DNA from: Gammaproteobacteria bacterium
GTDB lineage: Bacteria > Pseudomonadota > Gammaproteobacteria > Chromatiales > Chromatiaceae
DNA length: 50,224 bases
Reading direction: 5' to 3'
Assembly: GCA_009929855.1 (NCBI GenBank)
Contig: RZZN01000029.1
Coordinates: 1 to 50,224, forward strand
The position numbers were made by a program, and so were the translations under genes. Below, one piece after another: positions 1-50,224 of this stretch. The notes under the pieces were generated by a model. It worked only from the letters and a program-made list of their open reading frames with translations. It did not search any database and was not told where the DNA came from. Each line of letters opens with the position of its first letter. Position 1 is the first letter of the stretch.

Positions 1-236
1 GCGCGAAGCACCTGACTCGGGGCCTGGAGGCCCCGACTCCTTTGGGCCTGGAGCCCGACTTCCAAGGGAGTCGGGGCGTCCTCGCCCCGAGGAAGGACAG
101 ATGCCACGCCGATCCTGAAGCAGGGGCTTCTGAGGCGTGTCGATCTGGTCCGAGGGCGCGCGAAGCACCTGACTCGGGGCCTGGAGGCCCCGACTCCTTT
201 GGGCCTGGAGCCCGGCCCGGACTCTTTTGGGGCCTG
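1..236. repeat. Block of GC-rich palindromes with a 57-bp direct repeat
   Basis: Bases 1-57 recur exactly at 158-214 (offset 157). Each copy carries the same hairpin, an 8-bp stem around TGGA (174-193 in the second copy, 17-36 in the first). A related hairpin lies between them at 71-90, with an 8-bp stem around TCCT. Shorter GGGC/GCCC dyads fill the rest. The block lies 3' of the minus-strand rlpA gene. It has no T-tract, so it is not a classical terminator, but it could halt or protect the 3' end of that transcript. It looks like a dispersed palindromic (REP-like) array; the family is unknown to me. The first copy is cut by the window edge. Confidence 0.7.
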
Positions 237-264
237 GGAGGACCAGCGTGCGTTGGTGAGGGTC

Positions 265-705
265 TTAGAAGAGGTCCATCATCACTCGCTGGGCCTCCGC
301 CACCGAGATGGGCTGAGCGATCGGCTCAGCGGCCTGAGCCGTGCCGGCGATCTCGAGGCTGACCGGCGCGAGCCCGGCCCCCAACATGCCAATCTCGCGA
401 GCGGCTGCCTTGGACAGATCGATGACCCGTCCGCGCTTGAATGGTCCGCGATCGTTGATGACAACCTCGACCGATCGCCCATTGGCCTTGTTCGTCACCT
501 TGACCCTGGTTCCGAAATCGAGTGTCCGATGCGCCGCCGTCAAGGCTTGCATGTCGAAACGGGCACCACTGGCGGTGCGCCGGCCATCGAAGCGCTCGGC
601 ATAATAGGAGGCAACACCGTCTGAAATGCTTGCCATGACGGATGTCGTGGGTAGAAGCGCCATCATCGCGATCGCGGGTGTCAGCAGGATGCTCGGTTTG
701 ATCAA
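265..705 (-). CDS. rlpA: Short RlpA-like septal ring/peptidoglycan protein (double-psi beta-barrel)
   Basis: A 146-residue exported protein of the RlpA family. The first ~27 residues form a signal peptide ([12 protein letters not shown] core) without a lipobox cysteine, so a periplasmic rather than lipoprotein form is likely. The rest is the double-psi beta-barrel: the motif [18 protein letters not shown], then GTRVKVTN, then the conserved NDRGPF and IDLSKAAA stretch. RlpA proteins bind denuded glycan at the septum, and in Pseudomonas act as lytic transglycosylases. This copy lacks a C-terminal SPOR domain. No ATG is available in frame near the start. TTG at 705 sits 9 nt after a GGAG (715-718), while TTG at 711 is only 3 nt away, so 705 is preferred. 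The gene follows the L,D-transpeptidase by about 116 nt on the same strand and probably belongs to the same transcript. Confidence 0.85.
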
Positions 706-821
706 AATCAAGATCTCCGTTCATGACGATTGGTGTCTAGGCGAGACCCTCATGGCAAGCGGATCTCGACGCTTCGGGAGTTTATCGGCAGACGCGCTTT
801 CGATCCACCCCCAAAAGAACA

Positions 822-2615
822 CTATTCGCTGGAGTCTTGCTCCCGTGAATCATTGATCAGCGCATCGGATCGAGCTAAATCAATAGGTACGGAGACCCGA
901 TCATCCACATCTGGATCGTCTGGCATGAGCTCGGGCGTCGACGTCGGTATCGGCTCGAGCGGCGGCGTCGGTATCGGCTCGGGCCAAGCGATCCTGGCCC
1001 TTGAGACTGGCTTGGAGAAGGCGTCCAATAGGGCCGGATCGCGCGCATAGATGTCATCGCGCAGCCGCAGCCGACCCGACGCATCGGCAGATGCCGTCAG
1101 ATAGACGAGCAATATCGGCAACGGCTCGTCCAAGTCGACATAGCGCGTGCGCCCGCGCTCGACGACCGAGTCGATGGTCGCGCGGTCCCAAGAGCTGCCG
1201 GCGAGGATGCGCTCGGCCAGGTCGAGCGGATCCTGCACCCGCACGCAACCATTGCTCAGCGCCCGCTGCCGGCGTGCGAAGAGACCCTTGCTGGGCGTAT
1301 CGTGCAGATAGACCGCATGATGGTTGGGGAACATGAACTTGACCCGACCAAGCGCGTTGCGCGGGCCTGGCTCTTGGACCAGGCGATAACGACGATGATC
1401 GGTGAGGACGCCGCCGCTGACCCGCTGCCCAGTGCGGCGATCCACCAGTCTGTAGTCGCTGCCGACCCGCGACATCTTTTTCTGCAAGGATGGTGGCACC
1501 GTCCAGGTCGGATTGAAGACCAGATGTTCCATGGTATCGCGGAACATCGGGGTCTGTGCCTCGACGGTACCCACGATCGCTCGCGTCGACCAGAGGATCT
1601 CCTCATCATGCACCAGATGGACGCTGTAATCGGTCACGTCGACGAACAGATAGTCCGCGGGAAGTGCATCGGACAGCCAGCGCATGCGCTCGAGATTGAT
1701 CCGGATGCGATCGATGATCGCGGGATCGAGATGCGCGTCGAGCGCCGCGCGCGTCGCCGGGCCGACGATCCCATCCGCGCTCAGACCCTGGTGGCGCTGA
1801 AAGGCCACCACGGCTGCGCGCAGTGGCTCGTCGAACCGCTCGGGATCGGCGCCGTCCGTCGGATCGGCCACCTCCTCACCCAGGAGCCGCAGGCGCTCGC
1901 GCACCAGTGGGACGTCTGGCCCCCGATCCCCCAGCGCGAGGATGGGGCCACTCGGCAAGGGTGAGCGCTCGGCCTGACGGATGAGATCGCTGTAGCGGCT
2001 CAGGACCACCTTGAGCCGCTCGGCCCAAAATGGCTTGGGAAACCGCCCCGCGAGACCCGCGCCCAGGTCATCCCCATCCAGTGCAGCGGCCATGTCGGCC
2101 AAGAGTGTCTCAGCGGGGACTGGGGCACGGTCGTGCCACTGACGATCGAGCAGGACCGGATCAAGCTTGCCAAAGCGATGATGGTGCACATAACGCAGCA
2201 GTGCATCGCTCAGGATCAGATCGGCAGCGATGCGTTCGGATCGGGGACGCGTCTCCAGCCCACCCTGATCGAGATACTGGCGCAGGCTGGCGATGTGAAA
2301 ATCCTCGGGTACGAACCCCTCCGCGCGACTCGCTAGAGCCAGCTCGTGCAGCGCGCGGATGCGCGACACATCATCCCAGACAAGCTGGTAGGCACGCTCG
2401 GCGTAGAAGGCGTCGAGCAGCCGGCCGGACAGAAGACTGACCCCCTCGATCGATGCCACTGGCGCCTCGCTGAAGGCGGCGAGCGTCGTCTCGAGGAGCC
2501 CATCGGCTGCTGCTGGCGTGGCGATCAGGGTCAGGACGAGCAGACCGGCCGCGCACACACCGGGCCGGTGACGGCTCGAGCGCAACGCCCGCGGGGATGG
2601 CGCAATGCTCAGCAT
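822..2615 (-). CDS. L,D-transpeptidase, LdtD/YcbB type
   Basis: A 597-residue periplasmic enzyme predicted to form 3-3 crosslinks in peptidoglycan. The order is a signal peptide (residues ~1-37, ending TPAAA), an N-terminal scaffold domain, a peptidoglycan-binding domain (LGDRGPDVPLVRERL through FQRHQGLSADGIVGPATRAA), and a YkuD catalytic domain. The catalytic domain has the signature HDTP...F...R..SNGCVRV, in which the cysteine is the nucleophile. The length matches the LdtD/YcbB class. The last ~90 residues are a proline- and acid-rich tail (PTPPLEPIPT) that is unusual and probably unstructured. The ATG overlaps the spoVR stop codon by 7 nt (ATGCTGA), which implies translational coupling to the prkA-yeaH-spoVR operon. 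The family assignment is firm; the physiological link to SpoVR is inference from the overlap. Confidence 0.92.
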   Translation of the reverse strand: MLSIAPSPRALRSSRHRPGVCAAGLLVLTLIATPAAADGLLETTLAAFSEAPVASIEGVSLLSGRLLDAFYAERAYQLVWDDVSRIRALHELALASRAEGFVPEDFHIASLRQYLDQGGLETRPRSERIAADLILSDALLRYVHHHRFGKLDPVLLDRQWHDRAPVPAETLLADMAAALDGDDLGAGLAGRFPKPFWAERLKVVLSRYSDLIRQAERSPLPSGPILALGDRGPDVPLVRERLRLLGEEVADPTDGADPERFDEPLRAAVVAFQRHQGLSADGIVGPATRAALDAHLDPAIIDRIRINLERMRWLSDALPADYLFVDVTDYSVHLVHDEEILWSTRAIVGTVEAQTPMFRDTMEHLVFNPTWTVPPSLQKKMSRVGSDYRLVDRRTGQRVSGGVLTDHRRYRLVQEPGPRNALGRVKFMFPNHHAVYLHDTPSKGLFARRQRALSNGCVRVQDPLDLAERILAGSSWDRATIDSVVERGRTRYVDLDEPLPILLVYLTASADASGRLRLRDDIYARDPALLDAFSKPVSRARIAWPEPIPTPPLEPIPTSTPELMPDDPDVDDRVSVPIDLARSDALINDSREQDSSE

Positions 2616-5266
2616 TCGCCGATCAATTGAACCCGACCCTGATCATCCAAGGTCTCCAGACGCACGTTGAAGCCCCACAGCCGACGGATATGACGGAGCA
2701 TCTCATCGACCGAATCGCCGAGCGGGCGGCGCTGATGCTGAAAGTGACGTAGGGTCATGGATCGATCTCCACGCCGATCGACCTGGTAGACCTGGATGTT
2801 CGGCTCGCGGGTGCCCAGGTTGTATTGCTCTGACAGTGCCTGACGCAGCCGCCGGTATCCCGCCTCGTCATGGATCGCGGTCACCTCGATATGCTCCTCG
2901 AGATCATCGTCACGGATCGCGAACAGACGCAGCTCACGCATCAGACGTGGTGAGAGATACTGAGCGATGAAGCTCTCGTCCTTGAAGTTGCGCATCGCGA
3001 AGTCGAGCACCTTCAACCAATCACCCCCCGCGATCTCGGGGAACCACTCGCGATCCTCTGCCGTCGGCTCCTCGCAGATGCGGCGGATGTCGCGCATCAT
3101 CGCGAATCCGAGCGCATAGGGATTGATGCCGCTGTAGTAGGGTGCGTCGAAGGGGGGCTGGAAGATGACGCTGGTATGTGATTGGAGGAACTCCATCATG
3201 AAGCCATCGGTGACGAGACCCTCGTCATAGAGATGGTTCATCAAGGTGTAGTGCCAGAAACAGTTGTGGTTGACGAAGCAGGAGGCCTTGTAGGCGTGTG
3301 ACTCCTCCACGCTGAAATCGTAGACTGGTCCTTCGTCATGCTCGATGGATTCGATCGTCGTCGTCTCCTGCTCGGGGAGGAGCGACGCCAGGCTGGAGAG
3401 GATCTCGGCGAGTGCGCGACGCTTGCGCGACAGACGAAAGCCGATCTGCTCGGCGAATGGGTTGAGATCCGCGCCCGCGATGACGAGCCGATGGGTCCCG
3501 TCCGCTTGGGGTCGCAATGTGGCGACAATGCCGAGATTCAGCAGGAGGAGCTGCTCGGTGGCCAGCAATTCACGACTCCGGCCAACCAGGATGACCTGAC
3601 GCTCGGCGCTCGAGACATCACCTTCGGTGTCGAAATGACCGCGCAGGAATGCCTGGATCACGGCTTTCGGCGACTCGAGGATGAGCTTGGGCACGCGCTT
3701 GCGCGCCGCGGTCTGCCAGCCGACCGGGAACTCGAACGCCTGCGTGAAGAGTCGGGCCAGCGCGCGGTTGGACAGACTCGAGTTGAAATGATCGCGATCC
3801 GCGCGTCGTGAGACCGCAAGCCCGAAGTTGGCCACGAGTGTCCGCTCGAAGAAGTCGAGCAGCTCGGCATCGCGCGTGACCAGCGTCACACGCTGATCAT
3901 CGATGACGCCGCCCCCGATGATCTGTCCGATCACCTCGGCCAGATCAGCGCCCAAGGTCAGCGGTCGGCGTGGCAGATCCTCGAAGCCGGGCATGGACGC
4001 GGCGGCGCGTGACCCGTCTGCACCCTCATGCCAGCTCGGCGCGCCGCCTTGGGTCGCGCTCGACACCGACAGACCCGATGCGGCGGATCGCCATCCATGT
4101 CGAACAGTGGGCGCGACGGCGAGGGATTCGGCGATCACCACCTCCTCGCTGGCGAACACCCCACGACCGCGATGGATCTCGACCTCGTCGCCCACCGCCA
4201 GCTCACGGAGCTCGACCCACTGGCCACGCACCAGGATGCGATGATCGGCCCCGCCGTGCAGCTCGTAGCCGTGACGCGTGCGGATGCGCACGCGCGGCTT
4301 GGCTGGATGGTGGAACCAGTTGACCACGCGGTTGCCATCCTCGACGTGTCCCGAGAAACGCGACTCGACCAGATCCTGAGCCGACAACATCCCCTGATCA
4401 GTGACGATCAAGGTGTCCCCGGTGACACAGGCCCAACCTTCATTCATCACCTGGGTCTGACGCTGCGGATAGAAATACTGACCCAGCTTGCGCACGATAC
4501 GAATGATCTCACGCTGCCAAGGCTCGAGCAGGGGTGAGTTCTTCTCGATGAAATAGAGTAGATTCTCCTGGGGCTCATCCGGCCAGCGCACATCGTCGAC
4601 GCTCGTCTGCTCCGTCGAGAAGACCGGCAGGGTCCGCCAGAGGTCATTGACCTGCGACTGCAGGTAGGCCTCGCGCTCCTTCTGCCGCCGTTGCTCCTCG
4701 GCCATGCTCAGGGGTGCTGGCCGCTTGTAGCGATCGACGCCATGATTCATGAGTGCATGACAGGAATCGAGCAGCAGCTCGACCTCGGCCTGACCATGAC
4801 GCTCCTCGCATTCGGCGATGTAGCGGCGCGCGAAGACCAGATAATCGATGATGGCGTCGGCGTTGGTCCAGGTCCTGAAGAGATAGTTACCCTTGAAGAA
4901 GCTGTTGTGGCCGTAGCTGGCGTGTGCGATCACCAACGCCTGCATCGGCAGCGTGTTCTCCTCCATGAGATAGGCAATGCAAGGGTCGGAATTGATGACG
5001 ATCTCGTAGGCGAGGCCCATCTGCCCCCGTCGATAAGTCTGCTCGGTCGCGACGAATTGCTTGCCGAACGACCAGTGCTGATAGTTGATCGGCAGGCCCA
5101 CCGATGAATAGGCATCGATCATCTGCTCGGAGCTGATGACCTCGATCTGATTGGCGTAGGTGTCGAGCCCATAGACGTTGTGGGCGAGGTTGGCGATCTC
5201 CCGGTCGAAACGCTCGAGCAAAGGGAAGGACCACTCGGATGACTCTGAGATGACGCGCTTGGTCAT
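2609..5266 (-). CDS. spoVR: SpoVR family protein interrupted in frame by an intein
   Basis: An 885-residue precursor. Residues 1-279 and 669-885 together make a SpoVR/YcgB protein of 496 residues, close to the family's usual size of about 500. Residues 280-668 are an intein. The N-extein contains HWSFGKQF and [19 protein letters not shown]; the C-extein begins [15 protein letters not shown] and contains [19 protein letters not shown]. The insertion splits the conserved motif NEGWA/(C)FWH. SpoVR is needed for normal spore cortex in Bacillus subtilis, and in proteobacteria it is co-encoded with PrkA and YeaH; its biochemical activity is not settled. The ATG at 5266 overlaps the yeaH stop by 4 nt (ATGA). 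An upstream in-frame extension is possible but would run through yeaH and has no SpoVR-like sequence. Without splicing the protein would be disrupted at its best conserved site. Confidence 0.95.
3263..4429 (-). mobile_element. Intein (389 aa) with LAGLIDADG-type endonuclease domain in SpoVR
   Basis: The element starts at Cys280 of the precursor ([10 protein letters not shown], block A) and ends with VNHN, followed by Cys669 as the +1 nucleophile. This gives the standard Cys1, penultimate His, terminal Asn and +1 Cys set of a class 1 intein. Block B is present as GGADHRIL: the His is conserved, while the usual Thr three residues earlier is Gly. Block F is [14 protein letters not shown]. Between the splicing halves sits a dodecapeptide endonuclease. 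Its first motif (residues ~437-456) reads [12 protein letters not shown], with Gly where the catalytic Asp of the usual GDG is expected. The second (residues ~539-550) reads [12 protein letters not shown] and keeps an acidic residue. Splicing therefore looks intact while homing activity may be lost. Codon usage resembles the host gene, which suggests long residence. Confidence 0.93.
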
Positions 5267-6519
5267 GCCGCCTGCCTCTTGAACAGCTCCCGAAACACGG
5301 GAAAGATGTCTTCCGCCCCACTGATCTCCTGCATGGCGAAATGACGATGAGCCGCCCGAACCTCCTGATAGGCGTGCCATAGGCTTTGGTGCTGCCGCGG
5401 CGTGATCTCGACATAGGCGAAATAACGCATGAGCGGCATCAGTCGATCGATGAGGATATCGCGACAGATCACCGAGTCCGAATCCCAATTGTCTCCATCC
5501 GACGCCTGGGCTGCATAGATGTTCCAGACGTTCGGATCATAGCGCGCCCTAAGAAGCTCATCGGCGAGGGTCAGCGCGCTCGAGACCACGGTGCCCCCGG
5601 TCTCGCGCGAATAGAAGAAGTCCTGCTCGTCGACCTCCTGCGCCACCGTGTGGTGTCGGATGAAGACCACATCGATCTTGTCGTAATTGCGTTGAAGGAA
5701 GAGATAGAGCAGGATGAAGAAGCGCTTGGCGAGATTCTTGCGGACTTGATCCATGGAGCCCGAGACATCCATGATGCAGACCATCACGGCCTTGCTGGTC
5801 GGCTCGGGCACCTTGGTGAAGCTCTGATAGCGCAGGTCGAAGGTATCGATGAAGGGCAAGGCGGCGATGCGCGTGCGCAGTCGATCGATCTCCGCGCGCA
5901 GCTCGCCAATGCGCTGATCGCTCTCCTCGACCCCACCCGCGAGCAACGCCTCCAACTCCTCCTCGAGCTCGCGCGCCCGCGCCCGCAGTGGCGCGCCGAT
6001 CGCGGTGCGCCGGGCGATGGCGCCCTTGAGCGAGCGCACCACGTCGATGTTCGCGGGCGAGCCATCGGTCGCATAACCGGCGCGGACCGTCTTGAGCTCG
6101 GTGCTCCCCATCAGCTGGTTGCGCACCAGGTTGGGCAGCTCCAGATCATCGAAGAGCAGATCCATGAATTCGTCGCGCGAGAGCTCGAAGACGAAGTCAT
6201 CCTCGCCGCGCCCGCCCTTGCCGGCACGCCCGCCTCCCGCGCCCTCGGGTCGGCGGATGCGATCACCTGACATGAAATCCTGGTTGCCCGGATGTACCTG
6301 ATCGCGGATGCCGCCCTGGCCATGGTGGAAGACCGGCTCGGAGATGTCCTTCGAGGGGATGCCGACACGCTCGCCCGAATCGATATCCATGATGCTGCGC
6401 TTGTTGACCGCATCCGCGACCGAGCGCTTGAGCTGCTCCTTGTAACGCTTGATGAAGCGCTGTCGATTGACCGCGCTCTTGTTCTTGCCATTCAGACGCC
6501 GGTCAATGAAGTGTGACAT
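5263..6519 (-). CDS. yeaH: YeaH/YhbH family protein (DUF444, UPF0229)
   Basis: A 418-residue cytosolic protein of the UPF0229 family, usually co-encoded with the PrkA kinase. The N-terminus starts [20 protein letters not shown], as is typical of the family. Residues ~70-100 are rich in Gly, Arg and acidic residues. A charged coiled-coil-like stretch follows at about 160-215. The C-terminal half is a von Willebrand A-like fold with a MIDAS-type motif DVSGSMD near residue 250, and then [10 protein letters not shown]. The molecular function is unknown; in Escherichia coli yeaG and yeaH act together during sustained nitrogen starvation. The gene follows prkA after a 202-nt gap with two hairpins and overlaps spoVR by ATGA. 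Family assignment is very secure. Confidence 0.94.
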
Positions 6520-6549
6520 AGGAATCCCGCAGACTCGATGAGGAAGAGA

Positions 6550-6629
6550 CCCTCCCCAGCGCAGGGAGGGAGCGTGTCAAACGCGGATTGCACATCCCCC
6601 CTCCCCTGGCCAAATACCCCAGGGGAGGG
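6550..6629. repeat. Two GC-rich hairpins between prkA and yeaH
   Basis: The first hairpin pairs CCCTCCC (6550-6556) with GGGAGGG (6564-6570) around a 7-nt loop. The second pairs CCCTCCCCTGG (6599-6609) with CCAGGGGAGGG (6619-6629), a perfect 11-bp stem around a 9-nt loop. The arms share the CCCTCCCC core, so they are probably copies of one short palindromic element. Neither has a T-tract. In the transcript of the operon they lie between prkA and yeaH, where they could act as an mRNA processing or stability boundary, or as a partial terminator that lowers yeaH-spoVR relative to prkA. Confidence 0.7.
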
Positions 6630-6721
6630 TCGGATGATCATGTCTCAACACTGACCAGCGCGGCCAGCGTGATCGATCTCGGCAGCGTCCACGTGACTCA
6701 CCCATGAGACGCCTGGCCCGC

Positions 6722-8644
6722 TCACTGTGACTTGCGGACCCGCAGATACCACTCAGAGAGCAGCCGCACCTGCTTGGGCGTGTAGCCCTTGGCGGTCATG
6801 CGATCGAGGAACTGATCGTGCTTCTTCTGCTCGTCGACCGACGCCTTCGCGTTGAATGAGATGACAGGCAGCAGATCCTCGGTGTTGGAGAACATCTTCT
6901 TCTCGATGACCAGGCGCAGCTTCTCATAGCTGGTCCATTTGGGGTTGGCGCCGGCATTGTTGGCACGCGCGCGCAGCACGAAGTTGACGATCTCGTTGCG
7001 AAAATCCTTGGGATTGGAGATGCCGGCGGGTTTCTCGATCTTTTCCAGCTCCTCGTTGAGCGCGCCGCGATTCATCATCTCGCCGGTATCGGGATCGCGA
7101 TACTCCTGATCCTGGATCCAATAGTCGGCATAGGTCACATAGCGATCGAAGATGTTCTGACCGTACTCGGCATAGGACTCCAGGTAGGCGGTCTGCAGCT
7201 CCTTGCCGATGAGCTCGGCATAGCGTGGCGCCAGGTACTGCTTGAGGAAGCCCAGATAACGCTCTTGGGTCTCGGGCGGGAGCTGCTCGCGGGTGACCTG
7301 ACGCTCGAGCACATAGAGTAGATGCACCGGGTTGGCGGCGACCTCGCCATGGTCGAAGTTGAAGACCTGCGAGAGGATCTTGAAGGCGAAGCGTGTCGAG
7401 ATCCCCGACATGCCCTCGTCGACCCCGGCATAGTCACGATATTCCTGAACCGATTTGGCCTTGGGATCCGTGTCCTTCAGGTTCTCACCGTTGTAGACCC
7501 GCATCTTGGAGTAGATGCTCGAATTCTCGGGCTCCTTCAAGCGGGTGAGCACCGAGAACTGCGCCATCATCTCGAGCGTACCAGGTGCGCAGGGGGCCGC
7601 GGAAAGCGAGCTGTTGCGCAGCAATTTGTCGTAGATCAGGGTCTCCTCATCGACCCTTAGACAATAGGGCACCTTGACGATGAAGACACGGTCGAGGAAG
7701 GCCTCGTTGTTCTTGTTGTTGCGGAAGCTCTGCCACTCGGATTCGTTGGAGTGGGCCAGGATGATGCCTTGGAAGGGCAGTGCCGAGAGTCCCTCGGTGC
7801 CGTTGTAGTTGCCTTCCTGGGTGGCGGTGAGCAGCGGATGCAGCACCTTGATGGGCGCCTTGAACATCTCCACGAACTCCATCAAGCCCTGATTGGCGCG
7901 GCAGAGTGCACCGGAGTAACTGTAGGCATCGGCGTCGTGCTGGGCGAAGCGCTCGAGCTGGCGGATATCGACCTTGCCGACCAGCGAGGAGATATCCTGA
8001 TTGTTCTCGTCACCCGGCTCGGTCTTGGCGATGGCGATCTGCTCGAGCACCGAGGGATAGAGCTTCACCACCTTGAATCGGGTGATATCGCCGCGGTATT
8101 CCTGCAGACGCTTGACCGCCCAGGGCGACATGATGGTGCGCAGATAACGGGCTGGGATGCCATAGTCCTCCTCGAGGATGGGCCCGTCCTCTTCCGGCGA
8201 GAAGAGACCGAGCGGCGACTCGAAGACGGGCGAGCCATGGATCGCATAGAAGGGCTGCTGCTCCATGAGCTCCTTGAGCTTTTCGGCGAGCGAAGACTTG
8301 CCACCACCGACCGGCCCGAGCAGATAGAGGATCTGCTTCTTCTCCTCGAGACCCTGCGCGGCATGCTTGAGATAGGACACCAGATGCTCGATCGACTCCT
8401 CCATGCCATAGAATTCGGAGAAGGCCGGATAGCGGCGGATGATCTTGTTCTGAAAGACCCGGCTCAAGCGAGAATCATCGCGGGTGTTCACCAGCTCGGG
8501 CTCACCGATCGCCGTCAGCAGCCGCTGGGCAGCGCCGGCGTAGGCGCTCGGATCGCTCTTGCACAGCTGCAGATACTCGTCGAGGCTCAGGACCTCTTCA
8601 CGGGACGCCTCGTAGCGCGCCTGATAGCGTTCGAAGATCGACAT
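6722..8644 (-). CDS. prkA: PrkA/YeaG family serine protein kinase (AAA+)
   Basis: A 640-residue protein of the PrkA family. The N-terminal two thirds are an AAA+ module: Walker A GPVGGGKSS at residues 110-118, then an extended PrkA-specific region (GLFSPEEDGPILEEDYGIP; ALPFQGIILAHSNESEW). The C-terminal domain resembles a kinase catalytic region (EYAEYGQNIFDRYVTYADYWIQD). Bacillus PrkA was described as a serine kinase, and recent literature also argues for an AAA+ protease-like role, so the exact activity is uncertain. The length is as expected. It is the first gene of the prkA-yeaH-spoVR operon. The ribosome site is weak (AGGG about 11 nt upstream). A sigma-54 promoter match lies about 117 nt upstream of the start codon. 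Confidence 0.95.
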   Translation of the reverse strand: MSIFERYQARYEASREEVLSLDEYLQLCKSDPSAYAGAAQRLLTAIGEPELVNTRDDSRLSRVFQNKIIRRYPAFSEFYGMEESIEHLVSYLKHAAQGLEEKKQILYLLGPVGGGKSSLAEKLKELMEQQPFYAIHGSPVFESPLGLFSPEEDGPILEEDYGIPARYLRTIMSPWAVKRLQEYRGDITRFKVVKLYPSVLEQIAIAKTEPGDENNQDISSLVGKVDIRQLERFAQHDADAYSYSGALCRANQGLMEFVEMFKAPIKVLHPLLTATQEGNYNGTEGLSALPFQGIILAHSNESEWQSFRNNKNNEAFLDRVFIVKVPYCLRVDEETLIYDKLLRNSSLSAAPCAPGTLEMMAQFSVLTRLKEPENSSIYSKMRVYNGENLKDTDPKAKSVQEYRDYAGVDEGMSGISTRFAFKILSQVFNFDHGEVAANPVHLLYVLERQVTREQLPPETQERYLGFLKQYLAPRYAELIGKELQTAYLESYAEYGQNIFDRYVTYADYWIQDQEYRDPDTGEMMNRGALNEELEKIEKPAGISNPKDFRNEIVNFVLRARANNAGANPKWTSYEKLRLVIEKKMFSNTEDLLPVISFNAKASVDEQKKHDQFLDRMTAKGYTPKQVRLLSEWYLRVRKSQ

Positions 8645-8760
8645 AGATGCTTACCCTATTCGAAGGCTGAGATCGCTCGCCCGGTCCGGGGTCGAGCCTG
8701 ATCCACACGCGTCCGGTGCTCGGGGCGACGGGTGGCAAAGACAAGGCTTGAGCAAGAGAA

Positions 8761-8776
8761 AGCAATTCCAAGGCCA
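8761..8776 (-). promoter_or_regulatory. Putative sigma-54 (RpoN) promoter of prkA
   Basis: Read on the minus strand the site is TGGCCTTGGAATTGCT. It has the -24 GG and -12 GC elements separated by exactly 10 nt, as in the TGGCAC-N5-TTGC consensus, and it keeps TGGC and TTGCT. Transcription would begin about 100 nt upstream of the prkA start codon. In Escherichia coli the orthologous yeaGH operon belongs to the nitrogen-starvation NtrC/sigma-54 regulon, which makes the match more credible. I see no clear activator site upstream. Confidence 0.6.
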
Positions 8777-9007
8777 TCGCGCGATCAGCTGGAGCCGGAT
8801 CCCGCTCGATCCGCTCAGCGACCCGGCGTCGCTCGGCGGAGCACCACGACAGGGCAGTCACGCCTCATCTCGGGGCAATCACCCCGAGTCTGGAAGGCCT
8901 CCATCCTGGTGCTGGGTCGAGCGTCTCGCTCATCCTTGCCAAGCGCTATAGAGCATTTTCAGGGTCAGTGGTTCACCGGCGTCTTGCACTGCATGCATCA
9001 GGGTCGC

Positions 9008-9054
9008 GCACGGCCTGCCCCATGCCGATGCATCATGCCGGGGCCAGGCCGTGC
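9008..9054 (-). terminator. Terminator-like dyad downstream of pgi
   Basis: GCACGGCCTG (9008-9017) pairs perfectly with CAGGCCGTGC (9045-9054). Four further G-C pairs (9018-9021 with 9040-9043) extend the stem past a one-base bulge. The dyad begins about 10 nt after the pgi stop codon. No U-tract follows, so it is a probable but not classical terminator. Confidence 0.5.
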
Positions 9055-9063
9055 GGTCGCGCG

Positions 9064-10710
9064 CTAGACCGAGCGCGCGCGGATGAAGGTCGCGAGCAAG
9101 GTGCGTGTCGAGGCGTCATGCTCGGCGCTGACCCGCCCCAGGCGCAATTCATCGAGGATCACGCTCGCCAACTGCTTGCCAAGCTCGACGCCCCACTGAT
9201 CGAACGAGTTGATTCCCCAGAGCGTGCCCTGCACGAAGATCCGATGCTCATAGAGCGCGATCAGCGCGCCAAGGGTGCGCGGCGTCAAACGATCCATCAG
9301 GATACTGTTGGTCGGGCGGCTCCCAGGGAAGACGCGATGGGGGACCAGCCTCTGGGCCTCATCCTCGCGCATCCCCCCAGCGCGCATGTCCGCCAAGGCC
9401 TCCGCGCCGGTGCGACCGCGCATCAGCGCCTCGGTCTGCGCGAAGAAGTTGGCCATGAGCATCAGATGATGATCGCCGATCTCGTTGTGGCTCTTGATCG
9501 CGCCGATGAAGTCAGCCGGGATCAGCTGAGTCCCCTGATGAATGAGCTGGAAGAAGGCATGTTGACCATCGGTCCCAGGCTCGCCCCACACCACTGGACC
9601 TGTCGTATAGTCGACCGGGACACCCGTGCGAGTGACCGACTTGCCGTTGCTCTCCATGTCCCCTTGCTGCAGATAGGCCGGGAACAGCCGCAGATATTGG
9701 TCGTAGGGTAGGATCGCGTGGGTGCGCGCATCCCAGAAATTGGCATACCAGAGACCGATCAGACCCAGGATCACCGGCATGTTGCGTTCGAGCGGCGCGG
9801 TGCGGAAGTGCTCGTCCATGGCGTAGGCGCCATCGAGCAGCTCGGCGAAGCGCTCATAGCCGACCGCGAGCGCGATCGGCAGACCGATCGCCGACCACAG
9901 CGAATAGCGGCCACCCACCCAGTCCCAGAAACCGAACATGTTCTGGGTATCGATCCCAAAGGCGGCGACCTGCTCGGCATTGGTCGACACCGCGACGAAA
10001 TGCTTGGCCACCGCGCTCGCATCCGGCGCCGCCGCCAACAGCCAGTCGCGCGCGCTGTTGGCGTTGGTCATGGTCTCCTGGGTCGTGAAGGTCTTGGAGG
10101 CCACGATGAAGAGCGTACGTGCCGGGTTCAGATCGCGCAGTGTCTCGACGAGATGGGTGCCGTCCACGTTGGAGACGAAATGTACCCGCAGATCGTTGCC
10201 CATGTAGGCGCCAAGTGCGGTGCAGACCATCTTGGGCCCCAGATTGGAGCCGCCAATCCCGATATTGACGACATCGCGGATGGTCTCGCCCTGGAAGCCA
10301 CGCCACTCGCCCGAGCGCACCATGGCCACGAAGGCCTCGATCCGGGCAAGCACCTGGGTGACACCCGGCATCACATCGCGGCCGTCCACCAGGATTGGAC
10401 GGTTGGAGCGATTGCGCAAGGCGACATGCAGCACCGGCCGCCGCTCGGTGTTGTTGATCGGCTCACCGGCGAAGAGCCGGGCAATCCATCCGCTCAGGTC
10501 GGCCGTCTCGGCCAGATCGAGCAGGAGCGCCAGGGTGCGACGATCGACGAGGTTCTTGGAATAATCCAGATCCAGGCCCGCGACCGCCAGACGCATGGCC
10601 GCGGCACGCTGCGGATCGGCCGCGAAGAGGTCTCGCATCGCAACACCCTGCCACTCCTTCCGGTGTTGCTCAAGTGCCTGCCACGCGGGTGTCTGATTGA
10701 TGAGCGACAT
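9064..10710 (-). CDS. pgi: Glucose-6-phosphate isomerase
   Basis: A 548-residue cytosolic enzyme that interconverts glucose 6-phosphate and fructose 6-phosphate. Family signatures are clear: [36 protein letters not shown]-like text, [13 protein letters not shown], the catalytic Glu region [11 protein letters not shown], and the C-terminal [16 protein letters not shown]. The length matches the bacterial PGI family. The start at 10710 ([10 protein letters not shown]) is preferred to a longer in-frame version because an AGGAG lies about 9 nt upstream. It lies 103 nt downstream of zwf on the same strand, so the two are likely co-transcribed and together feed glucose 6-phosphate into glycolysis or the pentose phosphate route. 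Confidence 0.97.
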
Positions 10711-10813
10711 ATCGAGAATCTCCTGATGGGGCGGTCGGCCCCCTCCAGCCAAACCTCGCCCGTGCACGGCGATTAGTCTCGCTCAAAGGCGCCAGGCACG
10801 CAAAGGAAACCGG

Positions 10814-12289
10814 TCATTCATCGAGTCCCGCGCGCCAATATTGATCATCCCGGTCGAAGAGTCGATTGGCCTCCACTGGTCCCCAGGAGCCCGCTGGATA
10901 GGTTTGGATGAAGTCACGCTCGGTCGCCCACAGCTTCATAACGGGATCGACCACGCGCCAGGCCCATTCGACCTCATCATCGCGCAGGAAGTGGGTGTGG
11001 TCGCCCTCGATGACGTCCAGGATCAGGGCCTCGTAGGCATCGATCTGAGTCGCGGGGATGGTGCAGCTACTGGCATCGAGACGCTCGGTCTGCGCCCGCA
11101 TCTCCAGACCGGGCTGCTTGACCTGGATCTCCAGACGCATGCACTCGTGCGGCTGGATGTTGAGGAGGAGCCAATTGGGCTTGAGCTGCTCGATCGCCGT
11201 GTACTGGAAGAGCTGCTGTGGCGGGTGCTTGAAGCGGATGGCGATGAGTGAGTTGGTCTGGGCCAGACGCTTGCCGGTGCGCAGATAGAAGGGGACATTG
11301 CGCCAACGCCAGTTGTCGATGTAGAGCTTGAGCGCGGTGTAGGTCTCGGTGGTGCTGTTGTCGCGCACGCCGGGCTCGTCCAGATAACCGGGCACCCGCT
11401 CCTCGCCGATCCGCCCAGCGGTGTATTGGGCACGCATGGCCTGGGCATGCACCGCCTCGCGCGGGATGCGCCGGATCGATCGCAGCACCTTGACCTTCTC
11501 GTCTCGCAGCGCCTCGGCATCCAGACAGGGGGGCGGCTCCATCGCCACCAACGCCAGCATCTGCAGCAGATGACTCTGAACCATGTCGCGCATGGCACCG
11601 ACCCCATCGTAGAAACCCGCGCGGGCACCGATGCCGCGGGCCTCGGAGTGCGAGATCTGCACATGATCGATATAGTTGCGGTTCCAGAGCGGCTCGAGCA
11701 GCAGATTGGCGAACCGAAACACCAGGATGTTCTGAACCGTGCTCTTGCCGAGGTAGTGGTCGATCCGATAGATCTGGGACTCGGCGAAGTGTCGGCGCAC
11801 CTGCCGCGCCAGGATGGTCGCGCTCTCCAGATCGAATCCAAAGGGCTTCTCGACCACCAGGCGCGACCAATGCCCATCCTCCCCATGCAGACCCTGGGCC
11901 GCCAACTGCTGCACGATGGTGGCATAGTGCAGCGGGGCCACGGCCAGATAGCTCAAGAGGTTCCGCGGCATCGTCGCATCCGCGCGCAGCCGCTCGGCCA
12001 GGCGTTGATAGGCGCTGGTGTCCTCCAGGTCACCCTCGACGAAGACGAGTCGATCCAGCAGACGCGTCAAGACGGGTGCATCGGGCGGGCTCGTCAAGGC
12101 ATCCGCGAGGCGCTCGCGCGCCTGCTCGCGCCACTGCGCGTCCGTCCAGGACCGGCGGCCGAAGCCGAGGATGCGCGTGTCCTGATGCAGCCGCTCGGCC
12201 CGCTCGAGATGGTAGAGCGCCGGCAGCAGCTTGAGGCTCACCAGGTTGCCGGTCGCGCCGAAGATGAGAATGGTACAGGGATCCAACAT
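10814..12289 (-). CDS. zwf: Glucose-6-phosphate 1-dehydrogenase
   Basis: A 491-residue enzyme that oxidises glucose 6-phosphate to 6-phosphogluconolactone with NADP(+), the first step of the oxidative pentose phosphate pathway. The N-terminal dinucleotide-binding motif is [17 protein letters not shown]; the usual Asp of GxTGDL is Asn here. [10 protein letters not shown] follows, then the active-site signature [13 protein letters not shown]. The length is normal for the family. It starts at ATG 12289 with a GAGG about 12 nt upstream. The short region upstream (12290-12402) is shared with the divergent glgA and contains an AT-rich stretch (about 12315-12350) that probably holds both promoters. 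pgi follows on the same strand. Confidence 0.97.
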
Positions 12290-12402
12290 GATCGGAATGC
12301 CTCGCTGACGGACAAATATGTTAACTTGATCACGATATTCAGCTTGCCACGCCGAGCCGGCTCTCCACGGCCATGACGAGGGCTCGGTCGAACAGGATCA
12401 CT

Positions 12403-13953
12403 ATGGACCCATCGCTTCCAGTTGCATCGGATACGACCGACCGCGGGCGCCCTCTGCGCGTCCTCCTCGCCAGCAGCGAGGCGCACCCCTTGGTCAAGAC
12501 CGGGGGCCTGGCCGACGTGGCCGCGAGCCTGCCCGCGGCCTTGCGTGAGCTTGGACAGGATGCGCGCCTCATCCTACCCGCCTATCCTGGCGCCTCGCGT
12601 CAACTGCGCGAACCCAAGGTACTGTGCGACATCAAGATTGCGGGCGCTCGCACACCGACTCGCATCCTCGAGGGACGCCATCCGGATCATGCGATCCCAG
12701 TCTATCTGGTCGACGCACCAGAACACTTCGGGCGCGAGGGCAATCCCTACACCGACCTCAGCGGTCGCGACTGGGGCGACAACGCGGAGCGCTTCCTGCT
12801 GTTCTGTCGCGCCATCGCGCTCGTCGCGCAAGGATTGCCGGCGATCGGCTGGCGGCCTGACGTGCTGCATGGCAATGACTGGCAGACCGGCCTCACCCCG
12901 GCCCTGATGCGCGATCAACCCGAGCGGCCCGCGACGGTCTTCACCATCCACAACCTGGCCTATCAGGGTCTGTTCGACCGTGCCACCTTCGAGCGACTGG
13001 GCCTGCCCACCACACTCTGGAGCCTTTCCGGGATCGAGTTCCACCAGCGCATGTCCTTCATCAAGGGCGGCATCGTCTTCTCGGAGCGGGTCAATACCGT
13101 CAGCCCATCCTACGCGATGGAGGTGCGCACCGCACGCTTCGGCTGCGGCCTCGACGGTCTGTTGCGTCAGATCGGCGAGCGCTTCAGCGGCATCCTCAAC
13201 GGGATCGACTATCGAGTCTGGGATCCGGCGAGCGATCCGCACATCCTCCAGCCCTATGATCGCGACCGCTTCGGCCTCAAGGTGGAGAACAAGCTCGAGC
13301 TCCAGCGCGAGGTTGGTCTGCCGCGCAGCGAGGACACCTTCCTGCTCGGCTACATCGGTCGACTGGTCGAGCAGAAGGGGGTCGATCTGATCCTGGCGAT
13401 CCTGTCGCGCCTCTTGGAGGATCCGCGGGTGCAGGTCGTGATGCAGGGGACGGGGGATCGTGTCACCGAGCAGGCGCTCGTCGAGATCGCGGCCGCGCAT
13501 CCACGCCAGGTCGGTGTATTCGTCGAATATGACGAGGCACGCGCTCACCGCATCGAGGCCGGGGCCGATGCCTTCCTCATGCCGTCCCGTTTCGAGCCCT
13601 GCGGTCTCAACCAGATCTACAGCCTTCGCTATGGCACCCCACCGATCGCGCACCGCACCGGCGGCTTGATCGACACCATCGTGAACGTCACCCCAGAGAC
13701 TTTGGGCGACGGCAGCGCCACTGGCTTTCTATTCGATGAGTCGCGCCCAGATGCGCTGCTCGCGACGATCTGGCAGGCACTGGAGCTCTTTCGCACTGAT
13801 CCAGCGCGGTGGCGACAGCTCGCGATCACTGGAATGGACCAGGACTTCAGCTGGGAGGCCAGCGCACAGCGTTATCTCCAGCTCTATGAGGAGGCGATCG
13901 GCGAGCGGGCCGCCGCCGGCCCGCTCGCGGCGGCACACCACGCACTCCCCTGA
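12403..13953 (+). CDS. glgA: Glycogen synthase (ADP-glucose type)
   Basis: A 516-residue GT5 glycosyltransferase that adds glucose from ADP-glucose to glycogen. The N-terminal motif KTGGLADVAASLP binds ADP-glucose. HNLAYQG lies in the N-terminal domain. The C-terminal domain has LGYIGRLVEQKGVDL and the catalytic region MPSRFEPCGLNQ with YGTPPIAHRTGGL. Start 12403 (MDPSLPVASD) is chosen because an AGGA lies about 7 nt upstream; an in-frame ATG at 12373 has no ribosome site. It is divergent from zwf. With pgi and zwf it forms a small carbon-storage and hexose-phosphate neighbourhood, although no other glg gene lies in the window. Confidence 0.96.
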   Translation: MDPSLPVASDTTDRGRPLRVLLASSEAHPLVKTGGLADVAASLPAALRELGQDARLILPAYPGASRQLREPKVLCDIKIAGARTPTRILEGRHPDHAIPVYLVDAPEHFGREGNPYTDLSGRDWGDNAERFLLFCRAIALVAQGLPAIGWRPDVLHGNDWQTGLTPALMRDQPERPATVFTIHNLAYQGLFDRATFERLGLPTTLWSLSGIEFHQRMSFIKGGIVFSERVNTVSPSYAMEVRTARFGCGLDGLLRQIGERFSGILNGIDYRVWDPASDPHILQPYDRDRFGLKVENKLELQREVGLPRSEDTFLLGYIGRLVEQKGVDLILAILSRLLEDPRVQVVMQGTGDRVTEQALVEIAAAHPRQVGVFVEYDEARAHRIEAGADAFLMPSRFEPCGLNQIYSLRYGTPPIAHRTGGLIDTIVNVTPETLGDGSATGFLFDESRPDALLATIWQALELFRTDPARWRQLAITGMDQDFSWEASAQRYLQLYEEAIGERAAAGPLAAAHHALP

Positions 13954-13966
13954 TCCGGATCGAGAC

Positions 13967-13988
13967 CCGCGCGCACGGCTGCGCGCGG
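13967..13988. terminator. Hairpin between convergent glgA and panD
   Basis: CCGCGCGCA (13967-13975) and TGCGCGCGG (13980-13988) form a perfect 9-bp stem with a CGGC loop, in the 40-nt gap between the two stop codons. It can serve both directions. It has no T-tract on either side. Confidence 0.55.
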
Positions 13989-13993
13989 CATGC

Positions 13994-14374
13994 TCAGGCC
14001 GCCTGCGCCGGGATGAAATGGCTGGTGCGAGTCACGTGATTGTGCTCGTCGAGATAGACCAGCGCGGGGCGGTGCGCGTCGGCCTCCGCCTCGCTCATGG
14101 CGGCATAGGCGCAGATGATCACGCGATCGCCTGGCGCGGCCCGATGCGCGGCCGCGCCATTGACCGAGATGACCCGCGAGCCGGGCTCGGCACGGATCGC
14201 ATAGGTTGTGAAACGTTCACCATTGGTCACATTGTAGATCTGGATCTGCTCGTATTCGCGGATCCCCGCCAACACCAGGAGCTCCTCGTCGATCGCGCAG
14301 GAACCCTCGTAATCGACCTCGGCATGGGTCACCCGAGCCCGGTGCAGCTTGCATTTCAGCAAGGTCAAATGCAT
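13994..14374 (-). CDS. panD: Aspartate 1-decarboxylase (pyruvoyl enzyme)
   Basis: A 126-residue proenzyme that makes beta-alanine from L-aspartate for pantothenate synthesis. The self-processing site YEGSC is present; cleavage between Gly24 and Ser25 would generate the pyruvoyl cofactor. Other conserved text is [27 protein letters not shown], and [18 protein letters not shown]. The length equals that of the Escherichia coli enzyme. GGAGG lies about 8 nt upstream of the ATG. It is the last gene of panB-panC-panD on this strand, with a 175-nt gap after panC. Confidence 0.97.
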
Positions 14375-14549
14375 GAATTCAATCCTCCGATAGACCGATC
14401 CGGCCGCTACTGCGTGCGCTGGACGGAGACTCTAACGATTTGGTATCCGACTAGTCTAGCGCAGCCTTTGCTGCGACGCAGCATCCGAATGGCCGAGCCC
14501 CACCCGACAGGACCATGGGGGCCGCCAAATCCCGCGCCATCCATCAGGG

Positions 14550-15407
14550 TCACGCCACCTCATCCCGAGACACCCTGAGATTATCGATCAGGCGCGCTCG
14601 ACCGAGATAGGCCGCGGCCAGGATGACCAGGTCAGGGTCGGACGCGGTCGCTGGACGCAAATCGGTGACGACCCGCACACTCACGTAATCCGGAACGAGA
14701 CCAGCTTCACGCAGGGCCGCGGTGGCCTGCGCCTCGACCGCGTCCACCGCCACACCCCGCAGCAGCTCCGCGCGGGCCGCCAGCAAGGCGCGATGCAGGG
14801 ATGGTGCGCGCGCCCGCTCATCGGCATCCAGATAGCCGTTGCGCGAGCTCATCGCCAGTCCGTCGGCCTCGCGCACGGTCGGGATGCCGACGATCTCGAT
14901 CGGGAACGCCAAATCCTCGACCATCCGTCGGATCACCAAGAGCTGCTGAAAATCCTTCTCGCCGAACAGCGCGACGTCGGGCTGCACCATGTTCAACAGT
15001 TTGCAGACCACGGTGGCAACGCCACGAAAGTGTCCTGGACGCGTTTCGCCGCACAGGATGTCGGAGAGTCCAGGCACCTCGACACGGGTCTGTCGCTCAT
15101 CTCCTCGTGGGTACATGGTCGCCACCGATGGCGCGAACAATAGGTCGCAACCAGCCGTGCGCAGATGCTCGCGATCCTGCTCCAGGGTCCGCGGATAGGC
15201 GTCGAGATCCTCGCTCGGACCAAATTGCAACGGATTGACGAAGATGCTCGCGACCACGCGCGGGGCGCGCATGCGCGCCGCCTCGATCAGCGTCAGATGA
15301 CCCGCATGCAGATTGCCCATGGTCGGCACGAAAGCGACGCCTTGACCGGCCGTGCGCCAGTCTCGCACCCGCGCGCGCAGGTCATCCAGGTGAGCGATCA
15401 TCTCCAT
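14550..15407 (-). CDS. panC: Pantothenate synthetase
   Basis: A 285-residue ligase that joins pantoate and beta-alanine with ATP to give pantothenate. The nucleotidyltransferase HIGH-like motif is [13 protein letters not shown], followed by [21 protein letters not shown] and [15 protein letters not shown]. The KMSKS-like loop is AMSSRNGYL. The length is normal. It starts at ATG 15407; a second ATG at 15401 is possible but touches the GGAG. It follows panB by 69 nt and precedes panD, so all three steps are in one transcription unit. Confidence 0.97.
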
Positions 15408-15476
15408 TGGTCTGTTCTCGGTCGAGTTGGCGGCATGAATCGAGCGGCCGATGTCTGAGCACCGATCCGGTTCTGG

Positions 15477-16280
15477 CTAGAAGGCGGTCTCTCCGGGACC
15501 GGGAAAGTCCCCGGACTTGACCGCCGCGACATAGGCCGCGAGCGCTTCGCTGACGCTCTCGCGGCCAATCATGAAGTTGCGGCTGAAACTGGGCACCCGA
15601 CCAAGATTGAGCCCGAGCATGTCATGCACCACCAGCACCTGGCCGTCGCAGCCACCCCCGGCGCCGATGCCGATCACTGGAATCGACACCGTCGCGGTGA
15701 TCTCGGCCGCCAGCGCGGCAGGAACACACTCGAGCACCATCAGGCTCGCGCCAGCCTGCTCCATCGCGATGGCATCCTGACGGATGCGCTGGGCCGAGGC
15801 CTCATCCCGTCCTTGAAAGCGATAGCCACCGACGCGGTGCACCGACTGGGGGAGTAGACCGAGATGGGTGCACACCGGAACGCCCTGCTCGGTGAGACGC
15901 CGCACCGTTTCCAGCTGCACCTCGCCGCCCTCGATCTTGACCACCTCGGCACCACCATCCTGCATCAAGCATGCCGCCGCGGCGAAGGCGCGCTCGGGAG
16001 TCGCGCAGGCGAGAAACGGAAGATCCACCACCAAAAGGGCACGCTGCCGACCACGCGCCACGCAGGCGGCATGGTAGGCCATCTGTTCGAGTGTCACCGG
16101 GACGGTGCTGGTGTGTCCTTGCAGTACCATCCCGAGCGAATCACCAACCAACATCAGATCGACGCCAGCGGCATCGAGCAGACGCGCGAAGCTCGCGTCG
16201 TAGCAGGTCAGGCTAGCGATGCGCTCGCCTTTCGCCTTCATCGCGGCAAGGGTGGCGACCGAGATGGGCGCAAGTGACAT
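15477..16280 (-). CDS. panB: 3-methyl-2-oxobutanoate hydroxymethyltransferase
   Basis: A 267-residue enzyme that transfers a hydroxymethyl group from methylene-tetrahydrofolate to alpha-ketoisovalerate, giving ketopantoate. Conserved blocks are [54 protein letters not shown], and [25 protein letters not shown] lies about 6 nt before the ATG. It is the first gene of panBCD. A 263-nt region without a gene separates it from pcnB upstream and probably contains the promoter; I see no clear -35/-10 pair there. Confidence 0.97.
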
Positions 16281-16543
16281 AAGGGCTCCAGGACGTCAAA
16301 CTTGGTCAGCGCATGATTGTATACTCAATGCGCGCCGATTTTCGGGCAGATTCCGCAATGATTCGGGCGCCGGCGGTTGACCATCCCACCTGCCGGGAGA
16401 TCCCAACCGCCCGGAGATGGCCGCAAGGCCGACCGGCCCCGCTTCGCGACGCCTCCCGCCAATCATCGAGCACGCATGAGCCGAACCGCACCGAGGCCTG
16501 CGGTGTTCTGCGCCGTTCAGGCGTAGGACAGGCCGCCGCGCGC

Positions 16544-17932
16544 TCACGCCGGCTGCTCCTTGGAGTGTGAGGCCACAGCCGCGCCGCGGCGCCGACGCGG
16601 GCGCCGCCGCCGACGCTTCCCGACCTGATCGACCATCTCGGCGCGCTCCGGCCCCTCGGCTTCTTGATAGCGCGTCCACCATTGGGCCAGCTCGGGATCC
16701 GCCTCCCCAGCCGCGGCGCGCAGGACCAAGAAATCGTAGGCGGCACGAAACCGCGGATGTGTCGCCAGGCGCTGCGGACGCTTGCCGTCGCGATGCTCGA
16801 AACGCGGCTGCAGCGTCCAGATCTCGCGCATCGGCAGCGAGAAGCGCTTGGGGATGGCAACCCGCGACTGCTGCTGTGCGCTGATCTCGCCGCCCGCCCG
16901 CAGCATCGACTCGGTCGCCTCCTCGCCGGCGGTCAACGCGCGCTCGTAGCGACGGCGCACGGGCTCCCAGAGCAGCACGGCGAAGAGAAAGGCCGGTGTC
17001 ACCGGCTTGTCCTCCTGCACCCGCAGGTCGGTGTTGGCGAGCCCCCGACTGACGAAGGTCAGCGGGAAATGATGATCCTCGCGCGCCAGACAATCCTCGG
17101 TCGCGGGAAAGAGTTGCCCGAACAAACCATAGTGGCGCAGCTTCTCGAACACATCCAGAGCGTAACCGGAGTGGAACAGCTTGAGCATCTCATCGAACAG
17201 CCGCGCGGGGGCGATCTCGGCGAGCAAGGCGGCCAGCCTGAAGAGTGGGGCCTCGGTCAGCGGCTCGATGGAGAAACCGAGCTTGCAGGCGAAGCGCACC
17301 GCCCGCAGCATCCGCACCGGATCCTCGCGATAGCGTCGCTCCGGATCGCCGATCAGGCGCAACCGGCCCGCGCGCAGGTCGCTCAAGCCATCGGCGTAGT
17401 CGATCAGCGCGAAGTTGGAGATATCGTAATAGAGCGCATTGACCGTGAAATCGCGGCGCAAGGCATCCTCGGCAATGGTGCCATAGATATTGTCGTGCAG
17501 GATCCGGCCGTTCTCGGTGTGGCGCTCGAGCGCCTCGTCATCCATGTCGCCGCTGCCGCGAAAGGTCGCCACCTCGATGATCTCGCGCCCAAAATGCACG
17601 TGGGCCAGGCGAAACCGCCGGCCGATCAACCGACAGTTGCGAAACACCTGACGGACCTGCTCGGGTGTCGCATCGGTGGCGACATCGAAGTCCTTGGGCT
17701 CATGACCGAGGAGCAGGTCGCGCACGCCACCACCGACGAGATGCGCTTGATAATTCTCCTGCTTCAGACGATAGAGCACCTTGAGCGCATTGTCGCTGAT
17801 GTTGGCGCGCGAGATCCCGTGCTCGGCGCGTGGCACGACCACCGGGATGAGCCCGGCCGCGGAGAGACTCGACTCATGTGAAGATTCCTGCATCAGTCTA
17901 TTCGGTATGGATCCTGGTCGCTGGGACCGCAT
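16544..17932 (-). CDS. pcnB: Poly(A) polymerase I
   Basis: Up to 462 residues. PcnB adds 3' poly(A) tails that promote RNA decay. The nucleotidyltransferase core is LVGGGVRDLLLGHEPKDFDVATDATPEQV, with the catalytic DFDV aspartates, followed by NCRLIGRRFRLAHV and RDFTVNALYYDI. The RNA-binding part includes RYREDPVRMLRAVRFACKLGF. The C-terminus is a basic tract (RRRRPRRRRG) typical of the family. The start is uncertain: 17932 gives the longest form, while Met14 (17893) is nearer to an AGGAT and gives 449 residues. The homology begins at HGISRANISDNAL in either case. It is upstream of panB on the same strand, as in many gammaproteobacteria where folK lies between them; here folK is elsewhere. 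Confidence 0.95.
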   Translation of the reverse strand: MRSQRPGSIPNRLMQESSHESSLSAAGLIPVVVPRAEHGISRANISDNALKVLYRLKQENYQAHLVGGGVRDLLLGHEPKDFDVATDATPEQVRQVFRNCRLIGRRFRLAHVHFGREIIEVATFRGSGDMDDEALERHTENGRILHDNIYGTIAEDALRRDFTVNALYYDISNFALIDYADGLSDLRAGRLRLIGDPERRYREDPVRMLRAVRFACKLGFSIEPLTEAPLFRLAALLAEIAPARLFDEMLKLFHSGYALDVFEKLRHYGLFGQLFPATEDCLAREDHHFPLTFVSRGLANTDLRVQEDKPVTPAFLFAVLLWEPVRRRYERALTAGEEATESMLRAGGEISAQQQSRVAIPKRFSLPMREIWTLQPRFEHRDGKRPQRLATHPRFRAAYDFLVLRAAAGEADPELAQWWTRYQEAEGPERAEMVDQVGKRRRRRPRRRRGAAVASHSKEQPA

Positions 17933-18002
17933 TCGTCACGATGCGTCAGGCGCGGCCTGACGGGAGACTGCGGCCAATGGTCATTGAAGTGGTCGCTACC
18001 GC

Positions 18003-18030
18003 TTGTCGAGCGACCAGATCTGCGTATAAT
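18003..18030 (+). promoter_or_regulatory. Sigma-70-type promoter of tRNA-Glu
   Basis: A perfect TATAAT (18025-18030) has TTGTCG (18003-18008) 16 nt upstream. The start of transcription would be near 18037, about 18 nt before the mature tRNA. Confidence 0.7.
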
Positions 18031-18054
18031 ACGTGATTTCCAGGGCAGGTTAAT

Positions 18055-18129
18055 GCTCCCTTCGTCTAGCGGTTAGGACGCTGGCCTCTCACGCCGGTAA
18101 CAGGGGTTCGAACCCCCTAGGGAGCGCCA
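18055..18129 (+). tRNA. tRNA-Glu (anticodon CTC)
   Basis: Cloverleaf read directly: acceptor GCTCCCT pairs with AGGGAGC, the D arm is TCGTCTAGCGGTTAGGACG, the anticodon loop CCTCTCACG carries CTC (reads GAG), the T loop is GGTTCGAACC, the discriminator is G, and CCA is encoded (18127-18129). It matches the bacterial tRNA-Glu pattern closely. No strong terminator follows. Confidence 0.95.
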
Positions 18130-18362
18130 AACACAGTCTTTACTTGGCCGATCCCGACCTGCTCTCCGAAGCCATCCCTCATTGAGCGGCAGGTTTCAGC
18201 TTGACTGAGTCACTCGGTCTCACCCGTCTCGTATCCATCCGCCGTCGCTCTTCAGTGCCTCTTGGCGATGCGCCTGATCCCAGTCTTGCTCAACCCTCCA
18301 CCGATCGGGACCAGCGCTCGCGCGCCAGCACACGCACCACATCAACCGTCGAATCGAGCCAG

Positions 18363-18902
18363 ATGCCATCGCCCGCCCACGCGCATCACCCGATCGCGAC
18401 CTATATCGCGCTCGGCAGCAACCTGAGCCAGCCAGCCAAGCAGATCCGCACCGCGCTCACCGAGCTGGCCGGGCTGCCCGAAACCGCGCTGCTTGGCGCC
18501 TCGCGGCTCTACCGCACGGCACCCGTCGGTCCTCCGGGGCAACCTGACTATGTCAATGCCGTGGCCGGTCTGCGCACGCGACTGGCCCCGCGCGAGCTCT
18601 TGACCGCACTCCAGGAGATCGAAGCGGCTCACGGCCGTCGCCGCGACGGGACACGCTGGGGGCCGCGCACACTCGATCTGGACATCCTGCTCTATGGCGA
18701 TGAGCAGGTCATTGAACCTGGGTTGACCATCCCTCATCCTGAGCTGACCCGACGCGCCTTCGTCCTCATCCCGCTCGCCGACATCGCGCCACTCACGCTG
18801 CTGTTGCCTGGAGGGCGCACACTCGCCGAGCTGGTCGCATGCTGCGAGCGCACCGGCGTCGAGCCGCTCGACTCACCCGGCCCGGTCAGGGCGACGCCAT
18901 GA
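18363..18902 (+). CDS. folK: 2-amino-4-hydroxy-6-hydroxymethyldihydropteridine pyrophosphokinase
   Basis: A 179-residue HPPK that activates hydroxymethyldihydropterin with ATP in folate synthesis. Signatures: TYIALGSNLSQPAKQIRTAL, SRLYRTAPVGPPGQPDYVNAVAGL, RRRDGTRWGPRTLDLDILLYGD and IPHPELTRRAFVLIPLADI. ATG 18363 is chosen because the homology starts at once after it; the in-frame sequence further upstream (from 18201) is not pterin kinase-like. No strong ribosome site is seen. It lies on the opposite strand to panBCD and pcnB, downstream of tRNA-Glu, and converges on ffh. Confidence 0.94.
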   Translation: MPSPAHAHHPIATYIALGSNLSQPAKQIRTALTELAGLPETALLGASRLYRTAPVGPPGQPDYVNAVAGLRTRLAPRELLTALQEIEAAHGRRRDGTRWGPRTLDLDILLYGDEQVIEPGLTIPHPELTRRAFVLIPLADIAPLTLLLPGGRTLAELVACCERTGVEPLDSPGPVRATP

Positions 18903-18984
18903 ACAACCAGGATCGCCGCGAGCCACCTGCCAAGCCATCTGATGGTCGCGCGGACCAGGGGTCAAGTGGCGCGCTCGGCGAGAT

Positions 18985-20379
18985 TCAGATCGGAAAGCCA
19001 CCGCCCCCCGGAGGGAATCCCCCAGGCGGGAACCCACCCGGTAGGCGTCCCTGCATGGAGCGCATCATCTTGGCCATGCCACCGCCTTTCATCTTCTTCA
19101 GCACCCTCTGCATCTGGGTGAACTGCTTGAGCAGACGATTGACATCCTGGACCTGAGTCCCGGATCCAGCCGCGATGCGACGTTTGCGCGCCCCCTTGAT
19201 CACGGCCGGGAAACGGCGCTCCTGCGGGGTCATCGAGTTGATGATGGCGATCAGCTTGCCGAGCTCCTTGTCGCTCGCCTTGTCCTTGATGTGATCCGGG
19301 ATCTGACTCATGCCGGGGAGCTTTTCCATCAGGCTCATCATGCCCCCCATCTTGTTCATCTGGTCGAGCTGCTCCTTGAAGTCCACCAGATCGAACTCCT
19401 TGCCTTTGTGGAGCTTCTTGACCAGTTTCTCGGCCTTGTCCCGGTCCACCTTGGCCTGGACCTCCTCGACCAAGGACACCACATCGCCCATGCCCAGGAT
19501 GCGCGAGGCCACGCGATCGGGATAGAAGGGCTCGAGCGCGGTCGTCCGCTCGCCGGTGCCGAGAAACTTGATCGGCTTGCCGGTGATCTGGCGAATCGAG
19601 AGCGCCGCCCCACCCCGCGCGTCACCGTCGGTCTTGGTCAGGACCACACCGGTCAAGGGCAAGGCCTCGTCGAAGGCCTTGGCGGTGTTGGCCGCATCCT
19701 GACCCGTCATGGAATCCACCACGAACAGTGTCTCGACCGGTTTGATGGCGGCATGCACCTGCTTGATCTCGTCCATCATCGCCGCGTCGACATGCAGACG
19801 GCCGGCGGTATCGACGATCAAGACATCCTTGAAGTGTCGCCGCGCAAGGTCGAGCGCACGCTTGGCGATCTCCACCGGCGATTGATCGGTTTGACTCGGA
19901 CAGACCTCGGCACCGACCTCGTCGGCAACGGTGCGCAGTTGCTCGATGGCCGCTGGACGGTAGACATCACAACTGACGACCATCACCGACTTGCCTTGCT
20001 TTTCCTGGAGCCAACGCGCCAGCTTGGCCACGCTGGTGGTCTTGCCCGAGCCTTGCAGTCCGGCCATCAGGACCACCGCGGGGGGCTGGGCCGTCAGATC
20101 GAGCTGCTCGTTGGCCTCACCCATGAGCTTGATCAACTCGTCGTTGACGATCTTGATCATGACCTGACCGGGTGTGAGACTCTTGGTCACGGTTTCGCCG
20201 AGTGCCCGCTCACGCACCTCCTCGACGAATCGGCGCACGACCGGCAGCGCGACATCGGCCTCCAGCAGCGCCATACGGACCTGGCGCATCGTCTCCTTGA
20301 TGTTGTCCTCGGTCAGCCGGCCCTGGCCACGCAAGTTGTTCAGCACACTGCCGAATCGATCCTGGAGATTGTCGAACAT
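18985..20379 (-). CDS. ffh: Signal recognition particle GTPase Ffh
   Basis: A 464-residue protein component of the signal recognition particle, which targets nascent membrane proteins to FtsY and SecYEG. The N domain occupies residues 1-~95. The G domain has the P-loop GLQGSGKTT (107-115), then DTAGRLHVDAAMMDEI and TKTDGDARGGAALS. The methionine-rich M domain follows (MNKMGGMMSLMEKLPGM; RRIAAGSGTQVQDVNRLLKQF). The C-terminus is a Gly/Pro-Phe repeat (GGFPPGGFPPGGGG). The start is ATG 20379 with GAGG 8 nt upstream. The gene is divergent from ypjD, a common arrangement in gammaproteobacteria. Confidence 0.97.
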   Translation of the reverse strand: MFDNLQDRFGSVLNNLRGQGRLTEDNIKETMRQVRMALLEADVALPVVRRFVEEVRERALGETVTKSLTPGQVMIKIVNDELIKLMGEANEQLDLTAQPPAVVLMAGLQGSGKTTSVAKLARWLQEKQGKSVMVVSCDVYRPAAIEQLRTVADEVGAEVCPSQTDQSPVEIAKRALDLARRHFKDVLIVDTAGRLHVDAAMMDEIKQVHAAIKPVETLFVVDSMTGQDAANTAKAFDEALPLTGVVLTKTDGDARGGAALSIRQITGKPIKFLGTGERTTALEPFYPDRVASRILGMGDVVSLVEEVQAKVDRDKAEKLVKKLHKGKEFDLVDFKEQLDQMNKMGGMMSLMEKLPGMSQIPDHIKDKASDKELGKLIAIINSMTPQERRFPAVIKGARKRRIAAGSGTQVQDVNRLLKQFTQMQRVLKKMKGGGMAKMMRSMQGRLPGGFPPGGFPPGGGGFPI

Positions 20380-20476
20380 CAGCTTAGCCTCACGCCCCGC
20401 CGGACAGCTCGGCCCGGTGTCAGAATGTGCCCTGAATAAAGCCGGCACGCGCCCGGCTCAGCACTAAAGTTATGAG

Positions 20477-20508
20477 TATAATGCCTGCCACCGGCAGGCG
20501 GTATTATG
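20477..20508. promoter_or_regulatory. Dyad with -10-like boxes between ffh and ypjD
   Basis: TATAAT (20477-20482, plus strand) and CATAAT (minus strand, 20503-20508) flank a perfect 7-bp palindrome, GCCTGCC-acc-GGCAGGC (20483-20499). This could be a pair of divergent -10 boxes around a protein-binding site. No convincing -35 is seen on either strand, so the assignment is tentative. Confidence 0.35.
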
Positions 20509-20593
20509 ATGACGCGTCGCTTGGCACCGCCCGATTGCGCCAAACCGTTTGTGACACCCTCAGGCTTCACATTAGCGCGAGCCCGCTCCGCCC

Positions 20594-21412
20594 ATGACAC
20601 ACGTCCTTCTCGCCATCCTTGCCATCCTTTGCTACTCGGCCGCCGCCGTGCTGATCGGCTTGCGTCTGTTCCGCAGGGACGGCGGCTCCCCGCCGCCACG
20701 TCCGCTGATGCTCGGCTTGATCCTCGTCGGTCTACTCCTGCACAGCTGGCTGCTCTGGGACAGCATCTTCAGTCACGCGGGGCTCAACCTGGGCTTCTAC
20801 AACGCCTTGGCGCTCACCTCCTGGACGATCATTGCCTTACTGCTGGTCTCGAGCCTGACCAAGCCGGTCGAGAACCTCGGCCTGGTGCTTCTCCCCGCCG
20901 CGGCCCTCAGCCTCCTCCTGGAAGCCATCTTCGCCGACGTCGGCTTCATGCGCCCGAGCGCGGACTGGTCGTTGAAGATCCATGTCCTGCTCTCGATGCT
21001 CGCTTACAGCCTACTGACCTTGGCCGCGGTGCAGGCCGTGCTCCTGGCGGTCCAGGACCACCATCTGCGTGGTCGTCAACCGGGCGGCTTCGTGCGCACG
21101 CTGCCCCCGCTGCAGACCATGGAGAGCCTGCTCTTCGAGATGATCACCGCCGGCTTCGTGCTACTCACGCTCGCGCTCGCGAGCGGCTTTGCCTTCCTCG
21201 AGGACATGCTCGCGCAGCATCTCGTCCACAAAACCGTGCTTTCAGTGCTGGCATGGCTGATGTTCGGCGGGCTCTTGATCGGACGCTTCCGCAGCGGCTG
21301 GCGGGGGCGCACCGCGATTGTCTGGACCCTGGGCGGCTTCGCCGTGCTGATCCTGGCCTATTTCGGCAGCAAGGCCGTGCTGGAGCTGATCCTGAACCGA
21401 GCGGCCAGCTGA
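20594..21412 (+). CDS. ypjD: YpjD-like inner membrane protein of the cytochrome c assembly (CcsA) family
   Basis: A 272-residue integral membrane protein with about eight hydrophobic segments, beginning MTHVLLAILAILCYSAAAVLIGLRL. It has a CcsA/HemX-type C-terminal region (SLKIHVLLSMLAYSLLTLAAVQAVLLAVQD; LLIGRFRSGWRGRTAIVWTLGGF) but lacks the tryptophan-rich WWD haem-handling motif of the true cytochrome c synthases. The role of YpjD is not established. It lies divergently next to ffh, as in Escherichia coli. There is no clear Shine-Dalgarno sequence before ATG 20594. Confidence 0.9.
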   Translation: MTHVLLAILAILCYSAAAVLIGLRLFRRDGGSPPPRPLMLGLILVGLLLHSWLLWDSIFSHAGLNLGFYNALALTSWTIIALLLVSSLTKPVENLGLVLLPAAALSLLLEAIFADVGFMRPSADWSLKIHVLLSMLAYSLLTLAAVQAVLLAVQDHHLRGRQPGGFVRTLPPLQTMESLLFEMITAGFVLLTLALASGFAFLEDMLAQHLVHKTVLSVLAWLMFGGLLIGRFRSGWRGRTAIVWTLGGFAVLILAYFGSKAVLELILNRAAS

Positions 21413-21498
21413 GCACGCCATTGCGTACACGAACGTGTGGGTTGCGACCATCTGGGGACGAGCGGATCGCGAAAATCGCGTCAACTGGCTCGCGGGAC

Positions 21499-21527
21499 TT
21501 GTCTCGCGTGCCCAAACGATGCAGAAT
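21499..21527 (+). promoter_or_regulatory. Candidate promoter of tRNA-Ala
   Basis: TTGTCT (21499-21504) and CAGAAT (21522-21527) are separated by 17 nt. Transcription would start near 21534 and include the inverted repeat at 21553-21587 before the tRNA. Confidence 0.45.
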
Positions 21528-21552
21528 GTTCGTCTTGCAGGGAGCAGTCGAA

Positions 21553-21587
21553 GAACAACACACATGCCGAGTCGGAGTGTGTTGTTC
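21553..21587 (+). repeat. Perfect 11-bp inverted repeat just upstream of tRNA-Ala
   Basis: GAACAACACAC (21553-21563) and GTGTGTTGTTC (21577-21587) are exact reverse complements around a 13-nt centre that contains a second small dyad (CCGA-G-TCGG). The element ends 12 nt before the mature tRNA and, if transcribed, would fold in the tRNA leader. Its arms are less GC-rich than the surrounding sequence. Confidence 0.7.
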
Positions 21588-21599
21588 ATCGAAATACTT

Positions 21600-21675
21600 G
21601 GGGCCGTAGCTCAGCTGGGAGAGCGATGCGTTCGCAATGCATAGGTCAGGGGTTCGATCCCCCTCGGCTCCACCA
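21600..21675 (+). tRNA. tRNA-Ala (anticodon CGC)
   Basis: Acceptor GGGGCCG pairs with CGGCTCC (one G-U), the D arm is GCTCAGCTGGGAGAGC, the anticodon stem ATGCG/TGCAT holds the loop TTCGCAA with anticodon CGC (reads GCG), the T arm is AGGGGTTCGATCCCCCT, the discriminator is A, and CCA is encoded (21673-21675). A full intrinsic terminator follows. Confidence 0.95.
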
Positions 21676-21683
21676 TACAGATC

Positions 21684-21713
21684 AAAGCCAGGCTAACTGC
21701 CTGGCTTTTTTTT
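21684..21713 (+). terminator. Rho-independent terminator of tRNA-Ala
   Basis: AAAGCCAGGC (21684-21693) and GCCTGGCTTT (21699-21708) form a 10-bp stem with a 5-nt loop. The T-run continues to 21713, eight T in all. This is the only textbook intrinsic terminator that I recognise in the window. Confidence 0.93.
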
Positions 21714-21821
21714 GCCCGCATGCCGAGCAGTCCAGCCGAGCACCCTTCAACCGCGCATACCGTCGCCCGATGGCGGCCCGAAGACCGACTTTGCACAGTG
21801 GTCGTGCTCGGAAGGCACGCA

Positions 21822-21850
21822 TTGTCAAAACACCGTTCTCGGCCTATAAG
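21822..21850 (+). promoter_or_regulatory. Sigma-70-type promoter of the SurE-like gene
   Basis: TTGTCA (21822-21827) and TATAAG (21845-21850) are separated by 17 nt. The predicted start lies about 53 nt before the ATG at 21910. Confidence 0.65.
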
Positions 21851-21909
21851 AATGAGCATGCAATTGGTCCGGCAACCGACACCCTCGTACCCAATCCGGA
21901 GAAACCACC

Positions 21910-22875
21910 ATGCGCCTTGCCTATACCGCCCCCCTGCTGTTCGCACTGGCCTCCCCTACCCTGGCCCTGAACATCGTCCTGACCAACGACGACGGCTTCG
22001 AGACCCACAACATCCAAGCCCTGCACCGGGCACTGGTGGCGGCCGGCCATGACGTGATCCTGTCTGCACCCTATGCCGGGCAGAGCGGCACCAGTGCTCA
22101 GGTCGCCTTCCTGCAGCCCATCCCCCCCACCCGCACGCCATCCGCCGGCGGCCTGTTGCCAGCCGGCTCTCCGGGCGTGGGCGAGACCGGGATCGCGCCC
22201 CAACAATACTACGTGGACGGCTCCCCCACCGCCTCCCTACTCTACGGCATCGACGTGAAGGCATTGGAGATCTGGGGTCACAAGCCCGACCTGGTGATCT
22301 CAGGTCCCAACGAGGGCAACAACCTGGGCATCATCACCCCTCACTCGGGCACCCTGGGCGCCGCCGTCACGGCACTGAACAAGGAGATCCCAGCCATTGC
22401 GGTGAGCGCCGAGGGGAGCAGCGCGGACGACGCTGAGATCGTCGCCGCGCTGGTGGTGAAGCTGGTGAGCGCCATCGACCATCGGGGCCGGGTGGCCCTG
22501 CCCGCCGGCATCGGCCTGAACCTGAACACCCCGGCCATCGACGCGGTCAACAGCTCGGCCGAGGACTTCTCATTCAAGCTGACACGCATCGGCGAATCGG
22601 CCAACTTTGGCCTGCAGTTCTTCGTCAACATAGGCGACAGCCCCATCGCCCAGGGCTACGGCATCCCCGCCGATATCGGCCTGCCGGGCGTTTCACTGGT
22701 CATCCCGCCATCGGTCGCCGGCTACCCGATCGACCCGTCGCCACTGAGCGAGACCAATGCCCTAGAGCCACTGGTGGTGACTGTGAGTCCCATCCAGGGC
22801 ACCTATGCCGCGGACCGGATGAGCGAGATCATGGTGCGCTTCCCACTGCTGCCACTGTTGAACAGCCAGCGTTGA
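21910..22875 (+). CDS. Secreted SurE-like 5'/3'-nucleotidase
   Basis: A 321-residue protein whose first ~20 residues are a short signal peptide (MRLAYTAPLLFALASPTLAL). The mature part begins directly with the SurE core: NIVLTNDDGFETHNI (metal-binding Asp27-Asp28), then AGHDVILSAPYAGQSG, SGPNEGNNLGIITPHSGTLGAA and EIPAIAVS. SurE proteins hydrolyse nucleoside monophosphates and are normally cytosolic and about 250 residues, so this exported, longer form with an inserted Pro/Gly-rich loop (PTRTPSAGGLLPAGSPG) is a distinct subfamily. The start is supported by GGAG about 8 nt upstream and a good promoter. Its codon choice (many CTG and GTG) differs a little from neighbours, so transfer is possible. 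The substrate is unknown. Confidence 0.88.
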   Translation: MRLAYTAPLLFALASPTLALNIVLTNDDGFETHNIQALHRALVAAGHDVILSAPYAGQSGTSAQVAFLQPIPPTRTPSAGGLLPAGSPGVGETGIAPQQYYVDGSPTASLLYGIDVKALEIWGHKPDLVISGPNEGNNLGIITPHSGTLGAAVTALNKEIPAIAVSAEGSSADDAEIVAALVVKLVSAIDHRGRVALPAGIGLNLNTPAIDAVNSSAEDFSFKLTRIGESANFGLQFFVNIGDSPIAQGYGIPADIGLPGVSLVIPPSVAGYPIDPSPLSETNALEPLVVTVSPIQGTYAADRMSEIMVRFPLLPLLNSQR

Positions 22876-22933
22876 TTGAAAGTGGCCAGATCCCTTAGTC
22901 CGTCATCCGGCCATCTTGGTCTGATGACCTGAC

Positions 22934-23851
22934 TCACAGACGAGTATCAGGGCCAAAGCGCTGGATCCAGTGCTCGGCGATCTCGCGTCGGCGACAGATC
23001 CAGACGCCGTCTCGGCTCGCGGCATGGTCCAGGAATCGCGCGACCGCGACGGCTCGGGCGGGATGGCCGCTGATGCGCGAGTGCAGCCCGAGATTCATGA
23101 TGGCGGGGCGACTTTCGCCCTCGGCCCAGAGCAGATCGAAGGCGTCGCGCAACAGGGTGAAGAAATCCGCCGCCGTGGCGCAGCCGGGGGCGACGAGATA
23201 GCGGATGTCGTTGGTGATCAGACTGTAGGGGATGACCAGGTGCGCGCGTCCCGGCTCGCTCAACCAGTAGGGCCGCTCGTCGTCGTAGGCATCGGAGTCG
23301 TAGAGAAAGCCGCCATGCTCGACCAGGAGTCGGCGCGTGTTGAGGCTGACTCGCCCGGTGTACCAGCCGACCGGGAACTGACCGGTCGTATCGGCGATGA
23401 TCCGGCAGGTCCGCGCGATGTGCGCGCGCTCGGTCGCTTCATCGATCTCGCGATAATCGATCCAGCGATAGCCGTGGCCGGCAACCTCGTGACCGAGCTC
23501 GGCGAGCGCGGCACCGGCCTCGGGATCGAGCTCCAGGGCGCGCCCGGCGGCGAAGGCGGTGAGCGGCAGACCGCGGTCCTCGAAGAGCCGCAGGAGGCGC
23601 CAGAAACCGACGCGCGAGCCATAGTGGTGCAGACTCTCGGCGCTGTAGTGACGCTGCCCGAGCCGTCGCTGCATGCCGGCCAGCTCGGGCAGGTAATCCT
23701 CCGAGCCATCATCGCCATTGAGAATGGTCCGCTCGGCGCCCTCCTCCACATTGAGGACGCATTGGAGCACCAGTCGTGCCCCGCCCGGCCATTGCGGATC
23801 GGGTGGATCGCGGCCGTAGCCGCGCAGGTCTCGCGGGTGCCAGGCGTCCAT
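22934..23851 (-). CDS. PuuE-like polysaccharide deacetylase family protein (possible allantoinase)
   Basis: A 305-residue NodB-fold protein of the PuuE group. Diagnostic text: VLQCVLNVEEGAERTILNGDDGSEDYL as the modified first metal motif region, YGSRVGFWRLLRLFEDRGLPLTAFA, GHEVAGHGYRWIDYREI, GWYTGRVSLNTRRLL and GFLYDSDAYDDERPYWL. In Pseudomonas, PuuE is a metal-independent allantoinase of urate degradation. No other urate gene is nearby, so the substrate here is open. The stop codon of the upstream GNAT gene (23854-23856) lies just before the ATG at 23851, so the pair is translationally coupled. A TTG at 23857 is an alternative start. Confidence 0.85.
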   Translation of the reverse strand: MDAWHPRDLRGYGRDPPDPQWPGGARLVLQCVLNVEEGAERTILNGDDGSEDYLPELAGMQRRLGQRHYSAESLHHYGSRVGFWRLLRLFEDRGLPLTAFAAGRALELDPEAGAALAELGHEVAGHGYRWIDYREIDEATERAHIARTCRIIADTTGQFPVGWYTGRVSLNTRRLLVEHGGFLYDSDAYDDERPYWLSEPGRAHLVIPYSLITNDIRYLVAPGCATAADFFTLLRDAFDLLWAEGESRPAIMNLGLHSRISGHPARAVAVARFLDHAASRDGVWICRRREIAEHWIQRFGPDTRL

Positions 23852-23853
23852 CC

Positions 23854-24711
23854 TCAACCCAGCTCGAAGGTGGTGACCCCGAAGATCTCCTGGTCGGGTA
23901 GACGCGGCGGTGGTCCATAGTACATCCGGGCGCAGCCGAAGACCTCGCGCAACCCATGCCGCGCGGCGAGTGCTAGGGCCTCGGGATGGTTCTCCGGAAC
24001 GTCGAGAAAGAAGGCTTCACCGCGGGCGTGGTCGGCCAGTCCGCGCAAGAGACTGTCGGCGATCTCGGCATCGGCGGCGAACAGTGGGCCGATCTTGTAG
24101 CCTTGCTGGCAGGGGCGGATGACACCATAGCCCTGGAGCCGGCCAGCGCGCAGCGCACCGAGCGCACGACCGCCGGGTTGGGCGATCCAGGCCCGCAGGA
24201 AGGCATCGCGTGGCGCCGGAAAGTGCGCGGCATCATAAGCCGCGAGCTCCGCGAAGGGCACCTCGGCAAGATCGACCAGACCGGTGTCGAGGGCTGCCGC
24301 AACCCCGACCCCCGCGAAGCGCAGCTCACGGTGACTGAGCACGAAGCCGCCGCGGACATAGAAGTCCTGCATGGTGAAGACGCCATCCATGCCGATCATG
24401 GCCGGCGCCCGCAGTCGGGCGATGAGACGGTCGCGACGGGCATACCAAAGCTGATGGCCCAGCCCCTGGCTGCGATACTCGGGACGGACGATGAAGAAGC
24501 CCATGAATCCGAAGACGTCCCCATAGGCGACGATGGAGCCGCCGCCGATCAGCTCGCCCTGCAGCTCGGCGGCGATGAAGCCAGCGGGGTCGGTGTCCCA
24601 GAAGATGCGCGCGTCGTTGAGACCAGGGTTCCAACCCTCGGCGGCGGCCCAGTCGACCAGGGTCTCGAGCTCGCGGCAGGTCATGGGACGAATGGTCAGG
24701 GCGGCAGCCAT
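23854..24711 (-). CDS. GNAT family N-acetyltransferase, two-domain
   Basis: A 285-residue cytosolic acetyltransferase. The N-terminal GNAT domain contains FMGFFIVRPEYRSQGLGHQLW, with the acetyl-CoA loop RSQGLG, and IGMDGVFTMQDFYVRGGF. The C-terminal half (from ~residue 150) is a second domain, with RALGALRAGRLQGYGVIRP, YKIGPLFA and the DVPENHPEALALA stretch found in the Acetyltransf_18-type C-terminal region. The acceptor is unknown. ATG 24711 is chosen: GGAG lies 7 nt upstream, while the ATG two codons earlier is 1 nt from it. It is coupled to the downstream PuuE-like gene. Confidence 0.85.
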   Translation of the reverse strand: MAAALTIRPMTCRELETLVDWAAAEGWNPGLNDARIFWDTDPAGFIAAELQGELIGGGSIVAYGDVFGFMGFFIVRPEYRSQGLGHQLWYARRDRLIARLRAPAMIGMDGVFTMQDFYVRGGFVLSHRELRFAGVGVAAALDTGLVDLAEVPFAELAAYDAAHFPAPRDAFLRAWIAQPGGRALGALRAGRLQGYGVIRPCQQGYKIGPLFAADAEIADSLLRGLADHARGEAFFLDVPENHPEALALAARHGLREVFGCARMYYGPPPRLPDQEIFGVTTFELG

Positions 24712-25117
24712 GGGCATGCTCCAAACGTGATGGTGAGTCAGTCCGTACGTGGAGTCTCGCAAACAAGGATAGTCGCTCACGGGCACTGCTCATAGGGCTC
24801 ATGATGCTCATCCTTGATCCGCGCGCCGATGCAAAGTGCGCGTACCCAGATCCTAATGCCCGGCGGCGAGGTTGAGCGGGTTGTCGTGCGCGGCCTTGGA
24901 CTCGACGCTGATGAGACCTTGGCTGAGGCTCACCGAGGAGATGTCACGTCCCGGTCATGCCACTCGACCGAGCGGCCGTTGAGATGAGGCAGCGGATGAG
25001 AGCCGAGCCGCGTATCGCCCCATCATGGTCTACACTCGCTTGGAAGTCTCGCCTGTTCCAGCGACGTGCGTGCATCGCTGAATGGTACCGTTTCCGAACC
25101 CCAAGGGCTGCCTCGCG
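24712..25117. other. Intergenic region between the GNAT gene and the chemoreceptor gene
   Basis: This region of about 400 nt has no gene that I can support. It should contain divergent promoters for the acetyltransferase gene and the chemosensory cluster; none matches a consensus well. A short minus-strand open stretch (about 24853-24948, ending in a TAG) has host-like codon use but no start codon. It may be a gene remnant or chance. Confidence 0.5.
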
Positions 25118-27073
25118 ATGTTCAAGCAAATCCGTCTCTGGGCCAACATCCTACTCATCATCGGCACCGCGATCGTCATCGCCATCACCACGCTCACTCT
25201 GGTCAGCCTCGATAACCTGAGAACACTGAGCCAGACCGCCGAGCAAGCCGAGCTCCGCCAATACGCGACCATGATCCAGAGCCAGATCAAGGACGAGGTG
25301 CGCCTGGCCGAGGCACTGAGCACACTGGTGGCGAACATCCCGGAGGTCCAGGCCCGTTTCGCGGCGGGTGATCGCGCCTGGCTCGCGGCCCAGCTCCACG
25401 CCGGCTACCAGATCCTCGAGCGCGACTTCGGCGCGGCGCAATTCCAGTTCCATACCCCACCGGCCACCTCGTTCCTGAGGCTGCACATGCTCGATAAATT
25501 CGGTGACGACCTCTCGAGCTTCCGTCACTCGGTGGTCGATACCAATAAGAAGCAGGTCGCTCACCGCGGACTCGAGGTCGGTGTCGGCGGCTTGGGCGCG
25601 CGCGGGGTGGTCCCCGTCATGGAGGGAGACCGACACCTGGGCTCGGTCGAATTCGGCATCTCTTTCGGGCAATCATTCTTCGACGATTTCAAACGCGACC
25701 ATCAGGTCGACTTGGCGCTCTACCTCGTCCGCGACGCGGAGATCGAGACCTTCGCGAGCACCTATGGCGAGCACGCCTTCCTCGATCAAGAGACACTGCG
25801 TGCCATTTTCGCGGGCGCAACCCAATTCGTCGAGCTGGAGCACGACGGCACCCCGATCGCCGTACTGGGGCAGGCGATTCGCGACTATTCGGGCACCCCC
25901 TTCGGGGTCATCGAGATCGTGATGGACCGCGGTCACTATGCCGCGACGCTCACCAAGACCAGACTGGAAGCCGCGCTCGTCGGTGTGCTCGTCGCCCTGT
26001 TCAGCATCGGCATCGCACTCTTCACCGCACACGCCATCACCCGCAGGATCCGCCAGCTCGGCGCCGGCATCGAGCGCATCGCGCAGGGTGATCTGAGCGG
26101 CACGCTGATCGTCGAGGGTCGCGACGAGATCGCCGACCTCTCTCGCTTGGCCGAAACCATGCGCTGTCATCTCGGCACACTGGTGGCGGGCGTCGAGGTG
26201 AACGCCAACTCGGTCCATGCCGCCTCGCGCGAGATCTCGCAGGCGGTCGATGGCCAGGCCGCGACCTCCAGCGAGATGTCCGCCTCGGTCGCCGAGATCA
26301 CCTCGACCGTCGAGGAACTCTCCGCCTCCTCGAGCCAGATCGCCGAATACTCCGAGTCCGTGGTCGCCATCGCTGGCCGCACCTACGAGGATAGCCTGCG
26401 CGGCTCCGAGGCGATGCAGCAGCTGGTCGAGAAGATGGAGCGCATTGGCGAGGACAATCAGGCCGCACTCGACGAGATCCTCGCGCTCGGCACCCGCTCG
26501 AAGGAGATCTCCAAGATCATGGAGATCATCGACACGGTGGCCGACCAGACGCGGTTGATCGCCTTCAACGCGGCGCTCGAGGCCGCCTCCGCGGGCGAGA
26601 GCGGCAAGCGCTTCGGCGTGGTCGCCGCCGAGATCCGTCGACTCGCCGACTCGGTGAGCGAGTCGACCGAGGAGATCACTGGCAAGGTCGCCGAGATCCA
26701 AGAATCGATCAATCGTCTGGTCATCAGCTCGGAGAAGGGTGCCAGCGGCATCCAGCACGGGATCGCGGACACGGCCAAGGCTGCCAAGATGCTGTTGAGC
26801 TTGGTCGAGGCGGCGAACGAGAGCTCGAGCTCGGCGCAACAGATCAGCCTCTCGACCCAGCAGCAGCGCACCGCGAGCACGCAGGTCGTGGTTGCGCTGC
26901 GCGAGATCGTGACCGCCAGCTCGGAGACGGCGCAGGCCGTGCGTCAGATTGCGCAGGTCGCGAGCGACATGAGTCGACTCTCGTCCGATCTCAAGGCGCG
27001 TATGGATCGGTTCGTGCTCGCCGATGACTTACCAGACCCCGCCCCCGATCCGACCGCCATGAGTCACGGCTGA
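25118..27073 (+). CDS. Methyl-accepting chemotaxis protein (Wsp-like cluster receptor)
   Basis: A 651-residue transmembrane receptor. TM1 covers about residues 9-31. A periplasmic sensor of about 250 residues with Cache-like text (HMLDKFGDDLSSFRHSVVDTN; GDRHLGSVEFGISFG) follows. TM2 is at about 285-307, then HAMP (RRIRQLGAGIERIAQGDLSG) and the cytoplasmic signalling domain. The hairpin tip reads DTVADQTRLIAFNAALEAASAG, with GKRFGVVAAEIRRLADSV next, as in receptors of WspA-like pathways. The ligand is unknown. Start 25118 (MFKQIRLWAN) puts a few charged residues before TM1 and has AAGGG upstream; ATG 25082 is a weaker alternative. It is the first gene of a cluster that runs to 35259. Confidence 0.92.
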   Translation: MFKQIRLWANILLIIGTAIVIAITTLTLVSLDNLRTLSQTAEQAELRQYATMIQSQIKDEVRLAEALSTLVANIPEVQARFAAGDRAWLAAQLHAGYQILERDFGAAQFQFHTPPATSFLRLHMLDKFGDDLSSFRHSVVDTNKKQVAHRGLEVGVGGLGARGVVPVMEGDRHLGSVEFGISFGQSFFDDFKRDHQVDLALYLVRDAEIETFASTYGEHAFLDQETLRAIFAGATQFVELEHDGTPIAVLGQAIRDYSGTPFGVIEIVMDRGHYAATLTKTRLEAALVGVLVALFSIGIALFTAHAITRRIRQLGAGIERIAQGDLSGTLIVEGRDEIADLSRLAETMRCHLGTLVAGVEVNANSVHAASREISQAVDGQAATSSEMSASVAEITSTVEELSASSSQIAEYSESVVAIAGRTYEDSLRGSEAMQQLVEKMERIGEDNQAALDEILALGTRSKEISKIMEIIDTVADQTRLIAFNAALEAASAGESGKRFGVVAAEIRRLADSVSESTEEITGKVAEIQESINRLVISSEKGASGIQHGIADTAKAAKMLLSLVEAANESSSSAQQISLSTQQQRTASTQVVVALREIVTASSETAQAVRQIAQVASDMSRLSSDLKARMDRFVLADDLPDPAPDPTAMSHG

Positions 27074-27085
27074 CCGAGGCTCGCC

Positions 27086-28183
27086 ATGAGACAGGTGCGT
27101 GTTCTGATCGTCGATGACAGCCGCTCGGCACGGAGCCTGATCCGTGCGCTCCTCGAATCCACCGAGGAGATCGAGGTCTGTGGCGAGGCCAGCAATGGTC
27201 GCGAGGCCGTGGCGCTGAACCTGAGCCTGTGTCCGGACATCATCACCATGGACTTGCGCATGCCCGAGATGGATGGGATTCATGCGATCGCCAGCATCAT
27301 GGCGCAACGCGCCGTACCCATCCTGGTGCTTTCAGATGTGGCCGACGCGCACAATGCCATGGCGGCGGTGGCGTGCGGGGCACTCGAGGCAGCGCCCAAG
27401 CCGACCCTGGACGAGGGGGCGAGTCTCGCCAAGCGCGTGCGCATGCTCGCGCGGATCCCGGTGATCCGTCACATCCGTCATGGCGGGACCCTCGCCCGCC
27501 CCGATCCAACTCCGCTGTCGATCATGCCATCGACCTCGGCCGCGAGTGGATTCGAGCCGTCCGACAGGATCGCCAGCGCGGGTGCCTGGGGCGGGCGTGT
27601 GGTTGCCATCGTCTCCTCGACCGGCGGCCCCCAGGCACTCGCCCGGCTGCTCCCCGCGTTGCCCGCGAACTTTCCGGCGCCGATCCTGATCGCCCAGCAC
27701 ATCTCCGATGGCTTCGCCGCCGCCATGGCCGACTGGCTCGATGAGCTCTGCGCGCTGCGGGTCGCGATCGCTTGCGACGACGAGCCCATCGTGCCAGGCC
27801 GGGTTTATCTGGCCGACGCCTCGACCCACATGACGCTCGGCGCCGGCGGCCGCATCCGCTTGGTGCAGCGCGCAGAGACGGACATCTACCGTCCGAGCTG
27901 CGACCGCCTACTCACAAGCCTCGCCGAGCGATGCGGCCGCGACGCCATCGGCGTCATCCTCACCGGGATGGGTCGCGACGGCGCGCTCGGCATCTCCAAC
28001 ATTGCCCAAGCGGGCGGCCTCACCATCGCCCAGGACGAGGCATCCTCGGTCATCTACGGGATGAATCGAGAGGCCATCCTGGCGGGCGGCGTGCAGTGGA
28101 TCCTGCCACTCGATCTGATTGCCGGCGAGCTCATGATGTTGACGCGCGCGCCGATGCATGCCGAGGACTCGAGCCGAGCATGA
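27086..28183 (+). CDS. cheB: Chemotaxis protein-glutamate methylesterase CheB
   Basis: A 365-residue protein with a receiver domain (LIVDDSRSARSLIRALL; phospho-acceptor Asp56 in IITMDLRMPEMDG) joined by a ~45-residue linker to the methylesterase domain. The catalytic triad is visible: Ser in VSSTGGPQAL, His in LIAQHISDGF and Asp in TGMGRDGALG. It removes receptor methyl groups, giving adaptation. GAGG lies 8 nt before the ATG. It starts 12 nt after the receptor gene and overlaps cheR by ATGA (28180-28183), so expression is coupled. It corresponds to WspF in Wsp-type pathways. Confidence 0.95.
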   Translation: MRQVRVLIVDDSRSARSLIRALLESTEEIEVCGEASNGREAVALNLSLCPDIITMDLRMPEMDGIHAIASIMAQRAVPILVLSDVADAHNAMAAVACGALEAAPKPTLDEGASLAKRVRMLARIPVIRHIRHGGTLARPDPTPLSIMPSTSAASGFEPSDRIASAGAWGGRVVAIVSSTGGPQALARLLPALPANFPAPILIAQHISDGFAAAMADWLDELCALRVAIACDDEPIVPGRVYLADASTHMTLGAGGRIRLVQRAETDIYRPSCDRLLTSLAERCGRDAIGVILTGMGRDGALGISNIAQAGGLTIAQDEASSVIYGMNREAILAGGVQWILPLDLIAGELMMLTRAPMHAEDSSRA

Positions 28184-29715
28184 GCATCGAGCCCTTCCGG
28201 CGCTTCATCAAGGATCGTCTGGGCCTGCACTTCGGCACGGACGCCGAGTCACGTCTGCGCACCCTCCTCGCGAGCCGCTTGGACGCAACCCAATTGGACA
28301 AGGTCGAGGCCTACCTGGACCGCGCCGCGCGAGACCCGCTCGAGCTGGACGCACTGACCAACCTGCTAACCATCAACGAGACCTACTTCTATCGCGAGCC
28401 CCGGCATCTGGAGCTGCTCGTCGAACGTCTCGTTCCGATGCAGCTCGACCAGACTCGCGGACGCACGCCACTGCGCATCCTCTCATTGGGTTGCTCCAGC
28501 GGCGAGGAGCCCTATTCGATCGCCATCGCGCTGCGCGAGCGTTATGGCGAGCAGGCCGAGCGTCTGTTCGCGATCAGCGCATGCGATGTCGATGCGGCAG
28601 TGCTCCAACGCGCGCGCGCCGCCAGCTACGGCCCCCTGGCCTTCCGTGCACTGCCACCCTCGCTGCGCGCGCGCTGGTTCACCCCGGTCGACGCGAACCA
28701 GCGACGTCTCGACCCGGCGATCATCCGCCAGGTCCATTTCTTCCGCTGGAATCTGATCGATCCATCAGAACCGCGTCACATCGCGCGACAAGACCTCATC
28801 TTCTTTCGTAACGTCTCGATCTACTTCGATCTCCAGACCCGGATGCGGGTGATCGAGCAGATCCGCGAGCTGATGCAGCCACATGCCTTCCTGATCGTCG
28901 GCGCCTCGGAGACCCTCGCCAACGATTTCGGGCTGCTGCATCTGCGCAACCTCGATGGGGTCTTCCTGTTCGGACGCGAGCCCGCGCCAGGGCCACCGGG
29001 ATGCGCCTTGACGCACCACCCGGCACGCGCGCCGCGGGCCGACACACACACGCCATACACGCGGCCACTGGTGCTGGCGCCCAGACCGGGGCGCGCACGA
29101 TCCGACGATGACGGCGCACCGGCGCACCCGCTCCGGACACAGACGCCAGGCCCCGCGGTAGCTACCCCGACACCATCGACAGCGCCCATCGACCGACCAC
29201 CACGAGACCCCTACGCGCACGCCCTGGAGCTCGCCCGAGCCGAGCGCTTCGACGCGGCGCTCGCCGAACTGGAGCCCGTGTGTCAGCACCCGGACGCCAC
29301 CGCCGATGCGCTCGTGCTGCTCGCCCTGCTCCTGCGCGAGCGCGGCGCTCGCACCGCCGCGAGCGCGGTCGCTCGGCGCGCGCTCGCGCTCGCCCCCTGG
29401 TCGTCCGAGGCGCTGCTGCTGCTCGCGCGCAACGCGCGCCTGGACGGTGACGATCAGGCGGCGCTCGAGGCACTGCGTCGCGTCATCTACGACAACCCCA
29501 ACGACTGGCGGGCACACTATCAGCTCGCCGAGCTGTATCGCGCGCGCGGCGAGACGACGCTCGCGCGACGCGAGTATCTCATCCTGCGCCATCAGCTCCA
29601 GGACGAGCAGGCCGTGATGGCCAGCGCCGGCCCCCTCCCCTCTCCGCTCGCGCCGCGTGACCTGCGCCTACTGTGCGAAGCGCGCCTGACCGCGCTCGCC
29701 GACACGGCGACCTGA
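28180..29715 (+). CDS. cheR: CheR methyltransferase with C-terminal TPR repeats
   Basis: A 511-residue protein. The CheR part (residues 1-~270) has an N-terminal helical domain (LTINETYFYREPRH), the SAM site LSLGCSSGEEPYSIAIAL, FAISACDVDAAVL, and FFRNVSIYFD in place of the usual CRNVLIYF. A Pro/Ala/Arg-rich linker follows (~275-345). The last ~160 residues form TPR-like repeats (PYAHALELARAERFDAALAEL; RRALALAPWSSEALLLLARN; RVIYDNPNDWRAHYQLAELY). The CheR-TPR layout is that of WspC. It methylates receptor glutamates using S-adenosylmethionine, and the TPR probably mediates protein contacts. The start is ATG 28180, overlapping cheB. Confidence 0.94.
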   Translation: MSIEPFRRFIKDRLGLHFGTDAESRLRTLLASRLDATQLDKVEAYLDRAARDPLELDALTNLLTINETYFYREPRHLELLVERLVPMQLDQTRGRTPLRILSLGCSSGEEPYSIAIALRERYGEQAERLFAISACDVDAAVLQRARAASYGPLAFRALPPSLRARWFTPVDANQRRLDPAIIRQVHFFRWNLIDPSEPRHIARQDLIFFRNVSIYFDLQTRMRVIEQIRELMQPHAFLIVGASETLANDFGLLHLRNLDGVFLFGREPAPGPPGCALTHHPARAPRADTHTPYTRPLVLAPRPGRARSDDDGAPAHPLRTQTPGPAVATPTPSTAPIDRPPRDPYAHALELARAERFDAALAELEPVCQHPDATADALVLLALLLRERGARTAASAVARRALALAPWSSEALLLLARNARLDGDDQAALEALRRVIYDNPNDWRAHYQLAELYRARGETTLARREYLILRHQLQDEQAVMASAGPLPSPLAPRDLRLLCEARLTALADTAT

Positions 29716-29726
29716 GGTCATCCAAG

Positions 29727-31940
29727 ATGGCGCTGGACATCAGCAAATTCATCCAACGCTTCGTCGACGAGGCACGCGAGCACATCAGCCGTCTCGAGCT
29801 CGGACTCGGCGGCCTTGGCAGCGATCCGCTGAGCGAGCGGGATGGAATCGATGCACTCTTTCGCTCGGCGCATACCATCAAAGGCTCGGCACGCATGCTC
29901 AAGCTCACGAGCATCGCCGAGACCGCCCATCATCTCGAGGATGTGCTCGGCGCCCTGCGCGATGGCAAGATTCAACCCGATCCCGAGCTCGCGGCCGTCC
30001 TGATGCGCGCGGTCGACAGCATCTGCTGTCTGCTCGACCAGCTCGCGAGCGCCGGAGCCGCGGCGCTTCCGGCACACCCCGATCAGGCGCTCTGCGACAG
30101 CCTCGCCCGTGCTGCCCGAGGCGAGCAGGTGGAGACGGCACCGGCCTCTCCGCCGCCTGATGGCGATCCGAGTGACGCGAGCACCGAGGCGACGCCAAGC
30201 CCAGCGGCGGCGACAGCGGCGACAGCCGTGACCGCGCCCGGCATCCGCTCGCCCGACAGCGTGCGGGTGCGGATGGACAAGCTCGATGCCCTGGTCAAGC
30301 TGATGGGTGAGCTCTCATCCAACCAGGCAAGGTTGCGCCACCAGCTGGGCATGGCGCGCGCGCTCGACGCCTCCGCGACCCAGCTCGCCGCATGCGCCGA
30401 CGAGCCGACAGCCGAGCTGGCGCGTACCCTGCACACCTTCACTCAGGAGCTGCGCGACCTCACGCTCACCCAAGAGCGTCTCGTCGGCGAGCTGAGCGAT
30501 CGCGCGCTCGGCATGCGCATGCTGCCGCTGAGCCTGGTCTTCGATCCGGTCACGCGGGTCGCGCGCGAGCTTGGCCGTTCGCTCGACAAGGAGATACAGA
30601 CCGAGGTGAGTGGCGGGGAGATCGAGCTCGATCGTCATATCATCGATCGTTTCAGCGACGCCCTGGTCCATCTGCTTCGCAACGCCATCGATCACGGCAT
30701 CGAGCCGGCCGAGCAGCGGTCCGCCGCGGGCAAGCCGCGACTCGGGCGGGTGCGACTCGCCGCGCGCCAGGAGGGTGGGACGGTGCTCGTCACGCTCAGC
30801 GATGATGGTCGCGGACTCGATCGCGATGCCATCATCCAGAAAGCGCTCAAGATGGGCTTGATCGACGAGAGCACGAGCCTGCGGCTCGACGACGCACAGG
30901 TCGCCGATCTCCTCTTCCAACCCGGTTTCAGCACCAGCGCCATCATCACCGAGCTCTCCGGACGGGGGGTGGGGATGGACGTGGTCAAGCGCGCCATCAC
31001 CGAAGACCTGCAAGGGTCAGTGACCATCGCGAGCCGACCCGGGATCGGCACCACGCTGACGCTCATGTTGCCGCTCTCGCTCGCGCTGATGCGGGTGCTC
31101 TTGTTCGAGTCCGCCGGTCAGTGCTTCGGTCTCGGCGCCCCGCACATCCACGAGCTGCTGCGCACGCGTCGCGCCGAGACCATCCAGGTCGCCGGTCGGC
31201 CCGCCGTCGTGCGGCGCAACGAGCTGGTGCCGCTGATCCCACTCGCCGAGTTGCTCGACCTCCCGTCAGTGATTCCATCCAGCACGCCGCAACACCATGA
31301 GGGCGCGGATGCGACACTCTTGGTGATCATCATCGGGGTGCGCCAAGCCAAGCTCGGCTTGGTGGTGGACACGCTGATCGACGAGCGCGACATGGTGCTC
31401 AAGCCACTGCCGGCGCACCTGCGCACGGCCGGTGGCCTGGTCGGCGGCATGGTCGTCACCGGCAGCAATACGCTGATCAGCTTGCTGCACGCGCCCGCCC
31501 TGCTGGACGCGGCACGGCGTCTGCGCGGCGAGTCCATCGCGGCGGCGGCGCAGACGGTGGCGCACACCCAGACGACACAGCACATCCTGGTGGTCGACGA
31601 TTCGCTCAACACCCGCGAGATCGAGAAGGAGGTGCTCGAGGCCTCGGGTTATCGGGTCACGCTCGCCGAGGATGGGCTCGACGCCTGGCAGAAGGCGCTC
31701 GGCGGGCGCTTCGATGCCATCCTCACCGACATCGAGATGCCGCGGCTCGACGGCTTTTCCTTGACGGCCAAGCTGCGCGAGACCGAGCGCTATCGTACGA
31801 CCCCCATCGTGATCCTGACCTCGCGCCAGACTCAGGAGGACAAGCAACGGGGCATCCAGGTCGGCGCCGATGCCTATATCGTCAAGGGTGATTTCGATCA
31901 GTCGAGCTTGGTCCAGACCTTGCGCAATCTACTCGGTTGA
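29727..31940 (+). CDS. cheA: Hybrid chemotaxis histidine kinase CheA-REC
   Basis: A 737-residue kinase. The HPt domain has phospho-acceptor His49 in FRSAHTIKGSARML. No CheY-binding P2 domain is evident; an Ala/Pro-rich linker takes its place (~130-185). The dimerisation helices (MDKLDALVKLMGELSSNQ), the HATPase (LLRNAIDHGIEPAEQR; SDDGRGLDRDAI; ELSGRGVGMDVVKRAI) and a CheW-like domain follow. A C-terminal receiver (ILVVDDSLNTREIEKEVL) has Asp668 in ILTDIEMPRLDG. This matches WspE/FrzE-type hybrid CheA proteins. The start at 29727 has GAGG 9 nt upstream and gives the family N-terminus. The fused receiver may be a phosphate sink or a relay step towards the HPt of the diguanylate cyclase encoded downstream. 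Confidence 0.95.
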   Translation: MALDISKFIQRFVDEAREHISRLELGLGGLGSDPLSERDGIDALFRSAHTIKGSARMLKLTSIAETAHHLEDVLGALRDGKIQPDPELAAVLMRAVDSICCLLDQLASAGAAALPAHPDQALCDSLARAARGEQVETAPASPPPDGDPSDASTEATPSPAAATAATAVTAPGIRSPDSVRVRMDKLDALVKLMGELSSNQARLRHQLGMARALDASATQLAACADEPTAELARTLHTFTQELRDLTLTQERLVGELSDRALGMRMLPLSLVFDPVTRVARELGRSLDKEIQTEVSGGEIELDRHIIDRFSDALVHLLRNAIDHGIEPAEQRSAAGKPRLGRVRLAARQEGGTVLVTLSDDGRGLDRDAIIQKALKMGLIDESTSLRLDDAQVADLLFQPGFSTSAIITELSGRGVGMDVVKRAITEDLQGSVTIASRPGIGTTLTLMLPLSLALMRVLLFESAGQCFGLGAPHIHELLRTRRAETIQVAGRPAVVRRNELVPLIPLAELLDLPSVIPSSTPQHHEGADATLLVIIIGVRQAKLGLVVDTLIDERDMVLKPLPAHLRTAGGLVGGMVVTGSNTLISLLHAPALLDAARRLRGESIAAAAQTVAHTQTTQHILVVDDSLNTREIEKEVLEASGYRVTLAEDGLDAWQKALGGRFDAILTDIEMPRLDGFSLTAKLRETERYRTTPIVILTSRQTQEDKQRGIQVGADAYIVKGDFDQSSLVQTLRNLLG

Positions 31941-32039
31941 TTCCTGGGGTGGCGGCTCGCGGGTCTTGGGCTGGTGGATTCCGGGGCGGGGCGCGCGGCG
32001 GTGGGCCGCGTCCATCCTTAATGAAGAGGGCTGTTTGTG

Positions 32040-32384
32040 ATGAAGATCTTGATCGTGGACGATGACCCCTTCGTCGGCGAGATGGCCGCGGCCATCCTCG
32101 CGTGTGACGGGCACGACTGCCGGATCGTCGAGGGCGGCGTGGAGGCACTGGAGACACTCGCCAGCGAGACATTCGAGCTGGTGATCTCGGACATGAACAT
32201 GCCATTGATGAGCGGACTCGCGCTCTTCGCCGAGTTGCGCGAACGCGCGTGCGCGATCCCCTTCATCCTGTTGACTGGCGATGATCCCGAGCCATTGCGC
32301 GCCGAGGCTCCTGGCTTGGCCGACTGCCTGATGAAGGACGCCACGCTCGAGGACAGCCTGCCCAAGGCCGTCGCGCGACTCTAA
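32040..32384 (+). CDS. Single-domain response regulator (CheY-like)
   Basis: A 114-residue stand-alone receiver. MKILIVDDDPFVGEM contains the acidic pair, the phospho-acceptor is Asp51 (VISDMNMPLMSG), the switch Thr is in FILLTGDD, and the Lys is in CLMKDAT, where Asp replaces the usual Pro of the KP motif. There is no output domain. AGAGGG lies about 10 nt upstream of ATG 32040; a GTG at 32037 is an alternative. It lies between cheA and the diguanylate cyclase and may be a diffusible output, a phosphate sink or a shuttle in the relay. Confidence 0.88.
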   Translation: MKILIVDDDPFVGEMAAAILACDGHDCRIVEGGVEALETLASETFELVISDMNMPLMSGLALFAELRERACAIPFILLTGDDPEPLRAEAPGLADCLMKDATLEDSLPKAVARL

Positions 32385-32420
32385 GCGCGCGTCCCAACGT
32401 CCAATTCGCAACGCATCGCC

Positions 32421-34172
32421 ATGTCAGATACGCACCAGGGCGCACCGCGCGAATCCTTCAAAGTCCGCAAGGCTCGTCTGCGCGCAGCCTTCATCGAACA
32501 GTTGCCGCAACGCTTGAAAGAGGCACATCAGCGCTTCGCCGCGCTCGCCCCGGACACGATCGATCAAGCACGGCTCGAGGATCTTTACATCCATTTCCAC
32601 ACACTCAAGGGCTCGTGCGCGACCTTTGGCTTCGAGCAGATCGGTGATGTCGCTCGGACTGCAGAGGAGCGTGTGCGCGAGGCGATGGATGCGGGTGGCG
32701 CGGTCACCTCCGCGCTCATCGAGACGCTCGCCGGTCTGCTCGCCAAGCTCGACGCACTGGTGCTCGCCGCCGGGGCCCAAACTGATCCCGATATCACGCC
32801 CAGCTTCGAGCTCCCACCCGACGTGTCGCCACCCCAGGAATCCACGAGTCGCAGCGACCGGCTGATCTATCTGTGCGACGACGATCCTGACTTTGGTGCC
32901 CAGCTCGCCGCGCAGCTCGGGTGCTTCGGCTATCGCGTGAGCGTCTTCACCAGTCTCGAGGTGCTCGCCACGGCGGTGGCCGAGGAATGCCCGTCCGCGC
33001 TCATCCTGGACGTCATGTTTCCACGCGATCAACATGGCGGACCCAAGGCGCTCGCCGCCATGACCGCCGCCCCAGAGTCGTCGGTGCCCTGTATCTTCGT
33101 CTCCTGCCGTGACGATTTCGTGGCACGCCTGCAAGCCGTGCGCGCCGGCGGAAACGCCTATTGCACCAAGCCGATCAAGATGGTCGAGCTGTTGGAGCTA
33201 CTCGATCGCTTCACCAACCCCCATCCGTCAGAGCCCATCAACGTCCTGGTCGTCGACGACGACCGGGAGCTCGCACAACTCCACGCCACGGTGCTCGAGG
33301 AGGCTGGCATGGTCGCCAAGGCGGTCAGCGATCCCGAGCAGGTGCCGCGCATCCTCGAGACCTTCTCCACCGATCTGGTGTTGATGGACATGTACATGCC
33401 CGACTGCTCCGGGCCGGAGCTCGCGCGGGTGTTGCGCCAGATGCCGGGACACCTCAGCCTCCCCATCATCTATGTCTCCTCCGAAACCGACGTCGCGCGA
33501 CAGCACAAGGCGCTCGCGGTTGGCGCCGACGGTTTCCTGACCAAACCGATCGAGCCGGCGCGCCTGGTCTCAGAGGTCGCTCTGCGCGCCGAGCGCATGC
33601 GTCTGTTGCATTCGCTGATGGTCCGCGATGGCCTGACCGGGCTCTTCAACCACAACACCATCATGCAATACCTGGAGATCGCCATCGCCAACTCCAAGCG
33701 CATCAGCCGTCCACTCGCCTTCGCCATGATCGACGTCGATCATTTCAAATCGGTCAACGACACCTACGGCCACCCCACCGGGGATCATGTGCTCATGGCC
33801 CTCAGCCGCACACTCAGGCTCCGCCTGCGCGATACGGACGTGGTCGGACGCTATGGCGGGGAGGAGTTCGCGGTGGTGCTCAACGGGATGAACGCCCAAC
33901 AGGCGAGGTGCATCCTCGAGGACCTGCGCGTCAGCTTCGCCGGCGTGACCTTTCATGCCGATGGGCAGGAGTTCCACTGCACCTTCAGCGTCGGCGTCTC
34001 AGTCTTCCCGATCTTCGAGCGTCCTGACCACTTGACCGAGGCCGCCGATCGCGCGCTCTACCGCGCCAAGCACGCTGGACGCAACCGCGTCGAGATCGCG
34101 ACCGCCGAGGATCTCCCGACGCTGATCGATGCTGGCTCGACCCAACCCGACGCGGAAAGACACCTCAGATGA
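32421..34172 (+). CDS. HPt-REC-REC-GGDEF diguanylate cyclase
   Basis: A 583-residue protein that should make c-di-GMP. The HPt domain is at residues ~15-115, with His60 in HTLKGSCATFG. Receiver 1 (~145-265) starts LIYLCDDDPDFG, with Asp197 in LILDVMFP. Receiver 2 (~272-390) starts INVLVVDDDRELAQ, with Asp323 in VLMDMYMPDCSG. The GGDEF domain (~400-565) has an intact GGEEF active site at 479-483 and an inhibitory RxxD site (RDTD, 470-473). It takes the place of WspR, which has only one receiver and no HPt. The HPt implies that phosphate may come through the CheA receiver. Its stop codon overlaps the start of cheW (34169-34172). Confidence 0.94.
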   Translation: MSDTHQGAPRESFKVRKARLRAAFIEQLPQRLKEAHQRFAALAPDTIDQARLEDLYIHFHTLKGSCATFGFEQIGDVARTAEERVREAMDAGGAVTSALIETLAGLLAKLDALVLAAGAQTDPDITPSFELPPDVSPPQESTSRSDRLIYLCDDDPDFGAQLAAQLGCFGYRVSVFTSLEVLATAVAEECPSALILDVMFPRDQHGGPKALAAMTAAPESSVPCIFVSCRDDFVARLQAVRAGGNAYCTKPIKMVELLELLDRFTNPHPSEPINVLVVDDDRELAQLHATVLEEAGMVAKAVSDPEQVPRILETFSTDLVLMDMYMPDCSGPELARVLRQMPGHLSLPIIYVSSETDVARQHKALAVGADGFLTKPIEPARLVSEVALRAERMRLLHSLMVRDGLTGLFNHNTIMQYLEIAIANSKRISRPLAFAMIDVDHFKSVNDTYGHPTGDHVLMALSRTLRLRLRDTDVVGRYGGEEFAVVLNGMNAQQARCILEDLRVSFAGVTFHADGQEFHCTFSVGVSVFPIFERPDHLTEAADRALYRAKHAGRNRVEIATAEDLPTLIDAGSTQPDAERHLR

Positions 34173-34717
34173 CGACCGAGCCAACACCGACCGCACGCGA
34201 CCGACTCGACGAGGCACTCCAATGGCGCGGCCATTCGGAGGACAAGATCGTCGAGGTCGAGACCACCAAGGTGCAACTCCTGATCTTCGCCATCGGCCCG
34301 AGCCTCCTTGCCCTGCCGGCGCGCGCGCTCACCGAGATCCTGCCATCGTCACCCATCTATTTCGTTCCCGGTTGTCCGCCCGTGATCGAAGGCGTGATCA
34401 ACCTCCGTGGCGATATCGTCTCCGTCATCCGCCTGGGTGGACTGCTCGGGCTCGAGCACGCGCCCGCGAGCCGCGCGACGGCCATCCTGCTCGGTCGCGG
34501 CCGAGATCGCGCGGGCGAGCCGATCCAGAGCGGTCTGCGCGTCGATCGGGTCATCGACGTCCTGGCGCTGCCCGAGAGCAGCATCCAACCCCCGCCCGAG
34601 AGTCTCGCCGCACCGCTGCAGGGTGTCGCGACTGGGCTCTTCATCCATGGCGAGGCAAGCGTGATCCTGCTCGATCTCGATGCCATTCTCGCCCGTTTCC
34701 TGGAGCCTGCTGGATGA
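34169..34717 (+). CDS. cheW: CheW-type chemosensory coupling protein
   Basis: A 182-residue scaffold that links receptor tips to CheA. The CheW fold is recognised by QLLIFAIGPSLLALPARALTEIL, VIEGVINLRGDIVSVIRLGGLLGL (the conserved NLRG) and LRVDRVIDVLALP. About 25 N-terminal residues precede the domain. It overlaps the diguanylate cyclase gene by ATGA and the following CheW-like gene by ATGA, so the three are translationally coupled. It would correspond to WspB or WspD. Confidence 0.92.
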   Translation: MTTEPTPTARDRLDEALQWRGHSEDKIVEVETTKVQLLIFAIGPSLLALPARALTEILPSSPIYFVPGCPPVIEGVINLRGDIVSVIRLGGLLGLEHAPASRATAILLGRGRDRAGEPIQSGLRVDRVIDVLALPESSIQPPPESLAAPLQGVATGLFIHGEASVILLDLDAILARFLEPAG

Positions 34718-35259
34718 GCGGGTCAATGCCGCTCGCCCCCGCGTTCGCGCCTGCTCCTGCGCGCGCGCTCGATCTCCTGCTCTTCGCGGTGGGTGGCCTG
34801 CGCTGCGCCATCAGTGCCGAGCACATCGTGGCGATCGGCGCGCCACGGGGCCGAGCGGTGCCCAGACTCTCGCAATTGCTCGGGATCCCGCGCGCGCAGC
34901 TCCCAGGAGCCGCGCGCATCTTGCGTTTCACCAGCATCGCGGCGGATTCCGCGAGTTGCATCGAGATCCAGGTCGAGGAGCCGCTGAGTCTGTGTCAGAT
35001 CCCGCTCGCCGCGATCCATCCCTTGCCACCACTGATCGGCGCGACCTGCGCGCTCAGATGCGTGCGCGCGCTCGCGAGCCTGGCAGAACAGGACGGACTG
35101 ACCACCTGCGTGCTCCTGCTCGATCCGCGCCAGCCTCCGATCTCCTCTCCGATCTCCTTGAGATTGCCCTCCTCAGCGCGGGCAATTTCGCCGACGCCAT
35201 GCGAAGGGCGACCAATCATCACACAGGTCTTGGCACGTCAGTCATCCCAGCGACCATGA
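34714..35259 (+). CDS. Divergent CheW-like protein
   Basis: A 181-residue product starting MSGSMPLAPAFAP. The core (DLLLFAVGGLRCAISAEHIVAIG; PRLSQLLGI; EIQVEEPLSLCQIPLAAIHPLPP) has the CheW pattern but lacks the NLRG block, so the coupling surface is degenerate. The last ~45 residues (from DPRQPPISSPIS) are low in complexity and do not look like a CheW terminus; a frameshift near 35130 is possible but not proven. It overlaps cheW by ATGA upstream. Its 3' end overlaps the convergent diheme cytochrome gene by 22 nt. It may be a second coupling protein, as Wsp-type systems have two, or an eroding copy. Confidence 0.7.
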   Translation: MSGSMPLAPAFAPAPARALDLLLFAVGGLRCAISAEHIVAIGAPRGRAVPRLSQLLGIPRAQLPGAARILRFTSIAADSASCIEIQVEEPLSLCQIPLAAIHPLPPLIGATCALRCVRALASLAEQDGLTTCVLLLDPRQPPISSPISLRLPSSARAISPTPCEGRPIITQVLARQSSQRP

Positions 35260-35876
35260 CCAGGAATCCAAACTTCGTCCTCATTGTAGACGCCATCGGC
35301 TGCGCCGCGGTGACAGAGGTTGCATTGACTGAAACTGCGCACCTCGGGGTTGTCCGTCACCAGACCCAGCGGGATCTCGTCGTGCTCGTGCAGAAAATAA
35401 GGCGTCCGTGAGATGCGCGGAAGCTCGCCTGCCTGGCGCCCGGCCTCAGGACTGTCGGAGATCGCGAAGGCTCGCGAGCGCGAAGACCGTGTCTGGTCGG
35501 CCCCATGGGTGACCAAGTAGTTGGTGATCTCCTTCCAAGCGGCGGCAGGCAGGGAGGCATCCTCGCCATAATGATCGGCCAGGGCCGTCGGCGTCATGAT
35601 ACGCGCCCAGTCCATGGCCGGTAGGAGTCCGGGCTGATAGGCCAGGTGGCAGGCCCCGCACTCCTGGGTGTAGGTCGCCGGTGTCACGGGCGAGACGTCG
35701 GGGCCTGGTCTCAGCCAATCGCCGTAGTGCCCATGATCGTCGTCCGAATCGCCGAGCGCCGGGCTCCAAGTCGCGGCACCCGCGACGGGATCGGCGGCCA
35801 GGGTCAGCCCGGGCAGGGCGAGGCTGGCCGTGGCCAGGATGACCAGGGAGGGCAGCTTCGGGGTCAGTGGGCGCAT
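35238..35876 (-). CDS. Periplasmic diheme cytochrome c
   Basis: A 212-residue exported protein of the diheme cytochrome c (DHC) family. The signal peptide (residues 1-~28) ends LTLAA. Two haem-binding motifs are present: CGACH (73-77) and CNLCH (185-189). Other family text is PATYTQECGACHLAYQPGLLPAMDW and the C-terminal GVYNEDEVWIPGHGRWDD. It probably exchanges electrons with the cytochrome b encoded immediately upstream, as in Rhodobacter-type DHC/SHP clusters. The ATG overlaps the b-type cytochrome stop by 1 nt (TGATG). A 22-nt overlap with the convergent CheW-like gene marks its end. Confidence 0.92.
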   Translation of the reverse strand: MRPLTPKLPSLVILATASLALPGLTLAADPVAGAATWSPALGDSDDDHGHYGDWLRPGPDVSPVTPATYTQECGACHLAYQPGLLPAMDWARIMTPTALADHYGEDASLPAAAWKEITNYLVTHGADQTRSSRSRAFAISDSPEAGRQAGELPRISRTPYFLHEHDEIPLGLVTDNPEVRSFSQCNLCHRGAADGVYNEDEVWIPGHGRWDD

Positions 35877-36487
35877 CAGACTTCCCTCCGCTTGAAACCG
35901 CTGATCATGGCGCCGATCAGGTTCTCCCGATGGGCCAGACTGGAGAAGAGCACGCCCGCGACATGGGCGACGATCAGCACCAGGGTGAGATTGGCCAGGA
36001 CCTCATGGAGCTCCTCGAAGCGATGCCCCCAGGATTCGGACAGACCACCCAGCATGGCTGCCAGCGGACCCGAGAGCTCTTGAGTCCCATAGACCGCCAG
36101 TCCGCTGAGGCCGGTGAGGCTGACCGCGATCAGCAGGGCGACGACCATGGCCCCGCCGGCGGGGTTGTGGCCCAGATGGCGCGGGGCGCGCAGGCGCAGG
36201 GCGTCGCCGATGTAGGCCCAGACCGTGCGCGGGCCGCGCACGAAGTCGCTGAAACGGGCGTGGCGGGTGCCGATCAGGCCCCAGGCCAGCCGCAGCGCGA
36301 TCAGCGCCAGCACCAGATAACCGGCCCAGACATGGACACCGAGGAGATGATCCTCGACGATGAATGCCGTGGCAAAGCCGCCGACCAGTGTCCAGTGAAA
36401 GACCCGCACCAGCGGGTCCCAGACCCGGATCCGGGATGCGGTCGCGTCTTGCGCGGTCGGTGCGTCGACAGGATGTTCGATGATCAT
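35876..36487 (-). CDS. Cytochrome b561-type membrane protein
   Basis: A 203-residue di-haem b-type cytochrome of the Ni/Fe-hydrogenase/cytochrome b561 family. It opens with RIRVWDPLVRVFHWTLVGGFATAF, typical for the first helix and its haem His, then has VHVWAGYLVLALIALRLAWGLIGTRHARFSDFV, a third helix (GGAMVVALLIAVSLTGLSGLAVYG) and a fourth (LHEVLANLTLVLIVAHVAGVLFSSLAHRENLI). It likely passes electrons between the quinone pool and the diheme cytochrome. GGAG lies 9-11 nt before ATG 36487. It is divergent from the PepSY/two-component operon. Confidence 0.92.
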   Translation of the reverse strand: MIIEHPVDAPTAQDATASRIRVWDPLVRVFHWTLVGGFATAFIVEDHLLGVHVWAGYLVLALIALRLAWGLIGTRHARFSDFVRGPRTVWAYIGDALRLRAPRHLGHNPAGGAMVVALLIAVSLTGLSGLAVYGTQELSGPLAAMLGGLSESWGHRFEELHEVLANLTLVLIVAHVAGVLFSSLAHRENLIGAMISGFKRREV

Positions 36488-36593
36488 GGGATGAGGCTCC
36501 TCTCTGCTGTTGCGTCGGCGGCCGAGACGAGGATCGCCTCGGCCATGGGGCGCAGGATGGGCCAGAGGGCCTGACCGATCGCTGAGCGTCCTT

Positions 36594-36610
36594 GTCAGCG
36601 AAGCGTCAGC
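36594..36610. promoter_or_regulatory. Direct-repeat candidate operator between cytochrome and PepSY operons
   Basis: GTCAGC occurs at 36594-36599 and 36605-36610, an 11-bp period in tandem orientation. This is the layout bound by OmpR/PhoB-type response regulators. A partial third unit (GCGTC) lies at about 36586. The site lies about 107 nt before the cytochrome b start and 55 nt before the PepSY start, and the regulator encoded at 37024 is of the OmpR type. Assignment by layout only. Confidence 0.4.
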
Positions 36611-36664
36611 TGGGGTCGAGGATCATCATGTGAATCTTGAGATCATCTCGCGAGGATGGACACC

Positions 36665-37024
36665 GTGACGCACATCCCCTCCCTGGTTGCTCGGCTGCTG
36701 GTCGTGGTCATCGCGGCCGGGACCCTGGCGGGTCCAGCACATACCGATGACGACCGGCCGACCGACCCTGGTCGACGTGGTCATCATCATGACGATGCCC
36801 TCGCCGCCTTTCAGCAGGGTGCCGTCCTGCCGATCGCCGAGATCCTCGGACGTGTCGCCGCCGAGGTGCCGGGCGAGGTGATCGAGGTCGAGCTCGAACG
36901 TGGCGATCGGGACGACCACGCCGACTGGATCTATGAGTTGAAGATCATCACGCCCGACGGTCGACGACTCGAGCTCATCGTCGATGGCGCGACCGGGAGC
37001 TTGCTGGGACAGGAGGAGGACTGA
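36665..37024 (+). CDS. PepSY domain-containing periplasmic protein
   Basis: A 119-residue exported protein. A signal peptide (PSLVARLLVVVIAAGTLAGPA) is followed by a His/Asp-rich stretch (RRGHHHDDAL) that may bind metal, and one PepSY domain (LPIAEILGRVAAEVPGEVIEVELERG; YELKIITPDGRRLELIVDGATGSLLG). Such proteins are often encoded beside QseB/PhoP-like two-component genes. The start is taken as GTG 36665, because the GAGG at 36652-36655 leaves a 9-nt spacer, whereas ATG 36656 abuts it directly. The stop codon overlaps the ATG of the response regulator by 1 nt. Confidence 0.85.
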   Translation: MTHIPSLVARLLVVVIAAGTLAGPAHTDDDRPTDPGRRGHHHDDALAAFQQGAVLPIAEILGRVAAEVPGEVIEVELERGDRDDHADWIYELKIITPDGRRLELIVDGATGSLLGQEED

Positions 37025-37695
37025 TGCGCATCCTGCTGGTCGAAGACGACGAGCGACTCGCCGCGGGTCTGATCGCGGCCCTGCATGCCGCTGGGTTCGT
37101 GGTGGATCACGAGCGCGATGGCGAGACGGCCTGGTTCAAGGGCGACACCGAGTCCTATACGGCCGTGATCCTCGACCTGGGCCTGCCTGGCATGGACGGG
37201 CTCGCGATCCTGCGGCGCTGGCGGGCCAATGGACAAGGCTTCCCGGTGCTCATCCTGACCGCGCGCGGTGATTGGCACGAGCGGGTCGAGGGGATCGATG
37301 CGGGTGCCGACGATTATTTGCCCAAGCCATTTCGCATGGAAGAGCTGCTGGCCCGACTGCGCGCGCTGGTGCGCCGCGCCGCGGGGCGGGCCAGCGCGGT
37401 GATCGTCAACGGGCCGGTGATGCTGGACACCCGACGCATGGCCGTCAGCGTCGCTGGCGTGCCGGTGCACCTGTCCCCGCAGGAATACCGTCTGGTCAGC
37501 TATCTGATGCAACATGCCGGACGGGTCGTCTCGCAGCTCGAGCTGACCGAGCAGCTCTATGCCCAGGACTTCGAGCGCGAGTCCAACGCGGTCGAGGTGC
37601 TGGTCGGACGGGTGCGACGCAAGCTCGGGGGCGAGCTGATCCAGACCAGGCGCGGGTTCGGTTATCTGATCGAAGAAGCCACCCCAGATGGATGA
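37024..37695 (+). CDS. OmpR/PhoB-type response regulator
   Basis: A 223-residue transcription factor. The receiver (MRILLVEDDERLAAGLIAAL) has phospho-acceptor Asp51 in VILDLGLPGMDG, Thr in LILTARGD and Lys in DYLPKPF. The C-terminal winged helix has VHLSPQEYRLVSYLMQHAGRVVSQLELTEQLY and SNAVEVLVGRVRRKLG. It groups by eye with PhoP/QseB regulators that have PepSY partners. GGAGGA lies just upstream. Likely targets are its own operon and the divergent cytochrome genes, through the repeat at 36594. Confidence 0.94.
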   Translation: MRILLVEDDERLAAGLIAALHAAGFVVDHERDGETAWFKGDTESYTAVILDLGLPGMDGLAILRRWRANGQGFPVLILTARGDWHERVEGIDAGADDYLPKPFRMEELLARLRALVRRAAGRASAVIVNGPVMLDTRRMAVSVAGVPVHLSPQEYRLVSYLMQHAGRVVSQLELTEQLYAQDFERESNAVEVLVGRVRRKLGGELIQTRRGFGYLIEEATPDG

Positions 37696-37788
37696 ATCTC
37701 GTCGTCCATCCCGCGCGTTCCAAGCGCGCCGTCGCGTCGACACAGGCGGCGGGTTGGTCTCAGGTCGCGCGGCGGCGAGACCCTGGCC

Positions 37789-39186
37789 ATGACCCGCCAC
37801 TCCTTGCGCGCACGACTGTGGATCGCGGCGGCGCTCTCGATCAGCTTCACCTTGATGGTCGCCGGGGTGGGTCTGCTGACGCTCTTCGAGCGACATGTCG
37901 AGCGACGGATCGGCGCTGAGCTGCGCGCCCAGCTCAATCAGCTCGCGGCCCTGGTCTCGGTCGCGCCGGATGGGAGGATCGGACTGGAGCGTGACCCGGC
38001 CGATCCGCGTTTCGATCAACCCTTGAGCGGACTCTATTGGCAGATCGATGGCCCGGACCGACCGGGTCTCTTGCGCTCGCGCTCGCTGTGGGACCACATG
38101 GTCGAGCTCAGGGTCGATGATCTGGAGCCTGGTGGCGTGCATGCCCATGACCTCATGGGACCGGGTGGCCAGCGGCTCTTGGTGCGCGAGCGTCAGATTC
38201 GGCTCGAGTCCGCCGGGCGGACCCTGGCACTGCGGCTCATGGTGGGGATCGACCGGGTCGAGCTGATCCAGGCACGCAATGCCTTCGCGGCCGACATGCT
38301 GCCCTATCTCCTGGTGATCGCGCTGGTCCTGACGATCGCGACCTTCCTCCAGATCCAGGCCGGACTCGCGCCGCTCGACGCAGTGCGGCGTGGTCTCTCG
38401 GCGATCCGCTCCGGCCGCGCGGCGCGACTCGGCGAGCTCTATCCGGACGAGGTCATGCCCTTGGTGGGCGAGGTCAATACACTCCTGACCGAGCGCGAGC
38501 AGGCACTGGAGCGGGCACGCGCCTGGACCGCCGACCTCGCCCATGGTCTCAAGACCCCCTTGGGCGTCTTGGTCGCCGATGCCCAACGTCTGCGCGAGCA
38601 GGGTCAGGGACCGCTGGCCGAGGATCTCGAGCAGTTGGCGACGACCATGCGCCGCCGCGTCGAGCGCGAGCTGGTGCGCGCCCGCGTGCGCTCGGGCACC
38701 CGTGTTCATCAGGCGCGCGCCGATGTATCCGAGGCGATCCAGCGACTGGTCCGGACACTGAGTCGAACCCCCAGGGGCGCCAGACTCGCCTGGCGGGTGA
38801 CGGCACCACCGGGGATCAAGACCGCGCTCATCGCCGACGATCTGCTCGAGCTGCTCGGCAACCTGCTCGAGAACGCGACCCAATGGGCACGCACCCTGGT
38901 CGAAGTGCGGGTCTCGGCCAGCGAGCCGATCGCGATCTGGATCGCCGACGATGGGCCCGGCGTGGCCGCGGCGCAGATCCATCGGCTGGGCGAGCGCGGA
39001 CTGCGCCTGGACGAGCGCTGCGAGGGGAATGGGTTGGGACTGGCGATCGCGCGCGATATCCTCGACGCCTACGGCGGTCGGCTCGGATTCGAATCCGCCA
39101 CCATTGGGGGGCTGGCGGTTCGGGTCGAGCTTCCAGCCGTGCCCACGCCCGAGGGTTCAGCCGAGCGGATTGTCCAGCCTCACTAG
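37789..39186 (+). CDS. Sensor histidine kinase paired with the OmpR-type regulator
   Basis: A 465-residue inner-membrane kinase. TM1 is at about 10-33, a periplasmic domain of about 135 residues follows, and TM2 is at about 170-190. Then come a HAMP-like linker and the phospho-acceptor His252 in ADLAHGLKTPLGVL, a variant H-box typical of PhoQ-like kinases. The ATPase has N-box NLLENATQWA, G1 ADDGPGV and G2 GNGLGLAIARDI. The signal is unknown; the PepSY protein suggests an envelope or metal cue. It begins 93 nt after the regulator; that gap shows no gene. Confidence 0.92.
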   Translation: MTRHSLRARLWIAAALSISFTLMVAGVGLLTLFERHVERRIGAELRAQLNQLAALVSVAPDGRIGLERDPADPRFDQPLSGLYWQIDGPDRPGLLRSRSLWDHMVELRVDDLEPGGVHAHDLMGPGGQRLLVRERQIRLESAGRTLALRLMVGIDRVELIQARNAFAADMLPYLLVIALVLTIATFLQIQAGLAPLDAVRRGLSAIRSGRAARLGELYPDEVMPLVGEVNTLLTEREQALERARAWTADLAHGLKTPLGVLVADAQRLREQGQGPLAEDLEQLATTMRRRVERELVRARVRSGTRVHQARADVSEAIQRLVRTLSRTPRGARLAWRVTAPPGIKTALIADDLLELLGNLLENATQWARTLVEVRVSASEPIAIWIADDGPGVAAAQIHRLGERGLRLDERCEGNGLGLAIARDILDAYGGRLGFESATIGGLAVRVELPAVPTPEGSAERIVQPH

Positions 39187-39274
39187 GACCAGCGATCGGT
39201 CATTCTGACTACACGAAACGCCGGATTAAACGGCCGTCTGACTGGTATCATGAAAGCCCACCAGAGGTCTCCGA

Positions 39275-39727
39275 TCAGATCTGTGTCGGGCGGTAAAAAC
39301 GGTGACGTCCAATCTCGACGGTGCGATTGAAGGCCCGCGCCCAGGACGGACTCACATAGTCCGCGTGATAGTAGAGCGCGCCGTGCGTGGGATCGGACAC
39401 CTGGTCGCTCAATACGCGCAGACCAATCTCCAGTGAGCGACGCCAGGCCGTCTCCTCGGTCGGATGATCGGACTTGCCATCGCACCACCAGGAGAACTGG
39501 CAGCGATTGCGGGTCTGTCCACCCTGCTGGACGACTTCGCAGATGGTCTCGGGGAAGGCGTCCGATTCGACACGGTTGAGTGTCACGCGAGCGACGGCGA
39601 TCTGCCCAGTCTCCGGCTCCGAGCGCGCCTCGTGATAGATGTTGAGGGCCAGGCAATACAGATCCGGGGGGATCTCGCTCGGATGGATCGGCAAGCTCGG
39701 AGCCAAGCCTGTCACATCCTTGATCAT
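39275..39727 (-). CDS. SleB-type cell wall hydrolase (Hydrolase_2 family)
   Basis: A 150-residue catalytic domain related to the spore cortex-lytic enzyme SleB. The presumed catalytic Glu33 lies in LALNIYHEARSEP, followed by GQIAVARVTLNRV, CQFSWWCDGKSD and GALYYHADYVSPSWA. The reading frame starts at ATG 39727 without a visible ribosome site and without a signal peptide, which is odd for a cell wall enzyme. A 40-codon frame directly upstream (39727-39849) encodes a plausible signal peptide in another frame and its stop overlaps this start (TGATG). The gene could therefore be frameshifted, translationally coupled, or affected by a sequence error. Confidence 0.85.
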   Translation of the reverse strand: MIKDVTGLAPSLPIHPSEIPPDLYCLALNIYHEARSEPETGQIAVARVTLNRVESDAFPETICEVVQQGGQTRNRCQFSWWCDGKSDHPTEETAWRRSLEIGLRVLSDQVSDPTHGALYYHADYVSPSWARAFNRTVEIGRHRFYRPTQI

Positions 39728-39849
39728 CAGGGTATTCCGATTGCCGCCTTGGCGGTGTCGGGCGACTCGTGGATCGAGGTGCTCAGCAGCATCGGGGTGA
39801 GGATCGCCGCGGAAAGCGCCTTTCGTGAAATCCTGGGCACCGGTTTCAT
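39727..39849 (-). CDS. Small ORF with signal-peptide-like sequence, out of frame with the SleB-like gene
   Basis: Forty codons from ATG 39849 to TGA 39727-39729. The product starts MKPVPRISRK, has a hydrophobic core (ALSAAILTPMLLSTS) and continues HESPDTAKAAIGIP. Its stop overlaps the start of the hydrolase frame by TGATG. A single-base shift near the overlap would fuse it to the hydrolase into an exported protein of about 190 residues, the size expected for the family. GGAGG touches the ATG, so initiation is unclear. No in-frame start exists for the hydrolase upstream of 39727. Confidence 0.45.
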   Translation of the reverse strand: MKPVPRISRKALSAAILTPMLLSTSIHESPDTAKAAIGIP

Positions 39850-40089
39850 CCTCCGTCCAGGTGAGCTCTTGACTCGAATGGCGTCAATGGTAACTCAAAG
39901 GAGCATATCAGGGATAACCCTTGAGACCTTGTCGAGCCGATCAACCACCGCAACCGCTCGGCCCCTTCCCGTGAGGCATCGAAGGCAGCACCTCTGGGCG
40001 TATTGGAGCCACGGCGCGCGCGGCGACCCCACCGCTCGTGGCCGGCGCGATTGCGTCCCGTGCCGGCCACGAGCCGCATGGATTCGCCC
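39850..40089. other. Intergenic region upstream of the SleB-like gene
   Basis: No gene is supported in this stretch, which with the small frame at 39727-39849 makes a gap of 362 nt between annotated long genes. It contains the strong hairpin at 40034-40074. No convincing promoter is seen. Confidence 0.5.
40034..40074 (-). terminator. 13-bp perfect hairpin downstream of the FixJ-type regulator gene
   Basis: GCTCGTGGCCGGC (40034-40046) and GCCGGCCACGAGC (40062-40074) pair perfectly around a 15-nt loop, 15 nt beyond the stop codon of the regulator. No U-tract follows. The stop codon itself lies in TGTAGGGGCGAAT, a sequence that recalls the ends of dispersed GTAGGGGCGAA-type repeats, so this may be part of a small palindromic element rather than a simple terminator. 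Confidence 0.5.
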
Positions 40090-40764
40090 CTACAGAGACT
40101 CATCGAGTCGACGGATGAGATCGACCAGGGTCTCGGCCTGGAGTTTCGCCATGACCTGGCTGCGATACCGTTTGACGGTGCGCAGACCGATCCCCATGGC
40201 CTCGGCGATCCGCAGGTTGCGCTGACCTTGGACGACCCGTCGCGCCACCTCCAGCTCCCGCTGAGTGAGCGTGGCAAGACGCGCGGAGAGCTCGCGCCGA
40301 TGGGCCGCTTGGCACTGCCGCTCGGCACTGAGCGCAAGTGCCCGGGAGATCGCCCCGAGCAGGACCCGATCGTCCAGCGGCTTGATCAGAAAATCCAAGG
40401 CGCCGGCACGAAAGGCGCTGATCGCCTCCGGCGCACCACTGGAGCCGCTCATCAGCAGGATCGGGATCTCGTCGTGTCCGGCCAGACATCGCTGGAGCTC
40501 GAGTCCGTCGAGCTCGGGCAACCTGACATCGCAGAGCAGACAGCAGGGCCCCGGAAAGCAGGGCGGCTCAGCGGTCGAGGCGCGCAGATAGGCGAGCGCC
40601 GAATCATAGGTCTCGCAGGCATAGTGCTCGAGCTCGAAGAGCGCACTCAAGGCGGCGAGGATCTCGGGATCATCGTCGATCACGACGATGCGCCCGCGGG
40701 CGCAGCGCTCGGCAAGCCGGTGCTCCTCGGCGGTGATCGGCAGACGCACCCGCGGCTCTTCCAT
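40090..40764 (-). CDS. FixJ/NarL-type response regulator (REC-LuxR HTH)
   Basis: A 224-residue regulator. The receiver domain starts at about residue 29 (IVVIDDDPEILAALSALF) after a 28-residue extension, has phospho-acceptor Asp79 in LLCDVRLPELDG, and FLIKPLDD. The C-terminal LuxR-type helix-turn-helix reads LTQRELEVARRVVQGQRNLRIAEAMGIGLRTVKRYRSQVMAKL. The ATG at 40764 is 6 nt after the stop codon of the kinase, so the two form an operon. Targets are unknown; the divergent Tat-exported hydrolase gene is a candidate. Confidence 0.92.
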   Translation of the reverse strand: MEEPRVRLPITAEEHRLAERCARGRIVVIDDDPEILAALSALFELEHYACETYDSALAYLRASTAEPPCFPGPCCLLCDVRLPELDGLELQRCLAGHDEIPILLMSGSSGAPEAISAFRAGALDFLIKPLDDRVLLGAISRALALSAERQCQAAHRRELSARLATLTQRELEVARRVVQGQRNLRIAEAMGIGLRTVKRYRSQVMAKLQAETLVDLIRRLDESL

Positions 40765-40770
40765 GCTTGA

Positions 40771-42180
40771 TCAACCCGCCGCCGACAGTGGAGCGGCGAG
40801 TGGCAGCTTCAGCGTGGCCAAGGCCCCGCCGCCCGGCGCGTTGGACAGACTCAGGGTCCCGCCATGTTGCTCGGCGATGGCCCGCGAGATCGACAGACCC
40901 AATCCCAACCCCTCCGGTTTGGTGGTGAAGAAGGGCTGACCCGCCAGGCGGAGTGCCTCGGGTGTCAACCCGGGACCACGGTCCTCGACCTCGAGCACAG
41001 CATGCCCACCCTGCTCGCGCAGACGCAGCTCGACCCCTTGGCCGCGATCGCTCGAGGCATCCAGGGCATTGCGTAGCAGATTCAGCAGGATCTGAGAGAG
41101 CTGGAGCGGATCCCCGGTGACCCGCAGTGGCCGCGACCCAAGATCGAGACGCAGCGCCACCTGACGGGCTCGGGCCTCGGCCGCCGCCAGCTCGGCGACC
41201 TCGCGAGCCACCAGAGAAAGATCGACAGCCTCTCGGCTCGACTCACTGGGCCTCAGAAATCCCCGAATCCGCTCGATGATCCCGTTGGCCCGGTGGGTGT
41301 TGTAGACGATCTTGTCGATCAAGTCGAGTGTCCGAGCGGGATCGCAATCCCCACCAATGAGCATCCGGCGTGCCACCTGGGCATTGGTCAAGACCGCGGT
41401 CAGCGGCTGTTTGAGCTCGTGTCCCAGGGACGCCGAGAGGAGCCCCAGACCGCGCTGGCGCTCCAGGTGTGCAATGCGCTCGCCGAGCATCCGGTGTTCC
41501 TCGCCGCGCGCCTGGGCCGCGGCGGCCGCGACCTGCTCCTGGATGAGCCCCTCCAGCGCCAGACCCAACCAGGCGATATTCATCAGGATGGCCGCGATCA
41601 GCAGGATCATCGCCAGCATGAGGGCATCATAGCCCTGGGTCATGAGGTGTGGCGAAAAGTGACCCAAGGCGACATTGACGACACGCAGCGCATGGATGGC
41701 CGCCATCGCCACATGGACGCCGGCGATCCAATAGGCGCTTTGCCGCCCCTGGATACGCCCGAGCCGCCAGGCCCACCAGGCGATCCGAGCGCTGATCAGG
41801 ATGAGGATGCCCATCAGGATGTAGAAACGCAGCGGCTCGTTCTCGCTCGCGCGCAGCCACTCGTAGAGGATGACGAAGGCCAGGAGCATGAGGATCGTTC
41901 GCGTGACCGGCGCGGGCTCGCCGAGCTCCAAACGGATCGCATGCAGTCTCATCAGGGCGGCCGTGATCGCCAGCAGACTGGCCAGGGTGTAGCCCAGTAG
42001 GCTGGGCAGCAGCGCGCGCGCGGCCAACAGGAACAAGGCCAAGGCCAAGACCAGGCCAGCACCGCACCAGAGATCGAGCGCCAGGGTACGCCGTCGATAC
42101 AGTACCAGCCAGAGCGCGATGGAGATGAAGAGGTTGAGTGCACCGACGAACAGGAAACCAGTGCCCGCATCGAAGATCAT
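40771..42180 (-). CDS. Membrane sensor histidine kinase partner of the FixJ-type regulator
   Basis: A 469-residue kinase. The N-terminal ~215 residues hold six or seven hydrophobic segments (GFLFVGALNLFISIALWLVL; LVLALALFLLAARALLPSL; ILMGILILISARIAWWAW; ALMLAMILLIAAILMNIAW), so sensing is within the membrane or through integral haem or lipid contacts. A short coiled coil leads to the H-box SLGHELKQPLTAVLTNAQ with His254. The ATPase has LLNLLRNALDAS, EDRGPGLTPEAL and GLGLGLSISRAI. It resembles FixL/DctB-type kinase cores. The region upstream (42181-42457) is shared with the divergent hydrolase gene. Confidence 0.9.
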   Translation of the reverse strand: MIFDAGTGFLFVGALNLFISIALWLVLYRRRTLALDLWCGAGLVLALALFLLAARALLPSLLGYTLASLLAITAALMRLHAIRLELGEPAPVTRTILMLLAFVILYEWLRASENEPLRFYILMGILILISARIAWWAWRLGRIQGRQSAYWIAGVHVAMAAIHALRVVNVALGHFSPHLMTQGYDALMLAMILLIAAILMNIAWLGLALEGLIQEQVAAAAAQARGEEHRMLGERIAHLERQRGLGLLSASLGHELKQPLTAVLTNAQVARRMLIGGDCDPARTLDLIDKIVYNTHRANGIIERIRGFLRPSESSREAVDLSLVAREVAELAAAEARARQVALRLDLGSRPLRVTGDPLQLSQILLNLLRNALDASSDRGQGVELRLREQGGHAVLEVEDRGPGLTPEALRLAGQPFFTTKPEGLGLGLSISRAIAEQHGGTLSLSNAPGGGALATLKLPLAAPLSAAG

Positions 42181-42457
42181 GGCCCGGCCTCGCCACCGGG
42201 CGGGGCAAGTCGCATCATGAACACCGCCACGCCCCGAGACCTCCGCGGATGTGCACAGGTGCCAAGAGCTTGTCCTCGATCAATGTCACGCTTGATTGGC
42301 CCTTTGGTGGCATGGTCAGTGATTCGCTGTCGTTCTAGGCTCCGCGCAGCGGTCATCCGATCGGGATCCGCGCCGACTGATGGGCGCGGCGCCACAGATG
42401 CCAAACGGCTGGCAGACCGTGCACAATCTCAACTCACTGTAGCTGATGGAGCCAGGC

Positions 42458-44215
42458 ATGACCAAGACCGATTCCACGATTCACCAGGGTGATCAGAGCG
42501 ACGACTGCGCCGATGATCTCAACAGCACGCAGACTGGATTGACGAGACGCCAGGCATTGAAGCTCTCGGGATTGGCCTTGAGCAGCTTGATGCTTGGAGG
42601 GACGACATTCAAATTGTTTGCCGAAGAAATGCAGCAGGTCGATACCTGCCCGGTGTGTGATCCCGCGGACTGCAAGGACAAGCCACCCTGCGACTGGGGG
42701 AATCCATTGAAGGCGCGCCGGTATCAGTACTTCGAGCAATTACCGCGGTTTTTCCCGTTCAGCTCCAAGACCCCAACGACGATCCAGCCGCTTGATGACA
42801 ATGAGATGCGGATCACCTTCATGGGCTCATCGATCCCGCTGAATCTGCGCAAGGCACAGCAGATGATGAGCATCTTCGTCGAGGTCGGTTGGGACCACCA
42901 AACACAGATGCCGAAGGATCAATTCGTTTTTGACTGTGGCTCCGGCGTCTGCACCAACTACAACAACATGAACGTGGGCCTTGGGCGGATGAACAAGGTG
43001 TTCCTCACCCATCTGCACGGCGACCACATGAGTGACCTGACCCATATCTATTGCTTCGGCTCAGCGTCCGATCGCAAGTCGCCATTGTTCGTCTGGGGGC
43101 CTGGACCCTCGGGTGTCAAAAGCCCGCCAGACTCAGAGATTCTCTATGACGATGGCACCAATGCCTTCTGTCAGCATCTCCGGGCCGCTTGCCGGTGGCA
43201 TTCGGAAAGCTTCAGCTTTCAAACCACCAGTTATAGAGACTATGTCCCTCCAACCAAGGCGAGCTGGGGACTGCCCTGTGACCCAGTCCCTGTCGGCGAC
43301 GGCAATCCCGAACACGATGATCCGATTGACGATAGCTATGCCATGATCCCGATCGAGCTGAAGGTGATGGACTATGACCCGCTCGACAATGTCGCCTACC
43401 ACAACAACGAGACCGGGGTGAAGATCACCTACTTTCCAGTGATCCATGCCCGCAAGGGCTCCATCGGCTACAAGCTGGAATGGCTGACCCCGAGCGGCAA
43501 GACCCTGACGATGATCTTTACGGGTGACACCAAGCCGGAGAAGCTCAGTGTCGATGAAGCGTGCAACAACGGTGACGGCGTCGACGTCTTCATCCACGAG
43601 ATGGGCGCGGCGGCGCAAATCTGGGCCATGAAGAACACCAACGCCAATACGCTACCCGATGAGAACAGCGCAGTGGTCCAACAAATGATCATGGTCCAGA
43701 ACAGCTCCCATAGCCCGCAGGGTGCGTTCGGCTATGTCCTCAGTCAAATCAGCCCCCTGCCACGCTTGACGGTGGCGACACACTTCCCGACAGCCGACGA
43801 CACGGTCGCCTGCGCGATGAAGAGCGTTCGCCAGCACGTGGATGTTGTCCAGGGTAATGACCCTCCATGGATGTTCGCGACTTCAGTCAATCACGACAAG
43901 CAAAGTCGACGCACGAGACTCCCCCGAATCACCTGGTCATACGATCTCATGGTGATCTCGGTGACGCCGGAACAGATCGTCGAGAGAAGAGGCGTGGTCC
44001 CGGACATCGGCAATGTCGCAACCTATCAGCCGCCTCCAGGAACCCTAGACGCCGATGGAAACCCGATTCCTTATGGCTTCAATGCGCCGAAGTATGGCGA
44101 GCTCGATGAGAACGGCTTCCCGGTCGGCGATCCCTACGCCCAGATCGACACCTCGACTCAATATTGTCCCTGCAATGAGGACGGGAGCTGCAATTACCGC
44201 GAAGACGGATACTGA
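42458..44215 (+). CDS. Tat-exported metallo-beta-lactamase-fold hydrolase
   Basis: A 585-residue protein with a twin-arginine signal (TRRQALKLSG, Arg30-Arg31, then a hydrophobic stretch). The enzyme core has the metal site HLHGDHMSDL (His185, His187, Asp189, His190), a later Asp in IFTGDTKPEKL and a His in VATHFP, as in RNase Z/arylsulfatase-like members of the superfamily. Two Cys-rich segments stand out: DTCPVCDPADCKDKPPCDW near the N-terminus and QYCPCNEDGSCNYREDGY at the C-terminus. Their roles are unknown to me. Codon use is less GC-biased than in neighbours, which suggests acquisition. Start 42458 is chosen because GGAG lies 7 nt upstream; ATG 42446 is an alternative. The substrate is unknown. 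Confidence 0.85.
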   Translation: MTKTDSTIHQGDQSDDCADDLNSTQTGLTRRQALKLSGLALSSLMLGGTTFKLFAEEMQQVDTCPVCDPADCKDKPPCDWGNPLKARRYQYFEQLPRFFPFSSKTPTTIQPLDDNEMRITFMGSSIPLNLRKAQQMMSIFVEVGWDHQTQMPKDQFVFDCGSGVCTNYNNMNVGLGRMNKVFLTHLHGDHMSDLTHIYCFGSASDRKSPLFVWGPGPSGVKSPPDSEILYDDGTNAFCQHLRAACRWHSESFSFQTTSYRDYVPPTKASWGLPCDPVPVGDGNPEHDDPIDDSYAMIPIELKVMDYDPLDNVAYHNNETGVKITYFPVIHARKGSIGYKLEWLTPSGKTLTMIFTGDTKPEKLSVDEACNNGDGVDVFIHEMGAAAQIWAMKNTNANTLPDENSAVVQQMIMVQNSSHSPQGAFGYVLSQISPLPRLTVATHFPTADDTVACAMKSVRQHVDVVQGNDPPWMFATSVNHDKQSRRTRLPRITWSYDLMVISVTPEQIVERRGVVPDIGNVATYQPPPGTLDADGNPIPYGFNAPKYGELDENGFPVGDPYAQIDTSTQYCPCNEDGSCNYREDGY

Positions 44216-44223
44216 GCGGACCC

Positions 44224-44288
44224 ATCGCCCGGGCTTTGTCCATCCAGGTGCGGCCCACCGAGCTGCACATGCGGGACAACCGGGCGAT
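44224..44288. terminator. Long imperfect dyad between convergent genes
   Basis: ATCGCCCGG (44224-44232) pairs with CCGGGCGAT (44280-44288). Past a 3-nt bulge, TTGTCC (44236-44241) pairs with GGACAA (44274-44279). A further small stem (GTGCGGC with GCTGCAC) lies in the loop. It fills the gap between the stop codons of the hydrolase gene and sbcC, so a bidirectional terminator role is likely. It has no T-tract. Confidence 0.5.
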
Positions 44289-44302
44289 TGCATTCATTCG
44301 GG

Positions 44303-47300
44303 TCAGGCCTCTCGTGCCGCAGCCGGTGTGACCTCGATTCGGCTCTGACCGCCGAACTGACGTCGCACCTGGATCCGCACCCCGATGCGCTCGGTCATCT
44401 CCTGGACATGGGAGATGACGCCCACCTTGCGACCCTGGGCCTGGAGATTGTCCAGGGCATCCATCGCCACCCGCAAGGTCTCGGCGTCGAGACTGCCGAA
44501 GCCCTCGTCGATGAACAATGATTCCACCGGCACCCGGTGTGAGGACAAGGAGGCCAGGCCCAGGGCCAAGGCCAGCGAGACCAGGAATGACTCGCCACCG
44601 GAGAGCGAATGCACCGAGCGGATCTCGTCGCCCATGTCCTGGTCCACCACCATCAGGGCCAGGGTGTCCTTGACCCGCTCCAATCGATAGCGACGTGACA
44701 GGTCGTCGAGATGACGATTGGCATAGCCGAGCAGCACCTCGAGCGTGAGCTGCTGGGCATGATTGCGCAGCTTCTTGCCGTCGGCCGAGCCGATCAATTC
44801 GTTCAACTGACCCCAGAGACGGGCGCTCGCCTCCTGCCGGAGCAGCTCGGCCTGCAATGCCGCGGCCTTGAGCCGGCGCTCATCGTCCTGACGCACCTGC
44901 AGCTCGGCCTCGGTGGCCTGACTGCGTGACTGCTCCAGCTCCGCCAGGGTCTGGACATGAGACTCGCGCAGGGACTCCAGTGAATCCTGGCTCGCGCGAA
45001 CCTGCTCGTGCGCCCGGCGTTGCGCTTGGCGCTCCTCCAGGATGGTCCGGGCGCGATCCAGGGCATCGCGCAATGACTGGATCGCCTCCTGCTCCGTCTT
45101 GATCCAGACGCCGTCGTGCACCAACAAGGCGCGCAGCTCGGTCTCATCCAATGCCCATGCGGGCTCGCGGGTCTCGAGATCGGCGAGCCAGTCATGCAAG
45201 GCCAGACGGGCATCCGCCAGGGCCTGCTCACGCTCGCCCAAGGCCTGCTGCGCGGCGCCCAAGCGGGTGGCGGCGCCAGCGCGGGTCAGCTCGGCCTGAC
45301 GCAACCGCTCATCCTGCTGCTTGAGCGCGGTCCGGGCCGTCTCGATGCTCGTGATGAGCTGCGCCTGCACCTCGTTCACCGGGCGTCCGTCGAACAGCGA
45401 TTGTCTCCGCAGACGCTTCTCCCGCAGCTGCTCGTCGCTGACCTGGTAGGCGGCGGCGGCGCGCTCGAGCTGCGCTGACCGGTCGGCGGCCGTGGCGGTC
45501 GCGCCCTCGATCGCAATCTCCAGGATGCCGAGCCTGAGCCGGATCTGCTCGGCCCGCTGGACCTGCGCGTTCCAGCGCCTGACCTCCTCGCGTCGCTGCT
45601 CGTGGGCACCGGTCGGATCGGCCTGCCAGGACCGCCGCCACTCCTGATCGACGAATGCACCATCCAGTGCATCGAGCCGCTCGGCCAGCTGGCCGGCCAG
45701 CTCGGTGTGGCGCTCGCGCGCGCTCTGCAGGAGCCGGAGCGCGCGCTCATGGTTGGCCTGCGCCCGGTTCTGCACCGCTTGTGAGTCGGCATGCCCGATC
45801 TGTGACTGATCGCGCACACCCTGGGCGGTATCACGCTGACGGGCCGCCTGACGTTGCGCCAGCTCTTGCGCGGCGATGGCCTCCAGCGCTTCGCGGATCG
45901 CTTGCCGTCGCTCGCTGAACCAGGGTTGGCGCTCGGCGTCCGGGATGGCCGCGAGTTCGGCCGCGAGCGGATGCGCGTCCCAGGCACCCTGCTCGCGCGC
46001 TAGTGCGGCACTCAGCTGCTCCTGCTCGCGCGCAAGCTCGGCCAGACGCTGCAGCCGGTGGGTGCGACCGGCCTGCTCGGCGGCTGCGCGCGCGATCAGG
46101 TCCTGGAGCTGGGTGCGACAGGCGTCGCGCTCGCTCGCGAGCGCGACGAGCATGGTCTGGGTCGGCGCATCGCCAGCCGTATAGGGATGATCGAGCGCAC
46201 CGCAGACCGGGCACGGCGCACCGGGCTGCAAGCCGGCGCGCAGATGCTCGACACTGGCGCCGCTGGCGGCCTCGGCAATCCTCAATGACTGCTCGGCCTG
46301 CGCCAGCCGGGCGCTGAGGATGGGCTGGTCCTGACTCGCGCCTTCCAGCGCTGACTCGGCCTGCACGAGCTGCTCTTGGAGTCCGCGGCGCTCGTCCGCC
46401 AGTTGGTCTTGCCTGGTCCGGGTGAGGACCAGACCGCTCCAGAGACGCTCGGCATCGGCCAGTCGATCGGCGCGCGCCTGGGCGCGTTCTCGACCCTCGG
46501 CCAGCTGATCGATCGCGCAGGCGGCCAGCTCGGCCTGGGCAGCCCGCAAGTGCTGCTCGGCCTCCTGCAGGGCCGCCGCGGTCTCGACGCTCCGACGACT
46601 GGCCTGCTCCAGCGCGAGCCGCGCCTGCTGCTCGTCCTGCTGCGCGGTGGCAACCCCCTGCTCGGCCTCGCGCAGACCTGAGTGCAGGCCCGCGGCATCC
46701 GCGAGCAATTGATCCCAGCGCGGCCAATCCGCCGCGAGCGGACGCGACGACTGGTGACGGATCAACCACTCATCACGCTCGCGCAGATCGCGCGCCAGAT
46801 CTTGACGTTCCTGCGCGTGCTCGGCCAAGCGCTGACCCGCCTCGGCGGCGGCGCGACGGGCCTCCTCCAAGTCACTGGTCGCCTGCGCATGACCTGGCGC
46901 CAGTGTGGCGATCGCGGTCTCCAGACCCCGGGCTTGGGCGAGGGTATCAGCGGCGTCGGCAAGACATTGCTCGGCCGCGGTCAGGGTCTGCTCGGCACCG
47001 GCGCGCTGACTCTCGGCCTCTTGCCAGCGCGCGGTCGCCGTCTCGAGCTGCCGCTCCGCCTCCTGGCAGGATCCGCGCGCGCGCGCGCTCTCGGCGGCGA
47101 GTCGATCCAGTGTCTCGATCAGTGGCCTGGCCACCTGCACGGACTCGACACGCGCCAGTCTCGTGCGTCTGGGAGTGGCGCCCGCCAGCGCGGCGCTGGC
47201 CTGCTCGACACTGGCCTGGGCCTGCGCTTCACCCAGTTGCAGCGCCTGCCAGGTCTCATGCCATTGCAGCTGGCGCTCCAGCTCGCTCTTGCGTTGCTCC

Positions 47301-48055
47301 AGACCAAACGTCCGATCGGTGGCCGCGACGCGCAGCCGGTCGAGCTCGGCGCGCGCCTCGGCCGAGAGTGGCTGCTGGCCGGCCAACTGGGTCTGCACGG
47401 CCTCCAGCCTCTGGTGCTCGGCCTTGGAGCGCTCGAAGGCGCGCTTGGAAATGGCGGTGTAGATCTCTAGACCGGTCAGGGTCTCCAGCAGCTCGGCGCG
47501 CTCGTTGTCATTGGACTTCAGAAAGACCGCGAACTCGTTTTGAGCCAGCAGCACGGCGCGGGTGAATTGCGAAAAGCTCAAGCCCAGACGCGCTTCGATC
47601 GCCTGCAGGACCTCGCTCTTCACCCCGCCGATCCGCTGGTCACCCGCGAGCGGCTGCAGCCACATCTCGGTGTTCTGCAACCTGCCGCCCGGCTTGCCAC
47701 GCGCCCGCCGCACACTCCAGTGGGCACGGTAGGAGACCCCGTCGTTGCCGATGAAGTCCACCTCGGCCGAGCCCTCGCCGGCGCCTCGGCGCAATAGATT
47801 GCGCGGATCCTGGGGGGTGATGCTCTCCTCGCCGACATCCGGCAGACTGACGCCCTTGGCCGCGGCGCGATTCAGACGCGGGGTCTGGTCATAGAGCGCC
47901 AGACAGAGTGCATCCAGCAGGGTGCTCTTGCCCGCGCCGGTGGGGCCACAGATGGCGAATAGACCGGCCGAGTGCAGTGGCTCGCGTTGAAACTGGATCT
48001 CGAAATCACCGGCCAGCGAGGCCAGGTTATGGCCGCGAATGGCGAGGATCCTCAT
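44303..48055 (-). CDS. sbcC: Exonuclease SbcCD, ATPase subunit SbcC
   Basis: A 1250-residue SMC-like ATPase, the Rad50 homologue. With SbcD it cleaves DNA hairpins and processes double-strand ends. Walker A GPTGAGKSTLLDAL is at residues 37-50. Two long coiled-coil arms flank the zinc hook GAPCPVCGALDHP, with Cys615 and Cys618. The C-terminal ABC signature is VHSLSGGESFLVSLALALGLA, and Walker B is ESLFIDEGFGSLD. The length is near or a little above the usual 1000-1250. Its ATG overlaps the sbcD stop codon by 4 nt. The transcript ends at the dyad 44224-44288. Confidence 0.96.
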   Translation of the reverse strand: MRILAIRGHNLASLAGDFEIQFQREPLHSAGLFAICGPTGAGKSTLLDALCLALYDQTPRLNRAAAKGVSLPDVGEESITPQDPRNLLRRGAGEGSAEVDFIGNDGVSYRAHWSVRRARGKPGGRLQNTEMWLQPLAGDQRIGGVKSEVLQAIEARLGLSFSQFTRAVLLAQNEFAVFLKSNDNERAELLETLTGLEIYTAISKRAFERSKAEHQRLEAVQTQLAGQQPLSAEARAELDRLRVAATDRTFGLEQRKSELERQLQWHETWQALQLGEAQAQASVEQASAALAGATPRRTRLARVESVQVARPLIETLDRLAAESARARGSCQEAERQLETATARWQEAESQRAGAEQTLTAAEQCLADAADTLAQARGLETAIATLAPGHAQATSDLEEARRAAAEAGQRLAEHAQERQDLARDLRERDEWLIRHQSSRPLAADWPRWDQLLADAAGLHSGLREAEQGVATAQQDEQQARLALEQASRRSVETAAALQEAEQHLRAAQAELAACAIDQLAEGRERAQARADRLADAERLWSGLVLTRTRQDQLADERRGLQEQLVQAESALEGASQDQPILSARLAQAEQSLRIAEAASGASVEHLRAGLQPGAPCPVCGALDHPYTAGDAPTQTMLVALASERDACRTQLQDLIARAAAEQAGRTHRLQRLAELAREQEQLSAALAREQGAWDAHPLAAELAAIPDAERQPWFSERRQAIREALEAIAAQELAQRQAARQRDTAQGVRDQSQIGHADSQAVQNRAQANHERALRLLQSARERHTELAGQLAERLDALDGAFVDQEWRRSWQADPTGAHEQRREEVRRWNAQVQRAEQIRLRLGILEIAIEGATATAADRSAQLERAAAAYQVSDEQLREKRLRRQSLFDGRPVNEVQAQLITSIETARTALKQQDERLRQAELTRAGAATRLGAAQQALGEREQALADARLALHDWLADLETREPAWALDETELRALLVHDGVWIKTEQEAIQSLRDALDRARTILEERQAQRRAHEQVRASQDSLESLRESHVQTLAELEQSRSQATEAELQVRQDDERRLKAAALQAELLRQEASARLWGQLNELIGSADGKKLRNHAQQLTLEVLLGYANRHLDDLSRRYRLERVKDTLALMVVDQDMGDEIRSVHSLSGGESFLVSLALALGLASLSSHRVPVESLFIDEGFGSLDAETLRVAMDALDNLQAQGRKVGVISHVQEMTERIGVRIQVRRQFGGQSRIEVTPAAAREA

Positions 48056-49296
48056 GACGCCGGGCCCTCCTCGTCGGTCAGCAACAGCTCCCGGAAGGCC
48101 AGCAGCAGCTCGGTGGATGGCTCGGCGCCGTATCTTCGTCGAAAGAGCTCGGTGAAGATCTCGTCCGGCTGCAGCCGGGCCAGGTCGTCCAATGAGACGG
48201 GCTCGGGACTCGCGTCCTCGTGGGTTGGGCCTCCATAGGTGGTCTCGATCTTGGCCAACCGCACCGACTTGCCCTCCAAGGCCGACTCGATGCGTGCGCG
48301 CAAGCCGGGCTCGGGGACGTCCAGACGGACCCGGGCTTGCAGATAGGGCTGCAGCTCGCGCGGTGCCTCGGGGCGATCCAGCTCGTCCAACAGATCCAGC
48401 ACCTCATCCAGCGGGGCGGGCTCTTTCGGGATGCGCAGCAGCTCCACTGGACGCCGCAGGATCATCGGGGTGACCTCGCCGAGTGTCTGACCCGCGAGAT
48501 CGACGCGCAGCACCTGATGGGGATACTGGATCTCGGTGAAGGACATCGGCAGGGGGCTGCCACTGTAGCGCACCCGCTCCTGGCCGCCGACCCGCTGAGC
48601 ACGGTGCAGATGACCCAGTGCGACATAGCTGATGGCGGGATCGAAGATCTCCACCGCGAGCGATTCGACACCGCCGATGAGGATGCGGCGCTCCGAATCC
48701 TCCGAGGTCTGGGCCCCGCTCATGTGACAGTGCCCCAGCGCGATGATGGCCTGGCCGGGCTCGCGACGGCGCAGGGCCAGCTCCAGCGCCTGTCGGTAGA
48801 GCAGCGCGATGCCGTCCAGATAGGGGTCGCCGCCCCTCTCCACCCGCGGCACATCACCCGGTCTCAGATAAGGGATGGCCAGACACCAGGCGGCAATCTC
48901 GCCGTCGCGGTTGCGCAGCGGGACGATCAGTCGCTCGAGATCGATGTCACCTCGGTGATCGCGCTCGACCGAGCCCACCACCCTGACGTCGAAGGGGCCG
49001 AGCAGCGGCTCGGGGGCCTCCAGCCGCCCCGGCGAGTCGTGATTGCCGGCGATGATGAGGATGTCGAGCCGAGGAAGACGCCGCTTGGCGGCACCGAGAA
49101 AGCGATAGAGCTGCCGCTGAGCGGCGGCGGAGGGATTGGGGTTGTCGAACACATCCCCGGCGATCAGCAGGGCATCGACCTGCTCGCCCTCGAGGATGTC
49201 GAGCAAACCATCGAGAAAACTCTGGTGCTCGTGGGTCCGGTCGAAGTCATGGAAGGTCTGACCCAAATGCCAGTCCGAGGTATGCAACAGGCGCAA
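48052..49296 (-). CDS. sbcD: Exonuclease SbcCD, nuclease subunit SbcD
   Basis: A 414-residue Mre11-type phosphoesterase. Metal-binding motifs are in order: HTSDWHLGQTF, LIAGDVFDNPNP, IIAGNHDSPGRL, ALGHCHMSG and ALGHLHRAQ. The start codon is TTG at 49296 (MRLLHTSDWH), with GGAG 7 nt upstream; no ATG fits. The TTG start may keep its level low relative to SbcC. It lies 37 nt after the MEKHLA gene and overlaps sbcC, so the three probably form one operon. Confidence 0.96.
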   Translation of the reverse strand: MRLLHTSDWHLGQTFHDFDRTHEHQSFLDGLLDILEGEQVDALLIAGDVFDNPNPSAAAQRQLYRFLGAAKRRLPRLDILIIAGNHDSPGRLEAPEPLLGPFDVRVVGSVERDHRGDIDLERLIVPLRNRDGEIAAWCLAIPYLRPGDVPRVERGGDPYLDGIALLYRQALELALRRREPGQAIIALGHCHMSGAQTSEDSERRILIGGVESLAVEIFDPAISYVALGHLHRAQRVGGQERVRYSGSPLPMSFTEIQYPHQVLRVDLAGQTLGEVTPMILRRPVELLRIPKEPAPLDEVLDLLDELDRPEAPRELQPYLQARVRLDVPEPGLRARIESALEGKSVRLAKIETTYGGPTHEDASPEPVSLDDLARLQPDEIFTELFRRRYGAEPSTELLLAFRELLLTDEEGPAS

Positions 49297-49333
49297 GATT
49301 CAGCTCCTCTCAAATCGGCGCGGGTCGCCGACC

Positions 49334-49840
49334 TCAGGTCAGGCGTCGCCAATTTGAAAAGGTCGCGGCCTGTCCCTGAAGGCGCCCAGACTCATCCATG
49401 AGATTCCACACGATGGCCCCTTCGATCAGGAAACGCCGACCCGAGGCCGACACCCGCACCCCGCTGTAGTGGTCGATGAATCCCTTTGCCGCCACCTCGG
49501 CCAGCAGACGGGCGCGCTCCGCCTGATCGGGCCGCTCGGCCGTGAGACGCGAGGGCATGCGGATCAGCCGGTCCCAAGCGAGCTCTAAGAGATCCAATGC
49601 CTGTCGATTCCCATAGGTCAGGATCGGGTCAGGATTCGTATTGTGTGACAAGAGCACGACGGGTGCGTCGAAGAGTCGCCGCGCCGCCTCGCCATCATCC
49701 AGCTCGGGGTCGATCAGCTCACGTCCCAACAGGTTGCGAAAGCTGGTGCGCAGCAGACGGATATGCCCGCTCAGAAAGTCATTGGCCGGCGCTGGATACT
49801 GAAAGGGTGTCACAGTCGATCTTGGGGTCGATGCTGTCAT
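49334..49840 (-). CDS. MEKHLA domain-containing protein
   Basis: A 168-residue single-domain protein of the MEKHLA family, a PAS-like fold also found at the C-terminus of plant HD-ZIP III factors. Conserved text: HIRLLRTSFRNLLGREL, APVVLLSHNTNPDPILTYGNRQALDLLELAWDRLIRMPSRLTAE, FIDHYSGVRVSASGRRFLIEGAIVWNLMD. No output domain is present, so it may sense a small ligand or redox state. It is upstream of sbcD on the same strand with a 37-nt gap. A possible promoter (ACCCAA/AGTCTA on the plus strand, 49873-49878 and 49851-49856) would put the transcript start only a few bases before the ATG, so either the promoter or the start codon is uncertain. Confidence 0.88.
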   Translation of the reverse strand: MTASTPRSTVTPFQYPAPANDFLSGHIRLLRTSFRNLLGRELIDPELDDGEAARRLFDAPVVLLSHNTNPDPILTYGNRQALDLLELAWDRLIRMPSRLTAERPDQAERARLLAEVAAKGFIDHYSGVRVSASGRRFLIEGAIVWNLMDESGRLQGQAATFSNWRRLT

Positions 49841-50224
49841 GCATGGCCGCAGTCTAGCACACGGATGGCATCACCCAATGCACTCTGCACGTGTGAGCCG
49901 CTTCAGCCGCGATCCGCGCGGCGAAAGCGCCGTGCGTCGCTGGTCCGCGTCGCTGCCCCCCGCACGGGACAAGACCTGACCTCGCTTGCCCCCCAACTCC
50001 GTCTGCATGCTATCCTCCTGCCCATGTCAACTTCCTAGCGGGTGTAGGCAGCGGGTGTACGGAAAAAATGCCCCTAACCGGCTGTTCCTTTTTATATTCA
50101 CTTCTCCCCTGAAATCCGGGAGAGCCTAAATAGTGCCTGAAAGAAAACCCTAAAAAATCGCCGTCCCCCCGTGCTGCTGACCGAATTGCGACCATGGCTT
50201 TTAGCCCATTTCCGTTGCTCAACA
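49841..50224. other. Right-edge region without a recognisable gene, less GC-rich
   Basis: From about 50060 the base composition drops clearly, with A/T runs (GGAAAAAATG, TTTTTATATTC, CCTAAAAAATCG). A 10-bp direct repeat AGCGGGTGTA lies at 50037-50046 and 50050-50059. An open frame of about 70 codons on the minus strand (50010-50222) has no start signal or family I know. The stretch may be the end of an insertion sequence or other acquired element that continues beyond the window; I cannot name it. Confidence 0.4.

Follow-up and report, generated by a model that had tools for sequence, protein, structure and literature searches.

How a 389-residue insert came to lie within a SpoVR gene, whether it still splices and what it means for its host are the questions raised by this locus. 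The gene is encoded on the minus strand of the window, the whole stretch of 50,224 nucleotides that was analysed, in a frame that is open throughout from 2609 to 5488. Translation from the ATG at 5266, which overlaps the stop codon of the preceding DUF444 gene (ATGA), gives a precursor of 885 residues that consists of an N-extein of 279 residues (4430..5266), the insert of 389 residues (3263..4429) and a C-extein of 217 residues plus stop codon, the first residue of which is Cys+1 (2609..3262). The whole ORF is matched by the SpoVR models of Pfam (PF04293, E 3e-171) and NCBIfam (NF008737, 880.7 bits); the best stretch of PF04293 falls on ORF 85-363 in the N-extein, and the C-extein is matched by the same model at 2813-3262 and by PF24755 (SpoVR_C). 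Without the insert, the translated SpoVR has 496 residues. A search of the 4.81-Mb genome, an assembly of 414 contigs, with the SpoVR model returned the interrupted gene as the sole match. Upstream and on the same strand lie the DUF444 gene (5263..6519; PF04285, E 1.5e-180), which we take to be of the YeaH type, and a PrkA gene (6722..8644; PF08298 and PF06798), presumably of the YeaG type. Photosynthetic reaction-centre genes are present in the same genome, the owner of which may be a purple sulfur bacterium.

At the level of sequence, the insert is confirmed as a genuine intein of class 1 layout, with Cys1, a DH in block B and HN/C at the C-terminal junction. It matches Intein_splicing (PF14890) with 39.4 bits (cut-off 35.8), LAGLIDADG_3 (PF14528) with 59.6 bits (cut-off 22.5) and intein_Nterm (TIGR01445) with 29 bits (cut-off 24.5); the score of intein_Cterm (TIGR01443) was 14.4 on the whole ORF, just under the cut-off of 15.6, and this model was unlisted for the insert alone. 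Eight homologues are inserted at the same codon of SpoVR. An alignment of the nine sequences shows Cys1 and the terminal HN/C in all of them. The block B histidine motif of inteins is labelled TxxH; all nine inteins read GGADH at this position, a variant in which the histidine is present and a glycine takes the place of the threonine. The intein can be divided into an N-terminal splicing region (residues 1-97, 4139..4429), a remnant of a helix-turn-helix accessory region (residues 98-149, 3983..4138), a LAGLIDADG homing endonuclease domain (residues 150-348, 3386..3982, matched by PF14528) and a C-terminal splicing region ending with HN (residues 349-389, 3263..3385), all on the minus strand. 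Identity to the eight relatives amounts to 76-81% in the N-terminal splicing region, 25-33% in the helix-turn-helix region and 66-78% in the C-terminal splicing region. An AlphaFold2 model of the intein, built from a two-row alignment (window and L014), reached a pLDDT of 34.9.

The relatives were found by two routes. An intein search across 210 genomes of the window's family gave matches in ten genomes; besides the window's own, three of these were full-length and all in SpoVR (G101 and G104 of genus g42, G004 of genus g4), and the remaining six genomes gave weaker, partial matches in other genes. In the same search, the closest match outside SpoVR was the endonuclease region of inteins in apparent MutS genes (L007 and L008 of G005 and G006). 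A scan of named genomes with short exact peptide patterns, which reaches close relatives only, led to Competibacteraceae UBA2792, in whose family (39 genomes, here called the second family) five full-length carriers including UBA2792 are found. In the assemblies of UBA2792 and of a further carrier, G588, the C-extein does not stay in frame. All nine carriers share the arrangement NEGWA/C...HN/CFWH. The eight inteins (G004, G101, G104, UBA2792 and four of its family) are 60-65% identical to that of the window and have the same domain order, splicing region, helix-turn-helix, LAGLIDADG, splicing region, and each of them comprises 406 residues. The reading of the initial annotation, a complete Cys1...His-Asn/Cys+1 intein of 389 residues that lies in frame and splits NEGWA/CFWH, is thus borne out by the intein family models and the same-codon homologues alike. 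Its further statement that the rejoined exteins form a SpoVR of normal length agrees with 73 insert-free SpoVR genes that align across the site. The site is in a conserved motif, as had been stated, but calling it the most conserved one was a little strong: 11% of the SpoVR positions, in windows of ten residues, are as conserved or more so.

Carriers are rare among their relatives. SpoVR was detected in 93 of the 210 genomes of the window's family and in 29 of the 39 genomes of the second family, and four and five of these, respectively, carry the intein. None of the ten further species with SpoVR in the window's genus has an insert; the same holds for two of three species of genus g4 and five of seven of genus g42, the last count including G105, itself broken between two frames. 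No second intein-split SpoVR was found in a class sample (103 of 369 genomes with SpoVR) and a phylum sample (127 of 398), which overlap, both include the window's genome and were judged by match coordinates, so that truncated genes could hide one. Double SpoVR matches, adjacent or overlapping, in G571, G517 and G105 turned out to be frame breaks and not inteins. The 73 insert-free genes were read at the DNA level across the site; they come from 50 of the 89 remaining genomes with SpoVR in the window's family (30 taken by best score and 20 by hand) and from 23 of the 24 non-carriers of the second family, the remaining one (L111) being too short. At the +1 position these genes encode threonine (69), cysteine (3) or serine (1), and all nine carriers have Cys+1 with the junction codons GCC/TGY. 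One of the non-carriers, G009 (L124, a single contig of 5.0 Mb), lacks the intein, reads GCC/TGC at the site and forms the sister of the carrier G004 on the SpoVR tree. Its junction is either the scar of an exact intein loss or a cysteine allele older than the invasion. The scar reading is weakened by two distant SpoVR sequences from IMG/VR (L151 and L158) that also read NEGWAC; together with the three non-carriers they imply that Cys+1 is not exclusively a footprint of the intein.

The SpoVR intein at NEGWA/C looks like a homing element in its behaviour and is distributed patchily on the SpoVR tree. In this tree of 82 rows (built quickly and containing some long branches, that of L014 partly owing to its broken C-extein), carriers of the window's family adjoin non-carriers of their own genera, and the carriers of the second family are mixed among the non-carriers of that family. 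Between the two families the inteins are 74-77% identical (60-63% for the window copy) and the exteins mostly 72-75% (66-69% for L014); within the window's family, G101 and G004 share 75% of their intein as against 84% of their extein residues. In an unrooted tree of the inteins, G004 clusters with the second family (96/94) and the window intein has a long branch. Traces reminiscent of co-conversion are seen around the site in genus g42. Compared with the non-carrier G099 (L125), the carrier G101 (L004) differs in 11 of 60 bases (18%) within ten codons of the site and in 67 of 1449 bases (4.6%) elsewhere (p 1.5e-4), and the carrier G104 (L005) in 13 of 60 (22%) and 51 of 1449 (3.5%), respectively (p 4.6e-7). 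The third-position GC content (GC3) of these two carriers is 64-65% in the intein versus 84-85% in the exteins. No tract of this kind was found in the pairs L006-L124, L006-L123, L075-L096 and L074-L092, and the pair L075-L100 was marginal (p 0.041 at 20 codons). The flank in the window is weakly closer to other carriers at ten codons (p 0.041 for L005, 0.048 for L006 and 0.18 for L004) and shows no local excess of differences to its congeners; these p values stand among 32 flank tests in all. In the window the GC3 of the intein (78.9) is not set apart from that of the exteins (76.4), as in most other carriers. Homing is well supported in one clade, and we infer it for the rest.

The accessory region of the relatives' inteins (approximately residues 98-166 in L004, L006 and L014) resembles a transposase OrfA (HTH_Tnp_1). 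The Pfam model HTH_Tnp_1 is found in four of the five inteins scanned, with 24.6 bits in L014 (cut-off 24.1) and 23.7, just under the cut-off, in L004; the window intein is the one without it. The helix-turn-helix region of each of the eight relatives aligns with an OrfA-like protein of an insertion sequence from the same family with scores of 69-77, which none of 2000 shuffles attained, and the window intein aligns with a score of 37, attained by four of 2000 shuffles. In the window copy this region is 17 residues shorter than in the eight relatives, and the full-length transposase-type helix-turn-helix of the relatives is one of the features in which they differ from it. The endonuclease motifs are another. 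Block C reads GGG in the window (residues 172-174, 3908..3916) and in G104, the intein of which is 97% identical to that of G101, and GDG in the other seven of the nine inteins. Block E reads FDTEG in the window (residues 266-270, 3620..3634) and FDTDG in all eight relatives. The window copy hence lacks the conserved aspartate in both LAGLIDADG motifs. A glutamate in the second motif may be tolerated. For the acidic residues of blocks C and E we assume the role described in PMC8966425.

The rates of substitution follow the same division. Between the window and its eight relatives, dN/dS is 0.08-0.18 in the N-terminal splicing region, 0.35-1.09 in the helix-turn-helix region, 0.21-0.36 in the LAGLIDADG domain and 0.07-0.49 in the 41 codons of the C-terminal splicing region, values that are rough because dS often exceeds 1. 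In five pairs of relatives the LAGLIDADG value is 0.04-0.21. The N-terminal splicing region of the window copy appears to be under constraint, the C-terminal one less clearly so, and the helix-turn-helix region is relaxed. Having lost the acidic residue of block C, the endonuclease of the window copy looks dead, and yet the value of 0.21-0.36 indicates that some constraint remains on its LAGLIDADG domain. A comparable situation is described in PMC8966425 for the VMA-b inteins PhoVMA and TliVMA, in which a degenerate and an intact LAGLIDADG endonuclease occupy one site and the accessory domain of TliVMA is a helix-turn-helix, as in the relatives of the SpoVR intein; these two differ from it in that they are archaeal and reside in another host protein. 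The endonuclease region of the window intein hits two intein chains of V-ATPases, 7qsu_A with E 1.7e-6 and 7qss_A with E 3.4e-6.

The most plausible explanation, which we hold with high confidence, is that the window carries an endonuclease-bearing class 1 intein allele of SpoVR that splices, arrived by homing and has since suffered decay of its endonuclease. The precursor of 885 residues would be translated and then spliced to yield SpoVR of 496 residues and a free intein of 389 residues. Following the general mechanism of class 1 inteins, Cys1, the block B histidine, Asn389 and Cys+1 would drive the N-S acyl shift, transthioesterification, asparagine cyclisation and ligation. For the arrival we assume that the LAGLIDADG endonuclease of a relative would cut an intein-free SpoVR gene near NEGWA/T, probably helped by the transposase-type helix-turn-helix, and that gene conversion would copy the intein with a short flank that includes the Cys+1 codon. 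In the window's lineage the endonuclease would have decayed after arrival and would no longer cut, and the copy would now be inherited vertically. Such a decayed copy would persist since the conserved site can work only if the intein is spliced out or lost exactly.

A different view of this persistence, along lines suggested in the initial annotation, is that the intein has become a regulatory switch, in which redox conditions or stress slow or trigger splicing and thereby gate SpoVR after translation. There is precedent for conditional splicing in the mycobacterial DnaBi1, where a disulfide forms on the catalytic cysteine (PMC6195587); this intein has Cys-based splicing and redox control, and unlike the SpoVR intein it follows the class 3 mechanism and resides in another host. 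Cys384 is the only cysteine of the window intein besides Cys1 and is present in all nine inteins at NEGWA/C, so that Cys1, Cys384 and Cys+1 are possible candidate thiols for a disulfide switch. Constraint on the N-terminal splicing region has outlasted the changes in the endonuclease motifs, and the neighbours are PrkA and DUF444 genes, with a starvation role of yeaG in E. coli described in PMC4664914. However, constraint on splicing is needed merely to make SpoVR, Cys384 is missing from the homologues of L159 and the phage record discussed below, and most relatives manage without an intein, including all ten SpoVR-bearing congeners. An ordinary homing intein would be expected to show just these features: a patchy distribution, a tract resembling co-conversion in one clade and an endonuclease in decay. 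We consider the switch unlikely, and stress gating does not appear to be favoured over selfish persistence.

Still less probable is that splicing has been lost too and that the host manages with a SpoVR that does not work. In favour of this, the Intein_splicing and intein_Nterm scores exceed their cut-offs by a modest margin only, that of intein_Cterm falls just short, the window intein sits on a long branch, and no second SpoVR was found in the genome. Against this, Cys1, the block B histidine, HN and Cys+1 are all in place, the exteins on both sides give strong matches to the SpoVR models, and a dN/dS of 0.08-0.18 in the N-terminal splicing region contrasts with 0.35-1.09 in the adjacent helix-turn-helix region. 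That the insert represents a regular SpoVR domain which does not splice, or an assembly error, for which the 414 contigs of the genome could be cited, we reject as having practically no chance of being right, as eight other assemblies, one of them in two contigs (G104), share the insert at the same codon, which also speaks against mere chance, as the 73 SpoVR genes examined are without it and as the family models name the insert an intein.

The favoured reading, a spliced homing intein with a decayed endonuclease, places SpoVR among the hosts of such elements, and SpoVR is a recurrent one. Searched with the window intein, phage records yielded one relative, LR756504.1, and plasmids none; IMG/VR gave no match to the window intein alone and the L159 contig when the intein alignment (A3) was used. 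Matches to SpoVR occur in six phage records and are nearly complete in three. One of these three, the 636-kb giant phage record LR756504.1 (L160), encodes a SpoVR with a mini-intein of 129 residues at NEG/C, two codons upstream of NEGWA/C; it is homologous to the splicing region of the window intein (37.5% over 88 residues, E 8e-23, aligned with window residues 1-85) and, unlike the latter, without endonuclease. The match lengths of the other two nearly complete phage SpoVRs leave no room for an insert. In LR756504.1 a DUF444 and the SpoVR gene (734-2053 and 3944-5854) are separated by two methyltransferase-like genes.

Among the 27 SpoVR loci of IMG/VR, six carry inserts, which represent three distinct genes: L152-155 with 316 residues at SHA/C...GN/CQGHS (L152 1131-2078), L158 with 295 residues at MEDN/C...GN/SMTMQ (L158 1119-2003), and L159 with a first insert of 310 residues at FGHS/C...GN/SFF (L159 2334-3263) and a second one of 407 residues at NEG/C...HN/CATYT (contig 3300044842_000356). 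The second insert of L159 is homologous to the window intein (32% over 418 columns, E 2e-51) and, like the phage mini-intein, shares its SpoVR motif, but both are located at NEG/C; a plasmid search with it found one Streptomyces plasmid endonuclease (29%). The inserts of L152-155 and L158 and the first insert of L159 are mutually homologous (24-33%), and the last has no detectable homology to the window intein. These three had no match to the NCBIfam and Pfam intein models, and we call them probable inteins because of their terminal motifs. The inserts of L152 and L158 match a phage PhoH-like family, that of L152 also a ribonucleotide reductase family; we read the matching segments as inteins in those proteins. 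L159 has the gene order PrkA-DUF444-SpoVR, and its contig may be cellular rather than viral. Taken together, SpoVR appears to have five insertion points and to host at least two intein lineages. Four of the five points fall within the 20% most conserved SpoVR positions and the EEN site does not (48%), as judged from an 18-row alignment in which the row of L152 starts about 26 residues inside its insert, a feature that also touches the conservation entropies.

An intein in SpoVR of Chloroflexus aurantiacus, which has the host protein family in common with the one described here, is listed in InBase. In an open-access library we found no paper on inteins in SpoVR. According to PMC5874633, proteins of replication, recombination and repair host 62% of bacterial inteins, and the insertions are often at functional sites; by these figures SpoVR is off the main host list and the site in a conserved motif is typical. 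The earlier description of SpoVR as an unusual host is therefore correct in that the protein lies outside replication and nucleotide metabolism, but less so in view of its recurrence as a host: nine genomes have the intein at NEGWA/C, and further cases are found in the giant phage record and in three distinct IMG/VR genes. The window's genome (G000) contains at least four other inteins, on contigs C267, C319, C404 and C185 (L163-L166). Read by eye, their hosts look like GyrA, DnaB, DnaE and GyrB, and those in GyrA, DnaB and DnaE look like mini-inteins; the genome-wide search missed the SpoVR intein of the window, so that four is a lower bound.

A far-reaching interpretation would make SpoVR a general intein target across bacteria and giant phages, invaded at no fewer than five points in the EEN, HAxxGHN and NEGWATFWH motifs by two lineages without detectable similarity, with phage SpoVR as the vehicle and with redox-dependent splicing through Cys1 and Cys384 at NEGWA turning an inherited parasite into a switch of a starvation operon; in this combined form we regard it as improbable. 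With the series of SpoVR inteins, a single gene offers a test case for homing, decay and loss. The SpoVR sequence found no relative in the PDB at E values up to 1, and a predicted SpoVR fold (L133, based on the 18-row alignment, pLDDT 75.2) gave no useful match there by Foldseek (best E 2.5). As SpoVR has no PDB relative by sequence or fold, the insertion points in its conserved motifs may provide a hint at the location of its active site.
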